Shown here in pieces: positions 1 to 64,000 of a DNA stretch of 64,000 nucleotides. This DNA comes from Rhizobiales bacterium SYSU XM002. Its GTDB lineage: Bacteria > Pseudomonadota > Alphaproteobacteria > Rhizobiales > Beijerinckiaceae. The stretch lies in assembly GCA_009846685.1 (NCBI GenBank), contig VWVY01000002.1, forward strand, positions 248,001 to 312,000, written 5' to 3'. Under the pieces are notes generated by a model, which did no database searches, had not been told where the DNA came from, and saw nothing but the letters and a program-made list of their open reading frames with translations. How positions within the stretch are numbered: position 1 is the first letter of the stretch; every line of letters starts with the position of its first letter. A program made the translations under genes and the position numbers.

Positions 1-441
1 CGGCGAATCCTGCGTTGGCTGGTGGGCGAAGCGGAACTCGAGGCGGGCGGGCGTCTTCAGCGCGATTTCGTTCTGGCCCAGACCGCGCCGCAGGTTACGG
101 CGAACTGGTCGCGTCTTGTCGTAGACGGCGCGGGCTATCGGGCCGGCTTGTCGAAAAGCGAAGTCGCGATGGAAGCGGAAACGCGGGTCGACCGGGCGTT
201 GCGGGCCGTCGGTCCGGATTTCTCGGGCATCCTCGTCGATGCGCTGGCCTTCTCAAAAGGCATCGAGACCATCGAGCAGGAATACGCATTGCCGGCCCGT
301 TCCGGAAAAGTCCTGCTGGCTTTCGCCCTGCGGGGTCTTGCGCGGCACTACGGTCTTTCGGGCGAGGTGCGGGGGGGCAATACCCGTGTGATCCGCCATT
401 GGGGAGCGGAGAACTACCGCCCTGACCTGCGGGTCGGCTGA
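1..441 (+). CDS. DUF6456 domain protein, C-terminal part (5' truncated by window)
   Basis: The reading frame is open from base 1, so the start lies outside the window; 146 residues are visible. The C-terminal part carries the pattern I recognise as DUF6456: a valine-aspartate-arginine-alanine-leucine stretch, then FSGILVDALAF, PARSGKVLL and a final LARHYGL. Family members are putative DNA-binding proteins of Hyphomicrobiales, often with a helix-turn-helix in the part that is missing here. The role is not established. The gene converges on sufE with only 4 bases between the two stops. The family call is by eye. Confidence 0.75.
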   Translation, partial: RRILRWLVGEAELEAGGRLQRDFVLAQTAPQVTANWSRLVVDGAGYRAGLSKSEVAMEAETRVDRALRAVGPDFSGILVDALAFSKGIETIEQEYALPARSGKVLLAFALRGLARHYGLSGEVRGGNTRVIRHWGAENYRPDLRVG

Positions 442-445
442 ACCG

Positions 446-856
446 TCAGCCAGCCTCGGCCTTGATGCGGGCGACCATGGAGGCAAGCCCGTTGGAACGC
501 TGCTGGGTCAGATGGCTGCTGAGGCCGATCTCGTCGAAAAACGCCTTGGCGTCGATGGCGCGGATTTCGGCCGGGCTCCTTCCGTCGAACAGGGCGATTA
601 CCAGCGCGACGAGGCCCTTGACGATCAGCGCGTCACTGTCACCACGAATGGAAAGCGTGCCGTCCACGGGGTTGCGTGCCATCAGCAGCCAAACTTGGCT
701 CGCGCAGCCCTGAACCTTGTTGGCGTCGCTGTACGCTTCCGGCGGCATAGGGGCCATCCCCCTGCCGAGATCGATCAGATAGCGATACCGGTCATCCCAG
801 TCGTCGAGGAACGCGAGATCGTCGCGGATGGTCTGAAGCGCGGAATCGGAACCCAT
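446..856 (-). CDS. sufE: SufE family Fe-S cluster assembly sulfur acceptor
   Basis: The 136-residue protein matches SufE, the cytosolic partner that takes persulfide sulfur from a SufS-type cysteine desulfurase and passes it to the SufBCD scaffold. The hallmark is the loop with the acceptor cysteine, NKVQGCASQVWL, near residues 47-58, followed by the usual C-terminal helix containing GLSSHLTQQRSNGL. Length is typical. The ATG at 856 is chosen because GAGG lies about 6 bases upstream; an in-frame GTG directly before it is possible. No suf operon is in the window, so this is a stand-alone copy, as is common in alphaproteobacteria. Confidence 0.92.
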   Translation of the reverse strand: MGSDSALQTIRDDLAFLDDWDDRYRYLIDLGRGMAPMPPEAYSDANKVQGCASQVWLLMARNPVDGTLSIRGDSDALIVKGLVALVIALFDGRSPAEIRAIDAKAFFDEIGLSSHLTQQRSNGLASMVARIKAEAG

Positions 857-925
857 CACAGCCTCTGCTCGGCGACACGACCGCCGCCTATGCCGGAGGT
901 TGAGTGGGCGCCAGGGCCGTCGACG

Positions 926-1222
926 TCAAGCCTTTTTCGCAAAACTCGCGGGGCGGCGCGGCGGCAGCGGGTAAAGCCCGGCAGCAACGGGCTCGCTCTC
1001 CGCCGTGGTGATCGAATCCTTCGGCGCGGCGGGTGGCAGCAGGCCACTGGCCTTTCCGGCGAGGGCGCTGCAGGTCGCGACATTGTCGAGGCAGAGAGAC
1101 ACGGCGGCCTTCGGTACCTCGCGCTGGATGTCCTCTGCGAGGCGTGCTCCGTCCCGCGCGGAATTCTCGCTTCCGTGGACACAATAGAGCGCGAACAGCG
1201 CGACGGCGATCCGGGTGATCAT
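926..1222 (-). CDS. small secreted protein, DUF5330-like
   Basis: A 98-residue protein with a hydrophobic N-terminus (ITRIAVALFALYCV) that reads as a short signal peptide or membrane anchor. Two cysteines follow, in SLCLDNVATC, and the tail is rich in proline and alanine. The pattern and the place next to sufE resemble DUF5330 proteins of Hyphomicrobiales, whose function is unknown. The ATG at 1222 has GGGG about 8 bases upstream; the reading frame also allows a TTG five codons earlier. The assignment is tentative because the protein is short and of low complexity at the end. Confidence 0.5.
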   Translation of the reverse strand: MITRIAVALFALYCVHGSENSARDGARLAEDIQREVPKAAVSLCLDNVATCSALAGKASGLLPPAAPKDSITTAESEPVAAGLYPLPPRRPASFAKKA

Positions 1223-1532
1223 GGCAGTCCCCAACAAGTTTCCCCGCTATCAGATCTACAACACGGACCTCACGGGGCCGTTTGAAAAATATCGCGCATT
1301 TTATCGATCTGCCGATTCAAACGGCCGAACTCCCGGTTTCCGTGCTGTTCTGTCGGTCGGGCCTCGAGTTTGGAGAGGGCTTGTTCACCATAGTGACGAA
1401 TACCTGCGCGCCGCGCGCCTCCCCGGCGCGAATGTCGCGCAATATCGCCCCGTTCTTAGGCCCTGTTTAAGGAGCGTCGGGCCAGTTTTCGACATCAAGG
1501 GTGGCACGACAAGAACGGGAAACCGCCGGGTG
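1223..1532. other. 310-bp intergenic region with possible CtrA site
   Basis: The stretch between the divergent small secreted protein and the kinase-like gene. It should hold both promoters. A 62-residue frame at 1282-1470 exists but lacks any recognisable family and I do not call it. The only motif I note is TTAG-N7-TTAA near its right end, listed separately. Confidence 0.6.
1456..1470 (+). promoter_or_regulatory. possible CtrA binding site (TTAG-N7-TTAA)
   Basis: TTAG at 1456-1459 and TTAA at 1467-1470 are separated by 7 bases, one mismatch from the alphaproteobacterial CtrA consensus TTAA-N7-TTAA. It lies 62 bases upstream of the ATG of the kinase-like gene. Such a short motif arises by chance, so the call rests on position and on the signalling nature of the gene behind it. 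Confidence 0.3.
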
Positions 1533-3203
1533 ATGCGTATCGATTGGGCCCAGACGCTGTTGGGGGACTTTGGCCCCCGGGGGCAGGCTGTCGCCGACCG
1601 TTCCGGGACGAATGCCCGGCGCGGGCAGGTGGCGCGTGCCATGCGCGGCGCGGGCCTGCTGATCGCCGCGCTGTTCATCGGCATCGCCATCGCGGCCCTT
1701 CCAGCGCGTGGTTCGACCATTTCCACCACCGATATCCTCGCCCTTTCCGGCGTGCTGCTGGCACAGGCGAGCGGCCTGTTCTTGCTAGCCCCGGAGCGCC
1801 TGCGCTTCCAGGCCGCCGCGTTCATCGCCCTGCTGGCTCTGCCGTTTGCGACCCTTGCTGGCTTCGATGCCGGGACGATCATCGCGCTGGGTCTCGTGCT
1901 CGCGCTTGATGCTGCGGCGTTGCTGCTCGAACGCCGCCTGCCGAGGCGGATTTTCTTTGGCGCGGCGGTCTTCATCGCGGCTGTTGCAATCGGGCGAGGT
2001 GAGCCGACCTTGGGTGCCAGCGCCGTGCTGCTGGCGGCACTGACGCCGATTGCCGTGGCTGCGATTGTACCGGCCTCCCGTCCGGCGCAGCATCTCCACT
2101 TCGACCCGCTGGCCCGGTACAACGCCCTGCTCGGCGTGGCTTTAACCGCGCGTAGCCGGCAGCTGTTCGTAACGGACAGTGTCGGTGTGATCGACAACGA
2201 GGCCGATCCCGCGTTCGCCCGTCTGCTGACGGCGCAGGAATTCCCTGACAACTCGCTCACCGCCGCTGTGCTGATCGCTGACCGCGTCCTGCTGCTGGAC
2301 GCACTTTCCCGCGCGATCCACAAGCGCGAGGGGACGGAAGACCTCCAGATCCGGCTGCGGCTGGAACCGGTCGGTGCCGGCTTCCCGGTTCCGCCTCGTT
2401 TCGTCACCCATCGCGTGGCAGTGCAGCCGCTGCCCGAATCGGAAAACCGCGCGATCGTGATGATTGAGGCGATCAGTGAGTCGGCGAGCGGCGAAGCCGT
2501 AACGACAAATTCCACCGCGGCGGACATCTCGCCGGTGCTGGCGCGCGCGCTTCATGATTCCACGGCCCCGTTCAACGCAGGGCTCGGGTATCTCGAAATG
2601 ATCGCCGATCCGCGCCTCTCGCCGCGCGACGTGAACACCTACCGCGATTTCGCCGCCGAGGCGCACAAGTCGGTGCTGGAGGCCTATCGCAACACGGTTT
2701 TGCTCGGGCGCTGGGTCAAGCTGCTGCACAGCCATCCGAACGAGCGCGCCGAACGGGCCAACCTGATGCCGCGCCGGATGGTCAACGATGCCATCCGGGC
2801 TCTCAACCTGCGTGAAGCCGAGGATCGCGGCGAATTGCGGATTTCGGAAGTCGAAAGCCTGCCCGCCGTTTCGCTGCCACCGGTGCTGGCGCGATTCGCG
2901 GTTGAGATTTTTCTGCGCGAGGCCCAATTCGGCGGCCCGGCCAAGGTGGCGATCGCACGGGACGGCGACGACCTCGTGCTGACCAGCCGCAAGCCTGTGC
3001 CGGAGGATCCGCAGGGCAACGACGATGTTTTCCGCAAGGTGATCGAGGATGCCGTTTCCGCCGCGATGCCCAGCGTCCGGTTCCGGACGGGAACCGAGGG
3101 GCTGCGCGAGTTGCGGTTCGAAGCCGCATTTGATGTGAGAGCCGGAGAGGGGACTCCGGCAAAGACGGGGGCCGTCGCCGAAATCCGGCGTATGGCATCC
3201 TGA
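1533..3203 (+). CDS. membrane histidine-kinase-like protein with degenerate ATPase domain
   Basis: 556 residues. About six hydrophobic segments lie between residues 38 and 180, followed by a probable PAS-like sensor region (about 190-315). The helical region begins with RALHDSTAPFNAGLGYLEMI, where His341 sits where kinases of the PleC/DivJ/PdhS type have their HELRTPLN motif. After it I find no N box, no DxGxG and no GxGLG motif; the last 150 residues look like an ATPase fold that has lost ATP binding. It may act as a phosphotransferase or pseudokinase. The start at 1533 is preferred because the frame upstream (from 1215) is not protein-like; a GTG directly before it is possible. Confidence 0.7.
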   Translation: MRIDWAQTLLGDFGPRGQAVADRSGTNARRGQVARAMRGAGLLIAALFIGIAIAALPARGSTISTTDILALSGVLLAQASGLFLLAPERLRFQAAAFIALLALPFATLAGFDAGTIIALGLVLALDAAALLLERRLPRRIFFGAAVFIAAVAIGRGEPTLGASAVLLAALTPIAVAAIVPASRPAQHLHFDPLARYNALLGVALTARSRQLFVTDSVGVIDNEADPAFARLLTAQEFPDNSLTAAVLIADRVLLLDALSRAIHKREGTEDLQIRLRLEPVGAGFPVPPRFVTHRVAVQPLPESENRAIVMIEAISESASGEAVTTNSTAADISPVLARALHDSTAPFNAGLGYLEMIADPRLSPRDVNTYRDFAAEAHKSVLEAYRNTVLLGRWVKLLHSHPNERAERANLMPRRMVNDAIRALNLREAEDRGELRISEVESLPAVSLPPVLARFAVEIFLREAQFGGPAKVAIARDGDDLVLTSRKPVPEDPQGNDDVFRKVIEDAVSAAMPSVRFRTGTEGLRELRFEAAFDVRAGEGTPAKTGAVAEIRRMAS

Positions 3204-3220
3204 GGGGAAAGGGGGATTTC

Positions 3221-4024
3221 ATGAGCGAGAGAACGAAATTTCCGGCCCACGCTGCGCGCCGGCGCGCGGCGGACGAGGATGACATGCCGCGTGCGCGCCC
3301 GCGCAACGCGCTGTTTACGCGCGGCAGGGTCATCGTGGCTGTCGCCTGTCTTTTCGGCGGTGCGGTTGTGGCAAACGCCCTGCTGATGCAGTCGGGCAAA
3401 CATCCGGCGCCCATGTTCCGTAACGTGAATTCGGCATCGGCTGAATTTCCGATGCCGCCGCAACGTCCGGGCTCCAATCCGGCGGTGAAGAGCGCTGCTT
3501 TCTCGCCCGCGCCGATGAACGCGGCGAAGCCCGCTCCGATCGAGCGTGTTGCCGCCGCGCCGGCTGCCAATGAACCGGGCGAAGCCCTGCTGCTCGAAAT
3601 CCAGCGCGAACTCGCGAAACGCGGTTATTACAAGGGTGATCCTGACGGCAAGACCGGGCCACGCACCACGCAGGCGATCCGCGATTTCCAGTTCGCCCAG
3701 CGTGTTGCGGTCGATGGCCGGGCGAGCGAGGCGCTGCTGCAATCCGTCCTCGCGACCAAGGTGACGATGAAGGACGAATTGCTGGATCTCGTCCGCAAGA
3801 CAAGTCAGCCGGAACCGCCAAAAGGGCCGGTGATGGATATACAGCGTGCGCTCAACAAGGCCGGTTATGGCCCGCTCGACGAGGATGGCCACATGGGCCC
3901 CTCGACCAGACAAGCCCTGGCGCGCTTCGAGGCAGACAAGAAACTGCCGCCGCGCGGCGAGCCGAAGGGACCGGTCCTGCAACTGCTGGCCTCCGCGACG
4001 GGCATCGCCATCCGGCAGCCGTGA
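3221..4024 (+). CDS. membrane-anchored peptidoglycan-binding protein, two PG_binding_1 domains
   Basis: 267 residues. An arginine-rich cytoplasmic N-terminus is followed by one membrane helix (about residues 37-55), a low-complexity linker rich in Pro and Ala, and two peptidoglycan-binding repeats. Repeat one has IQRELAKRGYYKGDPDGKTG (about 126-145) and ends in TQAIRDFQF; repeat two has IQRALNKAGYGPLDEDGHMG and TRQALARFE. No catalytic domain is visible, so it probably anchors or positions something in the periplasm. It starts 17 bases after the kinase-like gene on the same strand with GGGGAAAGGGGG upstream, so the two are probably co-transcribed. Confidence 0.85.
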   Translation: MSERTKFPAHAARRRAADEDDMPRARPRNALFTRGRVIVAVACLFGGAVVANALLMQSGKHPAPMFRNVNSASAEFPMPPQRPGSNPAVKSAAFSPAPMNAAKPAPIERVAAAPAANEPGEALLLEIQRELAKRGYYKGDPDGKTGPRTTQAIRDFQFAQRVAVDGRASEALLQSVLATKVTMKDELLDLVRKTSQPEPPKGPVMDIQRALNKAGYGPLDEDGHMGPSTRQALARFEADKKLPPRGEPKGPVLQLLASATGIAIRQP

Positions 4025-4031
4025 GCGGCCG

Positions 4032-4373
4032 ATGCGGCTGACGAGCGACTTCTTCGTCTCGGCCTATATCCGCCAATGCGGCATCGAGGGCGCTTTCGCA
4101 GTCCTGCGTCGGCGGGGAGGAATGGAAGCGGGCGCCATCTTCATCGTGATCGACCGGCTCGACGGCACTGGGACGCTTTATGGCCCCGCGCCGCAGACGA
4201 GCTACGACGAGAGGCCGCAGGACCGCGCCTTTACGCGGTTCCACAAGGCCGAGGCGATTGAACGGCCCGAGATCGAGGCGCGTCTCGAAAAGGAAATCCG
4301 GTTCGACCCGGACTGCTGGATCGTCGAGGTCGAGGACCGGGCGGGACGGCCCTTTCTTCAACACGTTGTGTGA
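4032..4373 (+). CDS. DUF1491 family protein
   Basis: 113 residues matching DUF1491, a conserved alphaproteobacterial family of unknown function. Recognisable parts are RLTSDFFVSAYIRQC at the N-terminus, GAIFIVIDRLDG in the middle, and the acidic C-terminal stretch EARLEKEIRFDPDCWIVEVEDR. The protein is small, soluble and without a signal. It starts 7 bases after the peptidoglycan-binding gene, so it is probably in the same transcript. The frame is open further upstream, but that part overlaps the previous gene and is not conserved in character. Confidence 0.88.
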   Translation: MRLTSDFFVSAYIRQCGIEGAFAVLRRRGGMEAGAIFIVIDRLDGTGTLYGPAPQTSYDERPQDRAFTRFHKAEAIERPEIEARLEKEIRFDPDCWIVEVEDRAGRPFLQHVV

Positions 4374-4492
4374 ACCATCGCCGGATTGTGCGATTCAGAA
4401 CGGAACGCCTGTTAGCAAAGGCTTAACCCATTCTGGCTGAATTTGTTCGAGATGTCCGATTCGGCGCGTCACGTCATCGACATCGAAGGAGC

Positions 4493-4696
4493 ATGGCCAT
4501 GGGCGAATTGATCCGCTTTCGGCCTCGTCAGGAGGCCAGACCAGCAGGAACGGCGCATTCCGAGCGGAATGCGGTGCCGGCGGGCGGCGCTGAGATCCTT
4601 CTTTTTACCGGTGTTCGCTACGAGCGTCACCCGGAGGAGGAGTCTGGCGCGGTCAAACGTCCGGCAGGACGGAACGGCCGCCGCAAGCGTGCCTGA
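4493..4696 (+). CDS. small conserved alphaproteobacterial protein of unknown function
   Basis: 67 residues. It begins with GELIRFRPR, contains AEILLFTGVRYERH in the centre and ends in a basic tail with GRRKRA. I have the impression of similar short proteins with an EILxFTGVRYER core in rhizobia, but no function is known to me. AAGGAG lies just upstream of the start, so translation is plausible; an in-frame ATG two codons later (4499) is equally possible. The basic tail suggests nucleic acid or ribosome contact, which is inference only. Confidence 0.6.
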   Translation: MAMGELIRFRPRQEARPAGTAHSERNAVPAGGAEILLFTGVRYERHPEEESGAVKRPAGRNGRRKRA

Positions 4697-4730
4697 ACGA
4701 TGAATTCGGGCGGCTGAACGCCTCCCGCGA

Positions 4731-4765
4731 CCGCCGGTCCGCGCCGGCGGCCAAGCGTAATTTTT
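4731..4765 (+). terminator. GC-rich hairpin with distant T-tract, possible terminator
   Basis: CCGCCGG at 4731-4737 pairs with CCGGCGG at 4744-4750 over a 6-base loop. A run of five T follows at 4761-4765, about 10 bases after the stem. The gap makes it a poor intrinsic terminator, but the position just after the small gene fits. Confidence 0.35.
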
Positions 4766-4816
4766 GCGTACCTCGTCTTCCGCCCCCGTAAGGGCTTCCT
4801 GGAGGTCATCCTCGCA

Positions 4817-5677
4817 ATGTTGCGCGCCCCGCTTCGCCAGCGCCGCTTTCCGCTTTCCGTCGCGTTGATCGCCATCGCGCCGCTTGCCGGCTGCATCCAT
4901 GATACGGGCGACTTCGGGCGTCCGCGCTCCGGCTTCACGCAGGATGTACTGCTCCCGTTCACCGGAACCGTCGCGGCGCGCTACCGCGGCGAACCGGCGT
5001 CGTTTTACGCGCTGACCGAAGACGAAAAGGTCCTGCGCAACCGTGCCTGGAACTTCCTGATGCCGGAAGCCAATGCCCCGCGTGGCACCTGGCAGGAGCA
5101 TCATCTGGCGTTTCACAAGGTGCTTGAGCAGCGCGATCCGGACATCACGCTTTATCATCGCACGATCATGGGCGGCCCCCAGCTCGGCACCCGCGTCGGC
5201 GATTCGCCGGTTTGGCGGCGGACGATGGACCCGGAGGGAAGCTTCCGCTCGCTCGTCTCGCGCTACAACCGCGTCAAGCAGAGTATCGAGACCGATCACG
5301 CGCTGATGCCACATTTCAAGCTTGTCGCCGCGCAGGTGACGCAGGCTGACCACACCCGCGCCCGCGCGCTCGGCCATGTCGGCAACCTCACCGAGGAGCA
5401 GCGCAAGGAGGCGTTGGAGCGCATCTGCGAAAACGCGATGATCATCGCGCGGGTCAACTGGGCCTTCTACGACAAGGCGGCGCAATATCGCTATTCGCTT
5501 GAGCACCTGCTCGTCGAAGGGCCGGAACGCGAGGCGATCCCGGCCGAGCGGACGCTGATGGCTTTCGAGCAGGATATCGGCGGGTTTACCAAGGGCACAG
5601 TCCTGCCGCCCCAATGCCTGCGGCAGGCCGAAATGCCGCCCGTGCTGTCGCCGAGACCTCTCGTCCGCAAAGGCTAG
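4817..5677 (+). CDS. conserved hypothetical lipoprotein
   Basis: 286 residues with a lipoprotein signal: a basic start, a hydrophobic core, and the lipobox LAGC with the acyl-accepting cysteine at about residue 27. The mature part is mainly helical and charged, with TEDEKVLRNRAWNFLMP and a basic RYNRVKQSIETD segment. I recognise no domain of known function. It stands alone between the small gene upstream and the convergent DUF1254 gene. GGAGG lies 11 bases before the ATG, a rather long spacing. Confidence 0.75.
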   Translation: MLRAPLRQRRFPLSVALIAIAPLAGCIHDTGDFGRPRSGFTQDVLLPFTGTVAARYRGEPASFYALTEDEKVLRNRAWNFLMPEANAPRGTWQEHHLAFHKVLEQRDPDITLYHRTIMGGPQLGTRVGDSPVWRRTMDPEGSFRSLVSRYNRVKQSIETDHALMPHFKLVAAQVTQADHTRARALGHVGNLTEEQRKEALERICENAMIIARVNWAFYDKAAQYRYSLEHLLVEGPEREAIPAERTLMAFEQDIGGFTKGTVLPPQCLRQAEMPPVLSPRPLVRKG

Positions 5678-5686
5678 GCCGACCGC

Positions 5687-6235
5687 TCAATTTGGCAGCG
5701 ATTCACTCTCGCATTGCGCGCGACGCAGCAGCGCCTCCGCCTTTTCGCGCGAGCTGGGCCGGTCTATGAAGACCTTGAGGATCGCCAGCCCCTTGAGGCC
5801 GGGAGCCGCGACGCGGATTTCCTCCACCGCCTGTTCCTCGTCGTCGAGCCGCGCAATCCGGTCGAGCTGAGGCGCTGTCGCGACCACGACATCGAGCATG
5901 CCGCCGGTTGCCGCGCGATCCGACACCGAGGAGTAGATGCCCGACCGACGTTCGGCCAACGCGAGGACAAGAAACGTTTCGGACAACGGCACGCGCAACC
6001 GGACCGGGCCGGTGGTCAGATCGTAGCGGCAGACCGCGACGGCGAGGTTGGTATCGGCAAAGGGAAAGGACTTGAGGTCGGCGTTGTCGATCGCGGCCAA
6101 CTGGTTGACCGGCGCGCCGGCTTCCAACCGCGAGTAGATGTCACGCTGTGTGAGATACGGAATGAGGAAAATGCCGACGATATGCGTCAGCCCCGCGATG
6201 ATCGCGAACAGAATGAGATGAATGAGAAGTCTCAT
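5687..6235 (-). CDS. DUF1254 family membrane protein
   Basis: 182 residues with one N-terminal membrane helix (about residues 3-25) and an exported domain resembling DUF1254, with FADTNLAVAVCRYDLTTGPVRLRVPL in the core. Its ATG overlaps the stop of the DUF1214 gene upstream by four bases (ATGA), so the two are translationally coupled. The two domains commonly occur as neighbours or as a fusion, and their biochemical role is unresolved. The GTG three codons earlier is less likely given the exact ATGA overlap. Confidence 0.82.
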   Translation of the reverse strand: MRLLIHLILFAIIAGLTHIVGIFLIPYLTQRDIYSRLEAGAPVNQLAAIDNADLKSFPFADTNLAVAVCRYDLTTGPVRLRVPLSETFLVLALAERRSGIYSSVSDRAATGGMLDVVVATAPQLDRIARLDDEEQAVEEIRVAAPGLKGLAILKVFIDRPSSREKAEALLRRAQCESESLPN

Positions 6236-6813
6236 GGCAGACACCCTGTCCGGTCGAGCACGGGCAAGGTACGTGGATCGAACTGCGTCGCGGTTGCGCT
6301 CAGCGGTGTTTCGTAGAAGCGCAGGAGAACGACGAAATCACCCGCTTCCGATGTGAGCGGCAGCCAGTTGCCGGGCAGGGGCTCCGGCCCGATTTCGATC
6401 GCGAAACGGCTGTCGCCTCCACGGACGATCTCGGCCGAGGTGAAGCTGTGTCTGTCGGCGAGGTTGGCGATCGGTCGCCCCGAGGGATCGAAAACCATCG
6501 CTGTCCAGTAGCGGGCCGGCGGGAAGGGGCCGGACAACCGGTAGGAACAGCGTGTCGTCAGGGGTTCACCAGTTGAATCGCGATCAGCGCGGAGAACATA
6601 ACCCTCGCCGGTGGCCAGTGGCAGTTCTCCGTTTATAAACAGGCGTGCACGGGTATAGGGGTCGATTGTTGTCGCCCCGGCCTGCGGCTCGAACTGCCAT
6701 TGGCCGATTTTCCGTGCGAGGAGACGGGCGGAGGGGCCGGTCATCTGGACCGTGACCCAGCTTCCCGCCAGCAGGCCGAGAACAATCGTCGTCAGGAGCA
6801 GGAGAAGGCGCAT
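6232..6813 (-). CDS. DUF1214 family protein
   Basis: 193 residues: an N-terminal membrane anchor (about residues 2-22), then a DUF1214-type beta domain with YTRARLFINGELPLATGEGY, the conserved YWTAMVFDPSGRPIANLADR region and a final LLRFYETP motif. It is the upstream partner of the DUF1254 gene, with a four-base overlap. It begins 13 bases after the stop of the penicillin-binding protein on the same strand, so all three may share a transcript. Confidence 0.88.
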   Translation of the reverse strand: MRLLLLLTTIVLGLLAGSWVTVQMTGPSARLLARKIGQWQFEPQAGATTIDPYTRARLFINGELPLATGEGYVLRADRDSTGEPLTTRCSYRLSGPFPPARYWTAMVFDPSGRPIANLADRHSFTSAEIVRGGDSRFAIEIGPEPLPGNWLPLTSEAGDFVVLLRFYETPLSATATQFDPRTLPVLDRTGCLP

Positions 6814-6826
6814 CCGAAGCGGCCTG

Positions 6827-9016
6827 TCACGAACGGCGTTGCGACGGTAGCGGAGCTTCCGAAAGCGGTGCCTCGGGCTTGTCGATCCCGAGAACCTCGA
6901 TCTCCTGCATCAATGCCTTGCCGCGCGGCGAGAGGCGGTAGAAATTCCCTGACCCGACGGCATTCGTTCCCGTGGTTCCGGCGACCTCCGCGAGCTTCGG
7001 ATCGCGCACGGGCCTTTCGGGTTCGTCGACGCCGATGATCGGCTTCGGCTCGACTTCGAGATGGGCGAAGGCCATCACCTGCGCGAAGGTCATCGCGGGC
7101 AGCGAACCGCCGGTCATGTTACGCGTGGCGGTGTAATCATCGTTCCCGAACCAGACGGCAGTGGTGTAGTTGCCCGAATACCCCACGAACCATGCGTTGC
7201 GGTATTCGTCTGTCGTCCCGGTTTTGCCGGCAGTGGGAATGCCGGGAAGCTTGGCCCGCCCGCCGGTTCCGGCAGTCACGACCTGCCGCAACATGCGGTT
7301 CATGTCGAGCGCAACGGGTTCGGGCAGCGCGCGCGGATGCTTCGTAAGATCCGTCTCCGCGCGATAGATGGTCTCGCCTTTCGAATTGAGGATCTCGCGC
7401 GCGACATAGGGCTTGGTCTGTCGCCCACCGTTGGCGAAGGCATTGAAGCCTGTCGCCATGTCGATAACGGTGACCTCCGAGACGCCGAGCGGCATGCCGG
7501 GAATATCACGAACCTCGTTGGCAAAGCCCATCGCTCGCAAGGTCTCATGGACACGCGCGCGGCCGCGCTTGTGGTTGCCCTTGCCGATCTTCTCGTTGAG
7601 CTGGATCGGGATGGTATTGATCGATTTCGCGAGCGCGACGATCGCCGGCATCGCGCCGGCATAGGAACGGCCGTAGTTCTGCGGACACCAGGGGCGGCCA
7701 ATGTTCACGCATGTCGGCCGGTCGACGACGATCGAATCCGGCTTGATGACCCCATCTTCCAGCGCGGTCGCATAGACATAGGGCTTGAACGACGAGCCCG
7801 GTTGGCGCATCGCCTGCGTCGCGCGGTTGAACTGGCTCTGCCCGTAGTCGCGCCCGCCGACCATCGCTCGGAGGCCGCCGGTATGATCGAGCACGACGAC
7901 GGCGGCCTGTTTCACGCCATAGGCAGGCCCATGCTGGCGCAGGACGCCTTCCATCGCCCTTTCGGCATGTTTCTGGAGGCCGGGATCGATGGTGGAACGC
8001 ACGATCAGCGTGCGTTCGTTGCCGAGCTTGCCGGCGAGCGCGAGTTGTTTGATCTCCTCGAAACCGAAATCGAGAGCGTAATCGGCGATGTTCTGGCCCG
8101 CGCGCTCGACCGGGGTCGCCGGGTTGCGCAGTGCGGTCGCCACTTGTCCCTGCGTCAGGAACCCTGCCTCTACCATGTTGGAGAGCACATCGGCGGCACG
8201 GGCGCGCGCGGCAGGCAGGTTGACGTTCGGCGAATATTTCGACGGCGCCTTGAAGAGCCCGGCGATCATCGCGGCCTCGGCCAGCGAGAGATCGCGCACA
8301 TCCTTGCCGAAATAGTGCTCGGCGGCGGATTGCACGCCGAATACGCCGTTCCCGAGATAGGCGCGGTCGAGGTAGAGCTTCAGGATTTCACGTTTGGTCA
8401 GGCGCGATTCCAGCCAGAAGGAGAGAAAGGCTTCCTTGATTTTGCGCTCGATGGAACGCTCGTTGTTGAGGAAGAGGTTTTTCGCGAGTTGCTGCGTGAT
8501 CGTCGATCCACCCTGAACGACACCGTTGGCGCGGGCGTTCGCCGCCACCGCGCGCACGAGGCCCGAGGGGTCGATGCCGAAATGCTCGTAGAAGCGCCGG
8601 TCCTCGGTCGCGAGGGCGGCCTTGACGAGATGCTCCGGAAGATCCTCGATCGCGATTGACTGCGAATGGAGAATGCCGCGCTTGCCGATGATCGCCCCTG
8701 TCTGGTCGGTGAAGGTGACGGCCAGATCCTGCTGCTTGAGCCATTGATCCTCGTTGACGGCGAGGAAAGCGGGCTTCGCCAGCGCAGTGAGCATCACGCC
8801 GCCGATCGCAGCATAGGTGAGACCTTCGCAGGCCAGCATGACGACGATGCGGCCCGTGGGAGAAGGTTCCAGCCGGTCGGAAAGATTGCGGATGCGCCAC
8901 AGTCCTTCCATGAGCCGCTCGCCAAGCGCATGAAGCGAATGCTCGACCCGAGCATCGAAATCGCGCAGGGCGCGCGCGAGACGTTCGACGAAGGTGATCT
9001 TGCGAAAATCGGACAT
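6827..9016 (-). CDS. class A penicillin-binding protein (transglycosylase/transpeptidase)
   Basis: 729 residues. It polymerises and crosslinks peptidoglycan from the periplasmic face. A membrane helix lies at about 56-82. The GT51 transglycosylase has its catalytic EDRRF at 138-142, GGSTITQQLAKN at 169-180 and RKIKEAFLS at 191-199. The transpeptidase has SSFK with Ser408 as nucleophile, SIN at 465-467 and KTGT at 598-601. It is shorter than typical PBP1a and I see no OB-fold insertion. The reading frame extends to 9454, but that part lies over the divergent YcgN gene, so the ATG at 9016 is taken. Confidence 0.93.
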   Translation of the reverse strand: MSDFRKITFVERLARALRDFDARVEHSLHALGERLMEGLWRIRNLSDRLEPSPTGRIVVMLACEGLTYAAIGGVMLTALAKPAFLAVNEDQWLKQQDLAVTFTDQTGAIIGKRGILHSQSIAIEDLPEHLVKAALATEDRRFYEHFGIDPSGLVRAVAANARANGVVQGGSTITQQLAKNLFLNNERSIERKIKEAFLSFWLESRLTKREILKLYLDRAYLGNGVFGVQSAAEHYFGKDVRDLSLAEAAMIAGLFKAPSKYSPNVNLPAARARAADVLSNMVEAGFLTQGQVATALRNPATPVERAGQNIADYALDFGFEEIKQLALAGKLGNERTLIVRSTIDPGLQKHAERAMEGVLRQHGPAYGVKQAAVVVLDHTGGLRAMVGGRDYGQSQFNRATQAMRQPGSSFKPYVYATALEDGVIKPDSIVVDRPTCVNIGRPWCPQNYGRSYAGAMPAIVALAKSINTIPIQLNEKIGKGNHKRGRARVHETLRAMGFANEVRDIPGMPLGVSEVTVIDMATGFNAFANGGRQTKPYVAREILNSKGETIYRAETDLTKHPRALPEPVALDMNRMLRQVVTAGTGGRAKLPGIPTAGKTGTTDEYRNAWFVGYSGNYTTAVWFGNDDYTATRNMTGGSLPAMTFAQVMAFAHLEVEPKPIIGVDEPERPVRDPKLAEVAGTTGTNAVGSGNFYRLSPRGKALMQEIEVLGIDKPEAPLSEAPLPSQRRS

Positions 9017-9127
9017 GGATCTGCGATATCCCGGCGACCTTCCCCCCATGTAACGCTTCGGCTGTGGTTTTGCCAGCTTGTCGCAGCACGTACGCTTGAC
9101 CTCGCCCGCGCTTTGGCGTGAGGAAAA

Positions 9128-9613
9128 ATGATGACGAAGCCTGACAAGCCGTTTTGGGAGGTGAAACCGCTGGCCGCCATGACCGAGGCGGAGTGGGAAA
9201 GCCTGTGCGACGGATGTGGACGCTGCTGCCTCATCAAGCTTGAGGACGAGGATGATGGCCGCTTCTATTTCACGGATGTCGCTTGCCGCCTGTTCGATCA
9301 GGGAACGTGTGCATGCCGCGATTATGCCAACCGTGACCGGGAAGTGCCCGATTGTGTGCGCCTCACGTCGGAAAATGCCGGTGCGCTCGGGTGGATGCCG
9401 CCATCCTGCGCTTATCGGTTGCTCGCCGAGGGAAAGCCGTTGCCGACATGGCACCCCTTGGTGAGCGGGTCACCGGAGACGGTGCACGATGCGGGTGCCA
9501 GCGTGCGCGGTCGCATCCATGCGCTCGAGGATGAGATTGGCTTGCACCAGCTTGTCCAGCGCATCCGGCAGTGGCCGGGTCGCTGGCCGCGTCGGCGCGC
9601 AGAGCCAAAATAG
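9128..9613 (+). CDS. YcgN-like cysteine cluster protein (UPF0260)
   Basis: 161 residues with the zinc- or iron-type cysteine cluster of the YcgN/YkgJ group: CDGCGRCC at about residues 28-35, then C and CxC in the [14 protein letters not shown] segment, and VPDCVRL further on. The N-terminus [21 protein letters not shown] is characteristic of UPF0260. The function of the family is not firmly known. It is divergent from the penicillin-binding protein and is the last ordinary chromosomal gene before the GTA cluster. Confidence 0.9.
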
Positions 9614-9664
9614 GCCGGAAGTCTTATTTTTTTGCCTTGCACAATCTTATTAGGAATTTTGTCA

Positions 9665-9693
9665 TTGACACCGCAACGGTGTCCGGCTATGCT
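9665..9693 (+). promoter_or_regulatory. near-consensus sigma70 promoter (TTGACA-N17-TATGCT)
   Basis: TTGACA at 9665-9670, exactly 17 bases, then TATGCT at 9688-9693. This is unusually close to consensus for a GC-rich alphaproteobacterium. Transcription would begin near 9700 and run rightwards into the GTA leader. Confidence 0.7.
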
Positions 9694-9699
9694 TTTGAC

Positions 9700-9866
9700 A
9701 TGCTCCGGAATTGCGTCCGCGACCACTCGCGGGTCGCCACGATGAAACGGGGTTTTTCAGGACAATCAGACGATGATCACGATCCTCCATGCGGAGCGCG
9801 GTCGCTTGCCGATCTGCTCCGAATTTGTCGTGTCGCAAAAGGCCCGGGATTTCCCGGGCCTTTTCT
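9700..9866 (+). ncRNA. candidate small RNA or GTA leader transcript
   Basis: About 165 nt bounded by a near-consensus promoter and a strong intrinsic terminator. Inside, GCGACC and GGTCGC can form a 5' hairpin (about 9719-9737), and a CCTCC (9783-9787) next to CTCC-ATGC-GGAG gives an anti-Shine-Dalgarno-like loop. An 87-codon frame from 9773 crosses the terminator and overlaps terminase in another frame; it could be a leader peptide but resembles nothing. It may be an independent sRNA or an attenuated leader of the GTA operon. I do not recognise an Rfam family. Confidence 0.5.
9837..9866 (+). terminator. strong intrinsic terminator upstream of GTA gene 1
   Basis: AAAA precedes the stem GGCCCGGGA, a minimal loop and the arm TCCCGGGCC, followed by TTTTCTT. 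The stem is perfect. It sits 25 bases before the ATG of the small terminase, so it would stop transcription coming from the promoter at 9665. Confidence 0.8.
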
Positions 9867-9890
9867 TCGAGCGCTTGCAGGAGAACATCC

Positions 9891-10304
9891 ATGACCGAAG
9901 CGTCGTGCCCGCGATCTGCCGTTCGTGGCAGGGTTCCCACCCGGACACCTTCCCGGCGGCAGGTGATCGCACGGCTCTGGCGGTCAGCCGAACGGCAGGT
10001 CGCCGAGATCGAAGTGCGGATGGCGCGTCTCGATGACGACCATCAGGCGCTTGAACGGGAAGCCAAGACGCTGGCGATCATCGCCAAGACCGTCCGCGAC
10101 CTTGTCGCCATCGACGGTGAGGCGACGATTCTGTCCCGTTCCCGTGTGAAAGGAGCCAGTTCGAGTCATGGCAGCGCAGTCTCGCGGGAAAACGACGGAC
10201 ATGATCGGGGTGACCCCGTGCGGGACATCGATGGCTTCCGCGCAGAGCTTGCGCGACGCCTTGATGAGTTGCGCGAGGAACGGAGAGGTGAGGACGCTCC
10301 TTGA
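9891..10304 (+). CDS. GTA small terminase subunit (gp1)
   Basis: 137 residues. By position and character this is the GTA gp1, the DNA-recognition subunit of the packaging motor. The N-terminal half is basic (RRQVIARLWRSAERQVAEIEVRM), then a long helical, coiled-coil-like part leads into LAIIAKTVRDLVAIDGE, and the charged C-terminus has ELARRLDELREERRGED. The ATG at 9891 has GGAG 9 bases upstream. The 3' end overlaps the large terminase by about 40 bases in another frame. In GTAs the small terminase lacks the specificity of phage subunits, which fits random packaging; that is family knowledge. Confidence 0.72.
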   Translation: MTEASCPRSAVRGRVPTRTPSRRQVIARLWRSAERQVAEIEVRMARLDDDHQALEREAKTLAIIAKTVRDLVAIDGEATILSRSRVKGASSSHGSAVSRENDGHDRGDPVRDIDGFRAELARRLDELREERRGEDAP

Positions 10305-11580
10305 GCGGCTATCGCCCCACGCCGTGGAATGGCTTCTTACGGACTGGATGCTGTTTGCTCGCGCCGAGCAGCTGCCGCCGGCGCGCGCGCAGGGGGGTGG
10401 AGCATGGCACCTCTGGCTGGTATTGGGCGGGCGCGGTGCCGGCAAGACGCGCACCGGCGCGGAGTGGGTGCGTGGCATGGCGCTCGGCATTTCGCCGTTT
10501 TCAGATCACCCGATCGGCCGGATCGCAATCATCGCCGAGACAATGCAGGACCTGCGCGAGGTCATGGTTGAAGGCGTTTCCGGCCTGCTCGCCGTGCATC
10601 CGCGCGATCAGCGCCCGGCCTGGAGCGCCTCGCGCCGACGGCTCGAATGGCCGAACGGCGCGGTGGCGCAGGGGTTCTCGGCAGAAGACCCGGAATCGTT
10701 GCGCGGCCCTCAGTTCGGGGCCGCCTGGTGCGACGAACTCGCGAAGTGGGCCTATGCCGAGAAGACCTTCGACAATCTCCAGTTCGGGCTTCGGCTCGGC
10801 GAAAACCCGCGGCAGGTGATCACCACCACACCGCGTCCGACGAAACTGCTCAAACGGCTGGCTTCCGACCCGACCACAGCTCTTAGTCATGCGCCTACAC
10901 GGAAAAACGCGGCCAATCTCGCGCCAACCTTTCTGGCGCAGATCGTCGGCCGATATGCAGGCACAGCGCTCGGCCTGCAGGAACTGGACGGGCTGTTCGT
11001 TGACGACAGGCAGGACGCGCTGTTCCGCCGCGAGACGCTGGAGGCGCAACGTTTGTCGGCGGCGCCTTCTCTGACCCGGGTCGTCATCGCGGTCGATCCG
11101 CCAGCAGGCGGCAAGCGCGGCGGCCGCTGCGGTATCGTCGCGGCAGGGCGGGACGAGACGGGGACGCTCTATGTGATCGAGGATGGATCGCTGGAGAACG
11201 CCCGGCCCGAAATCTGGGCCGGACGGGCGATCGATCTTTACCACCGCCACGCGGCGGATGCGCTGGTCGCCGAGACCAATCAAGGCGGGGATATGGTGAT
11301 GAACGTCCTGAACACCATCGACCCGGCAGTGCCGGTGACGGCAGTGCGGGCCAAGCGCGGAAAGCATGTCCGCGCCGAGCCGGTCGCTGCGCTCTATGCG
11401 CAGGGCCGGGTGCGCCATGCCGGGGTCTTCCCGGCGCTGGAGGATGAGATGGTCGCTTTCGGACCCGACGGGCTGGCGGACGGTCGTTCGCCGGACCGGC
11501 TCGACGCGCTTGTCTGGGCGATCACGCATCTCGCGCTCGATGGCGAAGCCGGCGCGCCGCGCGTGCGGCGGCTGGGCTGA
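10264..11580 (+). CDS. GTA large terminase (gp2), packaging ATPase and nuclease
   Basis: 438 residues from the chosen ATG. It drives DNA into the prohead and cuts headful lengths. Walker A is GGRGAGKT at about 55-62; an acidic Walker-B-like segment is WCDELAKWAY; the RNase-H-like nuclease part shows VIAVDPPAG, ALVAETNQGGD and a final RLDALVWAI with acidic residues in the expected order. The frame is open from 10168, but the region before 10264 overlaps gp1 and looks unlike GTA terminases, which usually begin shortly before a LARPEQLPP-type motif, here FARAEQLPP. The exact start is uncertain. Confidence 0.93.
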   Translation: MSCARNGEVRTLLERLSPHAVEWLLTDWMLFARAEQLPPARAQGGGAWHLWLVLGGRGAGKTRTGAEWVRGMALGISPFSDHPIGRIAIIAETMQDLREVMVEGVSGLLAVHPRDQRPAWSASRRRLEWPNGAVAQGFSAEDPESLRGPQFGAAWCDELAKWAYAEKTFDNLQFGLRLGENPRQVITTTPRPTKLLKRLASDPTTALSHAPTRKNAANLAPTFLAQIVGRYAGTALGLQELDGLFVDDRQDALFRRETLEAQRLSAAPSLTRVVIAVDPPAGGKRGGRCGIVAAGRDETGTLYVIEDGSLENARPEIWAGRAIDLYHRHAADALVAETNQGGDMVMNVLNTIDPAVPVTAVRAKRGKHVRAEPVAALYAQGRVRHAGVFPALEDEMVAFGPDGLADGRSPDRLDALVWAITHLALDGEAGAPRVRRLG

Positions 11581-11602
11581 AGACGACTCAATGATCTCAC
11601 AG

Positions 11603-11625
11603 GCCGCCTCCGGGCGGCTTTTTTA
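11603..11625 (+). terminator. intrinsic terminator-like hairpin between terminase and portal
   Basis: GCCGCC (11603-11608), loop TCCG, GGCGGC (11613-11618), then six T. A textbook intrinsic terminator, inside a cluster expected to be one transcript and 61 bases before the portal start. Confidence 0.75.
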
Positions 11626-11685
11626 TTGCCCGATCCGCCACGCGCGGATCAGGCCGGATCACGAATTTTCCCAACGGAGAAGCAA

Positions 11686-12849
11686 ATGGCACGCTTTCTT
11701 GAGCGCCTGTTCGGCAGCGAGACCAAACGCGACAAGGCGATCCGGCAGGCGCCGCTGGTGGCGTTCCATCAGCCGGCTTTCGGGTTCTTTTCAGATCGCG
11801 CCGGGCCGGGGCTTGTCCATGCCGGGTTCCACCGCAACGCGGTGGTCTATCGCTGCGTGCGGCTCGTTTCCGAGGCGGCGGCTAGCATTGTCTGGACTGT
11901 GCTGGTCAACGGCGCGGAACAGAGAGGTCATGCCGCCGAGACGCTCATGGCGCGGCCCAATCCACGCGAGAGCGGTACCGAACTGCTCGAATCCCTCTAC
12001 GGACATCTCCTGCTCTCCGGCAACGCCTATGCCGAATTGGTGACGGCGAGCGGTGCGGTGCGCGAAATCCATGCCCTTCGCCCTGACCGAGTAAGCTTGA
12101 TGCCGGGTCCGGATGGCTGGCCCCAAGCTTACGAATATCGCGTCGGCGACCGCATCAGGCGCATTCCCGCCGGAGAGGCGGATCAGGCTAATGTCCTGCA
12201 TCTGCGCCTGTTCGATCCGCTCGACGATCACTACGGCTTCGCACCGCTCTCGGCTGCGCAGGTCTCGCTGGAGATGCACGAGGCTGCAAGCCGCTGGAAC
12301 AAGGCGCTGCTCGACAATTCTGCGCGGCCTTCCGGCGCGCTGGTCTATTCCTCCGGCGACAACCTTTCGGACGACGAGTTCAAGCGCCTCAAGGACGAAC
12401 TGGAGAACGCGTTCCAGGGCACCGGCAACGCGGGGCGACCGATCCTGCTCGAAGGCGGGCTCGACTGGAAGCCGCTCTCGCTCTCGCCGAAGGATATGGA
12501 CTTTCTGGAGGCGCGCTCCGGCGCGGCCCGTGAGATCGCGCTCGCGTTCGGCGTGCCGCCCTTGCTCCTCGGCCTGCCGGGCGACAACACCTACGCCAAC
12601 TACGCCGAGGCGAACCGTGCCTTCTGGCGCACCACGGTGCTGCCGCTGGTGCAGCGGACGCAGGGCGCGATGGCGCATTGGCTTCAGCCGCGCTTCAGCG
12701 AGGAGATCCGCTTCGAGCCCGACCTTGACCGGATCGAGGCGCTGGCCAGCGAGCGCGAGGCGCTCTGGCGCCGCGTCTCCGCCGCGCCGTTCCTGACCGA
12801 CGACGAGAAGCGCGAGGCGCTCGGTTACGGGCGGCGCAGCCCCGTATGA
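11686..12849 (+). CDS. GTA portal protein (gp3), HK97 family
   Basis: 387 residues of the HK97-type portal, the dodecameric ring at the capsid vertex through which DNA passes. Diagnostic parts are the N-terminal NAVVYRCVRLVSEAAAS, the stem region with FDPLDDHYGFAPLSAAQ, LEARSGAAREIALAFGVPP and the C-terminal WLQPRFSEEIRFEPD. GGAGAAGC precedes the ATG at 11686. The stop overlaps the next small gene by ATGA. Confidence 0.93.
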   Translation: MARFLERLFGSETKRDKAIRQAPLVAFHQPAFGFFSDRAGPGLVHAGFHRNAVVYRCVRLVSEAAASIVWTVLVNGAEQRGHAAETLMARPNPRESGTELLESLYGHLLLSGNAYAELVTASGAVREIHALRPDRVSLMPGPDGWPQAYEYRVGDRIRRIPAGEADQANVLHLRLFDPLDDHYGFAPLSAAQVSLEMHEAASRWNKALLDNSARPSGALVYSSGDNLSDDEFKRLKDELENAFQGTGNAGRPILLEGGLDWKPLSLSPKDMDFLEARSGAAREIALAFGVPPLLLGLPGDNTYANYAEANRAFWRTTVLPLVQRTQGAMAHWLQPRFSEEIRFEPDLDRIEALASEREALWRRVSAAPFLTDDEKREALGYGRRSPV

Positions 12850-13037
12850 GCGCGATCACCGAAAGCGTGATCTCGCGCGGTGACCTTGCCCATCTTGCGC
12901 TCTTTCTCTGGGCGAGCGGCGCCTCCGCCCTTCTCGTGCACGCCTTTCGCGAGATCGCGGCGGCGAACCGGCGTTTCGACGCCTTCGTTCGCGAACTCGC
13001 ACGCTTCAACAACCGTCATGGAGAACATGACCCATGA
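12846..13037 (+). CDS. small membrane protein in GTA cluster (between portal and protease)
   Basis: 63 residues with one hydrophobic helix (about 14-34, containing LAHLALFLWASGASALLVHAF) and a charged C-terminus. The start overlaps the portal stop by ATGA and its own stop overlaps the next gene in the same way, which argues for real translation in a coupled chain. Small unassigned genes at this position are known in GTA clusters; the function is unknown. A role at the membrane during release would be speculation. Confidence 0.6.
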   Translation: MSAITESVISRGDLAHLALFLWASGASALLVHAFREIAAANRRFDAFVRELARFNNRHGEHDP

Positions 13038-13225
13038 ACCGCCTCCGATTGCTGCGCCGGCCCGCAGCCGAACAACCACGTGCTGACGATCACCATATCA
13101 TCCGGCGTTTTTTTGCGCTGATCCAGCGCCTGGAACGACCGTTCCGCAAGGACGGGGTAGAGCCCGCGCCGGAGGTCAAGGCGCGGATCACCGCGCTCGA
13201 TGAGCGCACGATCCGTTCCAACTGA
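13034..13225 (+). CDS. small basic protein in GTA cluster
   Basis: 63 residues, basic and probably helical (IIRRFFALIQRLERPFRKDG, then APEVKARITALDERTIRSN). It starts in an ATGA overlap with the previous small gene and ends 12 bases before the protease ATG. No family recognised. Overlap on the left and tight spacing on the right suggest it is expressed with the head genes. Confidence 0.55.
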   Translation: MNRLRLLRRPAAEQPRADDHHIIRRFFALIQRLERPFRKDGVEPAPEVKARITALDERTIRSN

Positions 13226-13237
13226 AGCGAGGTCCCC

Positions 13238-13804
13238 ATGGTTCCGAAATCTTTTTCCGCCCGTCGCTCCTCCCCCGCGGGCGGGAACGGCGTCCACAGG
13301 CCTGCCCTCTCCCTCAAGCATGTGGACGCCACCTTTTCCCTCCAGTCCGACGATGGCGCGTTCGAGGGCTATGCCAGTCTCTTCGGGGTGATGGATCTCG
13401 GGCATGACGTGGTGATGCCCGGTGCCTTCCGCGACTCGATTGCCCGGCGCGGCGTCGGCGGCGTGAAGCTCCTCTGGCAGCACGATCCGGCCGAACCACT
13501 CGGCATCTGGACCTCGATTGTGGAGGACCGGCGCGGACTGCACGTCCGGGGGCGGCTGAACCTCGAACGCGAGCGCTCCCGCGAGGCACTCTCGCTGATG
13601 CGCGAAGGCGCTCTCGACGGCCTCTCGATCGGCTACCGCACCGAAGTCGAGCGCAAGGACCCGGAGACGGGGCTGCGCAGGCTCGAACGGATCGACCTCT
13701 GGGAAATCTCGCTGGTGACATTCCCGCTCCTGCCACAGGCGCGGGTTCATGCCGTCTCTCCCGGCCTTTCCAAAGGCTGGTTTTCCGTATCGTCCGGCCG
13801 TTGA
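13238..13804 (+). CDS. GTA prohead protease (gp4), HK97 family
   Basis: 188 residues. It cleaves scaffold or capsid N-termini during head maturation. Visible motifs are FEGYASLFGVMDLGHDVVMPGAF, the catalytic histidine in LLWQHDPAEPLG, the serine in DGLSIGYRT and the late ERIDLWEISLVTFP. The N-terminal 25 residues before the domain are low complexity, so a start further downstream is conceivable, but GAGG is well placed before the ATG at 13238. Confidence 0.92.
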   Translation: MVPKSFSARRSSPAGGNGVHRPALSLKHVDATFSLQSDDGAFEGYASLFGVMDLGHDVVMPGAFRDSIARRGVGGVKLLWQHDPAEPLGIWTSIVEDRRGLHVRGRLNLERERSREALSLMREGALDGLSIGYRTEVERKDPETGLRRLERIDLWEISLVTFPLLPQARVHAVSPGLSKGWFSVSSGR

Positions 13805-13839
13805 GGCGGATGTGTCTTCCGCCTTCGGGCGGATTTTCT
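13804..13839 (+). terminator. terminator-like UUCG hairpin with competing upstream arm
   Basis: TCCGCC (13818-13823), loop TTCG, GGCGGA (13828-13833), then TTTTCTC. The upstream arm AGGCGGA (13804-13810) can pair with TCCGCCT (13818-13824) instead, which would prevent the terminator stem. The element lies 22 bases before the capsid ATG. It may act as attenuator, RNA processing site or stabiliser of the capsid message. Confidence 0.6.
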
Positions 13840-13861
13840 CCCTCTAGAAGGATTTGCAAGG

Positions 13862-15073
13862 ATGGATCACAACCATGAAGGGCTTCTCGCGCCCGAAGTG
13901 AAGGTCGAAATGAAGACCATGGAGACCTTCGAGGCCTTCAAGGCGGCGAACGACGAACGTCTCGCCGAGATCGAGCGTCGCCAGCAGGCGGATGTGCTGC
14001 TGGAAGAGAAGGTTGATCGTCTCAACCGCGAACTCGACTTGATGACGACCCGAGCCGGCCGTCCGGCTCTCGGCGGGGTGGCGCGACGCGAGGAGATCGC
14101 CTCAATCGAGCACAAGGCCGCGTTCGAGAGCTATGCCCGCACCGGCCAGGTCGATGCCATCCGCTTGGTGGAATCGAAGGCGCTGAACGGTGCGGTCGCC
14201 CCGGACGGCGGTTATCTGCTCCCACCGGGCGCGGAAGCCGCGATCCTCGCCCGCATGGCGGCGCTCTCGCCGATTCGTTCGATCGCGACCGTCCGCCCGC
14301 TCGCGAATTCGGCTCTGAAGAAGGCCGTCTATCCGTCCGGCGCCAATGCGGGTTGGGCCTCCCAGAGCGCGCCTTCAAACACGGTCGGCTCGAACCAGTA
14401 TGCCGAGCTGGCCTTCCCGACGATGGAACTCTTCGCCCAGCCGGCGGCAACGCAGGCGATGCTCGACGATGCCGCTGTCGATGTCGAAAGCTGGATCGCG
14501 GACGAGATCGTCTATTCCTTCGCGGAAGCCGAAAGCGCGGCTTTCGTCACCGGCGACGGCGTGAACGCGCCGAAGGGCCTGCTCGCCTACCCGACGGTGG
14601 ATGATGCCTCCTACGCTTGGGGTAGCCTCGGTACGGTCTCGACCGGTGCATCCGGCGCGTTCCCGGCCTCCAACCCCTCGGATGTTCTGGTGGACTTCAC
14701 GCATACGCTGCGCAGCGCCTATCGCCAGCACGCGACCTTCGTGATGAACCGCAAGACGCAGAGTGCGATCCGCAAGTTCAAGGACGCCAACGGCAACTAT
14801 CTCTGGGCGCCGCCGGCCACGTTCGGCGCGAAGGCGACCCTGATGAACTTCCCGGTCGTCGAAGCTGAGGATATGCCGGATATCGCAGCGAATTCGCTCT
14901 CGATCGCCTTCGGCGATTTCCGGCGCGGCTATCTGGTGGTTGACCGAGTCGGTATTCGCGCGTTGCGCGATCCCTATTCGGCCAAGCCCTACGTGCTGTT
15001 CTACACCACCAAGCGCGTCGGCGGCGGGGTGCAGGACTTCGACGCGATCAAGCTCCTGAAGTTTGGGGTCTGA
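13862..15073 (+). CDS. GTA major capsid protein (gp5), HK97 fold
   Basis: 403 residues. The first 100 or so form a charged helical region (FEAFKAANDERLAEIERRQQ onwards), which acts as internal scaffold and is removed by the protease in this family. The mature part begins around the GGYLLPPGAEAAILARMAALSPIRSIATV region, and shows TMELFAQPAATQAMLDDAAVDVESW and the late DFRRGYLVVDRVGIRALRDPYSAKPYVLFYTTKRVGGGV. AAGGATTTGCAAGG precedes the ATG. The gene is followed by a convergent gene, not by the connector. Confidence 0.95.
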   Translation: MDHNHEGLLAPEVKVEMKTMETFEAFKAANDERLAEIERRQQADVLLEEKVDRLNRELDLMTTRAGRPALGGVARREEIASIEHKAAFESYARTGQVDAIRLVESKALNGAVAPDGGYLLPPGAEAAILARMAALSPIRSIATVRPLANSALKKAVYPSGANAGWASQSAPSNTVGSNQYAELAFPTMELFAQPAATQAMLDDAAVDVESWIADEIVYSFAEAESAAFVTGDGVNAPKGLLAYPTVDDASYAWGSLGTVSTGASGAFPASNPSDVLVDFTHTLRSAYRQHATFVMNRKTQSAIRKFKDANGNYLWAPPATFGAKATLMNFPVVEAEDMPDIAANSLSIAFGDFRRGYLVVDRVGIRALRDPYSAKPYVLFYTTKRVGGGVQDFDAIKLLKFGV

Positions 15074-15095
15074 CGCAGCGGATCGGGCGTCGGGC

Positions 15096-15872
15096 TCAGC
15101 GGAGACTGGCGCCCCATTTCCGCATCGTCGCATCGATCCAACCGCGCTGCGGCGCGACGCGCACGGCCTGCGCGATCGTGCCGCAACTCTGCGCGTTGCC
15201 GAATTTCTCCCGGCCGTAGACCACCCCGACCACCAACCCGCCGTCGATCACCGGCCCGCCGGAATCGCCGGTGCAGACCGCGAAATCCGAGAGATCGGCG
15301 TCGGGGCGCGTGCCGAGGCGCAAAAAGCGCGGATAGAGCTTCGGCAGAACCTGGACGCGCGCACTACGCAACTTGCCGGCGCTGGCCTCGTCGCGCTCGG
15401 CAGCGAGGCCGAACCCGGCGATGGTGCGACCGAGACCGATCTCGTGATCGCTCTCACCGCCGTCGATGGGCATCGGCTGGAACCGCGCCGGCAGGTCGCT
15501 GTCAAGGCGAACCAGCGCCATGTCGATCGACACCCGCGCGGAAGCCGAAAACCCTGGATTGATTGCCTTCGCGGCAATCCGTTGGAGCACATGGGACCCG
15601 TCTTCCGGGTAGGCCACCGCGACCTGCTTGTTGCCGGCGACGCAATGGGCTGCGGTCAGGATGACATTGCGAGCGACGACCGTGCCCGTGCAGGCACCAT
15701 GCTTGTTGCCTTGCCGCGACAGCACCATCACGAGGTGCGCCGTCAGCGCCGAATTGCCCGAAACGGCCGAACCGCCGAGCGCCTGCGCATGGCTGGGCAG
15801 CAGCAGGGTGGCAGCAGCCAGCAGGGCGGCGGAGAAAAACCGAACGAAACGTATTGTCACGGCGCGGACCAT
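15096..15872 (-). CDS. secreted trypsin-like serine protease, antisense inside the GTA cluster
   Basis: 258 residues. A signal peptide with hydrophobic core FFSAALLAAATLLLP and a cut site after AQA precedes an S1 protease domain: TAAHC (catalytic His), SIDMALVRL (Asp) and CTGDSGGPV (Ser). It would act in the periplasm or outside. It is transcribed against the GTA genes, ending 22 bases from the capsid stop and starting 67 bases from the connector start. The frame is open to 16256 but that part overlaps gp6. A genus-level GTA trait, a moron-type cargo gene, or a chance insertion are all possible. Confidence 0.85.
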   Translation of the reverse strand: MVRAVTIRFVRFFSAALLAAATLLLPSHAQALGGSAVSGNSALTAHLVMVLSRQGNKHGACTGTVVARNVILTAAHCVAGNKQVAVAYPEDGSHVLQRIAAKAINPGFSASARVSIDMALVRLDSDLPARFQPMPIDGGESDHEIGLGRTIAGFGLAAERDEASAGKLRSARVQVLPKLYPRFLRLGTRPDADLSDFAVCTGDSGGPVIDGGLVVGVVYGREKFGNAQSCGTIAQAVRVAPQRGWIDATMRKWGASLR

Positions 15873-15939
15873 CGCACCGGGACAGGTCACATGCAAGCGC
15901 CAATCGGATGCGCGAAACACCAGGAAATGGACTGCCAAG

Positions 15940-16503
15940 ATGATCCCTGTTCTTCTGGACGGCCCCACACTCGAACCCGTATCGCTTGCCGAAGCAAAGC
16001 TGTGGCTGAGACTCGACGGTCCTGAGGAAGATGATCTCGTCCGCGCTCTGATCGTTGCCGCCCGGTTATTGGTCGAAGCGGAGATCGGCCAGGTGCTCGT
16101 CGGCCAGAACTGGCGCCTCGTTGGCGATGAGTGGCCGCCGGGCGAGACGATCCCGGTGCGGGTCGGCAGCATCCTCGGCGTCAACGGCGGCAGGGTCTTC
16201 GATCGGAACGGCGCGGCCACAATTCTCGCGGCGGATCGTTTCACGGTTTTCCCCAACGCCGAGCCGCCTGCGATCTTGCCACTCGACCGGCCAGCGCCGG
16301 GCCGGCTGCTTTCTGGAATCGAAATCGACGTTCGACTTGGCTACGGCGAAGCCGCAAACGACGTGCCGGAAACGATCCGGCTGGCGATCCGCCGGCTGGT
16401 CACGCTGTGGTTCCACGAGCGGGACGATCCGCGGATCAGCGAAGCCGGACTGCCGCCCCAGATCCGGGCACTGCTGCGTCCCTTCCGCCGTATCCGGTTG
16501 TGA
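15940..16503 (+). CDS. GTA head-tail connector (gp6)
   Basis: 187 residues of the gp6-like head-tail connector, which binds under the portal. The start has LEPVSLAEAKLWLRLDGPEEDDLVRALIVAARLLVE, the classical N-terminal helix pair of these proteins, and the end has VPETIRLAIRRLVTLWFHERDD. The frame extends upstream to 15628 but that lies over the protease gene. No clear Shine-Dalgarno is seen before 15940. It is followed directly by the DUF3168 gene. Confidence 0.85.
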   Translation: MIPVLLDGPTLEPVSLAEAKLWLRLDGPEEDDLVRALIVAARLLVEAEIGQVLVGQNWRLVGDEWPPGETIPVRVGSILGVNGGRVFDRNGAATILAADRFTVFPNAEPPAILPLDRPAPGRLLSGIEIDVRLGYGEAANDVPETIRLAIRRLVTLWFHERDDPRISEAGLPPQIRALLRPFRRIRL

Positions 16504-16512
16504 GGCGGCGAA

Positions 16513-16926
16513 ATGAGCGAACCCATGCACCCTGTTCGCGCGCTTCAGGAAGCGCTCCGGAGCCACCTCGCGGCGCAACCTGCCGTCGTGGCCATTCTCG
16601 GTCAGGCGATCTACGAAACCGCCCCGCGCGGTGTGAAGCCGCCCATTGTCACGTTCGGCGATGCCAGTATCCGCGACGCAGGGTCGATCGGGAGCGAGGC
16701 GGTTACGGTCGAGTTCGATATCGTTGCCCAAGCGGCGGAACGCAGCACACATTCGGCGCTCGATATCCTTTCCGAGATCGAGGCGGCGTTCCGATCGCCG
16801 ATACCCGAACCGGCCAATCACCACCTTGTTTCAATCGAGATCCGCCAAGGGGCCGTGCGGCATGACGCCTCCCGCAATCTGACCCGCGCGAGCCTCAGGC
16901 TTCGCGCCTTTCTCGAACCGCTCTGA
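16513..16926 (+). CDS. GTA tail terminator protein, DUF3168 (gp8)
   Basis: 137 residues of DUF3168, which caps the tail tube at the head junction. It begins with HPVRALQEALRSHLAAQPAVVAILG and has PPIVTFGDASIRD, VEFDIVAQAAERSTHSALDILSEIEAAF and a final TRASLRLRAFLEPL. It lies 9 bases after gp6. In the model GTA a head-closure (stopper) gene, gp7, is placed between these two; it is absent here. Confidence 0.9.
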   Translation: MSEPMHPVRALQEALRSHLAAQPAVVAILGQAIYETAPRGVKPPIVTFGDASIRDAGSIGSEAVTVEFDIVAQAAERSTHSALDILSEIEAAFRSPIPEPANHHLVSIEIRQGAVRHDASRNLTRASLRLRAFLEPL

Positions 16927-16937
16927 AGGAAACGGAC

Positions 16938-17348
16938 ATGGCAGCTCAACGCGGCAAGGACATTCTTCTCAAGCTCGATGACGGAACCGGGACCTTCGTT
17001 TCCGTCGCCGGGCTTCGGACGCGCAAGTTTGCGCTCAATGCGGAGATCGTCGACGTGACCCACAGCGAATCCACCGGGCGTTGGCGCGAACTGCTCGACG
17101 GGGCGGGCGTCCGCCGAGCCAGTGTGACCGGTGCCGGCATTTTCCGCGACGCCAATTCCGATGCGCTGGTCCGGCAGGTGTTTTTCGACGGACTGATCCG
17201 CGACTGGCAGCTGGTCCTGCCGGATTTCGGCACCATTTCAGGCGCTTTTCAGGTCACCGGCCTCGAATATCGGGGCGAACACGCTGGCGAAATGAGTTTC
17301 GAGATGGCGCTCGAAAGCGCGGGCGCGCTCGCCTTTTTGGCGGCTTGA
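16938..17348 (+). CDS. GTA major tail tube protein (gp9)
   Basis: 136 residues, the tube subunit that polymerises around the tape measure. Typical elements are AAQRGKDILLKLDDGTG at the N-terminus, FALNAEIVDVTHSESTGRWRELLDGAGVRRASVTGAGIF and a final GEMSFEMALESAGALAFLAA. GAAGGAAACGGAC precedes the ATG. The gene is tightly packed between gp8 and gp10. Confidence 0.93.
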   Translation: MAAQRGKDILLKLDDGTGTFVSVAGLRTRKFALNAEIVDVTHSESTGRWRELLDGAGVRRASVTGAGIFRDANSDALVRQVFFDGLIRDWQLVLPDFGTISGAFQVTGLEYRGEHAGEMSFEMALESAGALAFLAA

Positions 17349-17352
17349 TCCG

Positions 17353-17679
17353 ATGACCAACCGTCATCGCGCCGAAAAGACCATCGAGATCGGCGGTCGT
17401 CGCCTCGTGCTGCGCCTGAGTCTCCGGGCCCTCGCGGAGCTCGAAGCAGTCTTCGATGTCGACGGGATCGAGGCCCTCGGCATGCGTCTGGCGAAAGGAG
17501 GGCTGCGGACCGAGCATCTGACCCGCATCGTTGGCGCGCTTGCGCGCGGCAGCGGCGATGGGATCGCTGACAGCGAGATTGCCGTTCTGATCGATACGGG
17601 TGACCTGCCCGACATCATGGATGCCATTGCATCCATCTTCGCGTCCGGGTTCGCCGGAGCGCCGGCAAACCCTCGCTAG
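17353..17679 (+). CDS. GTA tail assembly chaperone 1 (gp10, GTA_gp10 family)
   Basis: 108 residues. The pattern IEIGGRRLVLRLSLRALAELEAVF and ADSEIAVLIDTGDLPDIMDAIASIF matches the GTA gp10 family, the first tail-assembly chaperone. It starts 4 bases after the tail tube stop. Its last codons are GCA AAC CCT CGC TAG, which contain the slippery heptamer described separately. Ribosomes that slip there would make a longer product of about 182 residues together with gp10.1. Confidence 0.9.
   Translation: MTNRHRAEKTIEIGGRRLVLRLSLRALAELEAVFDVDGIEALGMRLAKGGLRTEHLTRIVGALARGSGDGIADSEIAVLIDTGDLPDIMDAIASIFASGFAGAPANPR
17667..17673 (+). promoter_or_regulatory. candidate -1 frameshift slippery site A AAC CCT
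   Basis: In the gp10 frame the bases read A AAC CCT, an exact X XXY YYZ heptamer with X = A and Y = C, two codons before the gp10 stop. After tandem slippage the frame continues as TCG CTA GCC through the second chaperone to 17900. The motif type is not among the most efficient bacterial heptamers, which usually have A or T in Y. Confidence 0.6.
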
Positions 17680-17900
17680 CCGCAAGGAGCCCGGACGAGC
17701 GTGGTTTTCCCTGGCGGGAAATCATCGCGTTTGGCCTCGGTACCTTGCGGCTGCCCCCCGATGCGTTCTGGTCGCTGAGCATCCCGGAACTGCTCGCCAT
17801 CGTCGAAGCGGCTTATGGCCGCGATCTGCCGATGCGGTCGATGGCGTCGGATGATCTCGCTGCACTCATCGCCCGTTATCCGGATCAAGCATCCCATTAG
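17673..17900 (+). CDS. GTA tail assembly chaperone 2 (gp10.1), no start codon; -1 frame of gp10
   Basis: 75 codons in the -1 frame of gp10. The core FPWREIIAFGLGTLRLPPDAFW matches the GTA/phage TAC family (Phage_TAC_6 type), whose members pair with gp10. The frame is open from 17604 after a TGA at 17601, but it contains no ATG, GTG or TTG before that core. Separate initiation is therefore unlikely, and expression as a gp10-gp10.1 fusion by slippage is the natural reading, as for the G/GT pair of phage lambda. A sequencing error or a decayed start is the alternative. The stop TAG at 17898 is followed directly by GGAGG for the tape measure gene. Confidence 0.72.
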   Translation, partial: SLAARSPDERGFPWREIIAFGLGTLRLPPDAFWSLSIPELLAIVEAAYGRDLPMRSMASDDLAALIARYPDQASH

Positions 17901-17913
17901 GAGGACTGACTTC

Positions 17914-18402
17914 ATGGCTGACGACATTTTCGGCGAAACCGACGCGCTCGATGGTCTCTCGGCGCGGCTCTCACGTCTCGATGAGATCACCCAACAATTC
18001 GGCAAGTCCCTCTCGCGGGCACTGGCGACCGGCATCGCGCAGGGTCGCAGCTTCGAGACGATCCTCCAGACGCTCGGCCAGAAGCTGATCGAGATCTCAC
18101 TCCGGGCGGCGTTCCAGCCGCTGGAGAATGCCCTCACGGGATCGATCTCGAACCTCTTCGGCAGTCTGACGCGCGGCTTCACCGGAACCGGCGGCCTGTT
18201 CGCCGACATGTTCGGAGGCGGTGGCATGTCCGGCGCTGGCCTGTTTGGCGCACCGGCGCGGGGCTCGTCGATGGGCGCGGGGCAGGGCGTCTCCATCACG
18301 ATGCATGTTTCGACACCGGACGCGGACAGCTTCCGGCGTTCGGAATCGCAGGTCAGTTCCGCCCTGGCGCGCGCGGTAGCGCGTGGCCAGCGCAGTCTCT
18401 GA
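17914..18402 (+). CDS. GTA tape measure protein (gp11), very short
   Basis: 162 residues. Contains DALDGLSARLSRLDEITQQFGKSLSRAL and LGQKLIEISLRAAFQPLENALTGSISNLF, then a glycine-rich part and a C-terminus ending in SQVSSALARAVARGQRSL, as in GTA tape measure proteins. Phage tape measures set tail length in proportion to their size; this one is shorter than the roughly 220 residues I recall for the Rhodobacter GTA, so a short tail is expected. GGAGG lies 10 bases upstream of the ATG. Confidence 0.88.
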   Translation: MADDIFGETDALDGLSARLSRLDEITQQFGKSLSRALATGIAQGRSFETILQTLGQKLIEISLRAAFQPLENALTGSISNLFGSLTRGFTGTGGLFADMFGGGGMSGAGLFGAPARGSSMGAGQGVSITMHVSTPDADSFRRSESQVSSALARAVARGQRSL

Positions 18403-18417
18403 GAACGAGGTGACGGC

Positions 18418-19065
18418 ATGGCGATCGCAGCTTTTCACGACATCCGCTTTCCGCTCGATATCGCGCTCGGTGCGCGCGGCGGTCCGGAGCGGCGGACCGA
18501 GATCGTGACCACCGCCTCAGGGCGCGAGGAGCGCAATGCGCGCTGGGCGCATTCGCGTCGGAAATACGATGCGGGCTATGGCGTCCGTTCTCTCTCGCGT
18601 CTGGCTGAAGTCGTGGCCTTTTTCGAGGAACGGCGCGGTCGTCTCTGCGCTTTCCGGTTCCGCGACCGGCTCGACTGGAGCTCGGCCACCGGCAATGCCG
18701 CGCCCGGCGCGCTCGATCAGAAGATCGGCACCGGGGATGGCGCGCGCATCGCCTTCGACCTCGTAAAGGTCTATGGCGGTGCCTTCGCGCCCTACGAGCG
18801 ACCGATCACCAAGCCGGTCGCCGGTTCCGTGCGGGTTGCCGTCGGCGGTGTGGAGAAGGCGGTCGGAACCGATTTCACGCTCGATACGCTCGCCGGAACG
18901 GTGACCTTTCTGCCCGGCGCCATTCCTGCGGCGGGAGCCCAGGTCACAGCCGGCTTCCTCTTCGACGTCCCGGTCCGCTTCGATACGGATTACCTCGAAT
19001 TCGATCTCTCGGCTTTCGAGGCCGGCGCCATCCCTTCCATCCCGCTGATCGAAATCCGGGGCTGA
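18418..19065 (+). CDS. GTA distal tail protein, DUF2460 (gp12)
   Basis: 215 residues of DUF2460, the distal tail ring. Signature parts are FHDIRFPLDIALGARGGPER at the N-terminus, RNARWAHSRRKYDAGYGVRSL, and the C-terminal FLFDVPVRFDTDYLEFDLSAF. It is followed by the DUF2163 gene after two bases, the standard order in GTAs. Confidence 0.93.
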   Translation: MAIAAFHDIRFPLDIALGARGGPERRTEIVTTASGREERNARWAHSRRKYDAGYGVRSLSRLAEVVAFFEERRGRLCAFRFRDRLDWSSATGNAAPGALDQKIGTGDGARIAFDLVKVYGGAFAPYERPITKPVAGSVRVAVGGVEKAVGTDFTLDTLAGTVTFLPGAIPAAGAQVTAGFLFDVPVRFDTDYLEFDLSAFEAGAIPSIPLIEIRG

Positions 19066-19067
19066 CC

Positions 19068-19952
19068 ATGCGCGAACTGCCTGAAGCAATCGCCGCGGCA
19101 CTCGCGACCGGCGTCACGACCCATTGTCGTTGTTGGCTGCTGACCCGACGCGACGGCCTGCGGATCGGCGTGACCGATCATGACGCCGATATTGTGATCG
19201 ACACCTCGGTCTTCGAGGCCAATGGCGGGTTCGAAGCCAGCCAGACCGAAGCGCGCAGCGCGCTCGCGGCCGGCGGCGGCGAAATCGCCGGGCTCATTAC
19301 GACCGAGCGGATCACCGAAACCGATATCGCTGCCGGGCACTACGATGGGGCGGAAGTGCGCTCCTATCTTGTCGACTGGATGTCGCCAGCGCTCGATTTT
19401 CTGCTCGACATCGCAGTCATCGGCGAGATTCGGCGGCCGGACGACCGGTTTGTGGCAGAGATCCGTAACGGTTTGGACGCGCTCGATCAGGTGCAGGGGC
19501 GGCTCTACACCGCGACCTGCGGTGCGGAACTGGGCGATACCCGTTGCGGGTTCCCGCTGGAAGAAGCGCCCTTCCGGATCGCAGGCAGCGTGGGCGCCGC
19601 CCTCGGCCGCGAAGGGATCGTCAGCGCCGATGCCGCCTCGGCCGAAGCGGGGTTCTATGCGCGCGGGCGGCTGCTCTTCACGAGCGGCGCGGCCGCCGGG
19701 CATAGTGCATTGATCAAGGATCACCGAAGCGATGGCGAACTCGATTTCTGGCAATCGCTGGTGGTCGATGTCGCGCCGGGTGATCAGTTCGTTCTGACGG
19801 CGGGGTGCGACAAGCGCTTTTCCACTTGCCGGAACCTGTTCGGCAATGCCCCCAATTTCCGCGGCTTTCCGTTCATTCCCGCGCCTGAATTCGTGTTGAC
19901 CTATGCCCGCCCAGGCGAGGGGCAGCATCGCGGCCGCCCGCTCGTCCGTTGA
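19068..19952 (+). CDS. GTA hub protein, DUF2163 (gp13)
   Basis: 294 residues of DUF2163, the hub at the tail end. It shows LTRRDGLRIGVTDHDADI near residue 24, and the C-terminal half has cysteines in TATCGAELGDTRCGFPLE and GCDKRFSTCRNLFGN. Four cysteines in such spacing bind a metal cluster in the structurally studied GTA hub, as far as I recall; all four are kept here. It begins two bases after gp12. Confidence 0.92.
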   Translation: MRELPEAIAAALATGVTTHCRCWLLTRRDGLRIGVTDHDADIVIDTSVFEANGGFEASQTEARSALAAGGGEIAGLITTERITETDIAAGHYDGAEVRSYLVDWMSPALDFLLDIAVIGEIRRPDDRFVAEIRNGLDALDQVQGRLYTATCGAELGDTRCGFPLEEAPFRIAGSVGAALGREGIVSADAASAEAGFYARGRLLFTSGAAAGHSALIKDHRSDGELDFWQSLVVDVAPGDQFVLTAGCDKRFSTCRNLFGNAPNFRGFPFIPAPEFVLTYARPGEGQHRGRPLVR

Positions 19953-19961
19953 GGAAATCCC

Positions 19962-20423
19962 ATGAATACGCCATTCGGTACAACCGACGCCCTGCGCCGC
20001 GATGATGTGGTGCGCGCTGCGCGAGACTGGCTCGGTACGCCTTACCTGCATCAGGCCTCGCTCAAGGGTGTCGGTTGCGACTGTCTGGGCCTCCTGCGCG
20101 GGCTCTGGCGTGAACTCGTCGGCGCCGAGCCGGAACGGATGGCGCCCTATGCACCGAGTTGGGCCGAAATCGAGGGGCGCGAACGTCTGCTTGATGCGGC
20201 CACCCGACATCTCGTGCCGGCATCCGGCGAAACGATCCTTCCCGGCAATATCCTGATTTTCCGTTGGAAAGACGGGGTTCCGGCCAAGCATTGCGGCATC
20301 GCCACCAGCGTCGCCCGCTTCATCCACGCGCATGACGGGGCTTCGGTCGCGGAGGTGGCGCTCGTGCCTTCGTGGCGCCGGCGCATCGTCGCCCGATTTG
20401 ATTTTCCTTCCCTGGAGGACTGA
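19962..20423 (+). CDS. GTA NlpC/P60 peptidase (gp14)
   Basis: 153 residues of the NlpC/P60 family in the GTA form. The catalytic cysteine is in GVGCDCLGLLRGLWRE (about residues 36-51) and the histidine in AKHCGIATS (about 107-115). It probably degrades peptidoglycan at the recipient cell during DNA entry. The stop overlaps the start of gp15 (TGATG). Confidence 0.9.
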   Translation: MNTPFGTTDALRRDDVVRAARDWLGTPYLHQASLKGVGCDCLGLLRGLWRELVGAEPERMAPYAPSWAEIEGRERLLDAATRHLVPASGETILPGNILIFRWKDGVPAKHCGIATSVARFIHAHDGASVAEVALVPSWRRRIVARFDFPSLED

Positions 20424-23400
20424 TGGCTACGCTCGCTCTTCAGATCGCCGGTTCGGCTCTCGGTGCCTTCACCGGTCTTCCTTTCGGTGCCGCGCTCGGC
20501 TCGGCAGTTGGCGGCACGTTGGGCGCGATGGTTGATCGCGCTATGCTCGGCGGCGGACGCCGTGTCATCGAGGGACCGCGTCTCAACGATCTTCACGGGA
20601 TTTCGGCGTCTGAAGGTGCGCCGATCCCTCGTGTCTACGGGCGCGTGAAGCTCGGCGGGCAGGTGATCTGGGCGACGGAGTTCGAGGAGGAGCGCCTTGT
20701 CGAGAAGCGCGGCGGGACGGGCGGAAAATCGACCGGCGGGCCCGCTGTCCGGGCCGTGCGCTACAACTACTTCGCCAATGTGGCGATCGGCATCTGCGAG
20801 GGGCCGGTGAATTTCGTCCGCCGGATCTGGGCCGATGGCGAGGAACTCGATCTCGCGGGCGTGAACATGCGTTTCTATGCCGGATCCGAGGAGCAGGAGC
20901 CCGATCCGCTGATCGTCGCCAAGCAGGAAACGGGCGAGCTGCCGGGGTTTCGCGGCCTCGCCTACGTGGTGCTCGAACGTTTTGCCCTGGAGAAATATGG
21001 CAACCGTCTGCCGCAGTTCGCATTCGAGGTCGTGCGGGCGGCGCCGGGACTGCCGCAGGCCCTGCGTGCGATCAACATCATTCCCGGTTCGACGGAGTTC
21101 GGCTACGCGGTGAAGGAAGTGCGCGAACAATTCGCGCTCGGCTCGTCGCAGGCTGTCAATCGCGCGCAGTGGACGCACGAATCGGACTGGCTTGCCTCGA
21201 TCGACGCGCTTCAGGCGCTGGCACCCAACCTCGAACGGGCAACGCTCATCAGTTCGTGGTTCGGCGATGATCTTCGCGCGGGGTATTGCACGTTGCGGCC
21301 GAAGACGGAAAAGAGCGGCAAGACGCTCTCCGGCGGCACTTGGCAGGTCTCGGGCCTGACGCGCGAAACGGCGCTTCCCGTTTCCGAGGAGGACGGCCGC
21401 CCCAACTACGGCGGAACGCCGGCCGATTCCTCGATTGTCGGTGCGATCCGCGATCTGAAGCAACGTGGCCTCAAGGTTGCGCTCCACCCCTTCATCCTGA
21501 TGGATATTCCTGGCGGCAACACCTTACCTGATCCTTGGACAGGCGCTGGCGCGCAACCACCATTTCCCTGGCGTGGCAGAATCACCTGCGATCCTGCACC
21601 CGGAAGACCTTCAAGCGCGGAGGGTAGTGCGGCGGTCACGAGCCAGATCTCGGCTTTCATCGGCACTGCGCAAGCCAGCGACTTCTCGCTGAGCGGCGAT
21701 AACGTAATGTACACCGGTCCTGCCGAATGGGGGCTACGGCGCATGGTGCTCCACCACGCTATGCTGGCCAAGGCGGCGGGCGGGGTCGATACCTTCATCC
21801 TCTGTTCGGAGATGATCGGGCTCACGCACTGCGCCGGCGTTGGCGGTATCTTTCCCTTCGTCAATGCGCTGGTTTCGATGCTCGCGGATATCCGGGCAAT
21901 TCTCGGCCCCGCCACCGTCATCACCTATGCCGCTGACTGGACCGAGTATGGCGCCCGCGTCCGCAACGGTGGGCAGGACGTAGCTTTTCCCCTCGATCCG
22001 CTTTGGTCAAATGCCGAAATCGGCGCGATCGGTATCGATTTCTATCCACCGTTGACGGATTGGCGTGCGGGGCGCGACCACCTTGATCACGCGCTCTTCG
22101 AGTCCGCCCTCGATCCTGCATACCTCGCAGCGCGGGTGATGGGCGGAGAAGCCTTCGATTGGTTCTATGCCGACGACGGTGCGCGTGCAGGCCAGGTTCG
22201 ATCGGCTATTACCGACGGTGCTTTCGGCAAGCCCTGGGTCTACCGCCCTAAGGACATCGCAACCTGGTGGGGATCGCCGCATATCGAGCGGCAGGGTGGC
22301 CTCGAAGCCGCGCAACCGACGGTTTTTCAACCGATGGGCAAGCCGGTCTATCTCGCCGAAATTGGCTGTCCGGCGATCGACAAGGGAGGTAACCAGCCCA
22401 ACATCTTTCCCGACCCGAAATCGGTCGAGAATGCGATTCCGCACTTCTCGTCCGGTGCACGCGACGATCTCGCGCAATGGCGTGTGCTCGAAGCGCTTAT
22501 CGGCTGGTTCAATCCGGAGGGCGAGAGCTTTCGTGAAGAGCGCAATCCTCTCTCGCCGGTCTACGGCGGACGGATGATCGATCCTTCCTTTGTTGCACCC
22601 TGGGCCTATGATGCGAGGCCGTTCCCCGCGTTTCCGTTGCAGCGCAGCCTGTGGGCGGATGGCGAGAACTGGCTGCGCGGGCACTGGCTCAACGGGCGCA
22701 TCGAGGGTGCGCCACTCGGTTCCCTGCTCGCGATGATCGGCGAGGATTTCGGCCACCCGGTAACCTCCGCATCGGCACTGACCGGCTTTGCAAACGGGTA
22801 TGTGATCGACCGGCCGATGAGCGCTCGTGCCGCGCTTGAACCGTTGGTCGGACTGTTCGGGTTGGGCGTGAGGACGGACGAGCAGGGGCTTGTTGTGTGC
22901 AACAGGCCGCCCCGCGTGGTCCGTCGCATCGCTTCGGATGATCTTGTGCCTCTGCGCGATGGCCAATTGATGGAAATCACACGGCAACAGGAGGCGGAAC
23001 TCCCGCGCACGTTCGCTCTCGGGTTCATTGATGACGAGAGGCAATTCCGGCAGGCCGTTGCGCTTGCTGCTTCAGGCAACGATCTTACGCGCCGGGAGGC
23101 GAGCCAGTCGGTGACCCTGCACCTGCCGAAGGGGACGGCCCAGCGCCTTGCAGAAATCCGGATTCAGGACCTCTGGAATGGCCGTGAGACCTTCTCGTTC
23201 CGGCTTGCACGGGTCGGTCTCGACATCGAGCCCGGCGATCTGATCGAAGTCGAGACAAACACCGGCATCCGGTCGGTCCTCGTAACCTCCATTACCGATG
23301 GCCTTCATCGCGAATGCGAGGGGCGGGCCTATGATCTTCACCTCACCGAACCGGGCATGACGGTCGATGAACTGCCGCCCGAGCCTGGTATTCCGGCGCT

Positions 23401-24334
23401 TCCCGGCGCCGCGCATGTTGCGTTGATCGAACTGCCGCTCGCGCAGCCGGATAAGGGACTCATCGTGGCCGCGGTCCGCGCGGAGCCTTGGCGCGGGCCA
23501 TATGCCGTCATGCAGACGGGGCAGTCCGATACCGGCGCGGTTTTCGCAGCAGAGGCCGCCGCCCGGTTCGGTGAAACCATGACCGAGCTTCCCGCCGGAC
23601 CGCTCTGGCGGTGGGATCATCACGCGGTACTCGATGTCACGCTTGCGGAAGGCGCACTCGCAAGCCTTGACGAGCTTGCCGTCCTTGCCGGGAAAAATGC
23701 CCTCGCCATAAATGACGGCGCCGGTGAAACCGAGATTGTCCTCTTTCGGGAAGCCGTCCTCGTTGGCGCCCGACGCTATCGCCTGAAAGGGCTTCTCCGG
23801 GGGATAGGGCTTTCAGAAACTCAGGCGACGCGCTCGCTGCCGCCGGGTTCGCAGGTTCTCGTGCTCGACGATGCTCTGGTCGATCTCGGAGTCGGGGTGG
23901 AGGAGATTGGCATCGAACACGCATTTCGCGTCGAGCCTGCCGGGCGCGCGCTGGACGATGCCACGGCCATCACCCTGACGGTCACGCCGCGCGGTGCTTC
24001 GCTCCTCCCGCTGTCGCCAGTTCATGCGCGGGCGAGGCGGACGGGTGGGGGCGTCTCATTCAGTTTTATCCGGCGGGTACGATCGGGTGGGGATTCGTTC
24101 GATCTCTACGAGGTTCCGCTGGGTGAGGACCGCGAGGAATACCGGTTTGAGATTCTCAATGCCGGGAACCCACTGCGGGAATACACGCTCTCGAATCCGT
24201 CGCTGCTCTACCCGTCAGGGACGGAGATCGCCGATTTCGGTACGGCAAGATCCGAGATCGAAATCCGCGTCCGCCAAATCAGCCAGATCGTCGGGCCGGG
24301 CCTGCCGCTCCAGGCAGTTGTGCCCGTTAGCTGA
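20423..24334 (+). CDS. GTA tail tip 'megatron' protein (gp15), TIM-barrel glycoside-hydrolase-like
   Basis: 1303 residues, the largest protein in the window. The N-terminus has a hydrophobic glycine-rich segment (about 1-45, typical of GTA tail tips and able to enter the recipient membrane), then the conserved VYGRVKLGGQVIWATEFEE region. The middle holds the GTA TIM-barrel domain (about 430-750) with YAADWTEYGARV, IGIDFYPPLTDWR and YLAEIGCPAIDKGGN. The C-terminal third holds phage-tail-3-type and receptor-binding domains. GGAGG precedes the start, which overlaps gp14. Length matches the model GTA protein. Confidence 0.94.
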   Translation: MATLALQIAGSALGAFTGLPFGAALGSAVGGTLGAMVDRAMLGGGRRVIEGPRLNDLHGISASEGAPIPRVYGRVKLGGQVIWATEFEEERLVEKRGGTGGKSTGGPAVRAVRYNYFANVAIGICEGPVNFVRRIWADGEELDLAGVNMRFYAGSEEQEPDPLIVAKQETGELPGFRGLAYVVLERFALEKYGNRLPQFAFEVVRAAPGLPQALRAINIIPGSTEFGYAVKEVREQFALGSSQAVNRAQWTHESDWLASIDALQALAPNLERATLISSWFGDDLRAGYCTLRPKTEKSGKTLSGGTWQVSGLTRETALPVSEEDGRPNYGGTPADSSIVGAIRDLKQRGLKVALHPFILMDIPGGNTLPDPWTGAGAQPPFPWRGRITCDPAPGRPSSAEGSAAVTSQISAFIGTAQASDFSLSGDNVMYTGPAEWGLRRMVLHHAMLAKAAGGVDTFILCSEMIGLTHCAGVGGIFPFVNALVSMLADIRAILGPATVITYAADWTEYGARVRNGGQDVAFPLDPLWSNAEIGAIGIDFYPPLTDWRAGRDHLDHALFESALDPAYLAARVMGGEAFDWFYADDGARAGQVRSAITDGAFGKPWVYRPKDIATWWGSPHIERQGGLEAAQPTVFQPMGKPVYLAEIGCPAIDKGGNQPNIFPDPKSVENAIPHFSSGARDDLAQWRVLEALIGWFNPEGESFREERNPLSPVYGGRMIDPSFVAPWAYDARPFPAFPLQRSLWADGENWLRGHWLNGRIEGAPLGSLLAMIGEDFGHPVTSASALTGFANGYVIDRPMSARAALEPLVGLFGLGVRTDEQGLVVCNRPPRVVRRIASDDLVPLRDGQLMEITRQQEAELPRTFALGFIDDERQFRQAVALAASGNDLTRREASQSVTLHLPKGTAQRLAEIRIQDLWNGRETFSFRLARVGLDIEPGDLIEVETNTGIRSVLVTSITDGLHRECEGRAYDLHLTEPGMTVDELPPEPGIPALPGAAHVALIELPLAQPDKGLIVAAVRAEPWRGPYAVMQTGQSDTGAVFAAEAAARFGETMTELPAGPLWRWDHHAVLDVTLAEGALASLDELAVLAGKNALAINDGAGETEIVLFREAVLVGARRYRLKGLLRGIGLSETQATRSLPPGSQVLVLDDALVDLGVGVEEIGIEHAFRVEPAGRALDDATAITLTVTPRGASLLPLSPVHARARRTGGGVSFSFIRRVRSGGDSFDLYEVPLGEDREEYRFEILNAGNPLREYTLSNPSLLYPSGTEIADFGTARSEIEIRVRQISQIVGPGLPLQAVVPVS

Positions 24335-24346
24335 GGGCTGAGATCG

Positions 24347-25117
24347 ATGAATTCGACCTTTGACCGTGCTCTGGATGCCGTTCTTCGTCACGAGGGCGGC
24401 TATGTCGATCACCCGGCTGATCCGGGCGGGGCAACGAAGTTCGGCATTACGCTGGCGACCCTCGGCGACTGGCGAGGCAGGGCGGTAACGAAGGCTGACG
24501 TCAGGGCATTGATGCGCGAAGAGGCGGCCGTCATCTACCGCGCCCGGTATTGGGACGCCGTGCGGGGCAACGAGTTGCCGTCAGGGCTCGATCTCGCCCT
24601 GTTCGATTTTGCAGTAAATTCTGGGCCCTCGCGCGCAATTTCGACCTTACAGGAAGCGCTTGGCGTGCAGGTCGACGGTCGGATTGGTCCGGTCACGATG
24701 GCCGCGCTGGGAACGTGGGACACCAAGACGCTGGTGGCGGCGCTGTGCGAGCGGCGGCTGGCCTTCCTGCGCCGGCTCGCGACCTTTCCGCTATTCGGCA
24801 GGGGCTGGACCCGGCGCGTCGAAGAAATAGCGCGGGAGGCAAAGGTTCTGGCCGGGCGAGGGCAGATATCGGGGAGTAACGATAGTAAGCCTCGAAAGGA
24901 CGAAGCCTCAATGGATATCACCAAGACGGTTTTCTCATCCCGCACGATCTGGGCCAACGGGATCGGCCTTGTCGCCCTTCTCCTGTCCTGGTTCGGGTTC
25001 GATACCGCCGGCATCGACAAAAGCGCTCTGACGGACAGCCTTTTTCAGGCCGTTGCGGCGATCAGTTTTGTCGCCTCGACCTTTTTCCGGGTGATCGCGT
25101 CAAAAAAGCTGCTGTGA
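24347..25117 (+). CDS. GH108 endolysin fused to holin-like membrane tail
   Basis: 256 residues. The N-terminal part is a GH108 N-acetylmuramidase with the catalytic glutamate in RHEGGYVDHPADPGGATKFG (about 13-32), then LALFDFAVNSGPSRAI and a peptidoglycan-binding segment. From residue 189 (MDITKTVFSSRTIWAN) follows a typical small holin-like segment with two hydrophobic helices (about 203-217 and 233-251). An internal ATG at 24911 with GAAAGGA upstream could also release the tail as a 68-residue protein. It is the last gene of the GTA cluster and probably serves host lysis. Confidence 0.85.
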   Translation: MNSTFDRALDAVLRHEGGYVDHPADPGGATKFGITLATLGDWRGRAVTKADVRALMREEAAVIYRARYWDAVRGNELPSGLDLALFDFAVNSGPSRAISTLQEALGVQVDGRIGPVTMAALGTWDTKTLVAALCERRLAFLRRLATFPLFGRGWTRRVEEIAREAKVLAGRGQISGSNDSKPRKDEASMDITKTVFSSRTIWANGIGLVALLLSWFGFDTAGIDKSALTDSLFQAVAAISFVASTFFRVIASKKLL

Positions 25118-25229
25118 TCGTCGCTCTGGCGGATATGGCCCCCAGCCGAGTTGGTGTATAAGCCGCGAAACGGAAACGGCTGCCCGACAAGGGGGCCGTC
25201 TCCGCAGATGCCATCGGCCGGAGTTCTGA

Positions 25230-25910
25230 ATGCGCCTTCTTGTCGTCGAGGATGATCGTGATCTCAACCGCCAGCTCGTCTCGGCACTCGAAGATGCCGG
25301 CTATGCGGTCGACAAGGCCTTCGACGGCGAGGAAGGCCATTACCTCGGCGAGACCGAGCCTTACGATGGCGTGATCCTCGATATGGGTCTTCCGGGCATG
25401 GACGGCATCCGCGTGCTGGAGAAGTGGCGGCGCGAGGGTCGGACGATGCCGGTTCTCATTCTAACCGCGCGCGATCGCTGGAGCGAGAAGGTACAGGGCT
25501 TCGACGCCGGTGCCGACGATTACGTCACCAAGCCCTTTCACATGGAAGAGGTTCTGGCTCGCCTCCGCGCATTGTTGCGTCGTGCCGCCGGCCACGCGAC
25601 AAGCGAACTCCATTGCGGCCCCGTAACGCTGGACACACGGTCGAGCCGCGTTGTCGTCGATGGTAACGCGGTGCGCCTCACCTCCCACGAATACCGCCTG
25701 CTGGCCTACCTGATGCATCATCAGGGGCGGGTTGTCTCCCGGACCGAGTTGGTGGAGCATCTCTACGATCAGGATTTCGATCGTGATTCCAACACGATCG
25801 AGGTGTTTGTCGGTCGCTTGCGGAAGAAGCTGGGCGTCGACATCATCCAGACCGTCCGCGGCCTCGGCTATATCGCCGCCATGCCGGACGTGCCGGCGAA
25901 ACGCACCTGA
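25230..25910 (+). CDS. feuP: OmpR-family response regulator, FeuP/PhoP-like
   Basis: 226 residues: receiver domain with acidic pocket EDD at 7-9, phosphoacceptor Asp51 in VILDMGLPG, and the switch lysine in VTKPF; then a winged-helix DNA-binding domain with RLTSHEYRLLAYL and a final QTVRGLGYI. The N-terminal text, with FDGEEGHYLGETEPYD, is that of rhizobial FeuP, which with FeuQ controls cyclic glucan export and envelope genes. The partner kinase follows 12 bases later, and the ccm genes come next as in rhizobia. The name rests on similarity and order. Confidence 0.85.
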   Translation: MRLLVVEDDRDLNRQLVSALEDAGYAVDKAFDGEEGHYLGETEPYDGVILDMGLPGMDGIRVLEKWRREGRTMPVLILTARDRWSEKVQGFDAGADDYVTKPFHMEEVLARLRALLRRAAGHATSELHCGPVTLDTRSSRVVVDGNAVRLTSHEYRLLAYLMHHQGRVVSRTELVEHLYDQDFDRDSNTIEVFVGRLRKKLGVDIIQTVRGLGYIAAMPDVPAKRT

Positions 25911-25922
25911 GAAAGGCGCGCC

Positions 25923-27323
25923 ATGCGCTTCAGGCTCCCCGCGACCCTGACGCCGCGCTCGCTGGCGGGACGCCTTTTCCTGTCGGCGGTCGTACTCTCC
26001 GGGCTGGTGCTGGTGACGGCCGCGACCATTCTCTCTGCGATCAACCGGCGCAGCGTCGAGGCAGCGTTCGACGAGCGTCTCAAGCTCTATCTCAAGGTGT
26101 TGGTGGCTGACGTCGCCTCGCTGACGGATGGCGGCAACGTCGAACCGGGCAATCTCGGGGAGCCGCAATTCCAGATCCCGCTGTCTGGCTGGTATTGGCA
26201 GATCATCCGAATCGAGCGTGCCAATGGGGCGACCAATCTTCTGCGTGCTTCCCGCTCGTTGTTCTCCGCACGCCTGCCCTCGCTCGTCGGCGCTGATGCC
26301 AACGCCTCCCGCAGCGATTTCCGCGACGGATACGTCAAGGGGCCGGGCGACAAGCGCATCCGCCTTGTCGAGCAGGAAATCGATCTTGGCGAACAAAATC
26401 GCTTTGTGATTTCCGTGGCCGGCAACGCTGAGGAGATCGCGGATGAGAGCCGGCGTTTCGATTTCACACTCGTCATCATCCTCACGATCCTGTCGATTGC
26501 CCTTGCGGTGTCCGCGCTGTTTCAGGTCCGGTTTGGTCTTGAGCCACTGCGGAGGTTGATCCAGTCGCTGGGTGAGGTCCGGACCGGGCAAAAAGAACAC
26601 GTCGAGGGTGATTTTCCGACCGAAGTCGCGCCGCTGGCGCAGGAGCTGAACCAGCTTCTCGACGTCAACCGCGAGATCGTCGCCCGCGCGCGCGGCCAGG
26701 TCGGCAACCTCGCCCATGCCCTCAAGACGCCGCTCTCCGTGCTCATCAACGAAGCGAAAGCCGAACCCGGCTTGCTTGCGGATAAGGTGCGCGAACAGAG
26801 CGTGGTGATGCGCGATCAGGTCCAGTATTATCTCGATCGTGCCCGTGCCGCCGCCCGTGCCGTAACGGTCGGCAACCTGACCGACATTGAACCGGTACTG
26901 CGCTCACTGATCCGGGCCTTCGAGAAGATCTATCGCGATCGCGACATCGCATTCGCGACAGACATCGAAACCGAGCGCCGGTTTCGTGGCGAGAAGCAGG
27001 ATCTCGAGGAGATGCTGGGCAATCTCGTCGATAACGCTGGTAAGTGGGCGCATTCGAAGGTCAGGGTCGAAATCGGTGACGAGCCGGATTCGCAAGCCGC
27101 GCCGATGATCCATCTGATCGTCGACGACGATGGCCCCGGCCTGCCGGAATCGGCTCGCATCGAAGCCACCAAGCGCGGCCGAAGGCTGGATGAGACCAAA
27201 CCCGGGTCCGGTCTCGGCCTGTCGATCGTTGTCGATCTGGCTGCGCTCTATGGCGGATCGCTCAGCCTTGGCGATTCACCCCTCGGCGGCTTGCGCGCGA
27301 AGCTTGTCTTACCTGCGCTATGA
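25923..27323 (+). CDS. feuQ: sensor histidine kinase, FeuQ/PhoQ-like
   Basis: 466 residues. Membrane helices at about 18-40 and 182-203 flank a periplasmic sensor domain; a HAMP follows. Dimerisation helix with phosphorylated His265 in GNLAHALKTPLSVL; ATPase with EEMLGNLVDNAGKWA, DDDGPGLP and GSGLGLSIV. The HALKTP form is typical of PhoQ/FeuQ-type kinases. The gene is cotranscribed with the regulator. Confidence 0.87.
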   Translation: MRFRLPATLTPRSLAGRLFLSAVVLSGLVLVTAATILSAINRRSVEAAFDERLKLYLKVLVADVASLTDGGNVEPGNLGEPQFQIPLSGWYWQIIRIERANGATNLLRASRSLFSARLPSLVGADANASRSDFRDGYVKGPGDKRIRLVEQEIDLGEQNRFVISVAGNAEEIADESRRFDFTLVIILTILSIALAVSALFQVRFGLEPLRRLIQSLGEVRTGQKEHVEGDFPTEVAPLAQELNQLLDVNREIVARARGQVGNLAHALKTPLSVLINEAKAEPGLLADKVREQSVVMRDQVQYYLDRARAAARAVTVGNLTDIEPVLRSLIRAFEKIYRDRDIAFATDIETERRFRGEKQDLEEMLGNLVDNAGKWAHSKVRVEIGDEPDSQAAPMIHLIVDDDGPGLPESARIEATKRGRRLDETKPGSGLGLSIVVDLAALYGGSLSLGDSPLGGLRAKLVLPAL

Positions 27324-27444
27324 GCCGGTTTTCGAAGGCGCAGGAGCAATTCGGGGGCACAAATCAAAAAAGTTTGCGCTCGGTCAACTGGCAATCCGAT
27401 CCGTCATGCTCTAGGCACAATCTCGATTTCTTTGCCGAGTTGAT

Positions 27445-28569
27445 ATGTCGATCTGGATTGTCATTTCCCTGCTGGTCGTGGTTGCGGTGCTGGTCACGCT
27501 GTGGCCGTTCATCGTCGGTGGCAGGTCGGCGTCTCCGCTCGACCATGCGATCCGGTTCTACGAGGCGCGCAAGGCTGAGTTGCAGCGCCAGCGCGACAGT
27601 GGCGAGATCAGCGATACCGACCTCGAATCCGCGCTCGCTGAGCAGGGGCGCGCACTGATCGCGCTCGGGCGGGTTGAGACACAGGCTTCGAGCGATGGCG
27701 GACGCCTAGTGCGGCGCAAGGCGGTGGCGATCCTGGCGATGATCGGCCTGCCGCTGCTCTCGGTCGCGATTTACTGGAAACTCGGCGCACCTGCGCTTCC
27801 GGATATGCCGCTCGCGAGCCGCAAGGTCGAGCCGCGCAATCTCGACATTGCCGCCGCACTTCAGAAGATCGAGGCCCATCTGGCGAAAAACCCGAACGAC
27901 GGACGCGGTTTCGAGGTTGTCGCGCCGGTCTACCTCCGTGCCGGACGCTTCGACGATGCCGTGGTCGCCTATCGTCGCGTAGTCGAACTGCTGGGCGAAA
28001 CGCCCGCGCGCATGGCCGACCTTGGTGAGAGCCTTGTCGCCCAGGCGAACGGCGTCATCAATGCTGATGCCCGGCAGGCATTCGAACGCGCGATTGCTCT
28101 TGATTCGGGCATGGCGAAGGCCAAATTCTACCTTGCGATCGCGCGCGAGCAGGATGGCGACAAGGCAGGTGCACTGGAGGAGTTCCGGCGCATCGCAACG
28201 GCATTGCCGGAGGGGCCGGCGCGCATGCGGGTGATGGATGAGATCGAGCGCTTGGACCCCTCGGCCAAAGCACCGACGCCGGGCGGTGAAGCCGGGCAGG
28301 CGATCGCCAATCTCCCGCCAGCAGAGCGCGCAGCCGCCATTCGCGGGATGATCGATGCACTGGAGGCACGGCTTGAGCAATCCGGCGGATCGCTCGGCGA
28401 ATGGCAGCGGCTGGTGCGGGCGCTGATCGTTACCGGCGAACGCGAGCGCGCTACGCGAGCGCTGGAACGGGCCCGCAAGGCGCTCGAGGGAAATGTCGAG
28501 GCCGGTCCGGCCTTGGATGAACTGGCGAAGGACCTCGCCGCGATGCCGGAACAGGGGAAGGGCGGATGA
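27445..28569 (+). CDS. ccmI: cytochrome c maturation protein CcmI (CycH)
   Basis: 374 residues. Two membrane helices (about 3-24 and 97-113) flank a cytoplasmic segment with [20 protein letters not shown]; the periplasmic part holds TPR-like repeats ([31 protein letters not shown]). CcmI chaperones apocytochrome c to the haem ligase. It is first in the order ccmI-ccmE-ccmF-ccmH, overlapping ccmE by four bases. Confidence 0.92.
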
Positions 28570-29021
28570 CCCGGAAACAGAAGCGGTTGGCGATCATCGG
28601 CGGCATCGGCGCCATCATTGCGCTGGCGATGGGGCTGATCCTAACCGCGCTGCGCGACAAGATTGTGTTCTTCCGTTCGCCGACTGAGGTTGCCGAAGGC
28701 AAGGTCCGCCCCGGCGACAGCTTCCGGCTCGGCGGACTTGTGCTCACCGGGAGTGTACGCAAGGAAGAAGGGCAGCGCGTGTTCTTCACGGTGACGGACG
28801 GCGCGAAGGAAGTTAAGGTTCAGTACACCGGGCTGCTACCCGACCTCTTCCGCGAGGGACAGGGGGTCGTGACCGAAGGCAAGCTCGATGGAGCGGGAAC
28901 GTTCACCGCCACCAACGTTCTCGCCAAGCATGACGAGAACTACATGCCGCGCGAGGTCGCGGACACACTGAAAAAACAGGGACACTGGCGCGAGGATAAG
29001 CCGGGAGGGGCCAAGCCATGA
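28566..29021 (+). CDS. ccmE: haem chaperone CcmE (CycJ)
   Basis: 151 residues. N-terminal signal anchor (about residues 9-29), then the OB-fold haem-binding domain with [23 protein letters not shown] and [18 protein letters not shown]. The haem-attaching histidine is in [10 protein letters not shown] near the C-terminus, with the usual tyrosine. It receives haem from CcmC (not in the window) and hands it to CcmF. Start and stop overlap the neighbours by four bases. Confidence 0.95.
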
Positions 29022-30994
29022 TCGTCGAGATCGGACATTTCGCCCTCATTCTCGCCTTCGTCGTGTCGCTCTTTCAGGCGATTGTGCCTGTCTGGGGCGC
29101 GGTGCGGCATGACGGTGCGCTCGTGCGCCTTGCGCCGCGTGCGGCGTTGCTGCAATTCGCGCTTGTCATCGTCTCCTTCGCGAGCCTGACGAACGCCTAC
29201 CTCAATTCGGATTTCTCCGTCGCCAACGTCTTCCAGAACTCGCATACGCTCAAACCGCTGATCTACAAGTGGAGCGGCGTATGGGGCAATCACGAGGGAT
29301 CGATGCTCCTCTGGGTGTTGATCCTTGCATTGTTCGGCGCGGCGGTGGCGCTGTTTTCCCGCCGGCTGCCGGATGACATGCTGGGTGTGACGCTGGCCGT
29401 ACAGTCGATGATCGCGGCCGCCTTCATGGCCTTCCTGATCTTCACTTCGAACCCCTTCCTGCGCCTCGCCAATCCGCCCTTCGAGGGACGCGATCTCAAC
29501 CCGGTCCTTCAGGATCCCGGTCTCGCGATCCATCCCCCGCTCCTCTATCTCGGCTATGTCGGCTTCTCGATCGTCTTCTCCTTCGCCGCGGCGGCGCTGA
29601 TTCTCGGCCGGGTCGATGCTGCCTTTGCCCGCATGGTCAGGCCCTGGACGCTCGTCGCATGGATCGCGCTGACGCTTGGCATCGCGATGGGCTCCTACTG
29701 GGCTTATTACGAGCTCGGCTGGGGCGGCTACTGGTTCTGGGACCCGGTGGAAAACGCCTCGCTCATGCCGTGGCTGACTGGCACCGCGTTGCTCCATTCG
29801 GCGATCGTGATGGAGAAGCGCGAGGCGCTGAAGATCTGGACGATCCTGCTCGCGGTCATCACCTTCTCGCTTTCACTGCTCGGGACCTTCCTTGTGCGCT
29901 CCGGCGTGCTCACTTCGGTGCACGCCTTCGCAGTCGACCCCGAACGCGGGCTTTTCATCCTTTTCATCCTGATCCTCTTCATTGGTGGCAGCTTTGCGCT
30001 GTTCGCGCTCCGTGCCAACGCGATGCGCGCCGGCACCCTGTTTTCGCCGGTGAGCCGTGAGGGGGCGCTGGTTTTCAACAACCTGTTCCTCTCGGTCGCG
30101 GCGCTCGCGGTTTTCATCGGCACGCTTTACCCGCTGCTGCTGGAGGCGTTGACGGGCGCGAAGATCTCGGTCGGCGCGCCGTTCTTCAATCTCACGGCCG
30201 TGCCGTTGATGATCCCGCTGTTCATGGCGATTCCCGTCGGCCAGAAGCTCGCCTGGAAGCGAGGCGATCTCGCCGGGGCAATGAGCCGCCTCTGGTGGGT
30301 TCTGGCGCTCGCGGTCGGAGCTGTTGCGGGCGTTGCCTCTATCGTCTCGGGTGGTCCGGCCATGGCGCTTGCCGGCGTGGCGCTCGGGCTTTTCCTCGTG
30401 CTGGGCGCGCTTGATGAATTGCTCGAACGGGCAACGCGCGGCGGCTGGGAGCGATTTTTCCCGCGTCTTTTCGCAATTCCCCGGTCCAATGTCGCAATGG
30501 CGCTCGCTCATGCCGGTGTCGGATTGATGGTGCTGGGGATCAGCGCCACGGCTTTTGAGAAGGAGAAGGTCGTCTCGGTCAAGGCCGGCGAGACGATCAC
30601 GGTGGGCGACTATTCGCTGACACTGAACGGACTGACAACGCAGACCGGTCCGAACTATAATGCGCTGGTCGCCCGGTTTGTCCTGCGGGATGGGACAGGC
30701 GTCGTGGCAGAACTCAATCCGGCGAAGCGCGTCTACGTCGGACGTCAGATGCCGACCTCCGAGGTCGCCCGACACCGTGCAGGGCTGAGCGAGGTCTATC
30801 TCGCGATTGGCGAAACCTCTGGCGGGGATAGGGTCGATCTTCGCGCCTATTACAAGCCGTATGTGCTTCTCATCTGGCTTGGCCCGGTGCTGATGGCGAT
30901 CGGCGGCCTGCTTTCGTTGTCGGATCGGCGCCTGCGTGTCGGCGTGCCGCGTCGAGCCCGCATGGGGATGCCGCAGGGCAGCCCGGCGGAGTAG
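29018..30994 (+). CDS. ccmF: cytochrome c haem lyase subunit CcmF (CycK)
   Basis: 658 residues with about 15 membrane helices. The tryptophan-rich WWD signature is in [20 protein letters not shown] (about residues 227-246), flanked by conserved histidines. It ligates haem to apocytochrome c in the inner membrane, together with CcmH. Length is normal for the family. The start overlaps ccmE and ccmH follows within 5 bases. Confidence 0.95.
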
Positions 30995-30998
30995 TGCA

Positions 30999-31496
30999 AT
31001 GAGAACGCTCCTTGCCTCCCTGGCCTTGCTCGTCTGGCTCAGCCCTGCGCTCGCGGTCAAACCGGAGGAGCAGCTGGCCGATCCGGCGCTGGAAACACGG
31101 GCGCGGGAGATTTCCGCTGGCATCCGCTGCCTCGTCTGCCAGAATCAGTCGATCGACGATTCCGATGCGAGCCTCGCACAGGACCTGCGGCGGCTGGTGC
31201 GCGAGCGCGTCAAGGCCGGCGACAGCGATCAGGCTGTTCGTGATTTCCTCGTCGCGCGTTACGGCGAGTTCGTGCTGCTGAAGCCGAGTTTCAATGCCCG
31301 CAATCTGGTGCTCTGGGGATTGCCGCTGGCAGCGCTGCTGATCGGCGGCGTTGCCGCCTTTCGATTGTTCGGTCGACGTCGGACCGAGGAAAGCGAAATC
31401 TCGGAAGACGGCCCGCCCGAAAAACTCTCTCCAGACGAGCAGGCGGAACTCGACCGTCTCTTGCGCCAGGATCAGCTTGGGCAGAAACGCGCCTGA
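30999..31496 (+). CDS. ccmH: thiol-reducing cytochrome c maturation protein CcmH (CycL)
   Basis: 165 residues. Signal peptide (about 1-20), the redox motif RCLVCQNQSIDDSDA with LVCQ around residues 44-47, RVKAGDSDQAVRDFLVARYGEFVLLKP and a C-terminal membrane helix. It keeps the CXXCH of apocytochrome c reduced for haem attachment. Here the reading frame begins earlier, but the ATG at 30999 gives the proper signal peptide. In several rhizobia degP follows; here there is none. Confidence 0.93.
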   Translation: MRTLLASLALLVWLSPALAVKPEEQLADPALETRAREISAGIRCLVCQNQSIDDSDASLAQDLRRLVRERVKAGDSDQAVRDFLVARYGEFVLLKPSFNARNLVLWGLPLAALLIGGVAAFRLFGRRRTEESEISEDGPPEKLSPDEQAELDRLLRQDQLGQKRA

Positions 31497-31507
31497 ACCT
31501 TACGAAA

Positions 31508-31525
31508 TTGTCATGTCCCTGTCAG
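31508..31525 (+). promoter_or_regulatory. PHO-box-like direct repeat upstream of second response regulator
   Basis: TTGTCAT, four bases, CTGTCAG: two TGTCA units exactly 11 bases apart, close to the PhoB box (CTGTCAT-N4-CTGTCAT). The same stretch also holds an inverted repeat, ATGTCCC (31513-31519) and GGGACAT (31530-31536). It could bind PhoB or the regulator encoded just downstream, an OmpR/PhoB-family protein. Confidence 0.4.
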
Positions 31526-31713
31526 ATTCGGGACATCGGGATACCGTTAGATAGTCATTGTGTCTCGCGGGATGAGCTTCCGGCATACCCCCGTCGCCCC
31601 CCGCTCCGGATTTCTCCCGCGAGACCGCCTCCCGGCTTGACGCCGCATCAAACCGATGGCGATCTGTTTCCCCCGAGAAGGACAGACCACCGGCCGCGCA
31701 TGAAAGTCCCGGC

Positions 31714-32394
31714 ATGAAAATCCTTGTTGTTGAAGACGATGTCGAAGCCGGACGGTATCTCGCCCGCGCCCTGACCGAGGCCGGCCATGTCGCCGATCAC
31801 GCCGTTGATGGCGAGCAGGGTCTCGAAATGGCGCTTTCCGGCAGCTACGACGTGTTGATCGTCGACCGGATGCTGCCGAAGAGGGACGGGCTTTCTCTCA
31901 TCATGGCGCTACGCTCCGAGAAGCGGACGACGCCGGTGTTGATTCTCTCCGCGCTCGGACAGGTCGATGACCGCGTGCTCGGCCTGCGCGCGGGCGGCGA
32001 TGATTACCTCACAAAACCCTATGCCTTCACCGAATGTCTTGCGCGCGTCGAGGCGCTCGCCCGGCGCCAGAACCCGCAGAGCGCCCAGCTGACCTATCGC
32101 GTCGGCGACCTCGAACTCGATCGCCTTGCCCATCGCGTCACGCGGGCAGGTGAGGAAATCCTGCTTCAGCCGCGCGAATTCCGTCTGCTCGAATACCTGA
32201 TGCGCCATGCCGGGCAGGTGGTGACCCGCACGATGCTCCTCGAGAATGTGTGGGATTACCATTTCGATCCGCAGACCAACGTGATCGACGTTCATATCTC
32301 GCGCCTTCGCGGCAAGATCGAGCGAGGTCAGGGCGCGGCACTGCTGCACACCGTGCGCGGCGCGGGTTACATGATCCGTGATAATGAGCGCTGA
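31714..32394 (+). CDS. OmpR-family response regulator
   Basis: 226 residues: receiver domain with EDD at 7-9, phosphoacceptor Asp51 in LIVDRMLPKRDG, switch lysine in LTKPYAF; winged-helix domain with LLQPREFRLLEYLMRHAGQVVTR and HTVRGAGYMIRD. It overlaps its kinase by 11 bases. In rhizobia a regulator/kinase pair stands between degP and glnE in this neighbourhood; the target genes are not known to me. Confidence 0.9.
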   Translation: MKILVVEDDVEAGRYLARALTEAGHVADHAVDGEQGLEMALSGSYDVLIVDRMLPKRDGLSLIMALRSEKRTTPVLILSALGQVDDRVLGLRAGGDDYLTKPYAFTECLARVEALARRQNPQSAQLTYRVGDLELDRLAHRVTRAGEEILLQPREFRLLEYLMRHAGQVVTRTMLLENVWDYHFDPQTNVIDVHISRLRGKIERGQGAALLHTVRGAGYMIRDNER

Positions 32395-33829
32395 GCGGCC
32401 CGGCATGCGGCAGGCGGCGGGGCGGATCTTCCGTACCTCGGCCTTCCGTCTGTCGGCGGTTTACCTGCTGATCTTCGTCTTCTTCGCAGTGTTCGTGCTT
32501 GGCTATCTCGCCTGGAACACGCGCCGGCTGCTCGACGCGCAGATCACCGAAACCATCGAGACTGAGATCAGCAGCCTCGCCGAGCAATACCGCATCGGGG
32601 GCGTTCGACAGTTGATCGTCACGATGGAACGGCGTGGCCGCCAGAGCGGCTCGTTTCTCTATCTGCTCGTTGATCCGCGCGGTGATTCCGTTACCGGCAA
32701 CGCGATCCTTCGCGTGCCAGCGCTCGACCAGAAGCCGGGCTGGGTTGAGCTGCCATTCAACTGGCCGGACGAGAGCGAGGAGGTCCGTCGTCTCGCCAAA
32801 CTGCGGGTTTTCGTCCTGCCGGGCAACCTGCGTCTCTTCGTCGGGCGCGACCTTGAGGAGCGCGCGCGCCTTCAGGAGGCCATCCGGCGCGCGCGCGGTT
32901 GGTCACTGCTGATGGTGCTGTTGCTGGGCGGCTTCGGAGCCTGGTTCGTCACCCGCAAGGTGCTTTCGCGTGTCGACGGTATCGCCGGGGCGACCGCACG
33001 GATCATGGACGGAAACCTTGCCGAGCGCCTGCCTGTCACCAATGCCGACGACGAGTTCGATCGGCTCGCGATCCACCTCAACCAGATGCTCGATCGCATG
33101 GGCGAACTGATGGCGGGCCTGCGCGAACTCTCGGACAATGTCGCACACGATCTGCGCACCCCGCTTACCCGACTTCGCAACGGCGCCGAGGAAAGCCTTC
33201 GCAACGCGCAGTCGCTGGAGGAAAGCCGACATGGCCTCGAACGGGCCATCGAGGAGTCGGATCAATTGATCCGGATATTCGACGCGTTGTTGATGATCGC
33301 GCGCGCCGAGACTGGCAATCTCTCCACCTCGCTTCAGGAGATCGCGCTCGACGAGCTTGCCGCCGGTATCGCCGAGCTTTACGAGCCACTCGCCGAGGAA
33401 GCCGGCATGCCACTTCGCTCCGATATCGAGCCAGGTCTGAAGCTCAAGGCCAACCGCGCGCTGATAGGGCAGGCGCTCTCCAATCTCGTCGAGAACGCGC
33501 TGAAATACGGATTGCCGCCGGAGGGTAGCGACCGTGCAGCAGAAATCGAGCTTAGCGTTCACCGGAGAGAAGGCAGGATAGAACTCTCGGTCAGTGATCG
33601 TGGCCCCGGCATACCAGATGATGATCGCGAACGGGTGCTGGAGCGCTTCGTCCGACTCGACCGCAGCCGCGCCAAGCCGGGTTTCGGGCTCGGGTTAAGC
33701 CTCGTCAATGCCGTCGCGCGGCTCCACGGCGGCACATTGCGGCTTGAGGACAACGCGCCGGGGCTGCGGGTTGTCCTTGTTTTGCCGGCGCCGCTCGTGA
33801 ATGATCCGGAGATCGTTCCGTCTCCCTAG
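32384..33829 (+). CDS. sensor histidine kinase paired with the regulator upstream
   Basis: 481 residues. Membrane helices at about 23-43 and 171-190 with a periplasmic domain of about 125 residues between; HAMP; His255 in SDNVAHDLRTPLTRLR; ATPase with IGQALSNLVENALKYG, VSDRGPGIPDD and GFGLGLSLV. All catalytic boxes are intact. The ATG at 32384 lies inside the end of the regulator gene (ATGAGCGCTGA), so translation is coupled; a GTG two codons earlier is possible. Confidence 0.9.
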   Translation: MSAERPGMRQAAGRIFRTSAFRLSAVYLLIFVFFAVFVLGYLAWNTRRLLDAQITETIETEISSLAEQYRIGGVRQLIVTMERRGRQSGSFLYLLVDPRGDSVTGNAILRVPALDQKPGWVELPFNWPDESEEVRRLAKLRVFVLPGNLRLFVGRDLEERARLQEAIRRARGWSLLMVLLLGGFGAWFVTRKVLSRVDGIAGATARIMDGNLAERLPVTNADDEFDRLAIHLNQMLDRMGELMAGLRELSDNVAHDLRTPLTRLRNGAEESLRNAQSLEESRHGLERAIEESDQLIRIFDALLMIARAETGNLSTSLQEIALDELAAGIAELYEPLAEEAGMPLRSDIEPGLKLKANRALIGQALSNLVENALKYGLPPEGSDRAAEIELSVHRREGRIELSVSDRGPGIPDDDRERVLERFVRLDRSRAKPGFGLGLSLVNAVARLHGGTLRLEDNAPGLRVVLVLPAPLVNDPEIVPSP

Positions 33830-33842
33830 GTTGTTGCCCGCG

Positions 33843-36746
33843 ATGTATTCTCTTGCCGAATTGCTCCGCCCGGCGATCCGCTCCGGCAAGACGGGGAAAA
33901 AATGGCTCGCGGAGTTCCTTGAAAGCGAAGAGGGCGGTGCCGTCGCCCCGCTCGTCGCCGCGCGTGCGGAAGCGGGCGTCCTGCTGGCGGGCATCGCGGA
34001 AGGTTCACCCTATCTGCGCCGAATAATGACCCGCTGGCCGGAATGGTTGCCGGGCTTCCTCGAAGCGCCGTTCGAGGTCTCGTTCGCGCGCATTCTCGAA
34101 GAAACCCGCGCCGCTGCAGGGCAGCCAGACTCTGACGTTATTTCCCGCGTGCTGCGCCACAACAAGGCTCGAACGGCACTGCTCGTCGCGCTGGCGGATC
34201 TCGGCGGCGTGCTTGATACGGTTGGCGTGACGGAGGCGATCACGGATTTCGCCGACGCTGCTGTGCAGGGAGCGCTTCGTTTCGGCCTCAACACGGCGGT
34301 GCGCGAGGGTGATCTCGCAGTTCCCGATTCCGCCGAGCCCGAGCGCGACCTCGGCCTGTTCGTGCTCGCACTCGGCAAGCACGGCGCGCGTGAACTCAAT
34401 TATTCCTCCGACATCGACCTCACGATCTTCTACGATCCCGAGAGACCTGGCATCGCCTCCGCCCGTGACCCGCAGAAGATGGCGATCTCGCTCGTCAAGG
34501 GCATCGTGAAGCTTCTCAACGAACGGACGGTCGACGGCTATGTCGAGCGGGTCGACCTCCGCCTCCGCCCCGATCCGGGGTTGACGCCGATTGCGATGCC
34601 CGATCATGCCGCGCTCGGCTATTACGAGAGCGTTGGCCAGAACTGGGAACGCGCGGCGATGATCAAGGCCCGGCCGATCGCCGGGGATATCGCTGCTGGG
34701 CGCGCCTTTCTCAAGGAACTCGACCCCTTCATCTGGCGGAAATATTTCGACTACGCCGCCATCGCCGATATTCACGCGATGAAACGCCAGATCTACGCCG
34801 TGCGCGGCCATGACCAGATCGCCGTCCCGGGCCATGATCTCAAGGTTGGCCGCGGCGGCATCCGCGAAATCGAGTTTTTCGTCCAGACCCAGCAGCTCGT
34901 CTATGGCGGTCGCCGCCCGGTGCTTCGTGGAGCGCGCACGCTCGACATGCTTGAGGCGCTTTCGGCGGAAGGCTGGGTAACGCCAGAAGCTGCCGCTGAA
35001 CTCTCGGTTGCCTATCGGTTTCTGCGCGATCTCGAACACCGCGTGCAGATGGTCAACGACGAGCAGACGCAGAAACTGCCGAAGAACGAGGACGAATTGA
35101 CTGCGCTCGCCGCCTTCGCAGGTTTCACGCGCGCCGGGCTTGAAAAGGCGTTGGTTAAACAGATGCGGATTGTCGAGCGTCATTACGCGCGTCTGTTCGA
35201 AACCGTGCCGGGCCTCGCATCGGAGGCCGGCAGCCTCGTGTTTACCGGGGTTGAGGACGATCCGGAAACGCTGAATACACTGCGACGCCTCGGCTTCCTG
35301 CGTCCGGACATGGTGGCGGAAACGGTGCGCGGCTGGCATTTTGGCCGCCGCCCGGCGATTACGACGCCAAGAGCCCGGGAGATCGTGACCGAGCTTGTGC
35401 CGGGCTTGCTCGAAGCCTTCGGTAATTCGTCCGACCCCGACGGCGCGCTGATATCGTTCGACAACGCACTCCAGCATATGCCCGCGGCGGTCGAACTCTT
35501 CTCGATCCTCAAGAACAATGATGAATTGCGTCGTCTGTTCGCGGAAATTCTGGGCACGGCGCCTCGCCTCTCGCAGATCGTCGCGCTCTCGCCGCATGTC
35601 CTCGATGTGCTGGTCGATCCGGAGTTTCTCGCCGGGCTGACAATGGAGGCGGCGCGCGAGCGCATTGGCCCGCGCCTTGCCCGCGAAACGGATTTCGAGG
35701 GGTTTCTCGACCGTGCGCGTGAACTTGGACGTGCGGAGCGCTTTCTGCTCGGCACGCGCGTGCTTTCGCGCGTATTGCCGTTGCCCGAGGTCGGCGCGGC
35801 GCACACGGCGGTGGCCGAGATCTTTCTCGACATCGTTCTGCGCCGCGTGCGGGAGGAATTCGCGCTTACCTACGGCGAGATTCCCGGTGCCTCGATGATC
35901 CTTGTCGGCTATGGCAAGGCCGGTTCACGCGAGATGACCGCGAACTCCGATCTCGATCTCGTCGTCATCTACAACGCGCCGCCGGACGAAATGTCGGACG
36001 GTAAACGGGCGCTGATGCCGGCGGAATATTTCGCCAAGCTTACCCAACGTCTCGTCTCGGCCCTTTCGGCGCCCATGCGCTCGGGCACCCTTTACGAAAT
36101 CGACCTCCGGCTTCGGCCCTCGGGGCGCAAGGGCACGGTCGCGACCTCGCTCAACGGTTTCCGAGACTATCAGCTTACCGAGGCCGAGACATGGGAGCAC
36201 ATGGCGCTGACGCGCGCTCGTCCGCTCGCCGGGGATGCCGATCTCGCACGCGAGTGGCAGGGCGTCGCGGCGGATATCCTGTCGCGGGCACCCTCCCGGA
36301 AATCGGTGCGCAAAGCGGCGGCCGAGATGCGCGGGCTTATGGCGCAATCGAAGCCGGGGCGCGACATGTTCGATGTCAAGGATTGGCCGGGCGGGCTCGT
36401 CGATTGCGAATTCGTCGCGCAGGTCCTTACACTCGAAAATCCCGATCTTTTCGGCCTCGGAACCGGTGGCGCGATTGAGGAGGCTGCAAAACGCGGGCTC
36501 CTTGGCGGAGAGGAGACAGAAACCTTGTTGAAAGCATGGAGTCTCCAGTCGGCCTTCGCGCAGGTGACGCGCCTTTGCTTGCCGGAGGCTTTCGACGAGG
36601 CAACCGCGAGCGTGGTCTTCAAGCGACGACTGGCCGGACTGCTGGACTACCCGGATTTCAATTTCCTCGTCACCGACATGAAAGCCGCCCAGATCGCCGC
36701 AAGGGGGGTCTTCTCAAAACTGATCGGCAAAGTCAGGGCCGGCTGA
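33843..36746 (+). CDS. glnE: bifunctional glutamine synthetase adenylyltransferase/adenylyl-removase
   Basis: 967 residues. Adjusts glutamine synthetase activity to nitrogen supply by adding or removing AMP, under control of PII. Both nucleotidyltransferase domains are seen: the N-terminal removase with GKHGARELNYSSDIDLTIFY (about 178-197) and the C-terminal transferase with GYGKAGSREMTANSDLDLVV (about 690-709). Linker motifs such as LKVGRGGIREIEFFVQTQQL are intact. The gene begins 13 bases after the kinase gene. An upstream in-frame ATG at 33801 would overlap that gene. Confidence 0.96.
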   Translation: MYSLAELLRPAIRSGKTGKKWLAEFLESEEGGAVAPLVAARAEAGVLLAGIAEGSPYLRRIMTRWPEWLPGFLEAPFEVSFARILEETRAAAGQPDSDVISRVLRHNKARTALLVALADLGGVLDTVGVTEAITDFADAAVQGALRFGLNTAVREGDLAVPDSAEPERDLGLFVLALGKHGARELNYSSDIDLTIFYDPERPGIASARDPQKMAISLVKGIVKLLNERTVDGYVERVDLRLRPDPGLTPIAMPDHAALGYYESVGQNWERAAMIKARPIAGDIAAGRAFLKELDPFIWRKYFDYAAIADIHAMKRQIYAVRGHDQIAVPGHDLKVGRGGIREIEFFVQTQQLVYGGRRPVLRGARTLDMLEALSAEGWVTPEAAAELSVAYRFLRDLEHRVQMVNDEQTQKLPKNEDELTALAAFAGFTRAGLEKALVKQMRIVERHYARLFETVPGLASEAGSLVFTGVEDDPETLNTLRRLGFLRPDMVAETVRGWHFGRRPAITTPRAREIVTELVPGLLEAFGNSSDPDGALISFDNALQHMPAAVELFSILKNNDELRRLFAEILGTAPRLSQIVALSPHVLDVLVDPEFLAGLTMEAARERIGPRLARETDFEGFLDRARELGRAERFLLGTRVLSRVLPLPEVGAAHTAVAEIFLDIVLRRVREEFALTYGEIPGASMILVGYGKAGSREMTANSDLDLVVIYNAPPDEMSDGKRALMPAEYFAKLTQRLVSALSAPMRSGTLYEIDLRLRPSGRKGTVATSLNGFRDYQLTEAETWEHMALTRARPLAGDADLAREWQGVAADILSRAPSRKSVRKAAAEMRGLMAQSKPGRDMFDVKDWPGGLVDCEFVAQVLTLENPDLFGLGTGGAIEEAAKRGLLGGEETETLLKAWSLQSAFAQVTRLCLPEAFDEATASVVFKRRLAGLLDYPDFNFLVTDMKAAQIAARGVFSKLIGKVRAG

Positions 36747-36755
36747 TCGCCAGGA

Positions 36756-39062
36756 TCAGCCGTTCATTGGCAGATCGAGCTGGATCGCGCTGCCGCGAGC
36801 GGGCAGATGGATCATGATCAGCGAACCGATTTCCGCTGACGAGCGCATCCGGATTGTGCCGCCGTGCAGTTCGATCAGAGCACGGGCAATCGGCAGTCCA
36901 AGGCCTGAGCCCTTGCAACCATCCTCGAGCATCCGGTCGATATGGCCGAACGGGTTCGCCATGGTGCCGATCTCGCCTGGCGAAAGGGTGCAGCCACGGT
37001 CGGCGATGAAGATATTGACGTGATCGCCGCAGGGGCGGGCGCGAACCGATACCCGGCCGCCGGCGGGAGAGAGGCGCACGCTGTTGCGCAGGATGTGTCC
37101 CAGCGCCTGCCGGATGGCGTTCGGATCGACGAACAACGGGCGGAGGCCGGCAGGTTGGGAGGAGGTCGGGTCGATCTCGAGGCGAATTTTCTTGTCCTGT
37201 GCCGCTTCCTGCACCTGCCGGGTCGCGTTCTCGAGCAGGGTGCCGAGTGGCACTTCCTCGCGCTCCAGGGTCACGCGGCCGGCCTCGATGCGCGCCATGT
37301 CGAGAATGTCGGAAATGATGGCCATCAGCGCCGAACCGCTTTCTCCGATGTGGCGGGCATATTCGACATAGCGTTCGGAACCGCACGGGCCGAAAACCTG
37401 CGTTTCGATCATCTCGGCGAAGCCGATGATATGGTTCAGCGGCGTGCGGATTTCGTGATTCATGTTGGCAAGGAATTCCGCCTTCATCCGGTTGGCGGAC
37501 ACCGCCTCGGCTTTCTGTTCGAGATAGCGGTCCGCGAGTTCGGCCAACTGTCCGGCCTGACGGCGGAAGGCTTCCCGCGAATTCCCCAGATCGCTGACCG
37601 TGATCTGGAGATGCCGCTCGTTCTCAATCAGGCGTGCTTCCTGCGTCTTGCGAGCGGTGATGTCGGTGCCAACAGAGACGTAGCCGCCATCCCCCGTCGG
37701 GCGCTCGTTGATGAGGAGCCAGCGTCCGTCATGCAACTGGGCTTCGTAGGTGCGGGCACCGGTTTCGGGCTGCGAACCGTGATCGATCTCGATCTGCACC
37801 CGCGGCGGTGCGGCAGCGGCCATCAGCGTCTTGTAAGACGTGCCGCGCAGCACGAGTTCGGCTGGCAGGCCGTGGAATGTCTGGTATTTCGAGTTGCACA
37901 GGAGAAGGCGGTTGTTCTCGTCCCAAAGAACGAAAGCTTCGGAAAGCGACTCGATCGCGTCGCGCAGCCGGGCATCGGCGCGGCGGTTTTCTTCCTCGAG
38001 CACACGCTCCTGCGTCACGTCCATGACGATGCCGAACAAGCGAGCCTTATCCGCCTGGGCGGTATCAACCGCGATGGCGCGCATCCGGAGCCAGCGCCAG
38101 TTGCCAAGTTCGTCCCGCATGCGGAACACATTGCCGAATTCGCGTTCGCCGGCGGCGACGGCGCTGCGGATCGATTCCAGGAGATCGCTGTCGTCCGGAT
38201 GCAGGCGGGCGGAAATCCGTGCACGGTCCTTGTTGCCATCCGGCTGGCGGCCAAGCAGATGGTGCATCGAGTCTGACCAGAAGATCGAGTCGGTCGAGAG
38301 CCTCCAGTCCCAGAGTCCGCATTGGCTGTGCGAGAGTGCGAGTTCCGCGAGGGTACTCATCCGCGTGGCGCTGGCGCTGGCCTGGCAGGCGCGCTGACGC
38401 TGAGCGTAGAAAACGAGCGTGAAAGCGATCGTCACGGCGCCGAAGCAAAGGAGAATGGCTGTTGTGGCACTGGTGTGCGTCCACCAAAGCCGCAGTTCCT
38501 CCTCGACGGGCTGATAACCGACGATCAGGCGCTCCTCGAGATCGGCGCGCGAGAAAGCCACGCTGGCGAGGCGACCGTCGCGCATCGGAATCCGCGCCCG
38601 GGCACGGGCGCTGAGCGCGATGTCGAAGGCAAGGGGCTCGCCGAACAGCCAGCGCGCCTTGCGGTTGAGATCCTCCACGGCAACATGACCCGAGAGCACG
38701 TTCGCGTCCCGGTCGAGTAACAGGAAGCGGCGGCCGGGCTGGACGGTTTCGTTGGAAAGCCGGGGGAGGGCGGCGGCTGCGCCGTTTTCTTCGGATTGGG
38801 CGAGTGCGAGCTTCGCCGCGGTCAGGTCCAGCGCAAGCTGAAGGTTGGCTTCGGCCGCGGCGAGTTGCTCTTCCCGTGAGGTCGTTGCCTGGATGAAAAG
38901 GCTCGTGACCGTGACGGCGAGGAAAACGAGAACGAGGGCGATGACCGTCCGGTCGAGGCGATTCGAGGTGAAGCGCGCCGTGCCCTTGCCCGAGAATGCG
39001 GTAATGGGGTCTGGTGTCTCTCTGCGCAAAAAAATAGCGCTGGCCGCGAATGCTCGCACCAT
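36756..39062 (-). CDS. pleC: PleC-like PAS sensor histidine kinase/phosphatase
   Basis: 768 residues. Two membrane helices (about 38-60 and 195-218) bound a periplasmic domain; two PAS domains follow (about 250-370 and 385-500). His-box NMNHEIRTPLNHIIGFAEMI, N box HILRNSVRLSP, G2 box GSGLGLPIARALIELHGG. The G1 box reads FIADRGCTLSP, without the second glycine of DxGxG. In rhizobia the gene beside glnE is, as I recall, pleC, which acts mostly as phosphatase of DivK in the cell cycle. GAGGGGG lies 6 bases before the ATG at 39062; an ATG at 39113 is less well placed. Confidence 0.78.
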   Translation of the reverse strand: MVRAFAASAIFLRRETPDPITAFSGKGTARFTSNRLDRTVIALVLVFLAVTVTSLFIQATTSREEQLAAAEANLQLALDLTAAKLALAQSEENGAAAALPRLSNETVQPGRRFLLLDRDANVLSGHVAVEDLNRKARWLFGEPLAFDIALSARARARIPMRDGRLASVAFSRADLEERLIVGYQPVEEELRLWWTHTSATTAILLCFGAVTIAFTLVFYAQRQRACQASASATRMSTLAELALSHSQCGLWDWRLSTDSIFWSDSMHHLLGRQPDGNKDRARISARLHPDDSDLLESIRSAVAAGEREFGNVFRMRDELGNWRWLRMRAIAVDTAQADKARLFGIVMDVTQERVLEEENRRADARLRDAIESLSEAFVLWDENNRLLLCNSKYQTFHGLPAELVLRGTSYKTLMAAAAPPRVQIEIDHGSQPETGARTYEAQLHDGRWLLINERPTGDGGYVSVGTDITARKTQEARLIENERHLQITVSDLGNSREAFRRQAGQLAELADRYLEQKAEAVSANRMKAEFLANMNHEIRTPLNHIIGFAEMIETQVFGPCGSERYVEYARHIGESGSALMAIISDILDMARIEAGRVTLEREEVPLGTLLENATRQVQEAAQDKKIRLEIDPTSSQPAGLRPLFVDPNAIRQALGHILRNSVRLSPAGGRVSVRARPCGDHVNIFIADRGCTLSPGEIGTMANPFGHIDRMLEDGCKGSGLGLPIARALIELHGGTIRMRSSAEIGSLIMIHLPARGSAIQLDLPMNG

Positions 39063-39119
39063 GATTGCCCCCTCGGAATTCCCCCAAAAACTGATCCGGA
39101 GAATGTGCCGCATCGCCCC

Positions 39120-39347
39120 GAATCACCGTTAGTTGAATCGAGGTGAATCCGCCTTGCAAGGGCCTTTTTTACTTTTGATTCATCTTTGCCGACGGGCCAT
39201 TTTGCGCCGGAAGCTCCCTGAATCCGATGGTCATGTTACGGATTCATTGTGATCCCTTTTTGTTCTCTTTTAATTCTAGTGATCTGGAACATGCAAATTC
39301 CTCTTTGCACGCAATAGCAGGCGTTCCTAATGCAAAGCTGACGAGTC
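39120..39347. promoter_or_regulatory. cluster of seven GANTC sites upstream of pleC
   Basis: GANTC, the target of the cell-cycle methylase CcrM, occurs at 39120, 39135, 39145, 39177, 39220, 39241 and 39343. At this base composition fewer than one is expected in 230 bases. The region between pleC and pepN (39063-39365) holds no gene, is AT-richer than its surroundings, and contains T-runs. Confidence 0.65.
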
Positions 39348-39365
39348 CTGCCTCTTCCGCTCAAC

Positions 39366-41981
39366 TCAGGAGAGCGTGCGCTCCAGAATGTCGCCCAGAT
39401 CGCGCGAACGGTCGCCACCTGTCGCCAGCGCCCGCAAGGCAGCTTCCGCCTGTGCACGACGGCCGTTTTCGAGTCCCTTCCAACTCCGGAAAGCGGTCGC
39501 CAGCCGCGCCGCGATCTGCGGGTTGCGGGCGTCGATCTCGCCGATCAGTTCGGCGACCAGCCGATAGCCGGAACCGTCCGCCGCGTGGAACCCGCGCGGG
39601 TTGGCATTGGCGAAGGTGGCGATCAAGGCTCGCGCCCGGTTCGGGTTGGTGAGCGTGAACTGCGGATGCGCGGTCAAAGCCTTCACGTGGGCAGGCGCGT
39701 CCTCGCCGCCGATGCGCGCCTGAAGCGCGAACCACATGTCGAGGATGAGATGCTCGCCCTTGTAGCGCTCGTAGAACAGCGCGAGCGCATCTTCCCGCTC
39801 TGCGCTCTCGCATGGCAGCAGGGCAGCGAGCGCGCCGATCCGGTCGGTCATGTTGTGGGCGGTCTGGAATTGCCGGAAGGCGGTCTTCGCGCCGGCTGCC
39901 CGATCCGCTGCGACCAGATAGCGCAGGAGTTGCGAGCGCAGCGCGCGACGTCCGGCGCTCGCCCCATCCGGACTGAAGGTGCCTTCCTTCGAGAAGTCCG
40001 CATAGGCGGCCTCGATGTCGTGCAGCGCAAACCGCGCGATTTCGTCACGAAGGTGATCGACCGCAATACCGATCGCCCCGGGATCGACATCTGTTGCGAT
40101 CTCGCGGGCAAGGTCTGCCTCGGTCGGCAAGGTGATGGCCAGCGCCGTGAAGGCGGGATCGCTGGCGCTTGTTTCAACGAGATGGCGGATCGCCTCCGCC
40201 AGCGCCGCGTCGGCGAGTGGCGCGTCACCCTTGCGGATGGCCGTAACGGAACGGCGCAGCAGGGCTGTCGCCGCATCCTGCAGGCTCTGCCATCGATTGA
40301 AGGGGTCGGTGTCATGCCGTGCGAGTGCGAGGAGATCGCCCGGCGCACGCTCGATCGCCACACGCACCGGCGCCGAGAAGCCGCGGAACAGGGAGGGGAT
40401 CGGACGCTTGTTTAACCCGGTCCATTCGCGGCTGGCGCTTGGCCCATCCATCGCCACCACTTCATCACCCGCCAGCACCTCGCCATCTTCCGCGATCAGG
40501 CCGAGCTTCACCGGGATCACCTGCGGCCCCTTGGTCGGCTGGCCCGGCGTGGGAGCGGTTTCCTGCCGGAAATCGAGGCGGTACTTGCCCGTCGTGGCGT
40601 CGTAGTCCTGCGTCACCGTCACCAGCGGCGTGCCCGCCTGATCGTACCAGCGCATGAATGACTTGAGATCCTTGCCCGACACATCGGCGAAGCACTGGAT
40701 GAACTGCTCGACGATGGCGGCCTCGCCGTCATGGCGCGCGAAATAGAGATCCATGCCCTCGCGGAACTTTGCCTCGCCGATCATCAGGCGCAGCATCTGG
40801 ATCAGCTCGGAGCCTTTGTTGTAGACGGTTGCGGTATAGAAGTTGTTGATTTCCTTGTATGTCTGCGGCCGCACGGGGTGCGAGAGCGGCCCGGCATCCT
40901 CGACGAACTGCGCTGCACGCAGGGTGAGCACGTTGGCGATGCGCTCCACCGGGCGCGAGCGCATGTCCGAGGAAAATTCCTGATCGCGGAAGACGGTCAG
41001 CCCTTCCTTGAGGCAGAGCTGGAACCAGTCGCGGCAGGTGATGCGATTGCCGGTCCAGTTGTGGAAATACTCGTGCGCCACAATCGCTTCGATATTGTGG
41101 TAGTCCTGATCTGTCGCGGTGTCGGGCGAGGCGAGGATGTAACGGTCGTTGAAGATGTTGAGACCCTTGTTCTCCATCGCGCCCATGTTGAAATCGGAGA
41201 CGGCGACGATGTTGAAGAGGTCGAGATCGTATTCGCGGCCGAATTTTTCCTCGTCCCATTTCATCGAGCGGATCAGCGAGTCCATCGCATAGGCGGCGCG
41301 CTCGGCCTTGCCCTTCTCGACATAGACATTGAGCTTCACCTTGCGACCCGAGGGCGTCACGTGCTCGCCGGGAAAGCCGTCGAGATCGCCGGCGACCAGC
41401 GCGAAGAGGTAGCAGGGCTTCTTGTGCGGATCATCCCAGACCGCAAAATGCCGCCCGCCGGGCAGGTCGCCGATCTCGACCGGGTTGCCGTTGCACAGCA
41501 GAAGCGGGCAGGCGGCCTTGTCAGCTTCCATGCGCACGCGCCAGATCGACATCACATCGGGCCGGTCGAGGAAATAGGAGATACGGCGGAAGCCGTCGGC
41601 CTCGCACTGCGTGCAATAGACACCGTTCGAGCGATAGAGTCCCATCAGCTTCGTGTTCGCCGCCGGGTTCACCACCGTCTCGATCGTGAGAATGAAGGGC
41701 TCATCCGGCAGATCCGGGATCGCCAGCGCTTGCGGCGACACCGTGAAGGCATCGGCGGCGAGCGGCTTGCCGTCGAGCGCGGCCGAGACGAACACGAGTT
41801 CGTCGCCGTCAAGTTCCAGCGGAGCGCCGGGCCGCCCGGCCGGATTACGTCGCATGGCGAGCGTGCTCACCACCCGCGTGGCCTCAGGCTCCAGCATGAA
41901 GTCGAGCGACACCCGGTCGACCAGAAAATCCGGGACGCGATATTCCGAAAGGCGGATGACGGGTGGATTGTCGGAGCGCAT
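39366..41981 (-). CDS. pepN: aminopeptidase N (M1 metallopeptidase)
   Basis: 871 residues. A cytosolic zinc aminopeptidase that removes N-terminal residues from peptides. GAMEN motif at 267-271; zinc motif HEYFHNWTGNR at 303-313 with the third ligand, Glu, in LKEGLTVFRDQEF. The rest of the M1 fold, with a C-terminal helical domain of about 320 residues, is complete. Length matches proteobacterial PepN. Confidence 0.96.
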   Translation of the reverse strand: MRSDNPPVIRLSEYRVPDFLVDRVSLDFMLEPEATRVVSTLAMRRNPAGRPGAPLELDGDELVFVSAALDGKPLAADAFTVSPQALAIPDLPDEPFILTIETVVNPAANTKLMGLYRSNGVYCTQCEADGFRRISYFLDRPDVMSIWRVRMEADKAACPLLLCNGNPVEIGDLPGGRHFAVWDDPHKKPCYLFALVAGDLDGFPGEHVTPSGRKVKLNVYVEKGKAERAAYAMDSLIRSMKWDEEKFGREYDLDLFNIVAVSDFNMGAMENKGLNIFNDRYILASPDTATDQDYHNIEAIVAHEYFHNWTGNRITCRDWFQLCLKEGLTVFRDQEFSSDMRSRPVERIANVLTLRAAQFVEDAGPLSHPVRPQTYKEINNFYTATVYNKGSELIQMLRLMIGEAKFREGMDLYFARHDGEAAIVEQFIQCFADVSGKDLKSFMRWYDQAGTPLVTVTQDYDATTGKYRLDFRQETAPTPGQPTKGPQVIPVKLGLIAEDGEVLAGDEVVAMDGPSASREWTGLNKRPIPSLFRGFSAPVRVAIERAPGDLLALARHDTDPFNRWQSLQDAATALLRRSVTAIRKGDAPLADAALAEAIRHLVETSASDPAFTALAITLPTEADLAREIATDVDPGAIGIAVDHLRDEIARFALHDIEAAYADFSKEGTFSPDGASAGRRALRSQLLRYLVAADRAAGAKTAFRQFQTAHNMTDRIGALAALLPCESAEREDALALFYERYKGEHLILDMWFALQARIGGEDAPAHVKALTAHPQFTLTNPNRARALIATFANANPRGFHAADGSGYRLVAELIGEIDARNPQIAARLATAFRSWKGLENGRRAQAEAALRALATGGDRSRDLGDILERTLS

Positions 41982-42066
41982 GGGTATCCCGGAAGAACAG
42001 TGGACCTAGGGTCTGACTACACCTTGCCGAGGGCGCGGGTAAAGGCGGCGTCGGCAGCTTTCCCCG

Positions 42067-43281
42067 TCAGTGCAGCCCATTCCGGGCGCAGTGGGCGCGA
42101 AGCGAGAGCATCAGTGTGAGCGAGAGGAAGGCGGTTCCCAGCATGACCGACACGAGACTTGCCGCACCAAGATGATCGAGCATGAAACCGCCAAGGATGG
42201 GCGCAAGCGCACCGGCGGTGTTCTGGGAGACCGTGATCTTGTTGAGGCGCTCACCATAGCCGCGCGAGCCGAACATCGCGAGTGTCAATCCGCCGCGGGC
42301 GATCGTCAGCAGACCGTTCGAGATGCCATAGAGCATGGCAAAGGCAATTCCGATGATCGGTGTTCCGCCGCTCCAGAGCAAGACCAGAAAGGCGGCAGGC
42401 AGGCAGAAGGCCGAGACCATGGCTGTGATCATGACGGAATAGCGAGAGCCAAACAGCATCTCTCCCATGCGGCCGGCGACCTGGAAAACGCCGACAAGGC
42501 TGCCGATCAGAACGGCGGCGGTCGCCGCGAACCCAAGCCCTTCCAGAACCGGAAACACGAGCAGCGACCATGAATTGAAGATGAGGCCGTTGAACGCGAG
42601 CATCAGTGCAAACAGTCCGAACGCTAGGGCGAATGCCTCATGCCGGATTCCGGGCTCGACCGTCGCAGCCCGTTCGGCGCCGTTCCGGGCCGCCTCGCTG
42701 CCGTTGAGCAATAGAAGGTGCAGCGGCAGGCAGATGACGAGATTCAGTCCGGCGAAAAACAGTACGATGTCGCGCCAGCCCATGTGTTGCATCAGGTAGG
42801 CGGTGAAAGGCCAGAAAATCGTCGAGGCGAGGCCACCCATGAAGGTCAGAAACGAGATGGCGCGCCGTGCCTGATGCCCTGCGATCTGGGTGAGGGCGGT
42901 AAAGGCGGCGGAGTAAAGCGCCATCGGGCCGCCGATCCCGATGATGGTCCAGGCCAGATAGTAGCTCCAGAGCGAACCGGCCTTCGAAAGCATGGCGAGA
43001 CCGAGCGCGGTGATGACGGAGCCCACCGACATCACGATCCGTGATCCCGACCGGTCCTGCCAGCGGCCGATGGCGGGGCCGAAGATCGCGGCGCAGATCA
43101 GCGGAACCGAAGCGCCGCCAAGCACGAGGGCGCTTGAGATATCGAGATCGTCGCCGATCTTCTGCGACAGCAGCGAGAGCAGGTAGTAGGTCGTTCCCCA
43201 GCCGATGATCTGCGTGACACCGAGCCCGAGAATCGCTCGCCGGGCATCGCGCCCGAGAGAAACGGCCGGCGGAGCGTGCAT
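42067..43281 (-). CDS. MFS transporter
   Basis: 404 residues with about 12 membrane helices. The loop between helices 2 and 3 reads GPAIGRWQDRSGSRIVMSVG, an MFS A-type motif. Also visible is a glycine-rich N-terminus (LGLGVTQIIGWGTTYYLLSLLS), common in a subgroup of YbfB/oxalate-formate-like MFS members. The substrate cannot be told from sequence. It stands alone on its strand between pepN and the Tct genes, all in the same direction. Confidence 0.82.
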   Translation of the reverse strand: MHAPPAVSLGRDARRAILGLGVTQIIGWGTTYYLLSLLSQKIGDDLDISSALVLGGASVPLICAAIFGPAIGRWQDRSGSRIVMSVGSVITALGLAMLSKAGSLWSYYLAWTIIGIGGPMALYSAAFTALTQIAGHQARRAISFLTFMGGLASTIFWPFTAYLMQHMGWRDIVLFFAGLNLVICLPLHLLLLNGSEAARNGAERAATVEPGIRHEAFALAFGLFALMLAFNGLIFNSWSLLVFPVLEGLGFAATAAVLIGSLVGVFQVAGRMGEMLFGSRYSVMITAMVSAFCLPAAFLVLLWSGGTPIIGIAFAMLYGISNGLLTIARGGLTLAMFGSRGYGERLNKITVSQNTAGALAPILGGFMLDHLGAASLVSVMLGTAFLSLTLMLSLRAHCARNGLH

Positions 43282-43389
43282 GGCGATATCCGGCGAGAAG
43301 GAGGAAGGCGCCGCCGACGCGGCCCCGGTTGACGCCAGAATGGCGCGCCCGGCAGGCCCGTTACAAGAGAATTTTTGCTGTGTCGGGCG

Positions 43390-44898
43390 CTATTCGACGA
43401 ACACTTCCTCGCGCTTGGCGCGGATCGAGGGAAGAACCGCCAGAACCAGCAGGACGATGGAAACCACAAGGAGCGATGCCGCGAGCGGGTTGGTGCCGAA
43501 ATCCAGCAGGCTCAGCCAGTTGCCGCGCGCGAAGATCATCGCAAGGCGGAGTTTTTCCTCCATGATCTTGCCAAGCACAAAGGCGACAAGCATCGGCGCG
43601 GGCTCGAAGCCGAGCTTGATGAACGCATAGCCGACAAGGCCGAAGAAGGCCGCCAGTACCACATCAAACCATTGTCCGTTCACCGAATAGATGCCGATGC
43701 AGCAGAAGATCAGGATCGCGGGAAACAGCATCCGGTAGGGGACGCGCAGAAGCTGCACCCACATGCCCACCAGCGGCAGGTTGATGATGACCAGCATGAG
43801 GTTGCCGATCCACATCGAGGCGATCATGCCCCAGAACAGCTTCGGCTGTTCGGTGACGATCTGCGGTCCCGGCACGATGCCGTGGATCGTCATCGCGCCG
43901 ACCATCACCGCCATCACAGCGTTCGGTGGAATGCCGAGTGTGAGGAGGGGAATGAATGAGGTCTGCGCCGCCGCGTTGTTCGCACTTTCCGGTCCGGCGA
44001 CGCCCTGGATCGCGCCTTGACCGAAAGCCTTCGGTGTTTTCGATATCTTTTTCTCGACCGTGTAGGCGCCGAAGGCAGCGAGCGTTGCGCCGCCACCGGG
44101 CAGGATGCCGAGGAGGGAGCCGAGCAGGGTGCCCCGCGCGATGGCCGGAGCGGATTCGATGAGATCCTCCCGCGTCGGCATCAGCCCCGTCACCTTCTGT
44201 TCGACGATGTCGCGGCTTTCGCGGTTTTCGAGATTGCGCAGGATTTCGGCGAAACCGAACATGCCCATTGCCAGCGTCACGAACTCGATGCCGTCGGCGA
44301 GCGGAGCATAGTTGAAGGTCATGCGCTGCGCGCCGGTCTCGACATCGGTACCGATGGTCGAGAGCAGCAGGCCGAGAAAGACCATCGCGATCGCCTTCAG
44401 GATCGAACCCGATGCGAGCACGATGGCGCAGACCAGTCCGAGCGCCATCAGCGCGAAATATTCCGCCGGTCCGAAAGCCTGCGCGACATCCGTCAGCGGC
44501 TTGGCGAGCGCGGCGATCAGGACGGTGCCGAACGTGCCGGCGACAAACGAGCCGATGGCGGCAATGGCGAGCGCCGCCCCGGCGCGCCCCTTCTTGGCCA
44601 TCTGGTGCCCGTCGAGCGTGGTCACGACCGAGGAGGCTTCTCCCGGCAGGTTGACGAGGATCGCCGTCGTCGAGCCGCCGTATTGCGCGCCGTAGAAGAT
44701 GCCGGCGAGCATGATAAGCGCGCCTGTGGGATCGAGCTTGTAGGTCACTGGCAGCAGCATTGCGATGGTTGCGATCGGACCGATGCCGGGCAGGACGCCA
44801 ATCAGCGTGCCGACAAGCGCACCGATGAGGCAGAGCAGCAGGTTGATCGGGCTGACGGCGACCGAGAAACCGAACGCGAGGTTGGAGAGAAGGTCCAT
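43390..44898 (-). CDS. tctA: tripartite tricarboxylate transporter large permease TctA
   Basis: 502 residues with about 12 membrane helices. The TctA signatures are GTLIGVLPGIGPIATIAMLLP near residue 30, IFYGAQYGGSTTAILVNLPGE, and LLGILPGGGATLAAFGAYTVEKK with the second glycine-proline motif. It is the main permease of TTT systems that import carboxylates using a periplasmic receptor, TctC. Reading frame extends upstream to 45513, but this overlaps TctB; the ATG at 44898 gives the normal length. Confidence 0.93.
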   Translation of the reverse strand: MDLLSNLAFGFSVAVSPINLLLCLIGALVGTLIGVLPGIGPIATIAMLLPVTYKLDPTGALIMLAGIFYGAQYGGSTTAILVNLPGEASSVVTTLDGHQMAKKGRAGAALAIAAIGSFVAGTFGTVLIAALAKPLTDVAQAFGPAEYFALMALGLVCAIVLASGSILKAIAMVFLGLLLSTIGTDVETGAQRMTFNYAPLADGIEFVTLAMGMFGFAEILRNLENRESRDIVEQKVTGLMPTREDLIESAPAIARGTLLGSLLGILPGGGATLAAFGAYTVEKKISKTPKAFGQGAIQGVAGPESANNAAAQTSFIPLLTLGIPPNAVMAVMVGAMTIHGIVPGPQIVTEQPKLFWGMIASMWIGNLMLVIINLPLVGMWVQLLRVPYRMLFPAILIFCCIGIYSVNGQWFDVVLAAFFGLVGYAFIKLGFEPAPMLVAFVLGKIMEEKLRLAMIFARGNWLSLLDFGTNPLAASLLVVSIVLLVLAVLPSIRAKREEVFVE

Positions 44899-44909
44899 CG
44901 GCCGCCCCG

Positions 44910-45374
44910 TCAGAGCTTGGGCCAGATCGGAATCGCCTGCGCGAGCCCGTAGCGGAACAGCACGACGCAGAACAGCGTCATCAGCGCGGCGAAGATCACG
45001 GCTTCCTTCAGCCGGAAATCGGCGGAAGCCAGCGCGGCGATCAGCATCAGGGGGATCCCGGTCAGCACGAGGCCAAGCGGCTCGATTGCGAAGGCGAAGA
45101 ACAATACGCCGCCGAGAATGCAAGCGATGCCACGCCACGCGATGCGGCCGAAGCCCTCGCCCTCGCGGAAGAAGCCGCCGGCCGCAATGATCGCGCCGAG
45201 CACCAGCAGAGCCATGGCCGTGTAACGCGGTGCGGAGCCGGAATTGAGCCCGGAGGTACCGGCAACAGGCAGATGCCGGCTCAGGAACAGTGCCAGGGCT
45301 GCAATCAACATCAGGACGAGCCCGCCGACGATATCCTGTATCGCCCGTGGGCCATTGGGTATTCTCTCGCTCAC
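44910..45374 (-). CDS. tctB: tripartite tricarboxylate transporter small permease TctB
   Basis: 154 residues with four membrane helices, e.g. DIVGGLVLMLIAALALFLSRHLP and AMALLVLGAIIAAGGFF, typical of TctB. The GTG start at 45374 is preceded by GGGGG five bases upstream and gives the right length; the frame upstream is not protein-like. It is 11 bases from tctA. No TctC receptor gene is nearby, so the receptor must be elsewhere. Confidence 0.85.
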   Translation of the reverse strand: MSERIPNGPRAIQDIVGGLVLMLIAALALFLSRHLPVAGTSGLNSGSAPRYTAMALLVLGAIIAAGGFFREGEGFGRIAWRGIACILGGVLFFAFAIEPLGLVLTGIPLMLIAALASADFRLKEAVIFAALMTLFCVVLFRYGLAQAIPIWPKL

Positions 45375-45543
45375 GTTTCCCCCGGGAACGCGGGCCGCGA
45401 TTTCGGAGCGGCCTGCTCCTATTCGATCGATTTTCGCGCAAACTGCCGGATGCCGTGCCGTTGAGCAAGGGGAAAGGCCGAACGGCTCCGTGATTTGCAC
45501 GGGGCGACGACATCGGCTACCCCGGGGACAACTCTTTTTCAGG

Positions 45544-46383
45544 ATGTCGCCGATGTTCGGAATTCCGGTGGGTGATCTCGTCACCCTGGTTGTGGCGTTG
45601 CTCGGCGCCGGTTTGGTCACCGGCCTGCTGGCCGGCATGTTCGGCGTCGGTGGTGGCGCCGTCATCGTGCCGGTGCTCTACCAGATCTTCGGCTTCCTCA
45701 ACGTGCCGGAGGATGTGCGGATGCACCTCTGCGTCGGCACCTCGCTGGCGATCATCATTCCCACTTCCATCCAGTCGTTCCGTGCGCATCGTGCAAAGGG
45801 CAAGGTGCTGATGGACGTGCTGAAGATCTGGGCGGCGCCGGTTGTTCTTTCCGTGATCGCGGGCGGCGCGATTGCCGCCTTCGCGCCGGCGCTCGTGCTC
45901 AAACTCGTGTTCGTGCTGGTCGCCGGTTCGAACGCGATCAAGCTCCTCTCCGGGCGTGACGATTGGCGGATTTCCAACGATCTGCCGGGTCCCACCGGAA
46001 TGCGGGTCTATGGCATCCTGATCGGGCTTGCCTCTTCGCTGATGGGCATCGGCGGCGGCGCGATCTCGAACATGATCCTCTCGCTCCATAACAAGCCGAT
46101 TCACAACGCGGTCGCGACCTCGTCCGGGCTCGGTGTGCTGATTTCCGTTCCCGGCGCGCTTGCCTATATTGCTGCCGGTTGGCCCAAGATGGCGCTGCTG
46201 CCGCCGCTCTCGCTCGGTTTTGTCTCTCTGCTCGGATTCGCGTTGATCGCCCCGACATCGACCCTCGTCGCGCCGTTCGGCGCGAAGCTCGCGCATTCGA
46301 TGCCAAAGCGTCGGCTCGAAGTTGCCTTCGGCGTCTTCCTCCTGCTTGTCAGTGCGCGATTCATCTGGGGGCTTGTCAGCTGA
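45544..46383 (+). CDS. TSUP family (TauE/SafE) permease
   Basis: 279 residues with about eight membrane helices. The two half-motifs of the family are present: LLAGMFGVGGGAVIVPVLYQI near residue 31 and ASSLMGIGGGAISNMILSLHNKP near residue 165. Members export or import sulfite, sulfonates or related anions. It is divergent from tctB over 169 bases that hold both promoters. The ATG at 45544 or 45553 may be used. Confidence 0.9.
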   Translation: MSPMFGIPVGDLVTLVVALLGAGLVTGLLAGMFGVGGGAVIVPVLYQIFGFLNVPEDVRMHLCVGTSLAIIIPTSIQSFRAHRAKGKVLMDVLKIWAAPVVLSVIAGGAIAAFAPALVLKLVFVLVAGSNAIKLLSGRDDWRISNDLPGPTGMRVYGILIGLASSLMGIGGGAISNMILSLHNKPIHNAVATSSGLGVLISVPGALAYIAAGWPKMALLPPLSLGFVSLLGFALIAPTSTLVAPFGAKLAHSMPKRRLEVAFGVFLLLVSARFIWGLVS

Positions 46384-46437
46384 CTGATTGCGAGGCCGAG
46401 CCAGCGCGTTATGCTGTTCTCTGCGAAAGGGGACATC

Positions 46438-47739
46438 ATGCCGCGCGAGATCACCGCTGACATCGAGCGCCTTTTCCGGCGGATCGACACCCGGCGCGAC
46501 GACCTCGTCAAGCTGACGCAGGATCTGATCCGCTTTCCGACCGTCAACCCGCCCGGCGACGCCTATGAGGCCTGTGCACGCTTTCTCGGTGCACGGCTCG
46601 ACGCGCGCGGCGCGAGGGTTGATTACGTGCGGGGCAAGGGCGAACCAGACGATACGGACCTTCACCCGCGCCTCAATGTCGTAGGCCGGTTCGAGGGTGG
46701 CTTGCCGGGGCCGTGCGTCCATTTCAACGGCCATATCGACGTCGTCGAGGCGGGTCTCGGCTGGACGCTGCCGCCCTTCGAGGGCGTCGTGAAGGACGGG
46801 CGTGTCTATGGCCGCGGTGCCTGCGACATGAAGGGCGGTATCGCCAGCGCGATCATCGCGATGGAATCGCTCCTCGATGAGGGGCTGCTGACGCGAGGCG
46901 CGATCGAGTTTTCCGGCACGGTCGATGAGGAATCGGGCGGTTTTGGCGGAGTCGGCCACCTTGCGCGCAACGGCTGGTTCGACAAGGGCCGGGTCGATCA
47001 CGTCATCATTCCAGAGCCACTCAACCCGGATCGCGTCTGCCTTGGTCATCGCGGCGTTTGGTGGGCCGAGGTCGAGATCACGGGGCAGATCGGGCATGGT
47101 GCGATGCCGTTCCTCGGCGTTTCCGCCATCCGCGGTATGGGCGATTTCCTGACGCTGATCGAAAAAGAACTGGTACCGGCACTGGAAACCCGGCGCACGC
47201 GCATGCCCTGCGTGCCGGAGGGGGCGAGGCAGGCGACGCTTAACCTCAATTCGATCCACGGCGGCCAGCCGGAGCCCTTCGACGGATTGCCGGCACCGGT
47301 GGTGGCAGATCGCTGTCGGCTGGTGCTCGACCGGCGCTACCTTATCGAGGAACCGCTGGAGGGCGTGAAAGGCGAGATCGTCGCGCTGCTCGATCGGGTG
47401 AAGGCCGCGCGCGCAGGGCTCGATTATTCCGTGCGTGAGATCATGACCTTCGCCCCGACGATGACGGAACCGGATGCGCCGGTCGTTGCGGCCCTCGACG
47501 AGTGGATCGACAATCTCTTCGGCCGCCCGGCGGAACACGTCGCTTCGCCGGGCACCTACGACCAGAAGCACATCACCCGTTTCGGTGCGGTGCGCGATTG
47601 CGTTGCCTACGGGCCCGGCATTCTCGACCTCGCGCATCAGCCGGACGAATGGGTCGGCATCGAAGACATGGTGCTATCCACCAAGGTCATGGCCGCTGCA
47701 ACGCTGACGCTGTTGCGCCGCGAGACGAGCCGCGCTTAA
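46438..47739 (+). CDS. M20 family deacylase, ArgE/DapE type
   Basis: 433 residues. Zinc ligands are recognisable: FNGHIDVV, YGRGACDMKGG (bridging Asp) and TVDEESGGFGG (catalytic and ligand Glu), then the later ligand in SPGTYDQKHIT. Members hydrolyse N-acyl amino acids or succinyl-diaminopimelate. The start with GAAAGGGGA 5-12 bases upstream is at 46438. The gene precedes a peptide-type ABC importer on the same strand, so it probably processes an imported N-acylated substrate. Confidence 0.88.
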   Translation: MPREITADIERLFRRIDTRRDDLVKLTQDLIRFPTVNPPGDAYEACARFLGARLDARGARVDYVRGKGEPDDTDLHPRLNVVGRFEGGLPGPCVHFNGHIDVVEAGLGWTLPPFEGVVKDGRVYGRGACDMKGGIASAIIAMESLLDEGLLTRGAIEFSGTVDEESGGFGGVGHLARNGWFDKGRVDHVIIPEPLNPDRVCLGHRGVWWAEVEITGQIGHGAMPFLGVSAIRGMGDFLTLIEKELVPALETRRTRMPCVPEGARQATLNLNSIHGGQPEPFDGLPAPVVADRCRLVLDRRYLIEEPLEGVKGEIVALLDRVKAARAGLDYSVREIMTFAPTMTEPDAPVVAALDEWIDNLFGRPAEHVASPGTYDQKHITRFGAVRDCVAYGPGILDLAHQPDEWVGIEDMVLSTKVMAAATLTLLRRETSRA

Positions 47740-47786
47740 GTCTGGCAACAGTCCAATATTTCGGGACCGGTAGGGAAGGGGACCCC

Positions 47787-49271
47787 ATGATCGCGAAGGT
47801 TTTGAAGCAGGTGCTGCTGGCTGGGATCGGCGCGCTGGCGGCCTCGGGCGCGATTGCGCAGGGCAAGGACAGCGTGGTGATTTGCCAGACGCTGGAGCCA
47901 CCGATTCTCGATCCCTCCGGCGGGGCTGCGGCAGCGATTCGCGAGGTAACCTACGGCAATATCTTCGAAGGGCTCGTCGCGCTGGACCGCAATTCGAAGA
48001 TCATTCCGGCGCTGGCCGAGAGCTGGGAGACGAGCGCCGATGGCATGAAGTACATCTTCCGGCTGCGGAAGAACGCGAAATTCCATGATGGCACGCCGAT
48101 GACTTCGGCGGACGTAAAATTCTCGTTCGATCGCGCCGTCGCGCCCGATTCGAAAAACGCTCAGAAATGGATCTTCCAGCCGATCAGCGAGATCGCGACG
48201 CCCGCGCCCGATGTCGTCGAGATCACGCTGAAGCAGTTCGCCTCCGATTTCCTCTACGGTCTCGCCTGGGGCGACGCGGTGATCTTCTCGGAGAAATCGG
48301 TTACCAAAGCCGCGACCGATCCGGTCGGCACAGGGCCCTTCCGGTTCAAGAGCTGGAACAGGGGCGACCGCCTTACGCTCGAACGCTTCGATGGCTGGTG
48401 GGGAGCGAAGCCCGCGCTGGGGAATGCCACCTTCCGCTTCATCGCGGATCCGCAGGCGCAGGTCGCCGCACTCCTCGCCGGCGATTGTGATGCGCATACC
48501 AACATCGGTGCGCAGGAGGCCGTTCCCCAGCTCAAGGCCGACCCGAAACTGACGGTGACCGTCGGCCGCACCGAGGGCGAGACGATCGTCGCCATGAACA
48601 ACGCCAAGGCACCGCTCAACGATGTTCGCGTGCGTCGCGCGCTCGCGATGGCGGTGGATCGCAAGCTCGTCAATGAGGGCGCCGTTTCGGGCTTCGGTAC
48701 GCCTATCGGAAGCCATTTCTCGCCCAACCACCCGGATTATGTCGACCTGACCGGCGAAACCCCGTTCGATCCGAAGAAGGCGAAGGCATTGCTCGCCGAA
48801 GCTGGCTTCCCCAACGGGCTCTCGCTTACCCTGCGTCTCCCGCCACCGGCCTATGCGCGGCGAGGCGGCGAGGTGGTCGCGGCGATGCTCGCGGAAATCG
48901 GGGTGAAGACGAGCATCGAACCGCTAGAATGGCCGCAATGGCTGGAGCGCGTGTTTCGTAACAAGGATTTCGACCTGACGATCGTTTCGCACGTCGAGCC
49001 GATGGACCTCAATATTTACACACGAGACAACTACTACTTCGGCTACAAGTCCGAGGCCTTGAACGCCGCGTTCCAGAAGATCAAGAGCGCGCGCTCCGAT
49101 GCCGAGCGCAAGGCGGCTTTCGAGGCGGCACAGCGGCAGATCGTTCAGGATCAGGTCAATATCTTCCTCTTCATGCTGCCGAAGGTGACGGTGGCGAAGA
49201 AGGGGCTCTCGGGTCTGTGGGAGCACGCGCCGTTGCCAGCGACCCCGCTCGCGGAGTTGCGCTGGCAATAG
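47787..49271 (+). CDS. ABC peptide-type substrate-binding protein (SBP family 5)
   Basis: 494 residues. Signal peptide with core VLLAGIGALAASGAIAQ, then the family 5 signature EVTYGNIFEGLVALDRNSKIIPALAESWE, YIFRLRKNAKFHDGTPMTSADVKFS and VRRALAMAVDRK. A periplasmic receptor of DppA/OppA type. The first gene of the importer, followed by two permeases and two ATPases, with the deacylase directly upstream. Confidence 0.92.
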   Translation: MIAKVLKQVLLAGIGALAASGAIAQGKDSVVICQTLEPPILDPSGGAAAAIREVTYGNIFEGLVALDRNSKIIPALAESWETSADGMKYIFRLRKNAKFHDGTPMTSADVKFSFDRAVAPDSKNAQKWIFQPISEIATPAPDVVEITLKQFASDFLYGLAWGDAVIFSEKSVTKAATDPVGTGPFRFKSWNRGDRLTLERFDGWWGAKPALGNATFRFIADPQAQVAALLAGDCDAHTNIGAQEAVPQLKADPKLTVTVGRTEGETIVAMNNAKAPLNDVRVRRALAMAVDRKLVNEGAVSGFGTPIGSHFSPNHPDYVDLTGETPFDPKKAKALLAEAGFPNGLSLTLRLPPPAYARRGGEVVAAMLAEIGVKTSIEPLEWPQWLERVFRNKDFDLTIVSHVEPMDLNIYTRDNYYFGYKSEALNAAFQKIKSARSDAERKAAFEAAQRQIVQDQVNIFLFMLPKVTVAKKGLSGLWEHAPLPATPLAELRWQ

Positions 49272-49298
49272 CCGAGGCGTCCGGCGGAGGGCGGCGGC

Positions 49299-50246
49299 AT
49301 GGGGCATTTTATCCTGCGGCGGCTCGCGGGGTTCGTCCTGACGATGCTCGCCGCCGCCATTCTTATTTTCCTGCTGCTGGAAGTGTTGCCGGGCGATCCG
49401 GCCGGGACGATGCTCGGCGTCAGTGCGACCCCGGAGACTGTTGCGGCCTTGCGGGCGGAACTGGGGCTCGATCGACCGGCGTTCCAACGCTTCCTTTCGT
49501 GGATTCTCGGGCTATTCACCGGCGATCTCGGGCTTTCGTACACTTATCGCGTGCCTGTTGGCGGGCTCATCGCCGAGCGGATCGCGGTGACGTTGCCGCT
49601 GGCGACGATGGCGCTTGTGCTGGCCGCGACCATCGGCATCACGCTCGGCACGCTCGCGGCCTCGCGCGGCTCCGGCCCGGTCGACGCTGCCATCATGGCG
49701 GTTTCGCAACTCGGCATCGCGATCCCGAATTTCTGGTTCGGCATCCTGTTCGTGCTGCTGTTCTCGGTCACGCTCGGCTGGTTTCCCTCCGGCGGCTTTC
49801 CCGGCTGGCAGGCCGATCCCGCCGGGGCCTTCCGCGCGCTGGTCCTCCCCGCCTTCGCGCTCGCGTTGCCGCAATCGGCGGTGCTGGCACGGATGACGCG
49901 CACCTCGATGCTCGAAACCCTCGGAGAGGACTTTATCCGCACGGCGCGGGCCAAGGGGCTCAATCGCGCGCAGGTGCTGCGCCGGCATGCGCTCAGGAAC
50001 GCCCTCATCCCCGTCATCACTGTTCTGGGGCTGCAATTCTCTTTTCTCGTTGCCGGCACGATCGTCGTCGAGAATGTGTTCGCGTTACCGGGTCTGGGCC
50101 GGTTGCTGGTGCAGGCAGTCGGCGGGCATGACCTCATCCTCATCAAGTCGCTGGTGCTTCTATTCGTCGGCACGGTGATCGCTGTGAACACCGCCGTCGA
50201 TCTCGCGTATGGCTTGATCGATCCACGTCTGAGGATCGCGGCATGA
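49299..50246 (+). CDS. ABC peptide-type permease, DppB-like
   Basis: 315 residues with six membrane helices. Typical N-terminus LRRLAGFVLTMLAAAILIFLLLEVLPGDPA, and the EAA loop with IRTARAKGLNRAQVLRRHALRNALIPVI that contacts the ATPase. It overlaps the second permease by four bases. Confidence 0.93.
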   Translation: MGHFILRRLAGFVLTMLAAAILIFLLLEVLPGDPAGTMLGVSATPETVAALRAELGLDRPAFQRFLSWILGLFTGDLGLSYTYRVPVGGLIAERIAVTLPLATMALVLAATIGITLGTLAASRGSGPVDAAIMAVSQLGIAIPNFWFGILFVLLFSVTLGWFPSGGFPGWQADPAGAFRALVLPAFALALPQSAVLARMTRTSMLETLGEDFIRTARAKGLNRAQVLRRHALRNALIPVITVLGLQFSFLVAGTIVVENVFALPGLGRLLVQAVGGHDLILIKSLVLLFVGTVIAVNTAVDLAYGLIDPRLRIAA

Positions 50247-51070
50247 TCGCCCGAGCGCTTCGCCATCCCTCGTTCCTGATCGGTGCGGTGCTATCGTTGC
50301 TGATCTGCACCGTGGCGCTCGCCTCGCTATTCTGGACGCCGGAAGATCCGACGAAGATGCGTATCCTGATGCGTCTCAAGGGACCTTCGGCCGAATTCTG
50401 GCTCGGGACCGACCAGTTCGGGCGTGATGTTGCCTCGATACTGATGGTCGGCGCCCGCAATGCATTGCTGACCGGGCTCGTGGCGGTCGCAATCGGTCTC
50501 GGCTTCGGCCTGATGCTCGGGGTGATGGCTGCGCAGATGAAAGGACGCTGGATCGATGACGCCATTATGCGGGCGCTCGATTTCGTATTTGCCTTTCCCG
50601 CCGTCCTCAGCGCGATCCTGATCTTGACCTTTCTCGGGCCGGGTCTTGTCAACGCCGTGATCGCCATCGGCATTTTCAACATTCCCGTGTTCGCGCGCGT
50701 CGCGCGCGGAGCCACGCTTCAGGTTCTGGCGCGGGATTTCATCCGGGCGGCGCAACTTGCGCGCGTGCCGAAGCTCGTCATCTTGCGACGACATGTGCTG
50801 CCGAATATCGCGGGGCTGATGATTGTGCAGGCAAGCACGCAGTTCGCGCTCGCGATCCTCGCCGAGGCGGGTCTGTCCTACCTCGGGCTTGGCACCCAAC
50901 CGCCGAACCCGTCATGGGGGCGGATGCTGAACGACGCCCAGACCTTCCTTGCGATGTCGCCACGCCTCGCCCTGCTCCCCGGTCTCGCGATCGCCCTCTC
51001 GGTGCTCGCCTTCAACCTGCTGGGGGATGGCTTGCGCGATATCCTCGATCCGCGGCTTGAGGAGCGTTAG
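50243..51070 (+). CDS. ABC peptide-type permease, DppC-like
   Basis: 275 residues with six membrane helices. WLGTDQFGRDVASILMVGARNALL is the family signature after the first helix, and the EAA loop reads FIRAAQLARVPKLVILRRHVLPN. Start overlaps dppB-like stop (ATGA), and the ATPase gene begins one base after its stop. Confidence 0.93.
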   Translation: MIARALRHPSFLIGAVLSLLICTVALASLFWTPEDPTKMRILMRLKGPSAEFWLGTDQFGRDVASILMVGARNALLTGLVAVAIGLGFGLMLGVMAAQMKGRWIDDAIMRALDFVFAFPAVLSAILILTFLGPGLVNAVIAIGIFNIPVFARVARGATLQVLARDFIRAAQLARVPKLVILRRHVLPNIAGLMIVQASTQFALAILAEAGLSYLGLGTQPPNPSWGRMLNDAQTFLAMSPRLALLPGLAIALSVLAFNLLGDGLRDILDPRLEER

Positions 51071-51071
51071 C

Positions 51072-52019
51072 ATGCTCGAAGTCGACCGGCTCACTGTCAC
51101 TTTCCGGGACCTCAGGATCCTGCGCGACCTTTCTTTCTCGCTCGAACGTGGTGAGACGCTGGGGATCGTCGGTGAATCCGGCTCGGGCAAGACCGTGACG
51201 GCGCTCTCGATCATGGGCCTCCTGCCGCGTTGGCTCGGCATGGAAGGCGCGATCCGCCTCAGCGGGCGTAATATTGCCGGACTGTCGGAAACCAACCTTT
51301 GCGCGCTGCGCGGGCGCCGGATCGGCATGATCTTTCAGGAGCCGATGACGGCGCTCAATCCCGTGCAGCGCGTCGGCGATCAGATCGCGGAAGGACTCGT
51401 CCTGCACGGCGTGATGGATCGCGAGGCGGCGAAGGTGGAGGCGATCCGCCTCATCGGTCGGGTCGGTCTCGACCGACCGGAACAACGGGCCCGATCCTAC
51501 CCACATGAGCTTTCAGGCGGCCAGCGCCAGCGTGTGATGATCGCGATGGCCATCGCCTGCCGGCCGGACGTGCTCATCGCGGATGAACCAACCTCCGCGC
51601 TCGATGTGACGGTCCAGGCCGAGATTCTCACGCTATTGCGTGAGATTCGCGACGAGACCGGCATGGCGATGCTGATGATCAGTCACGACCTCGCGGTGAT
51701 CTCGCGCATCGCGGATCGTGTTCTGGTGCTCTACGGCGGCGCGCCGATGGAGATGGGGCCGACGAAAGCTCTGCTGAGCGCGCCGCGTCAGCCCTATACC
51801 CGCGGGCTTCTCGCTGCCATTCCCCGGGGCACCGCCCGGGCGACCCGCCTGAGCCCGATTCCCGGCCATGTGCCGGACCTGCGGAGCGTTCCCGACGGCT
51901 GCCCGTTCTCGAACCGCTGCCCGAGGGCGGACGAGACTTGCGCCCGCACGACGCCGCCGCCCGAACAGGCGACGACCCGGGCATGGTGTCACCATCTCGA
52001 CCGGGGAGGAGCGGGATGA
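51072..52019 (+). CDS. ABC peptide-type ATPase, DppD-like
   Basis: 315 residues. Walker A GESGSGKT at about 36-43, signature LSGGQRQRV, Walker [13 protein letters not shown], and the C-terminal cysteine-containing oligopeptide domain ([17 protein letters not shown]) that in this family can carry an Fe-S cluster. The stop overlaps the second ATPase by four bases. Confidence 0.94.
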
Positions 52020-52798
52020 AGCCGTTCCTGCAGGTTGATAACCTCGCCCGCCATTATTCGCTTCCCGCCCGCGATTTCTGGGGGCGTCGGGAGCGTTTCG
52101 TTGCGCTTGAAGGGGCGAGCTTCGAGGTTCCGGAAGGACAGATTCTCGGCGTCGTCGGCGAATCCGGCTCCGGCAAGTCGACGTTGGCGCGCCTGTTGGT
52201 CGGCCTCGAACCACCTGATGTCGGATCGATCACGCTCGGCGAGCAGCATGTCCGTGCCGGCGAAGCGCACTCGGGGCCGTTGCGCGATGTGCAGATGGTG
52301 TTTCAGGACCCATTCGGTTCCCTCGACCCACGCATGCGCATCCTCGACAGTATCGCCGAGCCGCTTGATCATGCGGGGCTTTCGCTCTCGCCGGATGAGC
52401 GCCTGTCGCGCGTCGTCGGAATGCTCGAACGCGTCGGGCTCGGCAGCGGTGCCCTGCGGCGTTTCCCGCATCAGTTCTCGGGCGGACAACGCCAGCGCAT
52501 TGCCATCGCCCGCGCGCTCATCACCCGGCCGCGCCTGCTGGTGGCCGATGAACCGGTCTCCGCACTCGACGTCTCAATTGCCGCGCAAATCCTGAACCTG
52601 CTCCTCGACATCCGGGCGGAATTCGGTCTGACGATGGTGTTCATCAGCCACGATCTTGGCGTCATCCGATACATGGCCGACCGCGTGATCGTTATGCAGG
52701 GTGGAAAGATCGTCGAGGCGGGAGATACGGAAGTGCTGTTCGCGAGTCCCCGCCACGCCTATACCGAGCGCCTCCTCTCGGCGATGCCGCGCTTCTGA
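52016..52798 (+). CDS. ABC peptide-type ATPase, DppF-like
   Basis: 260 residues. Walker A GESGSGKST, signature FSGGQRQRI, Walker B LLVADEPVSALDVS and switch His in ISHDLGVIRYMADRV. Ends without the cysteine-rich tail of the partner. Last gene of the importer; the SDR gene converges 3 bases beyond its stop. Confidence 0.94.
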   Translation: MKPFLQVDNLARHYSLPARDFWGRRERFVALEGASFEVPEGQILGVVGESGSGKSTLARLLVGLEPPDVGSITLGEQHVRAGEAHSGPLRDVQMVFQDPFGSLDPRMRILDSIAEPLDHAGLSLSPDERLSRVVGMLERVGLGSGALRRFPHQFSGGQRQRIAIARALITRPRLLVADEPVSALDVSIAAQILNLLLDIRAEFGLTMVFISHDLGVIRYMADRVIVMQGGKIVEAGDTEVLFASPRHAYTERLLSAMPRF

Positions 52799-52801
52799 GC
52801 G

Positions 52802-53545
52802 TCACACGCAGCGCCCGCCGTCCACTTCGAGCACCGAGCCCGTCGTCATACTGGCGTCGTCGGACGCGAGGAACAGGCAGGCGTTGGCGATATCCGCCGG
52901 TGTCGAGAACCGCCCGAGCGGGATGGTGCCGATGAATTTCGCGCGGATTTCCGGCGTGTCCTCGCCCATGAAGGTCGCGAGCAGCGGCGTTTCGCCCGCC
53001 ACCGGCGCGATGGCGTTAACGCGGATTTTGAACGGCGCCAGCTCAACCGCCATCGACTTCGAGACGAGGTTCACCGCCCCCTTCGAGGCATTGTACCAGG
53101 TGAGGCCGGGGCGCGGCCGGATGCCGGCGGTCGAGCCGATGTTGATGATCGCGCCGCCCTTTTCCTTCATGTGCGGCACGCCCGCGATCGCGAAGTTGTA
53201 GATCGACTTGACGTTGACCGCGAACACCCGGTCGAACTCTTCCTCGGTCACATCGGTCATCGGCTTGTTGCGATGCGAGGTGCCGGCATTATTGACGATG
53301 ATATCGAGCTTGCCGAACGCCTTGATCGTTTCCGCGACGATGGCTTTCGCATCCGCCAGTTTCGAAACGTCGCCGCCAACGCCGATCGCGCCGCCACCGA
53401 GGCGGGCCGCGACCTTCCTCGCGCCATCGGCATTGAGATCGGTCACGACGACCTTCGCGCCCTCGCGGGCATAAACCTCGGCGATCCCCTCGCCGAACCC
53501 CTGCGCGCCGCCGGTGACGATGGCAACCTTGTCCTTCAAACGCAT
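52802..53545 (-). CDS. SDR family oxidoreductase
   Basis: 247 residues of the classical short-chain dehydrogenase type. NAD(P) motif TGGAQGFGEG at 11-20, NNAG, and the catalytic YNASK. Asp and Leu-Asn after the second strand (VVVTDLNADG) suggest NAD rather than NADP. The ATG at 53545 has GAGGA 8 bases upstream; an upstream TTG is ignored. It lies 14 bases after the aldehyde dehydrogenase in the same direction, so the two probably oxidise an alcohol to an acid in sequence. Confidence 0.9.
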   Translation of the reverse strand: MRLKDKVAIVTGGAQGFGEGIAEVYAREGAKVVVTDLNADGARKVAARLGGGAIGVGGDVSKLADAKAIVAETIKAFGKLDIIVNNAGTSHRNKPMTDVTEEEFDRVFAVNVKSIYNFAIAGVPHMKEKGGAIINIGSTAGIRPRPGLTWYNASKGAVNLVSKSMAVELAPFKIRVNAIAPVAGETPLLATFMGEDTPEIRAKFIGTIPLGRFSTPADIANACLFLASDDASMTTGSVLEVDGGRCV

Positions 53546-53559
53546 GCTCAAATCCTCTA

Positions 53560-55035
53560 TTACCCGTGCTTGAGCACGATGGTCTTCAACTGGGTGAACT
53601 CGTAGAGCGCCTCGAAACCCTTCTCGCGCCCATGGCCGGATTTCTTGACCCCGCCGAACGGGAGTTCGATACCTCCGCCAGCCCCGAAGCCGTTGACGAA
53701 AACCTGCCCGCAGCGAAGCGCGCGTGCCATCCTGAGCTGTCGGCCGCCGTCGCGTGTCCAGAGCGCGGCGACAAGCCCGTAATCGGTCGAGTTGGCGAGG
53801 CGCAGGGCCTCGCTCTCTTCCGAGAAGGGAATGGCCGAGAGAACCGGGCCGAAGATTTCCTCGCGCGCAAGGCGCATGTCCGGCGGCACGTTGCCGATCA
53901 GCGTCGGCGGCACGAAAAAGCCGGTATCGGGCGTCCCTTCGACGATATTACCCCGTGCGAGGACCGGAAGCTTCGCCGCATCCGCCTCGCCAAGAAAATT
54001 CTCGACCCGCCCTTTCTGCCGCGCCGAGATCAGCGGTCCGCAATCGAGATCGGCCTCATGCGTTCCGACGCGCAATGCGGAGAACAGGCCCGCGAGCCTG
54101 TCCATGAACCTGTCGTAGATCGGCTTCTCGACCAGCAGGCGCGAACAGGCGGAACAGGTCTGGCCGGCGTTCTGGACGATGGCATTCACCGCGAAGGGGA
54201 GCACAGCATCGAGATCGGCATCCGCGAACACGATCTGCGGCGATTTGCCGCCGAGTTCGAGCGTCACGCCGACGTGATTGTCCGCCGCGGCCCTCTGCAC
54301 CATCGCGCCGACCTCGGGCGAGCCGGTGAACGAGATGAAGTCGATCTCGGGATGCGCGGTAAGCGCCGCGCCCGCTTCCTCGCCGGTGCCGGTGACGAGG
54401 TTGAGCGCACCGGGTGGGAAGCCGACATCGAGTGCGAACTGGGCGATGCGCACGAGGCTGAGGCAGGCATCCTCGGCCGGCTTGACGACGCAGGCGTTGC
54501 CCGCCGCGAGGGAGCCGCCCACCGAACGCCCGAAGATCTGCATCGGGTAGTTCCACGGCACGATATGGGCCGTGACGCCGAGCGGTTCCCGAAGGCCGAT
54601 CACGGTCATGCCGGTGAGATAGGGAATGGTTTCGCCGTGCAGCTTGTCGGCTGCGCCACCGTAGAACTCGAAATAGCGGGCGGTCGCGGTGACATCGGCG
54701 CGAGCCTGCTTCATCGGCTTGCCGCAATCGCGCGCTTCGAGGTTCGCCAGTTCCTCGCCGTTGTCGAGGATCGCCTGCGCGAGCTTCATCAACAGGCGCC
54801 CACGTTCGAACGCGGCCAGCTTTCCCCAGGCACCTTCATCGAATGCGTGCCGGGCTGCCTTCACGGCCAGGTCGATATCTGCCTTGCCCGAGGCTGCGAT
54901 ATGCGCGAACACCGCGCCGGTCGAGGGTTCGACCATCGGCAGGGTCTTGCCGGATTGGGCCGATTGCCAGGTCTCGCCGATAAGGTTCTGATATGTTGCG
55001 AGCCGCGCCGGGGCGCCACGGTCGAGGGCGTTCAT
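53560..55035 (-). CDS. NAD(P)-dependent aldehyde dehydrogenase
   Basis: 491 residues. Catalytic Cys294 in NAGQTCSACSRLLVEK, Glu260 in TLELGGKSP, WNYP for cofactor contact at about 161-164, and FTGSPEVG. Closest in character to betaine/aminoaldehyde or gamma-aminobutyraldehyde-type ALDHs; the substrate is not determined. The reading frame runs to 55260, but the extension is low complexity and the normal N-terminus begins at 55035. Confidence 0.92.
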   Translation of the reverse strand: MNALDRGAPARLATYQNLIGETWQSAQSGKTLPMVEPSTGAVFAHIAASGKADIDLAVKAARHAFDEGAWGKLAAFERGRLLMKLAQAILDNGEELANLEARDCGKPMKQARADVTATARYFEFYGGAADKLHGETIPYLTGMTVIGLREPLGVTAHIVPWNYPMQIFGRSVGGSLAAGNACVVKPAEDACLSLVRIAQFALDVGFPPGALNLVTGTGEEAGAALTAHPEIDFISFTGSPEVGAMVQRAAADNHVGVTLELGGKSPQIVFADADLDAVLPFAVNAIVQNAGQTCSACSRLLVEKPIYDRFMDRLAGLFSALRVGTHEADLDCGPLISARQKGRVENFLGEADAAKLPVLARGNIVEGTPDTGFFVPPTLIGNVPPDMRLAREEIFGPVLSAIPFSEESEALRLANSTDYGLVAALWTRDGGRQLRMARALRCGQVFVNGFGAGGGIELPFGGVKKSGHGREKGFEALYEFTQLKTIVLKHG

Positions 55036-55331
55036 CGCCTTTTCTCCGGATCGTCTGAATTGCGCGGACCATGCGCCCGGAACGGGTGTCAGGGCAAGGG
55101 CTGCATACAGAATTTTTGTGGCGTTCGACTTCCCGTGCGGTAGGCATGTCGCGACCGACGCCACCATTTGACCCATCCCAAGGAGCATGCTCGCGACTTG
55201 ATCCGATAATGATCGTGTCATCTTTCTCGTGATACGGGCTGCGATCCGCCGCCGCAGCAAGGCCGCAAGGGCTCCGCAAGGCGCCTGCCGATCGTATCGA
55301 CTGCAGATTTCGAGGTTAAGGAAAGCCGACT
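55036..55331. other. divergent intergenic region, no gene seen
   Basis: About 296 bases between the aldehyde dehydrogenase and the CoA ligase fusion. It carries both promoters; I see no ORF with coding character and no clear motif or terminator. Confidence 0.6.
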
Positions 55332-57998
55332 ATGGGAACCTATCGTCTCGGAAGCGTCTTCGCGCCTGCCAGCATTGCCGTTGTTGGCGCCAGCGAACGG
55401 CCCGGCTCGCTCGGGGCTGGTGTCATGGCGCAGATCCTCGCCGGCGGCTTCCGAGGCCGGATCGTTCCGGTCAACCCGAAGCGGTCGAGCGTGATGGGGC
55501 TCTCTTGCGCAACTAGCCTCTCCGCAATGGCGGAGCCGCCGGAACTGATCGTCGTGGCGACGCCTGCCGCGAGTGTGCCCGGCGTCATCCGCGAAGCGGT
55601 GAAAGCTAGGGTTCGTGCCGCTGTCGTTCTCACGGCAGGACTGGGGGAAGGGCCCGGTTCCCACGCGGCGGAGATGATGGCCGCTGCCCGCCCGGCAGGC
55701 TTGCGCATCGTTGGCCCGAACTGTCTCGGCGTGCTCGCGCCGCCGGTGGGGCTCAACGCCAGCTTCTCGCCGGTTCTGCCGAAGCCGGGCCGGCTCGCGC
55801 TGATCGCACAGTCCGGTGCGATTGCGGCCAGCGTCGCCGCTTGGGCCGCGCGGCGCGATCTCGGCCTCTCTGCCGCGATTTCCATCGGCAATGCGCTCGA
55901 CGTCGATGTCGGCGACTGCCTCGATTGGTTCGCGGAGGACGCAGCAACGCGGGCGATCCTCGTCTATATCGAATCCGTGCGCGACGCGGCGAAGTTCATG
56001 TCCGCCGCCCGAAAGGCTGCGCGCATCAAGCCCGTGGTGGTGCTGAAGTCCGGGCGTCACGCCGCCGGCGCCCGCGCCGCCGCAACCCATACCGGCGCGC
56101 TTGCGGGCTCCGATGCGGTCTACGATGCCGCGATCCGTCGCGCCGGCTGCCTGCGTGTCGCGGATCTGCGTGAGATGTTCACGGCGGCCGAGACACTTGC
56201 CCTCCACGACATCTTCCCCGGCGATCGCATCGCGATCCTCACCAATGGTGGCGGATTCGGTGTACTCGCTGCCGACCGGCTGGAAGATCTCGGTGGGCGG
56301 CTCGCGGAACTCGCGCCCGAGACGCTTGCCGCGCTCGATGCCGCGTTGCCGGATACCTGGTCGCACGGCAACCCGATCGATATCATCGGCGACGCGCCCC
56401 CCGAGCGCTACGCTGCGGCGATGGACGCCTTGCTCGCAGATCCCGGTACAGACGCGGTGCTGGTGCTCAACTGCCCGACGGCGCTTGCCGCTCCCGAGAC
56501 GCAGGCCGAGGCTGTCGCAGCCGCTGTTCGTGGCAGGAAGAAGGTGCCGGCGCGGCCGGTTTTCGCGGTCTGGGTCGGCGGCGGCGAGGAGCGGACGCGC
56601 CGCTTTCAGGAAGACCGCATCGCCGCCTACGAGACCGAGAGCGATGCGGTGGAGGGGCTGATGCAGCTCGTGCGCATCCGTCGCCAGCGCGAAGCCCTTG
56701 CCGAAGCGCCCCCACTCGCGGCCCGCATCGAGCCAGACCGGGCGCGTGCCGGACGGGCACTGGCACTGGCCGCCGGCGATGGGCGCGCTTGGCTGTCGCC
56801 GGTCGAGGTGTTCGATCTTCTCGATGCCTACGGCATTCCCGCCGTTCCCGTCCGTCTTGCCACCGATGGCCGCACGGCCGCCGCCGTCGCCGCGGAATGG
56901 CTGGCTGCGGGCCAGAGCTGCGCGGTCAAGATCCAGTCGCGCGATATCGTCCACAAGTCCGAAGTTGACGGGGTGCAGCTCGGTCTGACCACGACCGCCG
57001 CTGTCGAGACGGCGGCCGGAGAGATCATGGCCCGCGCGCGGCAGCTGCGACCGGAGGCGCGGATCGAGGGCGTCACCGTCCAACCGATGATCCAGCGTCC
57101 CCATGCACGCGAACTGATCGTCGGCATCGCGCCCGATCCCGTATTCGGTCCGGTCATCCTGTTCGGCCACGGCGGCACGGCGGTGGAGGTGATCGACGAC
57201 AAGGCGATCGGGCTCCTGCCGCTCGATCTTGCCGAGGCGCGACGGCTGATCGCCGACACGCGCGTCGCACGTCTGCTCGCGGGCTATCGCAACGTGCCTG
57301 CTGCGCCGGTGGAGGCGCTGGCCGATCTTCTGGTGCGCGTCTCGCGGCTCGTCGAGGATTTCCCGGCCGTGCGCGGACTCGATCTCAATCCCGTGCTCGC
57401 GAGCGACAAGGGATTGATTGCACTTGACGCCCGCGTCGAGATCACGCTTGGCAGCGAAGCGCGACCGCGCTTTGCGGTGCGGCCCTATCCGCGAGAACTC
57501 GAGAGCGAGGTGGTGACGCGGCGCGGTATCAGGCTTGCTTTGCGGCCGATCCGGCCGACCGATGCCCCCGCGTTGCTTGCCCTGATCGACGCGTGCAGCG
57601 CTGATGATCTCAGGATGCGGTTCTTTACCGCGCGGCGCAGCCTCGATCCCGACCTGATCGCCAGATTGACGCAGATCGACTACGCCCGCGAGATGGCCTT
57701 CGTCGCGCTCGCTCCGGATGGGCATGACCTTGCGGCCGTCGCGCGGTTGCATGGCGACGCGAACGGCGAGCACGCTGAATATGCGATCCTCGTCCGCACC
57801 GACCTTCAGGGCCAGTATATCGCCTATGCGATGATGGAGCGTCTCATCGCCTTCGCGCGTGAGCGTGGCTACCGCACTGTCTGGGGGCACGTCCTCGCCG
57901 AGAACCACCGTATGTTGACGATGTGCGGCGAGCTCGGCTTCGTGGTCGGCGACAGCGGCGCGGGCGATGAAATCCGCAAGGTCGTGCTGACGCTCTGA
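55332..57998 (+). CDS. acyl-CoA synthetase (NDP-forming type) fused to GNAT acetyltransferase (Pat-like)
   Basis: 888 residues. Order of domains: CoA-binding (VVGASERPGSLG near residue 18), CoA-ligase-like (GPNCLGVLAP; ATHTGALAGSD), ATP-grasp (about 470-690; PVRLATDGRTAAAVAAEW, VKIQSRDIVHKSEVDGVQLG) and GNAT (about 735-885; LRPIRPTDAPALLALIDAC and a final HVLAENHRMLTMCGELGF). This layout belongs to protein lysine acetyltransferases of the Pat/PatZ class, which silence acetyl-CoA synthetase. Whether the ligase part is active is unknown; its SHTG-like histidine is present. The start has GGTTAAGGAAAG upstream. Confidence 0.88.
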   Translation: MGTYRLGSVFAPASIAVVGASERPGSLGAGVMAQILAGGFRGRIVPVNPKRSSVMGLSCATSLSAMAEPPELIVVATPAASVPGVIREAVKARVRAAVVLTAGLGEGPGSHAAEMMAAARPAGLRIVGPNCLGVLAPPVGLNASFSPVLPKPGRLALIAQSGAIAASVAAWAARRDLGLSAAISIGNALDVDVGDCLDWFAEDAATRAILVYIESVRDAAKFMSAARKAARIKPVVVLKSGRHAAGARAAATHTGALAGSDAVYDAAIRRAGCLRVADLREMFTAAETLALHDIFPGDRIAILTNGGGFGVLAADRLEDLGGRLAELAPETLAALDAALPDTWSHGNPIDIIGDAPPERYAAAMDALLADPGTDAVLVLNCPTALAAPETQAEAVAAAVRGRKKVPARPVFAVWVGGGEERTRRFQEDRIAAYETESDAVEGLMQLVRIRRQREALAEAPPLAARIEPDRARAGRALALAAGDGRAWLSPVEVFDLLDAYGIPAVPVRLATDGRTAAAVAAEWLAAGQSCAVKIQSRDIVHKSEVDGVQLGLTTTAAVETAAGEIMARARQLRPEARIEGVTVQPMIQRPHARELIVGIAPDPVFGPVILFGHGGTAVEVIDDKAIGLLPLDLAEARRLIADTRVARLLAGYRNVPAAPVEALADLLVRVSRLVEDFPAVRGLDLNPVLASDKGLIALDARVEITLGSEARPRFAVRPYPRELESEVVTRRGIRLALRPIRPTDAPALLALIDACSADDLRMRFFTARRSLDPDLIARLTQIDYAREMAFVALAPDGHDLAAVARLHGDANGEHAEYAILVRTDLQGQYIAYAMMERLIAFARERGYRTVWGHVLAENHRMLTMCGELGFVVGDSGAGDEIRKVVLTL

Positions 57999-58160
57999 GG
58001 CGAGTTTCTGCCCCTTCGCCATGTCTCGGCGTCACTGGTGTTTTTTTGACAGCTTTGTCCATTTTATGACAGTGCAGGGCCACCTGTCTGCCCAAGATGT
58101 CGCAATTGGCATACAAGCCCGCGAATGAAATGGCGCAACAGCTCTGGTTTGTCGGGAAAA

Positions 58161-59171
58161 ATGGCTAGGCTCGAAGGTTTCCGCTTTTCGGTCGCACCGA
58201 TGATGGATTGGACAGACCGGCATTGCCGTGTCTTCCATCGCCTCCTCACGCGGCGGGCACGACTCTACAGCGAAATGGTGACGACCGGCGCAATCCTGCA
58301 CGGCGATCGCGACCGGTTGCTTGGTTATTCCTCGGTAGAGCATCCTCTGGCCTTGCAGCTCGGCGGGTCCGATCCCGTCGATCTCGCCGCATCCGCGCGC
58401 ATCGGCGCTGATTGGGGCTATGACGAGATCAACCTCAACTGCGGCTGCCCCTCCGACAGAGTGCAGAATGGCCGGTTCGGCGCCTGCCTGATGCGCGAGC
58501 CGGACCTTGTCAGCGAGTGCGTCAGCGCGATGAAGGCGGCGGTGACGGTGCCGGTCACGGTCAAATGCCGTATCGGCGTCGATGATCAGGAGCCGGAGGA
58601 GGCGCTGTTCGCGTTGGCGGAAAAGTTGGTCGCTGCCGGCGTCGATGCGCTGATCGTTCACGCGCGCAAAGCCTGGCTCCAAGGGCTCTCGCCCAAAGAA
58701 AACCGCGATATTCCCCCGCTCGACTATGCCATCGTCCGCCGCCTCAAGGCGCGGTATCCCGGCCTGCCGATCGCGATCAACGGTGGTATCGCCACGGTAG
58801 TGGCCGCGCGCGATTTGCTGCAAGAGAACGCGGATGGTCCGGCCCTCGATGGCGTCATGCTCGGTCGCGCAGCCTATCACGACCCGGCGCTGCTCCTGCG
58901 GGTCGATCCTGAATTTTTTGATGAGCCTGCATCCTGCACCAGCGAGCATGAGGCTCTCGAACACCTGATGCCCTATCTGGAGCAGGTGGTGGCGGAGGGG
59001 CATTCTCCGCACGCGGTCACCCGGCACGTTCTGGGCCTGTTTCAGGGACAGCCGGGCGCACGCGCTTTCCGTCGGCATCTTTCCACCGAAGCGGTGAAGC
59101 CGGGCGCGAGCGCCGAGATTCTTCGCGATGCGGCGGCGATGGTGAAGCCGCGTACGCAACAGGCAGCATGA
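58161..59171 (+). CDS. dusA: tRNA dihydrouridine synthase DusA
   Basis: 336 residues. An FMN enzyme that reduces uridine 20/20a in tRNA. Motifs: APMMDWTDRHCR at the start, LQLGGSDPVDLAASA, and LNCGCPSDRVQNGRFGACLM with the catalytic cysteine; also HARKAWLQGLSPKENR, the DusA-type signature. The in-frame ATG at 58125 gives 12 more residues with no family similarity, so 58161 is taken. Confidence 0.93.
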   Translation: MARLEGFRFSVAPMMDWTDRHCRVFHRLLTRRARLYSEMVTTGAILHGDRDRLLGYSSVEHPLALQLGGSDPVDLAASARIGADWGYDEINLNCGCPSDRVQNGRFGACLMREPDLVSECVSAMKAAVTVPVTVKCRIGVDDQEPEEALFALAEKLVAAGVDALIVHARKAWLQGLSPKENRDIPPLDYAIVRRLKARYPGLPIAINGGIATVVAARDLLQENADGPALDGVMLGRAAYHDPALLLRVDPEFFDEPASCTSEHEALEHLMPYLEQVVAEGHSPHAVTRHVLGLFQGQPGARAFRRHLSTEAVKPGASAEILRDAAAMVKPRTQQAA

Positions 59172-59179
59172 GGTTGACG

Positions 59180-59605
59180 ATGAATGACCGGATTCAGGAG
59201 AGCTTCGACAGGCAGGGCTTTCTCGCGACCATCGGCGCAAAGCTGGAACTCGTCGAACCGGGGCGGGTGATCATCCGGATGCCGTTCTCCCCGACGATCT
59301 CCCAGCAACACGGTTTCGCCCATGCCGGCTCCATTGCCACCATTGTCGATACGGCCGGCGGTTACGCGGCGCTGACCCTGATGCCGGAAGACAAGGCCGT
59401 GCTGACGGGCGAATTCAAGGTCAACCTGCTCGCACCGGCTATCGGCACGCATTTCGACGCGGAAGGTGTCGTTCTGCGTGCAGGCAAGCGAGTCCACGTC
59501 GTCGAAGGCAAGGTTTACGCGATCAACGGCGAGAGCCGGAAGCTGATTGCCGTGATGCTCGCGACGATGATGGTGATCGATGGCGATACCGGCCTGAAAT
59601 CCTAG
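59180..59605 (+). CDS. PaaI family hotdog thioesterase
   Basis: 141 residues of a single hotdog fold. The HGFAHAGSIATIVDTAGGYAAL segment carries the active-site elements of the PaaI group; GEFKVNLLAPAIG forms the central strand. Substrate unknown, likely an aryl or acyl CoA. GAGG is well placed before the ATG at 59180; an ATG at 59168 overlapping dusA is the alternative. Confidence 0.88.
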   Translation: MNDRIQESFDRQGFLATIGAKLELVEPGRVIIRMPFSPTISQQHGFAHAGSIATIVDTAGGYAALTLMPEDKAVLTGEFKVNLLAPAIGTHFDAEGVVLRAGKRVHVVEGKVYAINGESRKLIAVMLATMMVIDGDTGLKS

Positions 59606-59865
59606 AAGCCAAGCACCGACTTGTACTGGTAGGCGAAGGCGACCACTGCGATGATCGCGAGCCAGATCAGAAGGTGGACCACGGCCTGAGAGCCCTGCCC
59701 GGAATAGTGATGCAGCACGCCGGAGCCAACCAGCGTTACCGCCATCGTCGCCCAGAGGAAACGGCCGAGATTGTCGATCCCCTCGCCGGATGAGCCAAAA
59801 GCGCGGAAGACGAGTACGACTACGAGCACGATCGCGAGGCCGACGGCAATACGCGTGAGGTTCAT
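59602..59865 (-). CDS. small membrane protein, resembles anchor region of TIGR02281-type aspartic protease
   Basis: 87 residues with three hydrophobic segments (about 5-20, 37-52, 62-79) and a C-terminus VVAFAYQYKSVLGF. This layout resembles the N-terminal membrane part of rhizobial TIGR02281 aspartyl proteases, but the catalytic domain is absent, and no frame after the stop continues it. It may be a free-standing membrane protein. The stop overlaps the convergent thioesterase by four bases. Confidence 0.5.
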   Translation of the reverse strand: MNLTRIAVGLAIVLVVVLVFRAFGSSGEGIDNLGRFLWATMAVTLVGSGVLHHYSGQGSQAVVHLLIWLAIIAVVAFAYQYKSVLGF

Positions 59866-59877
59866 CGCAGTTCTCCC

Positions 59878-60723
59878 TTAAACCGGACCGGTCCAGTTCA
59901 CCGCAGCCGAGAAGGTCAGCAGCAGAGTGATTTCCACCGCTTGCTGGGTTGCACCGAGAATGTCGCCGGTATAGCCGCCAATCTTGCGGTCGGCGATGCG
60001 CACCAGCGCCGCCATCACGCCAATCAGGGCGATGAGGCCGGTCGCGGCCGGCGCAAGCATGTCATTGCGCCACGCGCTTGCAGCGAGGATCGCGAGGCCG
60101 AGCCCGATCGAAATCGCCAGCGCGGCAGATCCCGGCAACGGAACGCCAGCCGCGAGGCCTTCGGCCCGTGCCGGCGGCAGGATCAGCACCGGGATCAGCG
60201 CCAGCGGGCGTGAGGCGGCGGCAATGCCGACAACAAGCAGCAGCGCGTAAGGGCCGATCAGCCGGAACATCTCGGTGAGCGCGAACACCCGCAACGCAAG
60301 GCTCAACGTCAGGCCGGCAGCACCGAAAGTGCCGATGCGGCTGTCTTTCATGATCTCGAGCCGCCGCTCTGGTGTCGCGCCGCCCCACAACCCGTCGCAG
60401 GTGTCAGCCAGACCGTCCTCGTGAAAGGCGCCGGTGACAACAACGAGCGTCGCGACCGTCAGCACGGCGGCGATCAGCGTCGAGAGCCCGGCGAGATAGG
60501 TCAGGAGGCCGATTCCTGCCCCTGCCGCGCCGATGACTGCGCCGACGAGCGGGATAGCCCAGGCCGCGCGGGTGAAATCCGGCAGTGCGTGCGGTTCGGT
60601 CTCAAAGGCCAAGCGCGGCGCGGGAAGGCGCGAATAGAACCGCAGGACCTTGAGGAAATCGCCCGCCAGACTCAGCGCCGGGCCGGTCGTTTCCTGCGCG
60701 GGCGGAGGCGTTTCGGTGCTCAT
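59878..60723 (-). CDS. cobS: adenosylcobinamide-GDP ribazoletransferase CobS
   Basis: 281 residues from the chosen start. Joins adenosylcobinamide-GDP with alpha-ribazole in the last step of cobalamin synthesis; an integral membrane enzyme. Family motifs include FYSRLPAP near the start, DGLADTCDGLWGG (aspartates for metal) and the following RRLEIMKDSRIGTFGA. Earlier in-frame ATGs at 60735 and 60771 exist; the extra residues have no family likeness. Divergent from cobT. Confidence 0.9.
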   Translation of the reverse strand: MSTETPPPAQETTGPALSLAGDFLKVLRFYSRLPAPRLAFETEPHALPDFTRAAWAIPLVGAVIGAAGAGIGLLTYLAGLSTLIAAVLTVATLVVVTGAFHEDGLADTCDGLWGGATPERRLEIMKDSRIGTFGAAGLTLSLALRVFALTEMFRLIGPYALLLVVGIAAASRPLALIPVLILPPARAEGLAAGVPLPGSAALAISIGLGLAILAASAWRNDMLAPAATGLIALIGVMAALVRIADRKIGGYTGDILGATQQAVEITLLLTFSAAVNWTGPV

Positions 60724-60843
60724 GGACTCGTGCATTCTCGTCGGATCGGTTGCGGGATCGCGCAGCGCCATGATAGCGAGCCGGGGACGACAGGGCTATC
60801 CCAACCTCCATTCTCCGGGTCGGCCTCTCAGGGAATCCACCAG

Positions 60844-61863
60844 ATGCACACCGGCCTTCCGTTCGACGATATCCGCGCCCTGTTTCTTCACCTGCCAGAG
60901 CCGGACGGCAACGCCGCGCTTGCAGCCGCGGAACGCGAGAACCAGCTCATCAAGCCGCGAGGTGCGCTTGGGCGGCTGGAAGCCATCTCGGCCCATATCG
61001 CAACATGGCAAGGCAAGGCGCGTCCGATCGTCAATCGCCCGCTGGTCGCGATCTTCGCCGGTTCGCACGGCGTCGCCGCGAAGGGCGTTTCGGCCTATCC
61101 GTCCGAGGTGAACGCCGCGATGCTTGCGAGTTTCTCGGCCGGTCACGCGGCTATCAACCAGATCTGCAAGACTTTTGATCTCGGCCTCAAGGTGTTCGAT
61201 CTCGCCATCGCCATGCCGACGGCGGACATCACAGAAGCGGCGGCGCTCGAGGAGGCGGCCTGCGCCGCGACCATCGGCTTCGGCATGGAAGCCATCGCCA
61301 ATGGAACCGATCTTCTTTGCCTCGGCGAGATGGGTATCGGCAACACGACCCCGGCAGCCGCGATCTACGCGGCGCTTTACGGCGGACCGGCCGTCGATTG
61401 GGTCGGGCGGGGCACGGGCGTCGATGATGCCGGCCATGCCCGCAAGGTTGCGGCGGTCGAGCAGGCGCTGGCCCTGCATCGCGATCATCTCAGGGATCCG
61501 CTTGAGGTGCTGCGCCGGCTCGGCGGTCGCGAGATCGCCGCGATGGCGGGGGCGATCCTTGCCGCACGCATGGAGCGGGTGCCGGTGATCCTTGACGGCT
61601 ACGTCGCGACCGCCGCGGCGGCGGTTCTCCATGCTGTCAATCCTTTGTCGACCGCGCATTGCCTTGCCGGCCACTGTTCGGCGGAAGGTGCTCACGCGCG
61701 CGTTCTCGACAAACTCGGTCTTGCACCGATCCTTGATCTCGGCCTGCGCCTCGGGGAGGGCTCGGGAGCGGCGCTGGCGGCGGGGATTGTCAAGGCCGCA
61801 CTCGCTTGCCACAACGGCATGGCAACGTTCGCGGAGGCGGCGGTTCCGGAGAAGCGGAACTGA
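60844..61863 (+). CDS. cobT: nicotinate-nucleotide--dimethylbenzimidazole phosphoribosyltransferase CobT
   Basis: 339 residues. It activates dimethylbenzimidazole to alpha-ribazole phosphate for the lower ligand of cobalamin. Typical segments: KPRGALGRLEAISAHIATWQ, VAIFAGSHGVAAKGVSAYPSEV, LGEMGIGNTTPAAAI and LRLGEGSGAALA with the catalytic glutamate. The frame is open upstream to 60421 opposite cobS, but the true start is the ATG at 60844. I see no cobalamin riboswitch in the 120 bases between cobS and cobT. Confidence 0.95.
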   Translation: MHTGLPFDDIRALFLHLPEPDGNAALAAAERENQLIKPRGALGRLEAISAHIATWQGKARPIVNRPLVAIFAGSHGVAAKGVSAYPSEVNAAMLASFSAGHAAINQICKTFDLGLKVFDLAIAMPTADITEAAALEEAACAATIGFGMEAIANGTDLLCLGEMGIGNTTPAAAIYAALYGGPAVDWVGRGTGVDDAGHARKVAAVEQALALHRDHLRDPLEVLRRLGGREIAAMAGAILAARMERVPVILDGYVATAAAAVLHAVNPLSTAHCLAGHCSAEGAHARVLDKLGLAPILDLGLRLGEGSGAALAAGIVKAALACHNGMATFAEAAVPEKRN

Positions 61864-63420
61864 TCAGGCGGCCCGATTGCGGCGCGCGGTCGGGATCAAC
61901 GGATCGCCCGGAGGCACCTCGCTCACGGGCGCGATTGCAGCCATAACGCGGTTCGGCGGGAACATCACGATGGCTTCCGTGCCTTCGCGAACCTTCGATC
62001 TCAGGCGGAATGCGCCGCCGTGCAGCTCGATCAGGCTTTTCACGATCGGCAGACCGAGGCCCGAACCCTGATCGGCGTTCTTGATCGCCTGCGAGCCGCG
62101 CCCGAACGTCGAGAGCACGGTCTCGATCTCGTCCTCGGGAATGCCGGGACCATTGTCCTTCACCGAGAGATACTGGCCGCCGCTCGCGGTCCAGCCGACC
62201 TTGACCACAATCTCGGACCCCTGCGGCGTGAATTTGATCGCGTTCGACAGGAGATTGAGCGCAACCTGCCGAACCGCGCGCTCGTCGGCCCAAAGACGCG
62301 GCATACCGGCGGTGAAATTGGTCAGAAGCTTGAGATTGCGGCCCTTGGCGCGGATTTCGAGCATCTGGCAGCAGGCGTCGACAGTGGAAGCAAGGTCAAT
62401 GGCTTCCTCGACGAGTTCGTGCTTGCCCGCCTCGATGCGCGAGAGATCGAGCACCTCGTTGATCAGCTGGAGCAGATGGTCGCCGGAGCGGTGGATGTCC
62501 TGAACGTAGGACTTGTATTGCTCGTTGCCGACCGGGCCGAACAATTCATCCTTGATGACTTCCGAGAAGCCGAGGATCGCGTTGAGTGGTGTGCGCAGTT
62601 CGTGGCTCATGGTTGCGAGGAAGCGCGATTTCGCCGCGCTCGCCTGCTCGGCCTGGCGTGTCGCCTCCTGCAGCCGGGCGTTGGCCTGCTCGACCTCTGC
62701 GAACAGTTCGTCCTTCTCCGCGCGCGCCTTGAGGTTTTCCAGCGAGGTCGAATAGAGGCGGTTGGCGAGGCCCACGAACAGAAGCAGGGCAGTGAAGCAC
62801 AGACCACCGAGCAGCCAGCGCTCGGACGGCTGGTGGTCGAACGTCAGGAGCACGATAACAACCGAAAGCGGCAGCGCCGCGCCATAAACCGCCGACGGCA
62901 GCGTATGCGAAAGTACGGTGGAGACCGCACCGATGACCAGCACCGCGACGAGCAGGAATAGACGCATCCCTTCGCCATGCGGAATGCCGACGATGACCGG
63001 CAGCAACGCCCAAACCGTGACGAAGGCGATTTCGCTGGTGATGAGCCGCTTCACCCAGGACGGCAGGTCGACGTCGCGCACCTCCGCCTTGAGGAAGCGG
63101 CTGGAAATTAAATGCTGGACGACCAGTGCGGCGATCCCGAGCGTGAGCCAGGCCATCGCCAGGGTCGGTCGCGTCCACGAGAGGCTCGTTCCGGCGATTA
63201 CGAAGGTGTAGGGCAGCAGTGCGAGCGAGGCGCTGAGGTGATTTTGCGCAAATTCGCGCGTCAGTTCTTGCTCGAAGGCGCGGTTGAGGCCCGATGTCGA
63301 GGTGATTTTCTCCCGCGCATCCTTCACGGCGCGCTGAATCCCCCGCTTCTTGCGGTTCGCGTGGTCAGCAGCGAGCTGTTTCCGCTCGATCTCTGTCGCG
63401 GTGGGGATGTTCGGGTTCAT
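61864..63420 (-). CDS. membrane sensor histidine kinase of the PleC/DivJ/PdhS type
   Basis: 518 residues. About six membrane helices (about 70-220), a coiled-coil linker (LKARAEKDELFAEVEQANARLQEATRQAEQA), then His-box MSHELRTPLNAILGFSEVIK, N box LNLLSNAIKFTP, G1 VKDNGPGIPEDE and G2 GSGLGLPIVKSLIELHGG. All boxes are intact, unlike in the kinase-like protein at 1533. The subgroup, in which DivK and PleD are the usual targets, is inferred from the DHp wording; there is no regulator gene beside it. The ATG at 63420 is chosen over 63459. Confidence 0.87.
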   Translation of the reverse strand: MNPNIPTATEIERKQLAADHANRKKRGIQRAVKDAREKITSTSGLNRAFEQELTREFAQNHLSASLALLPYTFVIAGTSLSWTRPTLAMAWLTLGIAALVVQHLISSRFLKAEVRDVDLPSWVKRLITSEIAFVTVWALLPVIVGIPHGEGMRLFLLVAVLVIGAVSTVLSHTLPSAVYGAALPLSVVIVLLTFDHQPSERWLLGGLCFTALLLFVGLANRLYSTSLENLKARAEKDELFAEVEQANARLQEATRQAEQASAAKSRFLATMSHELRTPLNAILGFSEVIKDELFGPVGNEQYKSYVQDIHRSGDHLLQLINEVLDLSRIEAGKHELVEEAIDLASTVDACCQMLEIRAKGRNLKLLTNFTAGMPRLWADERAVRQVALNLLSNAIKFTPQGSEIVVKVGWTASGGQYLSVKDNGPGIPEDEIETVLSTFGRGSQAIKNADQGSGLGLPIVKSLIELHGGAFRLRSKVREGTEAIVMFPPNRVMAAIAPVSEVPPGDPLIPTARRNRAA

Positions 63421-63548
63421 CGGCTTTCGGTTCTGCTGCCGGGGGCAATCATGCCTCACAAAAGGTTAAGCGAAGCCTGACGGAAACGCAGGAATTCTCG
63501 CGGAACGGGCATTCCGTGTCCGGAAACCGAATCGCATATGTATGCGCG

Positions 63549-64000
63549 ATGCTCGGACCGCGCTTCACCCTCGCTGCCGCCATCATCGCCTTCGCGGTTC
63601 TCCTGCTGGCGTTGTTCGGTCGTGCGCCGGACGAGCTGGTCGCCGGTGCTGCCCGCGCGATCGACGGTGACAGCCTTGTGGTCGCCGGGCGCGAGATGCG
63701 GCTTAGGGGTATGGATGCGCCGGAATTGCGCCAAACCTGTGAGATCGACGGCCAATCCGTCGGCTGCGGGCGGCAGGCCGCCGCCGCCTTGCGCCGCTGG
63801 CTCTCGCGCGGGCCGGTTACCTGTGTCGGCAACGAGATCGACCGATATCATCGCCTGCTCGTTGTCTGCCGGATCAACGGACAGGATATCGGCGCAGATC
63901 TCGTTCGGCGGGGTTTCGCGGTCGATTTCGGCAGCTATCCCGAGGAGGAGGCAGCCGCGCGGAAGGATGGCGTCGGCATCTGGGCCGGCACCTTCGAGCA
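63549..64000 (+). CDS. thermonuclease family protein (SNase-like), 3' truncated by window
   Basis: 150 codons are visible and the frame is still open at the window end. An N-terminal hydrophobic helix (about 7-23, FTLAAAIIAFAVLLLALFG) anchors or exports it. The SNase fold begins with AIDGDSLVV, the strand with MRLRGMDAPE carrying the arginine, and continues with VGNEIDRYHRLLVVCRI and GADLVRRGFAVDF. It is divergent from the kinase upstream. Confidence 0.87.
   Translation, partial: MLGPRFTLAAAIIAFAVLLLALFGRAPDELVAGAARAIDGDSLVVAGREMRLRGMDAPELRQTCEIDGQSVGCGRQAAAALRRWLSRGPVTCVGNEIDRYHRLLVVCRINGQDIGADLVRRGFAVDFGSYPEEEAAARKDGVGIWAGTFE

Follow-up and report, generated by a model that had tools for sequence, protein, structure and literature searches.

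Tail assembly chaperone genes of RcGTA-like gene transfer agents are probably joined by a −1 ribosomal frameshift at a C_CCU slip site followed by a covarying RNA stem

How is a tail gene translated when its reading frame offers no start codon? The question is raised by gp10.1, the second of two overlapping genes in a 64,000-nucleotide stretch of DNA, the whole of which we call the window. A sequence-only reading had proposed that gp10 and gp10.1 are the tail assembly chaperones of a gene transfer agent (GTA) and that ribosomes reach gp10.1 by slipping back one base near the end of gp10. The genes and sites concerned are these.

16938..17348, plus strand: gp9, major tail tube protein, the upstream neighbour (PF06199, E 6.7e-44; TIGR02126, E 1.4e-32)
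17353..17679, plus strand: gp10, 108 aa, the predicted zero-frame product of the frameshift pair, with its ATG at 17353
17604..17900, plus strand: gp10.1 open frame (−1), preceded by TGA at 17601-17603 and predicted to be translated from 17673 after slippage
17667..17673, plus strand: slippery heptamer A AAC CCT in the gp10 frame, kept at the junction in relatives
17677..17679, plus strand: gp10 stop codon TAG, with the heptamer one codon (CGC) earlier
17706..17897, plus strand: gp10.1 conserved core (PF09550 Phage_TAC_6, E 1e-14)
17914..18402, plus strand: gp11, short tape measure protein, the downstream neighbour (NF058675 RcGTA_tape, E 2.6e-19)

On its profile matches the cluster reads as an RcGTA-like gene transfer agent, a head-tail cluster with GTA-specific proteins, in agreement with the earlier identification. 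The GTA_megatron model scores 1552 bits against a cut-off of 800, and the cluster also encodes an Rcc01695-type distal tail protein, a baseplate hub, an NlpC/P60 protein, an HK97 capsid, a portal and a protease. The RcGTA_tape match of gp11 (69.8 bits) falls under its 220-bit cut-off, the terminase match is likewise under its own, and 16513-16923 has no match in the profile search of the cluster. Both genes fall in tail chaperone families, as their proposed identity requires: gp10 scores 52.4 bits with Pfam PF11836 Phage_TAC_11 (curated cut-off 27.8) and gp10.1 scores 55.1 bits with PF09550 Phage_TAC_6 (curated cut-off 23.4). With the NCBIfam model TIGR02216, the rcc01693 family, gp10.1 reaches 49.7 bits, under the cut-off of 56.1. 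Against the sequences of solved structures gp10 has no match and gp10.1 matches three chains only, unrelated or designed, and a fold search with gp10.1 returned no significant match. Two further features of the cluster may be recorded. A trypsin-like serine protease gene (15096-16256, minus strand; PF00089, E 2.1e-20) sits between the capsid and connector genes, on the opposite strand. The tape measure protein has 162 aa as compared with the 220 positions of the RcGTA tape model, which would predict a shorter tail.

The arrangement in the window has the form of a lambda G/GT-type frameshift: an overlapping pair of frames lies between the tail tube and tape measure genes, the downstream frame is −1 and without a start of its own, and an X_XXY_YYZ heptamer, A AAC CCT, is read in the gp10 frame. 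The −1 frame, the missing start and the heptamer had been claimed beforehand and can be read directly from the letters. From the opening of the gp10.1 frame to its core no codon is ATG, GTG, TTG, CTG, ATT or ATA; the first TTG of the frame is at 17745, within the core, and the single near-cognate start, ATC at 17631, lies deep in gp10. Slippage at the heptamer would give a product of 107 + 75 = 182 residues, the length predicted earlier.

To set the locus among its relatives we drew on three genome searches covering 61, 297 and 289 genomes, with matches in 43, 189 and 40 of them, respectively. Loci were taken from 30 of the 43 matched genomes in the first search and from the best 30 each of the 189 and 40 in the others, plus 80 stretches among the matches listed in the 297-genome search and three phage records. 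For the named relatives, 80 of 105 were kept; the peptide pattern used to find them contains L-R-L, and they therefore give no evidence for conservation of L-R-L itself. Both genes are present in 248 of the 250 loci examined (in L165 and L240 gp10 or gp10.1 was not found and they were left out, as were L001 and L154, which are copies of the window), and 235 are distinct around the junction after removal of 13 identical ones. A start was scored when ATG or GTG occurred within the stretch that begins 40 nt upstream of the gp10 stop and ends at the core, and the junction heptamer count covered sites up to 100 nt before that stop.

The −1 frame of gp10.1 is nearly general among the 235 distinct loci (220, against +1 in 9 and 0 in 6). 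No ATG or GTG occurs near the junction in 137 of the 220 −1-frame loci, 109 of which also lack TTG, and the missing start goes with the slip site: a canonical heptamer in the slippage register is present in 98 of the 137 but in only 16 of the 83 with an ATG or GTG (Fisher p 3e-14). When NNC_CCT sites are admitted beside canonical heptamers the figures become 133 of 137 and 23 of 83. TTG occurs in 28 of the 137, at −4 in 27 of these 28; with TTG counted as a start, canonical heptamers are found in 85/109 loci without a start versus 29/111 with one, and heptamer or NNC_CCT in 105/109 versus 51/111. By register, 159 heptamers fall in the slippage register versus 20 and 11 in the others, the commonest in register being AAACCCT (44), CCCTTTC (33), TTTCCCT (24) and GGGAAAG (14). 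A AAC CCT stands at 44 of the 220 −1-frame junctions versus 2 of 16,388 codon positions in gp10 bodies, and is thus above chance. Three same-genus loci (L009, L010 and L021) also carry A AAC CCT, each at over 100 nt upstream of the stop and hence outside the main count. In the phage records gp10 had no match and the gp10.1 core had five weak ones, three of which have AAACCCT (L251), GGGAAAC (L250) and CCCTTTA (L252).

Could gp10.1 simply be a decayed gene, or its frame break a sequencing error? A missing start codon, as in the window, is what either would leave behind. Yet 133 distinct loci share the −1 frame, the lack of ATG or GTG and a slip site, the core residues of gp10.1 are kept across 16 diverse sequences, and its Pfam score lies above the cut-off; decay or error is refuted by this conservation, and we rate its probability as practically nil. 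The sequence-only reading had also held that it would be refuted by relatives in which gp10.1 has an ordinary ATG and the heptamer is missing. Such relatives do exist, 67 of the 220 −1-frame loci having ATG or GTG without a canonical heptamer, as do most loci labelled Rhodobacterales, but they belong to a separate set of lineages, which shows two alternative states and not an error in this genome.

The relatives also refine the description of the site. X_XXY_YYZ is absent from the whole overlap in 40 of the 63 NNC_CCT-class loci, so that slippage of two tRNAs at once cannot be the full mechanism in these loci. The invariant part of the site reads as C_CCU rather than as the full X_XXY_YYZ heptamer. 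In 25 loci (L039, L047, L056 and others) C CCT TTC coincides with the conserved P-F-P-W codons of the core itself, and in this class we find no linker and no stem of the kind described below.

Alignment of 101 loci on NNC_CCT (19 with ATG or GTG) displays a G-C-C-G-C-A-G-like element five bases past CCCT, beyond the gp10 stop in many loci. This arm pairs with the distant G-x-L-R-L codons of gp10.1, forming a stem that begins 4-5 nt past the slip site. In the window the elements are as follows.

17677..17753, plus strand: predicted stimulatory hairpin, with −46.1 kcal/mol for the fold of 17674-17753
17678..17691, plus strand: conserved stem, 5′ arm, AGCCGCAAGGAGCC; the 3′ arm covaries with it, and its GCCG element, five nucleotides past CCCT, is conserved
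17739..17753, plus strand: 3′ arm of the stem, the gp10.1 codons G-T-L-R-L (13/14 paired in fixed register in the window)

The earlier suggestion that a downstream RNA structure may help has thus gained substance, with 17674-17753 folding at z −5.63 (0/200 shuffles as good) and a covarying stem in relatives. The same hairpin forms in longer folds, at z −4.33 for 17630-17760 (0/200 as good) and at only −2.73 for 17660-17760 (3/200 as good). Segments of 50 nt downstream of the site show little or no excess folding, the signal needing the distant 3′ arm.

We examined the stem across loci by pairing a 14-nt 5′ arm with the G-x-L-R-L codons in fixed register, using each locus's own arms or arms swapped between loci. 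Own arms give the better duplex energy in the AAACCCT class (−23.4 vs −18.7, n=38, p 3e-7; own better in 33/38) and in the NNCCCT class (−20.5 vs −16.5, n=63, p 8e-7; own better in 45/63), whereas in the start-codon controls the arms do not covary (−10.3 for both, n=58, p 0.58). No stem was found in the CCCTTTC-at-core class (own vs swapped, p 0.20, n=25) or in the 12 loci of the GGGAAAG class. At the codon that varies, positions 8, 9 and 10 are paired in 0.97, 0.89 and 0.89 of 36 cluster representatives, compared with 0.49, 0.64 and 0.48 for swapped partners; pairing was a criterion in the choice of these representatives, and the unselected tests therefore carry more weight. Among 75 loci chosen by their 5′ side alone, own arms form 10.79 of 13 pairs vs 9.44 for swapped arms (p 3e-9), 57 reach at least 10/13 pairs, and the predicted folds of 59 contain at least 8 of the 13. 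Whole-region folding of the same 75 gives a mean z of −3.54, with 55 under −2, as against −0.39 and 4 under −2 for the 58 start-codon controls. Changes at positions 8, 9 and 10 that are independent on the tree are concordant in 3.3, 2.4 and 1.6 pairs on average vs 0.0 in the opposite sense; this independent-pairs test has the right direction and too few supported pairs for significance, and the partner is mostly unchanged for positions 11 and 12. In L030, L174 and L195 the slip site and stem coexist with ATG or GTG close to the stop, and loci of this type are possibly intermediates between the slip and start modes.

Upstream of the slip site lies a further element.

17655..17661, plus strand: Shine-Dalgarno-like (SD-like) stretch, GGAG at 17656-17659, ending 7 nt before the heptamer

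Its best anti-SD duplex in the window is moderate (−5.8 kcal/mol), and in relatives the stretch lies 3-14 nt upstream of the slip site. It is stronger than under synonymous resampling in four classes of slip loci, AAACCCT among them (p 1.5e-7), the other three giving p 1e-6, 1.3e-5 and 2.4e-4, while the effect is small in start-codon loci (p 5e-3). Taken locus by locus, it mostly reflects amino-acid make-up (in the larger classes the median per-locus p is about 0.3 to 0.4); we retain it as a weaker line of support from sequence, since it beats synonymous resampling over all loci. Together with the stem it supplies the conserved stimulatory RNA signals of a lambda G/GT-type frameshift.

A Shine-Dalgarno-like stretch so close to the junction could instead be the ribosome binding site of an internal start of gp10.1, at TTG or a non-standard codon. 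Its spacing in relatives would suit this, and 61 of the 133 slip-site loci without ATG or GTG do have TTG or a near-cognate codon, but the other 72, namely the window and 71 more, lack TTG, CTG, ATT, ATC and ATA alike from −40 to the core. The stretch moreover aims at the slip heptamer, which in the −1 frame is read as AAA CCC, and an internal start would leave CCCT and the stem unexplained; we consider it very improbable. Much the same low probability attaches to termination at the gp10 stop followed by nearby re-initiation without a proper start codon. Such translational coupling would draw on the closeness of the gp10 stop to the site and on the ATGA, GTGA or TTGA overlaps, typical of coupling, that occur in related lineages; in the window, however, there is no start codon within reach. 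In L009, L010 and L021, moreover, the gp10 frame extends 73 nt into the gp10.1 core, so that two frames cover the beginning of the core and a ribosome terminating there would already be past part of what has to be made. Slippage by RNA polymerase instead of the ribosome would yield the same fusion, but the runs of A and of C at the site are just three bases long each, and a conserved RNA stem and SD-like stretch are known stimulators of the ribosome; this explanation is less probable still.

The reading that remains is programmed −1 ribosomal frameshifting, and the tRNAs encoded in the genome, tRNA-Pro GGG, CGG and UGG together with tRNA-Asn GUU, allow it to be put in concrete terms. On AAC_CCU both tRNAs can re-pair on AAA_CCC, and when tRNA-Pro GGG slips from CCU to CCC it trades a G-U pair for a G-C pair. 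In NNC_CCT relatives such as those with CGC_CCT the first tRNA cannot re-pair well, and a single tRNA-Pro slip beside a slow codon or stop is therefore the likelier route. The sequences show the frame, the missing start, the conserved site and the conserved, covarying stem; slippage with its efficiency and the function of the two products we infer, and the course of events would be the following. Ribosomes translating gp10 would reach C_CCU (here A_AAC_CCU) beside the gp10 stop, with the SD-like stretch behind them and the long stem 4-5 nt ahead. A minority would re-pair on AAA_CCC and continue in the −1 frame, producing the 182-aa gp10-gp10.1 fusion, and the remainder would stop after 108 aa, making gp10 alone. 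The 3′ arm of the stem is built into the conserved G-x-L-R-L codons of gp10.1. If the pair works as in lambda, the role of gp10 would be to coat the tape measure protein and that of the fusion's C-terminal part to recruit the tube protein, and tails would depend on both products.

We scanned the IMG/VR viral contigs with a 19-base pattern, AAACCCTN5GCCGCAG, for which 120 matches were listed (L253-L372). At least 57 sites, 57 of the 120 matches listed, are gp10/gp10.1 junctions, all 57 in the −1 frame (40 of the first 80 matches listed are junctions); in the other 63 of the 120 neither gene is present, and these are probably chance matches. GTA clusters may thus be filed there as viruses. Removal of three duplicates leaves 54 distinct junctions, five of them already in the first set, and thus 49 new. 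All 54 distinct matches listed are in register and 12 have ATG or GTG. The seven searched bases are all paired with the L-R-L codons in 53 of these 54 and in 48 of the 49 new matches listed, and at the six positions that were not part of the search the 49 form 4.90 own vs 3.42 swapped pairs (p 1.6e-9). The arginine of L-R-L is CGG in 47 of the 47 new matches listed that have L-R-L, as compared to 22/44 start-codon controls with L-R-L.

The slip arrangement is conserved across the Hyphomicrobiales and partly beyond. Ten of the 11 named loci labelled Rhodobacterales have an ATG or GTG, placed at −4 or +3, and under the loose rule used for the tree a possible slip site is present as well in three of the ten; the eleventh (L239, labelled Rhodovulum) has a slip site and stem instead of a start. 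Class-level loci (L141-L169) contain CCCTTTC, GGGAAAG or starts, and none of them reaches at least 10/13 stem pairs. On a rough tree of 234 rows, based on about 170 residues, slip sites alone occur in 135 rows, starts alone in 67, both in 31 and neither in one, and slip and start modes change at least 22 times.

We conclude, with a probability of roughly 0.93, that RcGTA-like elements use lambda G/GT-type −1 programmed frameshifting, gp10 and gp10.1 being the G and T halves. To a more specific proposal we give even odds: that the −1 slip centres on a single tRNA-Pro at C_CCU, often without a two-tRNA heptamer, that it is driven by a long-range stem set partly in the codons of a conserved helix, and that GTA lineages have repeatedly changed between this design and split genes with stop-start overlaps. 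If it holds, the codons of the product's conserved helix are also the 3′ half of the stem, and protein and RNA signal constrain each other; we found no description in the literature of this recoding design, a single tRNA-Pro slip with a stem in the product's own codons. GTAs are thought to be domesticated phages. Conservation of the frameshift and its RNA stimulator over many Hyphomicrobiales genera indicates that the making of both chaperone forms is still under selection, and hence that GTA tails are probably still built. For annotation, the result corrects a gene, gp10.1, that gene finders cannot start. Recoding research gains a natural series of sites (AAACCCT, NNCCCT, CCCTTTC and GGGAAAG, with and without the stem) in which the start-codon loci are built-in controls.

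We met no description of a frameshift in RcGTA-like g10/g10.1 among the titles and openings of abstracts listed, a coverage from which subscription papers mostly fall away, and the word frameshift is absent from the main texts of PMC7296036, PMC11409702, PMC9765227, PMC6821227, PMC9836097, PMC11150451 and PMC7947584. PMC8601537 mentions that most of the R. capsulatus phages it treats have the frameshift customary for tail chaperones; this concerns the phages and not the GTA.

The nearest design is that of lambda and HK97-type phages, whose tail assembly chaperone frameshift was reportedly described by Xu, Hendrix and Duda in 2004. For lambda G/GT it is outlined in a passage of PMC5009743. Some gp10/gp10.1 relatives have GGGAAAG (14 occurrences), like lambda with its G_GGA_AAG, whereas the pair in the window belongs to a domesticated, host-encoded GTA, has the slip core C_CCU, and is followed by a long-range stem with its 3′ arm in conserved protein codons. 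The alphaproteobacterial phage phiCbK of Caulobacter likewise has a −1 chaperone frameshift before its tape measure gene, as told in part of PMC3556154, at AAAAAAC (GGGAAAC in phage Colossus); phiCbK is a free phage, whereas the AAACCCT of the window lies in a GTA. For a proposed Wolbachia GTA of the WO type, a passage of PMC10299305 names the tail chaperones gpG and gpGT, after the lambda pair; that element is a phage WO derivative and not RcGTA-like, and the frameshift discussed there is +1, in the hydrolase region. RcGTA of Rhodobacter capsulatus is homologous to the window in gene order and families (g10, g10.1/g10.5). In the part of PMC11409702 that names them, g10 is tail chaperone 1 and g10.5 tail chaperone 2. 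Compared by this printed description, RcGTA has two chaperones where the window would have a frameshift pair, and ATG or GTG starts stand in 10 of the 11 Rhodobacterales-labelled loci; a programmed frameshift may explain why two genes are printed for the R. capsulatus model.
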